Below are positions 1-8,409 of a stretch of 8,409 nucleotides of DNA, piece after piece. Each line of letters starts with the position of its first letter. The first letter of the stretch is position 1. The position numbers were made by a program, and so were the translations under genes. A model generated the notes under the pieces. That model made no database searches. It worked only from the letters and a program-made list of their open reading frames with translations, and was not told the origin of the DNA. The stretch is from Chloroflexota bacterium (GTDB lineage Bacteria; Chloroflexota; Anaerolineae; Anaerolineales; Villigracilaceae): contig JAKANW010000092.1 in NCBI GenBank assembly GCA_021823555.1, forward strand, positions 1-8,409. The letters run 5' to 3'.

Positions 1-51
1 TACAAAAAACTCCCCGCCTTGCAAAGCGAACTGAACCGACTCAAGTTATAG
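1..51 (+). CDS. C-terminal end of an upstream gene (partial)
   Basis: Frame 1 is open from the first base to a TAG at 49-51 and gives the tail YKKLPALQSELNRLKL. It is leucine- and charge-rich, like the end of an amphipathic helix, which is all that can be said. It lies directly before the A/C-rich spacer and the first RecQ gene on the same strand, so the two may be co-transcribed. The family cannot be identified from 16 residues, and the frame could be fortuitous. Confidence 0.4.
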   Translation, partial: YKKLPALQSELNRLKL

Positions 52-118
52 CCTACGCAACACGGAACACGCAACACCCAACACGCCCACGTCCCTCACC
101 TCCTCCCTCCACACCCAC
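52..118 (+). other. A/C-rich, G-depleted spacer and leader
   Basis: The plus strand here is made almost only of A and C, with six G in 67 bases and recurring words such as aacacg, caacac and cccacg. It separates the stop at 49-51 from the first conserved RecQ codons. It contains no Shine-Dalgarno-like sequence. The same style recurs at 5744-5817 and at 8368-8400. Such a leader would be nearly unstructured in the RNA. Confidence 0.55.
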
Positions 119-1717
119 TTCGGCTTCGACTCCTTCCGCGCGGGACAGGAGGAGGCGATCACGAGTCTCCTCAACAAACAGCACACCCTTGCCATCATGC
201 CCACGGGCGCGGGCAAGTCGCTCATCTACCAATTCGCCGCGCTGCATCTCGACGGCCTCACCCTCGTCATCTCGCCGCTTATCGCACTGATGAAAGATCA
301 GGTGGATGCGCTCAACCGCAGAGGGATTCCCGCGACATTCATCAACGGTGCGATTCCCATCCCCGAACAACAACAACGCCTGACTCTCCTCGCGCAGGGG
401 AAATACCGACTCGTTTACGTCGCGCCCGAACGCCTCCGCAATGTGACCTTCCTCCGCTCGCTTCAATCCCTGACTTTGAGTCTGCTCGCCGTGGACGAGG
501 CTCACTGCATCTCCGAGTGGGGTCACGACTTCCGCCCCGACTACCTCCACATCGCCGACGCGCGCAAGCAGTTGGGGAATCCGCTCACCGTCGCGCTGAC
601 CGCCACCGCCACGCCGAAAGTGCAAGGCGACATCGTGCGCCTGCTCGGTCTCCCCGACTCCACGAAGCGCATCGTGACGGGCTTCAACCGTCCCAACCTG
701 ACGCTCGAAGTCAAATACACCACCGACCCCGAAGCCAAGTTCCGCGCATTGAGCGAATTGCTGCGTATGTCCGAATTCAATTCGGACTTACATGGCGCGG
801 CCCTCATCTACACAGGCACGCGCCGCGACGCGGAAGAAGTCGCCGAGTTCGTGCGCGTCGCCTGCAAGTTGCAGGCCGAGCATTATCACGCGTGTCTCCT
901 CGCCGAAGACCGCGCGCGGATTCAAGAACGCTTCATCAACGGGACGACTCCCGTCATCGTGGCGACCAACGCCTTCGGGATGGGGATTGACCGCGCCGAC
1001 GTGCGGCAGGTGATCCACTACTCCCTGCCAGGCTCGCTCGAAGCGTACTACCAGGAGGCGGGTCGCGCAGGCCGCGGCGGTCGGCCTGCGCGCGTTGTCC
1101 TGCTCTACGACCCGCAGGATCGCGCCTCGCAGGAATTTTTCATCCAAAACAGCATGGTCTCGCCTGAAGAACTGCAACTGCTCTATCGCGCCCTCGGCAA
1201 CGCGGACACCGAAATCTGGATGACCAGTGACGACTTCTCGCGCCGCACCGACCTGCACCAGGTCAAAGTGAAAGTTGGACTGGCCGAATTGGAACGCGTC
1301 GGCGCGCTCGAACATCTCGGCGACGACAACGTGCGGATGTTGCTGCGGAAGGGAAGGTGGGATCCACTCACAGTCCAGCAGGCCGCGCGTCGAAGCGAAC
1401 AACACACTGCCCATCGCTTCGAGCAACTCGACCACATGATCAATTACGCGGAGACCAACACCTGTCGCCGCCGCGTCGTCCTCAAACACTTCGGCGACTC
1501 GGCCAGCCTCGACGCGCCCGTCTGCTGCGACAACTGCGAGACGAGGAAGTCCATGCCAGAGGCAGCGAGCGCGATCTCTCTAATGCGGCCGGCACATCGA
1601 AATGCTTGCAAGTTTCCAAAAACGCCTGCGCATCTTCCCGCCAAGAAGCCTTGTCAAAATCAACTGCCAGAAACCAACAGGTCTCGTCAAGCAACATGGG
1701 ATAAACGCCGATCGTGA
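89..1717 (+). CDS. recQ: RecQ-family ATP-dependent DNA helicase, C-terminus lost
   Basis: This is a superfamily 2 3'-5' DNA helicase. In-frame sequence before the first ATG (197) encodes RecQ motif 0 (FGFDSFRAGQEEAI, 119-160), so 197 is too late. No ATG, GTG, TTG or CTG exists between the frame's stop at 32-34 and 197. ACG at 89, giving a (M)SLTSSLHTHF-like N-terminus, is the best guess at a mutated or unusual start. Numbering from 197, Walker A PTGAGKS is at 2-8, DEAH at 100-103 with the RecQ signature CISEWGHDFRPDY, GMGIDRADV at 261-269, and arginine-finger motif VI EAGRAGRGG at 287-295. A winged-helix-like stretch (about 342-390) and zinc ligands C423, C443, C444, C447 follow. Homology then stops. 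The last 55 or so codons are antisense to a primase gene and are not RecQ-like. No HRDC domain is present. The helicase core looks intact, but expression and the C-terminus are doubtful. Confidence 0.85.
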   Translation, partial: TSLTSSLHTHFGFDSFRAGQEEAITSLLNKQHTLAIMPTGAGKSLIYQFAALHLDGLTLVISPLIALMKDQVDALNRRGIPATFINGAIPIPEQQQRLTLLAQGKYRLVYVAPERLRNVTFLRSLQSLTLSLLAVDEAHCISEWGHDFRPDYLHIADARKQLGNPLTVALTATATPKVQGDIVRLLGLPDSTKRIVTGFNRPNLTLEVKYTTDPEAKFRALSELLRMSEFNSDLHGAALIYTGTRRDAEEVAEFVRVACKLQAEHYHACLLAEDRARIQERFINGTTPVIVATNAFGMGIDRADVRQVIHYSLPGSLEAYYQEAGRAGRGGRPARVVLLYDPQDRASQEFFIQNSMVSPEELQLLYRALGNADTEIWMTSDDFSRRTDLHQVKVKVGLAELERVGALEHLGDDNVRMLLRKGRWDPLTVQQAARRSEQHTAHRFEQLDHMINYAETNTCRRRVVLKHFGDSASLDAPVCCDNCETRKSMPEAASAISLMRPAHRNACKFPKTPAHLPAKKPCQNQLPETNRSRQATWDKRRS

Positions 1718-2180
1718 AATCACGCCTTGTTGTGCCTTGAGAATCACTGCCCAACAAGTGATTTCGGATAACTTCATCCGTGACCGGCAAAAATCGCCGA
1801 TGAGTACAATCTTCGCACCGGATTCTTGGCCTTTCACAAATGCCACTTACCCATTCGTTGTGGCAAACAAGGGCATAACCTTTCTTGCCCGTTTTGACAT
1901 TTTCAAAGCGCCGAGGGTATACGTCCTCACGACCTCGGAACAAACTGCGAAACAAATCAATCTTCGCCTCTTGAGGCGACTGACTGGTGACAGAAGCTGG
2001 TGATGTAGATTGCGAAATATTTTCTGCTGTTTCAAGCCACGATTTTTTGGCCTGTTTGATCTCGACAATTTCCGAAATCAACTTAACCCGACGAGCATCA
2101 AGCTTGTCTAGTTCATCCTTTTTTTCTGATAACAATCGTTCAATTTCTTCCATATTTTTCACGTCTACCTCAACTTGCAT
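1482..2180 (-). pseudogene. TOTE-type archaeo-eukaryotic primase (AEP), N-terminal fragment
   Basis: The protein starts at the ATG at 2180; a second ATG nine codons in is possible. Residues 10-47 form a charged coiled coil. From about residue 72 it matches, from memory, the AEP domain of TOTE conflict-system proteins: DLFRSLFRGREDVYPRRFE, then a probable zinc cluster (C106, C115, C122, C125, H127), FLPVTDEVIRNHL, GVYPMLLDETCWF and the catalytic DxD in AVDFDKASWRED (D174, D176), followed by VPAALERSRS. The family continues with a glycine-rich GNGxHVW segment supplying the next catalytic S/H motif, and then a superfamily 2 helicase. Here the frame instead runs into antisense recQ (residues 206-232, arginine- and serine-rich nonsense). 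The real remnant is therefore about 1566-2180, roughly 205 residues of a protein usually several times longer. It should be catalytically dead unless the truncation is an assembly error. It lies 27 bases after the stop of the minus-strand gene at 2208-3347. Confidence 0.8.
1538..1568. other. Junction between truncated recQ and truncated primase gene
   Basis: RecQ homology on the plus strand ends at the last zinc cysteine (codon 1535-1537) or a few codons later. Primase homology on the minus strand ends at ERSRS, whose last codon is 1566-1568. Neither gene continues as expected beyond this point and each reads into the antisense of the other. A deletion or rearrangement joined two 3'-truncated convergent genes here, or two contigs were mis-joined. 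No terminal repeat, target duplication or transposase is visible. Confidence 0.6.
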
Positions 2181-2207
2181 CTGGCATACGATTAAACCTG
2201 CGATGCG

Positions 2208-3347
2208 TCAAATCCATCCCTTCTTTTTCAACCGCTCGATAAGCGCTGTACGTTTCTTGTAACGTTCGCCTAACTCCCGCACACGAAGCGTGAAATTCGC
2301 CTGTGTTCCCTGGAATTCGGACAACTGCTGAAGTTTGCTCAACAATGCTGTAGCATCATCGTAGTTTCTGGCAGTATATCCACTGTGCAGAAGATTCTCT
2401 ATTTCCTGCCAGGTCTGCGCTTCACGTTTTGCCAGTTCCTGCATTTCAGCAATATGCTTTTTGTGTTTTTCTTCTGCCTGGCGGCGGGATTCTGCCTCTT
2501 GTAATTTCTCGGCAGTCTTGAGCAATTCGCTAAAGGTGCGCGGATTGGTCTCCACCCTTGGCAAGGATTTTTCAAATGAAAGCAGTTTTTTACGCAATAC
2601 TGTGACTGCGCCCGGCTCTGCATTGACAATTTTGAGCAGGAATTCGTCACATTCCTGGCGGGTGAGGCGGGAAATCAACGGGGCGAAATCTGCCTTTTGT
2701 AACGGAGGCGAGCTCGGGCTTCGTTCAGATGCAGCAGAGATCAGAAACGAATCAATCTCAAAGAAGTCGGCAAAAGCTTTGAGCGGCGGAGTCAGTTGTT
2801 TTAGTCCGGCAGGTAATGGTGGTTCAGGATCGTTGTAAAAGCTGTCGGGGTCATCCTCGTCTTCATCGTAATTACCGGACTCCAGGCTCATCGCTTTGAG
2901 CCAAGCGAGGTACAGAGCACGGTAATCGCCTTGAAGGATATCATCCCGGAGGCGAGCCAGCGTAGAAAGCAAACCGCGCTCCTCGATCCAATCGTCGAAG
3001 CCTTCTTCTTCGCTCATTTCGAATTCCAGCACTTGAACATCGCCGACGGGTTCGATGTGGACGTGATATTCATCGCAGTAGCGTTCAATGGCGTCAACAT
3101 CTACCAATCCCTTCGGGAAACGGAACGCCAATCGGCGCGTGCCCCAGTTCGCGATGTAAAGATGAGCATCGAAATATTTCGCCAGCACCTTAAGGGGGTC
3201 ATGCTTGAAATCACCCCAGTTGTAGGTAACAATCGCCTGGCTGGATGTCACATCAATATGGCTGGAAAGACCGTTCACCTCCGCTTGCTCGGCAGCGGTC
3301 AGCGGGCGTTCAAGGGTTTGCCATTCGTAATATTGATATTCACTCAT
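2208..3347 (-). CDS. Conserved hypothetical protein, first gene of the primase operon
   Basis: This is a complete 379-residue protein starting with MSEYQYYEW. That opening, with the following WGDFKHDP and YIANWGTRRLAFRFPK (residues 44-79), is one I recognise from a widespread bacterial family of unknown function, but I know no assigned activity. Residues 1-155 look like a compact alpha/beta domain. Residues 159-175 are a very acidic linker (YDEDEDDPDSFYNDPE). Residues 182-265 are helical, and 270-379 form a long charged coiled coil ending in a basic tail (ERLKKKGWI). There is no signal peptide or membrane segment, so it is probably cytoplasmic. Nothing catalytic is evident; a scaffold or nucleic-acid adaptor role is only a guess. 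The start has just a weak AGG about eight bases upstream. The ATG is preceded by a plausible promoter (-10 at 3380-3385). The next gene, the TOTE primase fragment, follows after 27 bases and is probably co-transcribed. Confidence 0.85.
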   Translation of the reverse strand: MSEYQYYEWQTLERPLTAAEQAEVNGLSSHIDVTSSQAIVTYNWGDFKHDPLKVLAKYFDAHLYIANWGTRRLAFRFPKGLVDVDAIERYCDEYHVHIEPVGDVQVLEFEMSEEEGFDDWIEERGLLSTLARLRDDILQGDYRALYLAWLKAMSLESGNYDEDEDDPDSFYNDPEPPLPAGLKQLTPPLKAFADFFEIDSFLISAASERSPSSPPLQKADFAPLISRLTRQECDEFLLKIVNAEPGAVTVLRKKLLSFEKSLPRVETNPRTFSELLKTAEKLQEAESRRQAEEKHKKHIAEMQELAKREAQTWQEIENLLHSGYTARNYDDATALLSKLQQLSEFQGTQANFTLRVRELGERYKKRTALIERLKKKGWI

Positions 3348-3379
3348 GGGGGAACCTGTTGCTGATAGAGTCTATGTGT

Positions 3380-3408
3380 AGTATACGCAAAAACAGCCGC
3401 AGAGAGAA
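3380..3408 (-). promoter_or_regulatory. Putative promoter for the hypothetical/primase operon
   Basis: On the minus strand TATACT (3385 down to 3380) matches five of six bases of the -10 consensus. A poor -35 (TTCTCT, 3408-3403) lies 17 bases upstream. The predicted transcription start would give a leader of about 25 bases before the ATG at 3347. The call rests mainly on the -10 box and its position. Confidence 0.35.
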
Positions 3409-3448
3409 GCTAGCCATCCTGCCAGATTCGCCAGGGCAACTTTTGTTT

Positions 3449-3488
3449 TTGGAATGTAAGGCTGCAGCGGGGTAATAATCGTTATACT
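3449..3488 (+). promoter_or_regulatory. Putative promoter for the RecQ-PRTase/dprA operon
   Basis: TTGGAA (3449-3454) followed 18 bases later by TAATAA (3473-3478) is a plausible -35/-10 pair. A better -10 match, TATACT, sits at 3483-3488 but has no good -35. Either would leave a leader of roughly 100 bases before the ATG at 3596. Only hexamer matches support this. Confidence 0.28.
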
Positions 3489-3595
3489 CAATCTCGGTTT
3501 CTTACTTCATCTCTCTACGCCAATCGTAGATTCATCTTCTTGCGCGCTGGACGGGAAGCACTTCGATATCTGCTCGACAGTCAATACAATACGCC

Positions 3596-5686
3596 ATGGA
3601 AAACCGTATCTATAAACAACACACCCTTGATCTCCTGCGCGCCATGCTTGGCGAAGGAGCAGACTTTCGTCCCGGTCAATGGGAAGCGATCGAAGCAGTT
3701 GCCATTCAGAAAAAGCGTGCGCTCGTTGTGCAGCGCACGGGATGGGGGAAGAGCCTCATATATTTTCTCGCCACGAAGTTATTGCGCGAGCAGGGCGCGG
3801 GACCTACCCTGCTCATCAGCCCTCTGCTCTCGCTTATGCGGAATCAAATTGACATGGCGGCACGCATCGGTATCCACGCGCATACCATCCACAGCGCGAA
3901 CCGCGAAGAGTGGGATTCAGTCGAAGCAGCGCTCAAGGAAAACGCCTGTGATGTACTGCTCATCTCGCCAGAGCGATTGAACAACGAGCGTTTTCTGGAA
4001 TCCGTTCTGCCTGGCATGGCAGGTCGGATTGGCCTGTTCGTTGTGGATGAGGCACACTGCATTTCTGATTGGGGACATGACTTCCGCCCTGACTACCGCC
4101 GCATCGTCCGTATTCTCAAAATGCTTCCCAAAAGCGCGCCCGTTCTGGGAACAACTGCTACTGCTAACAATCGCGTCGTAGCAGACATTCAAGCGCAACT
4201 CGGCGATGGCTTGCTCGTTCTGCGCGGCACACTCACGCGCGATTCCCTGCGTCTGCAAACTGTTATACTCGCCAATCAAAGCGAACGGCTGGCATGGCTG
4301 GTGGAAAACCTGCCTAAATTTCCAGGCAGTGGAATTATTTACTGTCTCACGGTTCCCGATACTGAACGTGTAACGGGCTGGCTCAAGCAAAAGGGATTCT
4401 CCGCCGAAGCCTATCATGCGGGCGATGACAATACCCTCGACCGCCCCGCCCTCGAACAATCCTTCCTTAATAATGAAGTAAAAATCCTTGTTGCCACAGT
4501 CGCTCTCGGCATGGGTTTCGACAAACCCGATATCGGCTACGTGATTCACTTTCAGCGTCCTGGCTCCGTCATAGCCTATTATCAGCAAGTCGGGCGCGCG
4601 GGTCGTGCGGTGGAACGGGCTTACGGCATCCTGCTCAGCGGCGCAGAAGATGATGAAATTCAGGATTACTTCATCAACTCCGCTTTTCCCAGCGTTGAAA
4701 CGATGAATCAGATCCTCGGCGCGCTCGAAAAAACCGAAGGACTCCCCATCAATGATATTCTCGCCCGCGTCAATGTTAGCCGCAATATGCTCGATAAAGC
4801 GCTTAAACTGCTCGAGGTGGACGGCGCAATCAGCACAGCCTTTGAAAATCGCAAAACGGTCCACTTTCGCACGCCCAATCCCTGGCATCCCGACATCGAA
4901 CGCATCGAGCATGTCACCAACCAGCGCCGCGCAGAGCAGAGCCAAATGCAAGCCTACATGTCGCACACGGGTTGTCTCATGGAATTTCTGCAATGCGCGC
5001 TCGATGACACACATCCCCAACCCTGCGGGCGCTGCGCCAATTGCCGCGGCAAAGGCTTGCCGTCCACGGTTTCGCGTGAACTGGTTATCGAAGCCGAAAA
5101 CTATCTCAAGGGTGCATCCATTCCTATTGCGCCGCGTCTTATGTTCCCCGCGGGCATCTTCCCCGACCACAAACGCAAAATTCCCCCCGAACTTCTCAAC
5201 GAAACGGGACGTTCACTGTGTTATTATGGCGACGCGGGGTGGGGCACGCTGGTGCGCACGGGCAAGTACGAGCAGAATCATTTTTCGGATGAACTCGTGG
5301 AGGCCGCCGCGCGTTTAATCAGCGAGTGGAAGCCCGAACCTTTTCCCGTTTGGATGACAGCGATTCCGTCTCGACGCCACCCCGAGCTTGTTCGCCGTTT
5401 CGCCGAGCGTTTATCCACCCGAATCGGAATCCTGTTTAAACCCGTCCTTGTCCGCATCTCTGACGCCCCGCAACAAAAGACCATGCAAAACAGTTCGATG
5501 CAAGCCAACAATGTCGTGAACACCCTCAGCATCGCAGGCGACATTCCAAATACACCTGTCCTGCTTGTAGATGACATCCTCGACTCTGGCTGGACCTTGA
5601 CCATGGCAGGCTGGTTGTTACGTACTCATGGTTGTGGACCAGTCTACCCATTTACCCTGGCGCAAGCCACCGCGAGGAATACATAA
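3596..5686 (+). CDS. RecQ helicase fused to a ComF-like phosphoribosyltransferase
   Basis: This is an intact 696-residue two-part enzyme. The N-terminal part is a RecQ helicase: motif 0 FRPGQ at 24-28, Walker A TGWGKS at 48-53, DEAH at 151-154 within VVDEAHCISDWGHDFRPDY, TTATA at 186-190, GMGFDKPDI at 305-313 and motif VI QQVGRAGR at 330-337. A winged-helix-like stretch (about 384-425) precedes zinc ligands C460, C477, C480, C483, with exactly the C-x16-C-x2-C-x2-C spacing of E. coli RecQ. Instead of HRDC, residues about 495-696 form a type I phosphoribosyltransferase domain. This has IPSRRHPEL (590-598), a QNSSMQANNV segment like the ComF signature, and the PRPP loop VLLVDDILDSGWTL (655-668, D659/D660, S664-G665). 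The first part should unwind DNA with a 3'-5' polarity; the substrate of the second is unknown. The ATG lacks a Shine-Dalgarno sequence and follows an A/C-rich stretch. The DprA-like gene starts 131 bases after its stop and is probably its partner. Function in immunity or DNA uptake/repair is inferred from context. Confidence 0.92.
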   Translation: MENRIYKQHTLDLLRAMLGEGADFRPGQWEAIEAVAIQKKRALVVQRTGWGKSLIYFLATKLLREQGAGPTLLISPLLSLMRNQIDMAARIGIHAHTIHSANREEWDSVEAALKENACDVLLISPERLNNERFLESVLPGMAGRIGLFVVDEAHCISDWGHDFRPDYRRIVRILKMLPKSAPVLGTTATANNRVVADIQAQLGDGLLVLRGTLTRDSLRLQTVILANQSERLAWLVENLPKFPGSGIIYCLTVPDTERVTGWLKQKGFSAEAYHAGDDNTLDRPALEQSFLNNEVKILVATVALGMGFDKPDIGYVIHFQRPGSVIAYYQQVGRAGRAVERAYGILLSGAEDDEIQDYFINSAFPSVETMNQILGALEKTEGLPINDILARVNVSRNMLDKALKLLEVDGAISTAFENRKTVHFRTPNPWHPDIERIEHVTNQRRAEQSQMQAYMSHTGCLMEFLQCALDDTHPQPCGRCANCRGKGLPSTVSRELVIEAENYLKGASIPIAPRLMFPAGIFPDHKRKIPPELLNETGRSLCYYGDAGWGTLVRTGKYEQNHFSDELVEAAARLISEWKPEPFPVWMTAIPSRRHPELVRRFAERLSTRIGILFKPVLVRISDAPQQKTMQNSSMQANNVVNTLSIAGDIPNTPVLLVDDILDSGWTLTMAGWLLRTHGCGPVYPFTLAQATARNT

Positions 5687-5690
5687 GAAG

Positions 5691-5743
5691 GTAGACAGGT
5701 AAACAGAAAACGGAACACGGAAAAAGTAAACAAGTAGACAGGT
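5691..5743 (+). repeat. Direct repeat gtagacaggt, two copies 43 bases apart
   Basis: The decamer gtagacaggt occurs at 5691-5700 and again at 5734-5743. The flanks are similar (aaac shortly after each copy), and cggaacacgg lies between them. The repeat sits in the A/C-rich spacer and looks like low-complexity intergenic drift or slippage rather than a mobile element. Confidence 0.6.
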
Positions 5744-5768
5744 TCAAACGAACACTTACCACGCACCA

Positions 5769-5816
5769 CACGACTAATTGACCACGTGACCATACGACTA
5801 CACAACCACGCGACCA
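5769..5816 (+). repeat. Imperfect 24-base tandem duplication before dprA
   Basis: Two 24-base units lie back to back at 5769-5792 and 5793-5816. Both contain acgacta near the start and ccacg(t/c)gacca at the end; the middles differ. The second unit ends one base before the dprA start codon, so the repeat forms the immediate leader of that gene. Confidence 0.6.
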
Positions 5817-5817
5817 A

Positions 5818-6792
5818 ATGACCCTCACTCCCGACTCCCAAGCTATCCTTTTGCTCTGCTCCCATCTGGGACTTCCCTCCGAGCCAGAGTTTCCGCCATT
5901 GACCTTGCGAGAATGGAATCCCTTTGTGCGCAAAATGCAAGCCGCCTCCTTTCGCCCCGCGGATTTGCTTGATCTCTCCCATGCGGATTTACAGAACATA
6001 CTCCACCTCTCAACGGAACACGCAACGCGCATCACACATTTACTGGAGCGCAGTGGCTCGCTGGCGATCGCCCTCGAGCGACTGGAAAATCTCGGCATTC
6101 ATCCTCTCACCCGCGCAGACAAGGACTACCCTGAAAAGTACCGCCAGCGATTGAAAGACTCCGCGCCGGCTGTTTTATTCTATGCAGGCGAAAAAGCATT
6201 GCTCGGTCAACCTGGAATTGCGGTCGTTGGCTCTCGTCATCTCGACGAGGCGGGACAGGAATGTGCGCGCTTCGTCGGCAACGCATGTGGACTCTCTGGC
6301 ATGGTTTTATATTCAGGCGGCGCGAAGGGCGTGGACACCATTGGCATGGAGTCTGCACTCGAAGCGCGCGGAACAGCCGTCGGCGTGCTGGCGGATAGTT
6401 TGGAGCGAACAGTTCGAGGTCCGAAAGAAGCGTTGAGTCGGGGAGATTTATGCCTGGCCACGCCGTACAGTCCAAACGCAGGATTCTCCGTCGGCGCGGC
6501 GATGGGTCGCAATCGTTTGATTTACACGCTGGCAGATTACGCGATCGTCGTTGCCTCGGACGCGGAAACGGGCGGCACATGGGCAGGCGCAACCGAGGCG
6601 CTCAGAAACCGTTGGATCCCTGTCTTTGTTTTGGAGCATGAACAAATGCCCGAAGGAAATCAACTATTGATACAGAGAGGCGCATTGCCATTCCCACATC
6701 CATTCAGGGATGCACCCGTCAAGTTACCTGAATGGTTTAAGGAGAAAGCGGCAACCTTACCTGCGTCACCAAGCCAGCCGAGTTTGTTTTGA
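5818..6792 (+). CDS. DprA/Smf-family SLOG protein
   Basis: This intact 324-residue protein belongs to the DprA family, whose classic members bind single-stranded DNA and load RecA during transformation. A helical N-terminal part (about 1-95, with HhH-like LSHADLQNILHLS) leads into the Rossmann/SLOG domain: PAVLFYAG (117-124), GIAVVGSR (133-140), SGGAKGVDTIGMESAL (166-181), GAAMGRNRLIYTLAD (226-240, with the conserved RNR) and VASDAETGGTWAGATEAL (245-262). The classic C-terminal winged helix is missing. Instead the chain ends SPSQPSLF, which resembles a sliding-clamp-binding peptide (QxSLF). The ATG has no Shine-Dalgarno sequence. The gene follows the RecQ-PRTase gene on the same strand, and the pair is probably one operon. 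In this setting it is more likely a specialised partner of the helicase than the housekeeping DprA, so no gene symbol is given. Confidence 0.88.
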   Translation: MTLTPDSQAILLLCSHLGLPSEPEFPPLTLREWNPFVRKMQAASFRPADLLDLSHADLQNILHLSTEHATRITHLLERSGSLAIALERLENLGIHPLTRADKDYPEKYRQRLKDSAPAVLFYAGEKALLGQPGIAVVGSRHLDEAGQECARFVGNACGLSGMVLYSGGAKGVDTIGMESALEARGTAVGVLADSLERTVRGPKEALSRGDLCLATPYSPNAGFSVGAAMGRNRLIYTLADYAIVVASDAETGGTWAGATEALRNRWIPVFVLEHEQMPEGNQLLIQRGALPFPHPFRDAPVKLPEWFKEKAATLPASPSQPSLF

Positions 6793-6806
6793 TCTGAAAT
6801 TGGAGG

Positions 6807-7079
6807 TCACCCAGCTTGCCAGCGTGCCAATACGCTATCAATCCCATCCTGCACTTCGGCACGCGCATCCCAGCTTCCAACAGACTCTTCATCGGGGACG
6901 ATGTATAGCGTTACCTTCTCTTTCCTTTTCAGGTCGTGTCATAGCCAACTCCTTCTCCCTTTTATTGGGAGGCCATCCGCCAGTTCTCTTGAAGTTAAGA
7001 TACTCTTCGAAACCATGCAGGTCAGCAAGAGTTCCCGATGGCAGATGGAGTCTGGTATCAACTTTCGATTGTCAAACAT
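6807..7079 (-). pseudogene. Small apparently frameshifted gene downstream of the addA remnant
   Basis: No single frame is open through this stretch, yet successive frames look coding. The addA stop at 7081-7079 overlaps an ATG at 7079 (TGATG) that opens a 46-codon frame, MFDNRKLIPDS, ending at 6939. A second frame contains LADLHGFEEYLNFKRTGGW followed by NKREKELAMTRPEKERE and passes through the ATG at 6942. A third frame continues as KVTLYIVPDEESVGSW and ends DSVLARWQAG with a TGA at 6809-6807. The last two fit together if one base is extra: 6807-6942 is 136 bases. I do not recognise the family. It could be a decayed small gene, or two tiny genes with overlapping stops and starts. It ends 14 bases from the convergent dprA stop. 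Confidence 0.3.
6949..6954 (-). promoter_or_regulatory. Strong Shine-Dalgarno site before the ATG at 6942
   Basis: The minus strand reads AAGGAG, then six bases (ttggct), then ATG at 6942-6940. This is the best ribosome binding site in the window, where most genes have none. It suggests that translation once began here, even though the frame from this ATG now stops after 17 codons. Confidence 0.45.
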
Positions 7080-7969
7080 CAGGAGGCGTTTGAGTCCATA
7101 TCATGGACTTTCACTTCACCTTTTACATTCAGGAAAACCAGCCGCGTTTTTGCCTGGACCCCAAGCTGGGTCGCCGCGGCCTGGGTATAGCGCGCCACCT
7201 GGCGGTCATGCCCCGCGCGGCGGATGGTTTCACGCGCTTCCTCCTCCGAGCGGACTTCGTCAGTTTTGAAGTCTATGATGCACCAGCCTGAAGCGTTACG
7301 GTAGAGCAAATCCATGATGTCGCGTCCATCAGGCAGATCGTAGCGGACTTTGGGATGGTCGGTCAACAGGCGCGCGGTGAGTCCTTCGAGATCGTCGAAG
7401 TCGAGGCGCGAGGCGTGGTGCTCGTCTTTGAGACGCTGGTATTCGAGGAGAGTCTGGCCGAGCAGGCGATGGACGGCAGGGAGGCGCGCGGCAAGTTGTT
7501 CATCCAGCGCGAAGCGGGATTTTTCGGCGAGGAATTTGAGATGATCATCGTAAATGTCGCGCAAGCCGCTCATCGCGACACGGACGGTTTCGAGGTTGTC
7601 CCAATTACTCTTTTGTCCCTGCGTGGAGATGGCTTTGCGGAGGGCGGTCAGATTGATAAGAACATCATCCCAATTTTGCGCGGCGCGAGCGGATTGGATT
7701 TCATTCCAACGCGCGAGGACGGATTGGCGCACCAGCTCGAGTTTGTCTTCGGGCGCGGGCTCGGCGGCGAGCGCGGGGACAAACGAGGCGAGCGACTGGA
7801 AGCCTTCGGAGTCCATCAGGTGAAGTTGCGGGAGTCCTTCGGTGAAATGTTCGGAGAGCGCGGCTTCGACGGCGGGACGCAACTCCGCGGGCGCGTTCGC
7901 GCCGCCGTTCGATTTGTTCCTGGATATCAGTGGGCATGGGGGACTCCGCTGGAATTGCGGATGAGACAA
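7079..7969 (-). pseudogene. AddA/RecB-like helicase-nuclease, internally deleted remnant
   Basis: The open frame encodes pieces of an UvrD-family helicase with a C-terminal RecB-type nuclease. Going downstream, residues from AELRPAVEAALSEHF to LLEYQRLKDEHHASRLDF resemble the 1B region of AddA and end in the family's DFDDLEGL. In AddA this is followed by the VDEFQDT Walker B motif. Here LTDHPKVR switches directly to YDLPDGRDIMDLLYR and the nuclease core WCIIDFKTDEV (the D-x-K pair) and RQVARYTQA (the Q-x3-Y motif). Motifs II-VI, several hundred residues, are missing, as are Walker A and the start. The frame opens at a TTG at 7969, but its first 25 or so residues look like non-coding frame. A better start, ATG at 7937 with GGAG six bases upstream, reads MPTDIQEQIERRRERA in another frame. 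The product cannot be a helicase, and the nuclease part also lacks its upstream histidine motif. A perfect -10 box lies upstream. Confidence 0.75.
7935..7947 (-). promoter_or_regulatory. Ribosome binding site and ATG start of the original gene
   Basis: On the minus strand GGAG is followed by six bases (tccccc) and ATG at 7937-7935. This is a normal spacing. The frame from this ATG (MPTDIQEQIER) is out of phase with the AddA-like frame, so the original gene and the present addA remnant appear to be joined by a frame-changing deletion near 7895-7910. Confidence 0.45.
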
Positions 7970-7980
7970 CTGTTTCGCAG

Positions 7981-8009
7981 ATTATACTTCTTCATTGGGA
8001 TGGTATAAC
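7981..8009 (-). promoter_or_regulatory. Putative promoter for the addA remnant
   Basis: A perfect TATAAT (7986 down to 7981) lies on the minus strand. Seventeen bases upstream, GTTATA (8009-8004) is a weak -35. Transcription would start near 7974, giving about 37 bases of leader before the ATG at 7937. The -35 overlaps one copy of the direct repeat described next, which suggests activator control. Confidence 0.45.
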
Positions 8010-8063
8010 GCCCCTTACATGGATATGACCAGCCTCCCCGACACCAAATAACGCCCCGCATGG
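8005..8063 (-). repeat. Pair of direct repeats ggggcgttat upstream of the promoter
   Basis: GGGGCGTTAT occurs on the minus strand at 8014-8005 and 8057-8048, each preceded by CCATG one or three bases earlier (8022-8018 and 8063-8059). The copies are 43 bases apart, about four helical turns. The first overlaps the -35 region. They could bind a regulator. They are not inverted, so they do not form an integron attC pair or a terminator. Confidence 0.5.
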
Positions 8064-8324
8064 TTTTGGCGGGATTGTGTTCCCTTGCGATACCATTGCC
8101 AAGACGATGTTCGGATGAGCGAGAGCGGTGGCGGTGTGTATGGACATAATTTAACCTTTTCAAAGCCAGTTTACCACGAAGCGTCATCTGCCACTCTCGC
8201 CTTGCTCATCTATGTTTATTGCTTTTCAGGTTATTACCAGAACAACATATGCTGGAAATACCCCTGACACAAGAGCCTCCTATTCAAGATTTTATTTTCG
8301 TAATGACTTTGGTGCATGAAAGGT

Positions 8325-8368
8325 TTGACGAAAAGCGGTGTGACTGTGTAAGTTTGGTTTATACCAAA
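8325..8368 (+). promoter_or_regulatory. Possible promoter with overlapping palindromic operator
   Basis: TTGACG (8325-8330) is five of six to the -35 consensus. Eighteen bases on, TAAGTT (8349-8354) is a poor -10. The palindrome TTTGGT-ttat-ACCAAA (8353-8368) overlaps that -10 and the expected start point, the usual place for a repressor operator. An A/C-rich leader and an ATG follow at 8402. Each element is weak alone. Confidence 0.3.
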
Positions 8369-8401
8369 ACAAAAGCACACACAACCACATCCAAAAGGAT
8401 C

Positions 8402-8409
8402 ATGCCGTG
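8402..8409 (+). CDS. Possible start of a plus-strand gene cut by the window edge
   Basis: ATG at 8402 follows aaaaggatc. The AAGGA is close to the ATG for a ribosome binding site. The preceding A/C-rich stretch resembles the leaders of the recQ and dprA genes. Only two codons are visible, so this is a guess from context. Confidence 0.2.

Follow-up and report, generated by a model that had tools for sequence, protein, structure and literature searches.

Two adjacent genes in an 8,409-nucleotide stretch of a Chloroflexota (probably Anaerolineae) bacterial contig (the window) are, judged by their sequences, an intact copy of PsyrTA (alias RqlHI), a toxin-antitoxin and anti-phage pair that has already been described (Table 1). 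As a member of this family the locus itself is ordinary; any novelty may lie in a conserved antitoxin tail, which resembles a hook for the sliding clamp of DNA replication. We think it very probable that the two genes form a complete module in which a phosphoribosyltransferase (PRTase) toxin, PsyrT, is restrained by PsyrA and released during phage replication. An earlier sequence-only reading had called the pair the best candidate here for an undescribed system, and knew of no experimental account of it. Neither statement survives, as the pair is a named PADLOC model that was described as psyrTA (Sberro 2013, as cited), and the RqlHI paper of 2015 (PMC4670107) describes PRTase-dependent toxicity and genotoxicity, antitoxin action, physical interaction and an operon for the E. 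coli homologue. The PADLOC profiles and the RqlHI paper together rule out an undescribed system.

Table 1. Features of the psyrT-psyrA locus, in window coordinates
Feature	Position	Strand	Evidence
psyrT (rqlH-like), 696 aa; helicase core of RecQ type, zinc module, ComF-like phosphoribosyltransferase at the C-terminus	3596..5686	+	ORF, domain and PADLOC matches, E. coli identity
Walker A QRTGWGKS, residues 46-53	3731..3754	+	K52 in 79/79 readable relatives
DEAH box, residues 151-154	4046..4057	+	D151 and E152 in 80/80 relatives
Zinc cysteines C460, C477, C480, C483	4973..5044	+	Sequence; conservation among relatives
C-terminal region, residues 491-696, modelled PRTase fold	5066..5683	+	Mean pLDDT 93.1; structure matches
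PRPP loop VLLVDDILDSGWTL, residues 655-668, contains D663	5558..5599	+	Sequence; conservation among relatives
Spacer, 131 nt, A/C-rich, short repeats	5687..5817	.	Sequence; compared with 4 close relatives
psyrA (rqlI-like), 324 aa; antitoxin of the DprA family, lacking the C-terminal extension that long forms have	5818..6792	+	ORF, domain and PADLOC matches, E. coli identity
DprA Rossmann/SLOG domain, residues 89-289	6082..6684	+	PF02481 2.6e-33; fold matches
QPSLF, candidate sliding-clamp-binding motif, residues 320-324 at the PsyrA C-terminus	6775..6789	+	Sequence; tail without predicted secondary structure

Both reading frames are complete, with psyrT lying upstream of psyrA on the same strand. 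Against the PADLOC profile for PsyrT the first protein scored 923.5 bits (1.9e-278; residues 7-693 on positions 5-686 of 689), and the second scored 343 bits against the PsyrA profile (6.4e-103), a match that covers only profile positions 1-310 of 398. The E. coli PsyrTA-family pair, to which the window's proteins are 46% (PsyrT) and 37% (PsyrA) identical, scored 1018.9 and 576.8 bits on the two profiles. The RecQ core, zinc spacing, PRPP loop and same-strand DprA-family gene 131 nt further on, all remarked upon in the sequence-only reading, were confirmed by ORFs, domain matches and residues. In all four of the close relatives read, the two genes overlap in an ATGA that joins the stop of psyrT to the start of psyrA, and the window has the spacer instead, an interruption that was counted against the PsyrTA reading. 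No promoter was found in the spacer, the scanned region being no richer in promoters than its own shuffles, and an Rfam scan and a tRNA scan gave no matches.

The pairing recurs in other bacteria, as had been supposed: it is found across many phyla, and 62 of 80 relatives carry psyrA downstream on the same strand, which is far beyond chance, with nine further relatives having a solo PsyrT and nine lying near contig ends. PsyrT and PsyrA distances correlate (r 0.896 over 60 loci, a value reached by 0 of 2000 Mantel permutations), and the partial r with housekeeping-DprA distance removed is also 0.896 (27 genomes, taking in 27 of 29 housekeeping loci); the two genes are co-inherited. The partner is not always needed, because PsyrT is solo in 9/80 relatives and D663 is kept in seven of these nine; RqlH is reported without RqlI in 55.3% of strains (PMC4670107). 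Decay of the PRTase in loci without PsyrA was not clearly seen, D663 being kept in 7/9 solo against 55/60 readable paired loci. The solo relatives were themselves counted against the PsyrTA reading.

Within PsyrT, domain matches were obtained to DEAD (E 2e-24), Helicase_C (9.5e-16) and Pribosyltran (1.1e-7, residues 602-680); RecQ_Zn_bind fell under its cut-off (22.4 of 25 bits), and neither RQC nor HRDC was listed at E 0.01. The zinc cysteines follow the spacing C460-x16-C477-x2-C480-x2-C483, which we take to be that of E. coli RecQ. C460, C477 and C480 are each retained in only 47/62 paired relatives (9/9 solo, 9/9 contig-edge), so the zinc cysteines are not essential to the PsyrT family; C483 is retained in 45/62, 8/9 and 8/9, respectively, and the 14 paired loci that lack every one of the four make up exactly one clade of the PsyrA tree (support 100/99). 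The top solved match of the C-terminal model is H. pylori ComF (7p0h, E 1.9e-5), which together with the PRPP loop makes the earlier label 'ComF-type' a fair one, and the model also matches ShosT with PRPP-Mg (8zvc, rank 12) and ShosT 8zvd. The PRPP loop ends in DSGWT, most relatives having DS(G/R)WT. The residues that alter RqlH behaviour when changed (a helicase K and D, and D663 of the PRPP loop) are present in the window's PsyrT as K52, D151 and D663, the last with a number identical to that of the residue changed in RqlH D663A; this substitution, or deletion of the PRTase, abolishes toxicity (PMC4670107).

PsyrA matched the DNA_processg_A domain at E 2.6e-33 and also SLOG cluster 4, at E 4.5e-7, and the best solved fold matches of its model are DprA 3uqz and ShosA 8zva. 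Against the housekeeping DprA profile TIGR00732 it scored 85 bits, below the cut-off of 191.15. In the genomes of relatives PsyrA is distinct from housekeeping DprA, in line with the phylogenetic comparison that the earlier reading had proposed: 61 PsyrA rows split from 10 housekeeping rows with support 100/100 (the 10 being drawn from 36 candidate loci, with duplicates of the same gene and a 200-residue filter removing the rest), and 38 of 40 pair-bearing genomes hold another DprA match besides PsyrA. Of the two outcomes that the earlier reading named as refuting it, a lack of conserved adjacency was not seen, and grouping with an organism's only housekeeping DprA was not seen in the genomes of relatives. 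Removal of the HTH leaves RqlI active (PMC4670107).

Occurrence is patchy: of 251 genomes from the order at least 16 were positive (at least 18 of 251 in a second count), and PsyrA was found in at least 32 of 301 from the phylum, these being lower bounds because only the first few candidates per genome were scored. A clade-wide housekeeping gene had been suspected because, among the matches listed, organism-named homologues were nearly all from Chloroflexota, and it is ruled out by this patchiness. Viral carriage was also rejected: viral_contigs yielded 5 loci, two of them near full length, and phages yielded no matches at E 1e-80; plasmid records numbered 13 at E 1e-100. The earlier reading had proposed checking whether such loci sit in defence islands; the relatives' PsyrTA is set among defence genes, since neighbours at 16 loci (84 proteins) matched 132 PADLOC families, against 3 for 16 control loci in the same genomes (129 proteins). 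One E. coli copy sits within a type I restriction operon, and the window's pair is flanked by truncated TOTE-primase, RecQ and AddA-like pieces.

By homology, PsyrT would be a RecQ-like helicase joined to a phosphoribosyltransferase that uses PRPP and is toxic unless held in check, and PsyrA the DprA-like partner that restrains it. The restraint would then be relieved by events during phage replication, whether abnormal ssDNA, complexes of replication proteins or the loss of host functions, and the freed transferase would damage the nucleotide pool or DNA so that the infected cell is stopped, while the QPSLF tail would dock on the sliding clamp and bring the complex to replication forks. The coupling of DNA status to a nucleotide reaction suggested earlier is thus plausible, as a PRPP reaction. 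Direct support here extends to the identity of the pair, its intact catalytic motifs and co-inheritance and, in relatives, to the distinction from housekeeping DprA and the defence-gene neighbourhood; that the window's copy is active we infer. Two published observations were counted against the PsyrTA reading: in PMC12409345 a growth defect was the sole effect of expressing an E. coli PsyrTA in K-12, with no protection detected against the phages tried, and the anti-phage relatives reported in PMC9122126 and PMC12593503 are PRTase-DprA pairs.

The flexible tail that ends PsyrA carries a nearly invariant Q-P-x-L-F. The strict pattern occurs in 100 of 107 close-homologue tails, a post hoc count because the patterns were written after the tails had been read. 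A loose pattern, which includes the QLSLL-type variants that the strict one excludes, matched 48/107 diverse PsyrA but also 5/29 housekeeping DprA (3/110 and 1/30 rows, with fewer than 25 residues after the fold, were omitted), a comparison that is not a third independent set because it reuses all the earlier rows, to which the PsyrA of the window and one each from E. coli and Nostoc were added. The patterns were also applied unchanged to 47 further tails outside the first diverse set, with five already-used loci dropped and one repeated tail counted once. At the linker position an E. coli PsyrA and some housekeeping DprA have such a motif too, and there the strict pattern is not specific against housekeeping DprA. 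The clamp-binding motif is given as QL(S/D)LF in PMC9690074; QPSLF resembles it but differs at position 2. The PsyrA motif is conserved in close homologues and partly elsewhere, and the variants found across phyla (QPSLF, QLSLL, QMSLF, QLGLGL) look like clamp motifs. A Pol IV motif was read in 7/8 loci, the eighth (L203) being without the polymerase signature searched for. An SSB-like acidic tail on PsyrA was ruled out, as the tail has no acidic run.

We tentatively propose that PsyrA, and hence the PsyrTA complex, may be tethered to the sliding clamp via its C-terminal Q-x-x-L-F; the system would therefore monitor the replication fork directly, and remodelling or removal of the clamp complex by a phage would set it off. 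If so, the motifs in an E. coli PsyrA and some housekeeping DprA would mean that docking on the clamp is more widespread among DprA-family proteins than has been recognised. It is less likely, and on balance doubtful, that QPSLF instead binds PsyrT and inhibits it directly: the motif is carried by PsyrT's partner protein, and antitoxins often inhibit through disordered tails, but the cross-phylum tail variants are clamp-like and motif-like sites also occur in 5/29 housekeeping DprA. RqlH is also neutralised by RqlI 1-320, a form shortened by 80 residues at its C-terminus (PMC4670107), the motif not being mapped onto that construct. Clamp docking, if true, would explain how a DprA-family antitoxin is held at forks, the site of action of the phage SSB reported to activate the related ShosTA (PMC10732053). 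In the PsyrTA literature we found no explanation of the trigger or of how the DprA-like part connects to replication, and a clamp-binding-like antitoxin peptide, also in the E. coli homologue, makes this question directly testable.

Other readings concern the locus as a whole. The DprA fold, ComF-like PRTase and RecQ core all belong to families of DNA uptake and repair, and together with the solo PsyrT of 9/80 relatives they would suit a chromosomal repair or competence module in which PsyrT serves to unwind DNA and PsyrA, like DprA, is a loader of RecA; this is improbable given the separate DprA already present in 38/40 genomes, the patchy occurrence (at least 16/251 genomes), the defence-gene neighbours and the genotoxicity of RqlH without RqlI (PMC4670107). 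Because the neighbours are gene remnants, the pair might be inactive baggage in a decaying locus, to which the truncated flanking pieces and the intergenic spacer would both be suited, yet both ORFs are full length with catalytic motifs intact and the tail motif kept, and we regard decay as very improbable. The similarity of PsyrA to SLOG cluster 4 could point to a new system in which the SLOG protein, as maker or reader of a nucleotide signal, activates the helicase-PRTase. We give this almost no credence, as the pair belongs to a described family (PADLOC profiles, PMC4670107) and the best solved folds are DprA and ShosA, the latter reported to bind DNA (PMC12593503).

Among known systems, PsyrTA/RqlHI (PADLOC PDLC03928 and PDLC03927) agrees with the window in both proteins, their order and strand, the domain layout and the helicase and PRPP residues; the window's copy differs in that its PsyrA match follows the profile, 398 positions long, only as far as position 310, the protein ending in QPSLF, and in having a 131-nt spacer in place of the gene overlap of close relatives. 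ShosTA likewise combines a PRTase toxin with a DprA-like antitoxin, and the models match ShosA 8zva and ShosT 8zvc/8zvd, but sequence similarity is only weak (ShosT 27.3 bits, ShosA 86.6 bits) and the window's toxin is a 696-aa fusion with a RecQ core, whereas ShosT presumably has no RecQ helicase; the anti-phage PRTase-DprA relatives, too, are not known to carry the helicase. Housekeeping DprA (TIGR00732) shares the Rossmann fold of PsyrA, which nonetheless falls below that profile's cut-off, forms a separate tree group and accompanies an extra DprA in 38/40 relatives' genomes. Among solved structures the best fold match is a ComF-family phosphoribosyltransferase (7p0h, H. pylori ComF), but the window's PRTase is fused to a helicase and its PRPP loop ends in DSGWT. 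Canonical RecQ (TIGR01389) shares the helicase core and zinc spacing, but PsyrT, at 291.2 bits, stays below the cut-off of 640.2, with RQC and HRDC not listed.

The gene pair is a member of the PsyrTA family, which has been studied as RqlHI. PsyrT combines a RecQ-type helicase core with a phosphoribosyltransferase (PRTase) at residues 602-680; its zinc module scores slightly below the Pfam cut-off, and the domain search listed no RQC or HRDC domain. PsyrA, encoded 131 nt downstream on the same strand, is a DprA-family protein (PF02481, 2.6e-33) with similarity to SLOG cluster 4. With both ORFs complete and these domains present, the intact RecQ-PRTase and DprA-like module described in the sequence-only reading stands. 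On the PADLOC models, PsyrT scores 923.5 bits, with residues 7-693 aligned to profile positions 5-686 of 689; PsyrA scores 343 bits, with residues 1-311 aligned to positions 1-310 of 398. An E. coli pair reaches 1018.9 and 576.8 bits on these models and shares 46% and 37% identity, respectively, with the window pair. The belief in that reading that there was no experimental account of such a pair was wrong, since the pair has already been studied as RqlHI (PMC4670107), and Sberro et al. 2013, cited in PMC8790059 and PMC9122126, had identified it too, under the name psyrTA. Named-organism close homologues among those listed are nearly all from Chloroflexota, several from Anaerolineae, and the nearest genome locus among the matches listed is 86% identical (L006, a Chloroflexi MAG).

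Features of the window, with coordinates and strand
Feature	Position	Strand	Remarks
Short A/C-rich repeats, ACGGAACACGCAAC-like	55-86		beside the first RecQ
Second, ordinary RecQ	197-1717	+	
TOTE conflict-system primase fragment	1482-2180	-	PF22548 1.1e-47, positions 2-125 of 230
Intact 379-aa protein	2208-3347	-	
psyrT	3596-5686	+	complete ORF, 696 aa
Short A/C-rich repeats, same type	5687-5817		psyrT-psyrA gap
psyrA	5818-6792	+	complete ORF, 324 aa
Short A/C-rich repeats, same type	6010-6035		inside psyrA
AddA-like C-terminal nuclease piece	7079-7969	-	TIGR02785 positions 1162-1230 of 1234, E 1.6e-5

To tabulate adjacency, we used the best 80 of at least 586 confirmed PsyrT matches from a genome scan. 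The proposal that the pairing recurs elsewhere is borne out among these 80 relatives: a PsyrA-profile ORF lies downstream on the same strand in 62, counting two loci (L066 and L074) whose PsyrA match is only 23 and 27 bits, while 9 lack such an ORF although 1.5 kb or more of sequence follows, and 9 others are cut off too early to decide. Two of the 62 (L022, L047) have psyrT split into two frames. RqlH was reported without RqlI in 55.3% of surveyed strains (PMC4670107); PsyrT without its partner is rarer here than in that survey, in a sample biased towards the window's relatives. PsyrT and PsyrA distances correlate across 60 loci (r 0.896, reached by 0/2000 Mantel permutations), and the partial r with housekeeping-DprA distance removed is 0.896 (27 genomes). 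On an archaeal (Halanaeroarchaeum) plasmid, a PsyrT-like gene has an IS200/IS605 transposase downstream and no annotated DprA gene within the stretch covered.

Every one of the 40 pair-bearing genomes searched has a TIGR00732 match, above the curated cut-off in 35 and by a protein other than PsyrA in 38 (exceptions, G006 and G518). A tree splits PsyrA (61 rows) from housekeeping DprA (10 rows, from 36 candidate loci) with 100/100 support. The window PsyrA falls with the PsyrA rows, beside L006, so that the DprA phylogeny suggested as a check sets it apart from its relatives' housekeeping DprA; on this evidence from relatives, it does not appear to be the housekeeping protein. In one Blastocatellia MAG, a single contig carries both the PsyrTA pair and, about 7 kb away, the housekeeping DprA.

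RqlH is toxic and SOS-inducing, its toxicity is abolished by deletion of the PRTase domain or by changing D663 to alanine, and RqlI relieves that toxicity and physically interacts with RqlH (PMC4670107). ShosT, from a related PRTase-DprA pair, is reported to perturb purine metabolism through phosphoribosyltransferase and pyrophosphatase activities, and DNA binding is reported for ShosA (PMC12593503, citing Pu et al. 2025). The systems reportedly activated by T4 SSB (Gp32) include ShosTA (PMC10732053), and protection against T7 and lambda is conferred by a DprA-PRTase pair of phage P2 (PMC9122126). By analogy with RqlHI and ShosTA, the PsyrT transferase would be the toxic activity, and may be restrained by its own helicase together with PsyrA.

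Alignment with the best 80 of at least 586 relatives shows the Walker A lysine K52 in 79/79 readable rows, D151, E152, R334 and R337 each in 80/80, and D659 in 78/78 readable rows. D663, which shares its number with the residue whose change to alanine abolished RqlH toxicity, is kept in 55/60 readable paired, 7/9 solo (PsyrA-less) and 7/9 contig-edge loci. The zinc cysteines of PsyrT are dispensable, because 14 paired loci among the 80 have lost all four (L032, L038, L042, L045, L052, L054, L060, L061, L063, L064, L069, L070, L076 and L077); in the PsyrA tree these 14, and no other rows, form a single clade (support 100/99). A structure model of PsyrT residues 491-696 (pLDDT 93.1) has H. pylori ComF as its best solved match and ShosT with PRPP-Mg at rank 12. 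The window PRPP loop ends in DSGWT; most such PRPP enzymes have a loop with a TG-type ending.

Counting matches of at least 680 bits that reach the profile end, PsyrT occurs in at least 16/251 genomes of the nearest relative's order and at least 18/251 genomes sampled from its phylum, where one copy is interrupted by an internal TGA; weaker matches are interpreted as other RecQ genes or pieces of PsyrT at contig breaks. To examine neighbourhoods, 16 paired loci were picked by flank length before scanning with PADLOC at 1e-20. The suggested defence-gene surroundings were found: 84 neighbour proteins match 132 families, versus 3 families for 129 housekeeping-DprA neighbours in the same 16 genomes, and because PADLOC families overlap these are not counts of systems. 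Among 25 families listed near the pairs are type I restriction, BrxL, PglZ, JetC, JetD and HmaB; those of the control are DpdF (6 proteins), mad2 (3) and mad3 (1), with no E-value below 1e-29. The pair of E. coli strain 2/0 lies between hsdS-type and hsdR-type genes of a type I restriction locus. Counting against defence, an E. coli PsyrTA impaired growth when expressed in K-12, and no protection could be detected (PMC12409345).

The psyrA start overlaps the psyrT stop (ATGA) in all four close relatives read (L006, L008, L009, L010). The window instead has a 131-nt A/C-rich spacer with short repeats, resembling the stretch beside the first RecQ, and translational coupling has therefore probably been lost. 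That RecQ has no ATG, GTG or TTG start upstream of its Walker A methionine, its C-terminus runs into an antisense ORF, and the TOTE primase fragment collides with its end near 1560-1600; it is probably a broken copy. Profile searches gave no convincing family match for the 379-aa protein, no helicase part belonging to the AddA-like piece turned up in the remaining sequence (the window stops 440 nt beyond it), and tRNA and Rfam scans of the window gave no match.

The PsyrA tail, which ends in ...SPSQPSLF, provides a new, testable mechanistic lead in an otherwise known family: a candidate motif for binding the sliding clamp (DnaN). The bacterial clamp-binding consensus is QL(S/D)LF at the C-terminus, and much variation may be accepted (PMC9690074). 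Of 109 different 40-residue close-homologue tails, 105 have Q at -5, 100 have P at -4, 103 have L at -2 and 101 have F at -1, with positions -6, -8 and -9 widely variable. Conservation extends to further tail positions, among them -7 (P in 100 tails) and -19 (W in 97). The AlphaFold2 model of PsyrA is confident except at this end, where mean pLDDT falls to 80 over residues 311-320 and 56 over 321-324; beyond residue 311 it shows no secondary structure. Using patterns written after the tails had been seen, and counting the last 25 residues, the strict pattern occurs in 100/107 close-homologue tails, 12/58 diverse PsyrA, and 0/78 PsyrT, 0/30 housekeeping DprA and 0/271 other ORFs of the same loci; the loose pattern, which also takes QLSLL-type variants, occurs in 106/107, 25/58, 1/78, 3/30 and 4/271, respectively. 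A further 47 tails gave 8 strict and 22 loose matches (shuffles expect 0.7% and 4.7%).

The E. coli PsyrA has QPELF, aligned by BLASTP with the window QPSLF, inside a linker before its C-terminal part. Counted 20-40 residues past the Rossmann domain, the loose pattern occurs in 48/107 PsyrA (shuffles mean 3.7, most 10), or 20/46 after 60%-identity clustering (mean 1.3, most 5), and the strict in 18/107, or 8/46; more than half of diverse PsyrA lack even a loose linker motif. Housekeeping DprA linkers match loosely in 5/29 and strictly in 3/29 (L124, L137 and L114, from Vibrio and Serratia genomes, with QPSLF, QTELF and QVELPF), and because of these three the strict linker pattern does not clearly distinguish PsyrA from housekeeping DprA. 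On a 108-PsyrA tree the loose C-terminal motif (48 rows) requires 21 changes, at least 10 forced by well-supported branches, and thus comes and goes. Y-family polymerase loci of related genomes were readable in 7/8 cases and carry QL(S/D/P/E)L(F/W) in 7/7, so the lineage's clamp-binding proteins appear to rely on a motif of this kind, although its second position is L in them and P in the PsyrA tail. The limited literature searched held no report linking DprA, PsyrA or RqlI to the clamp, and neither "sliding clamp" nor "DnaN" occurs in PMC4670107. Two toxin-antitoxin systems, SocAB (PMC9690074) and RipAB (PMC12795458), are described as touching the clamp through the toxin, whereas in PsyrTA the candidate motif lies on the antitoxin.
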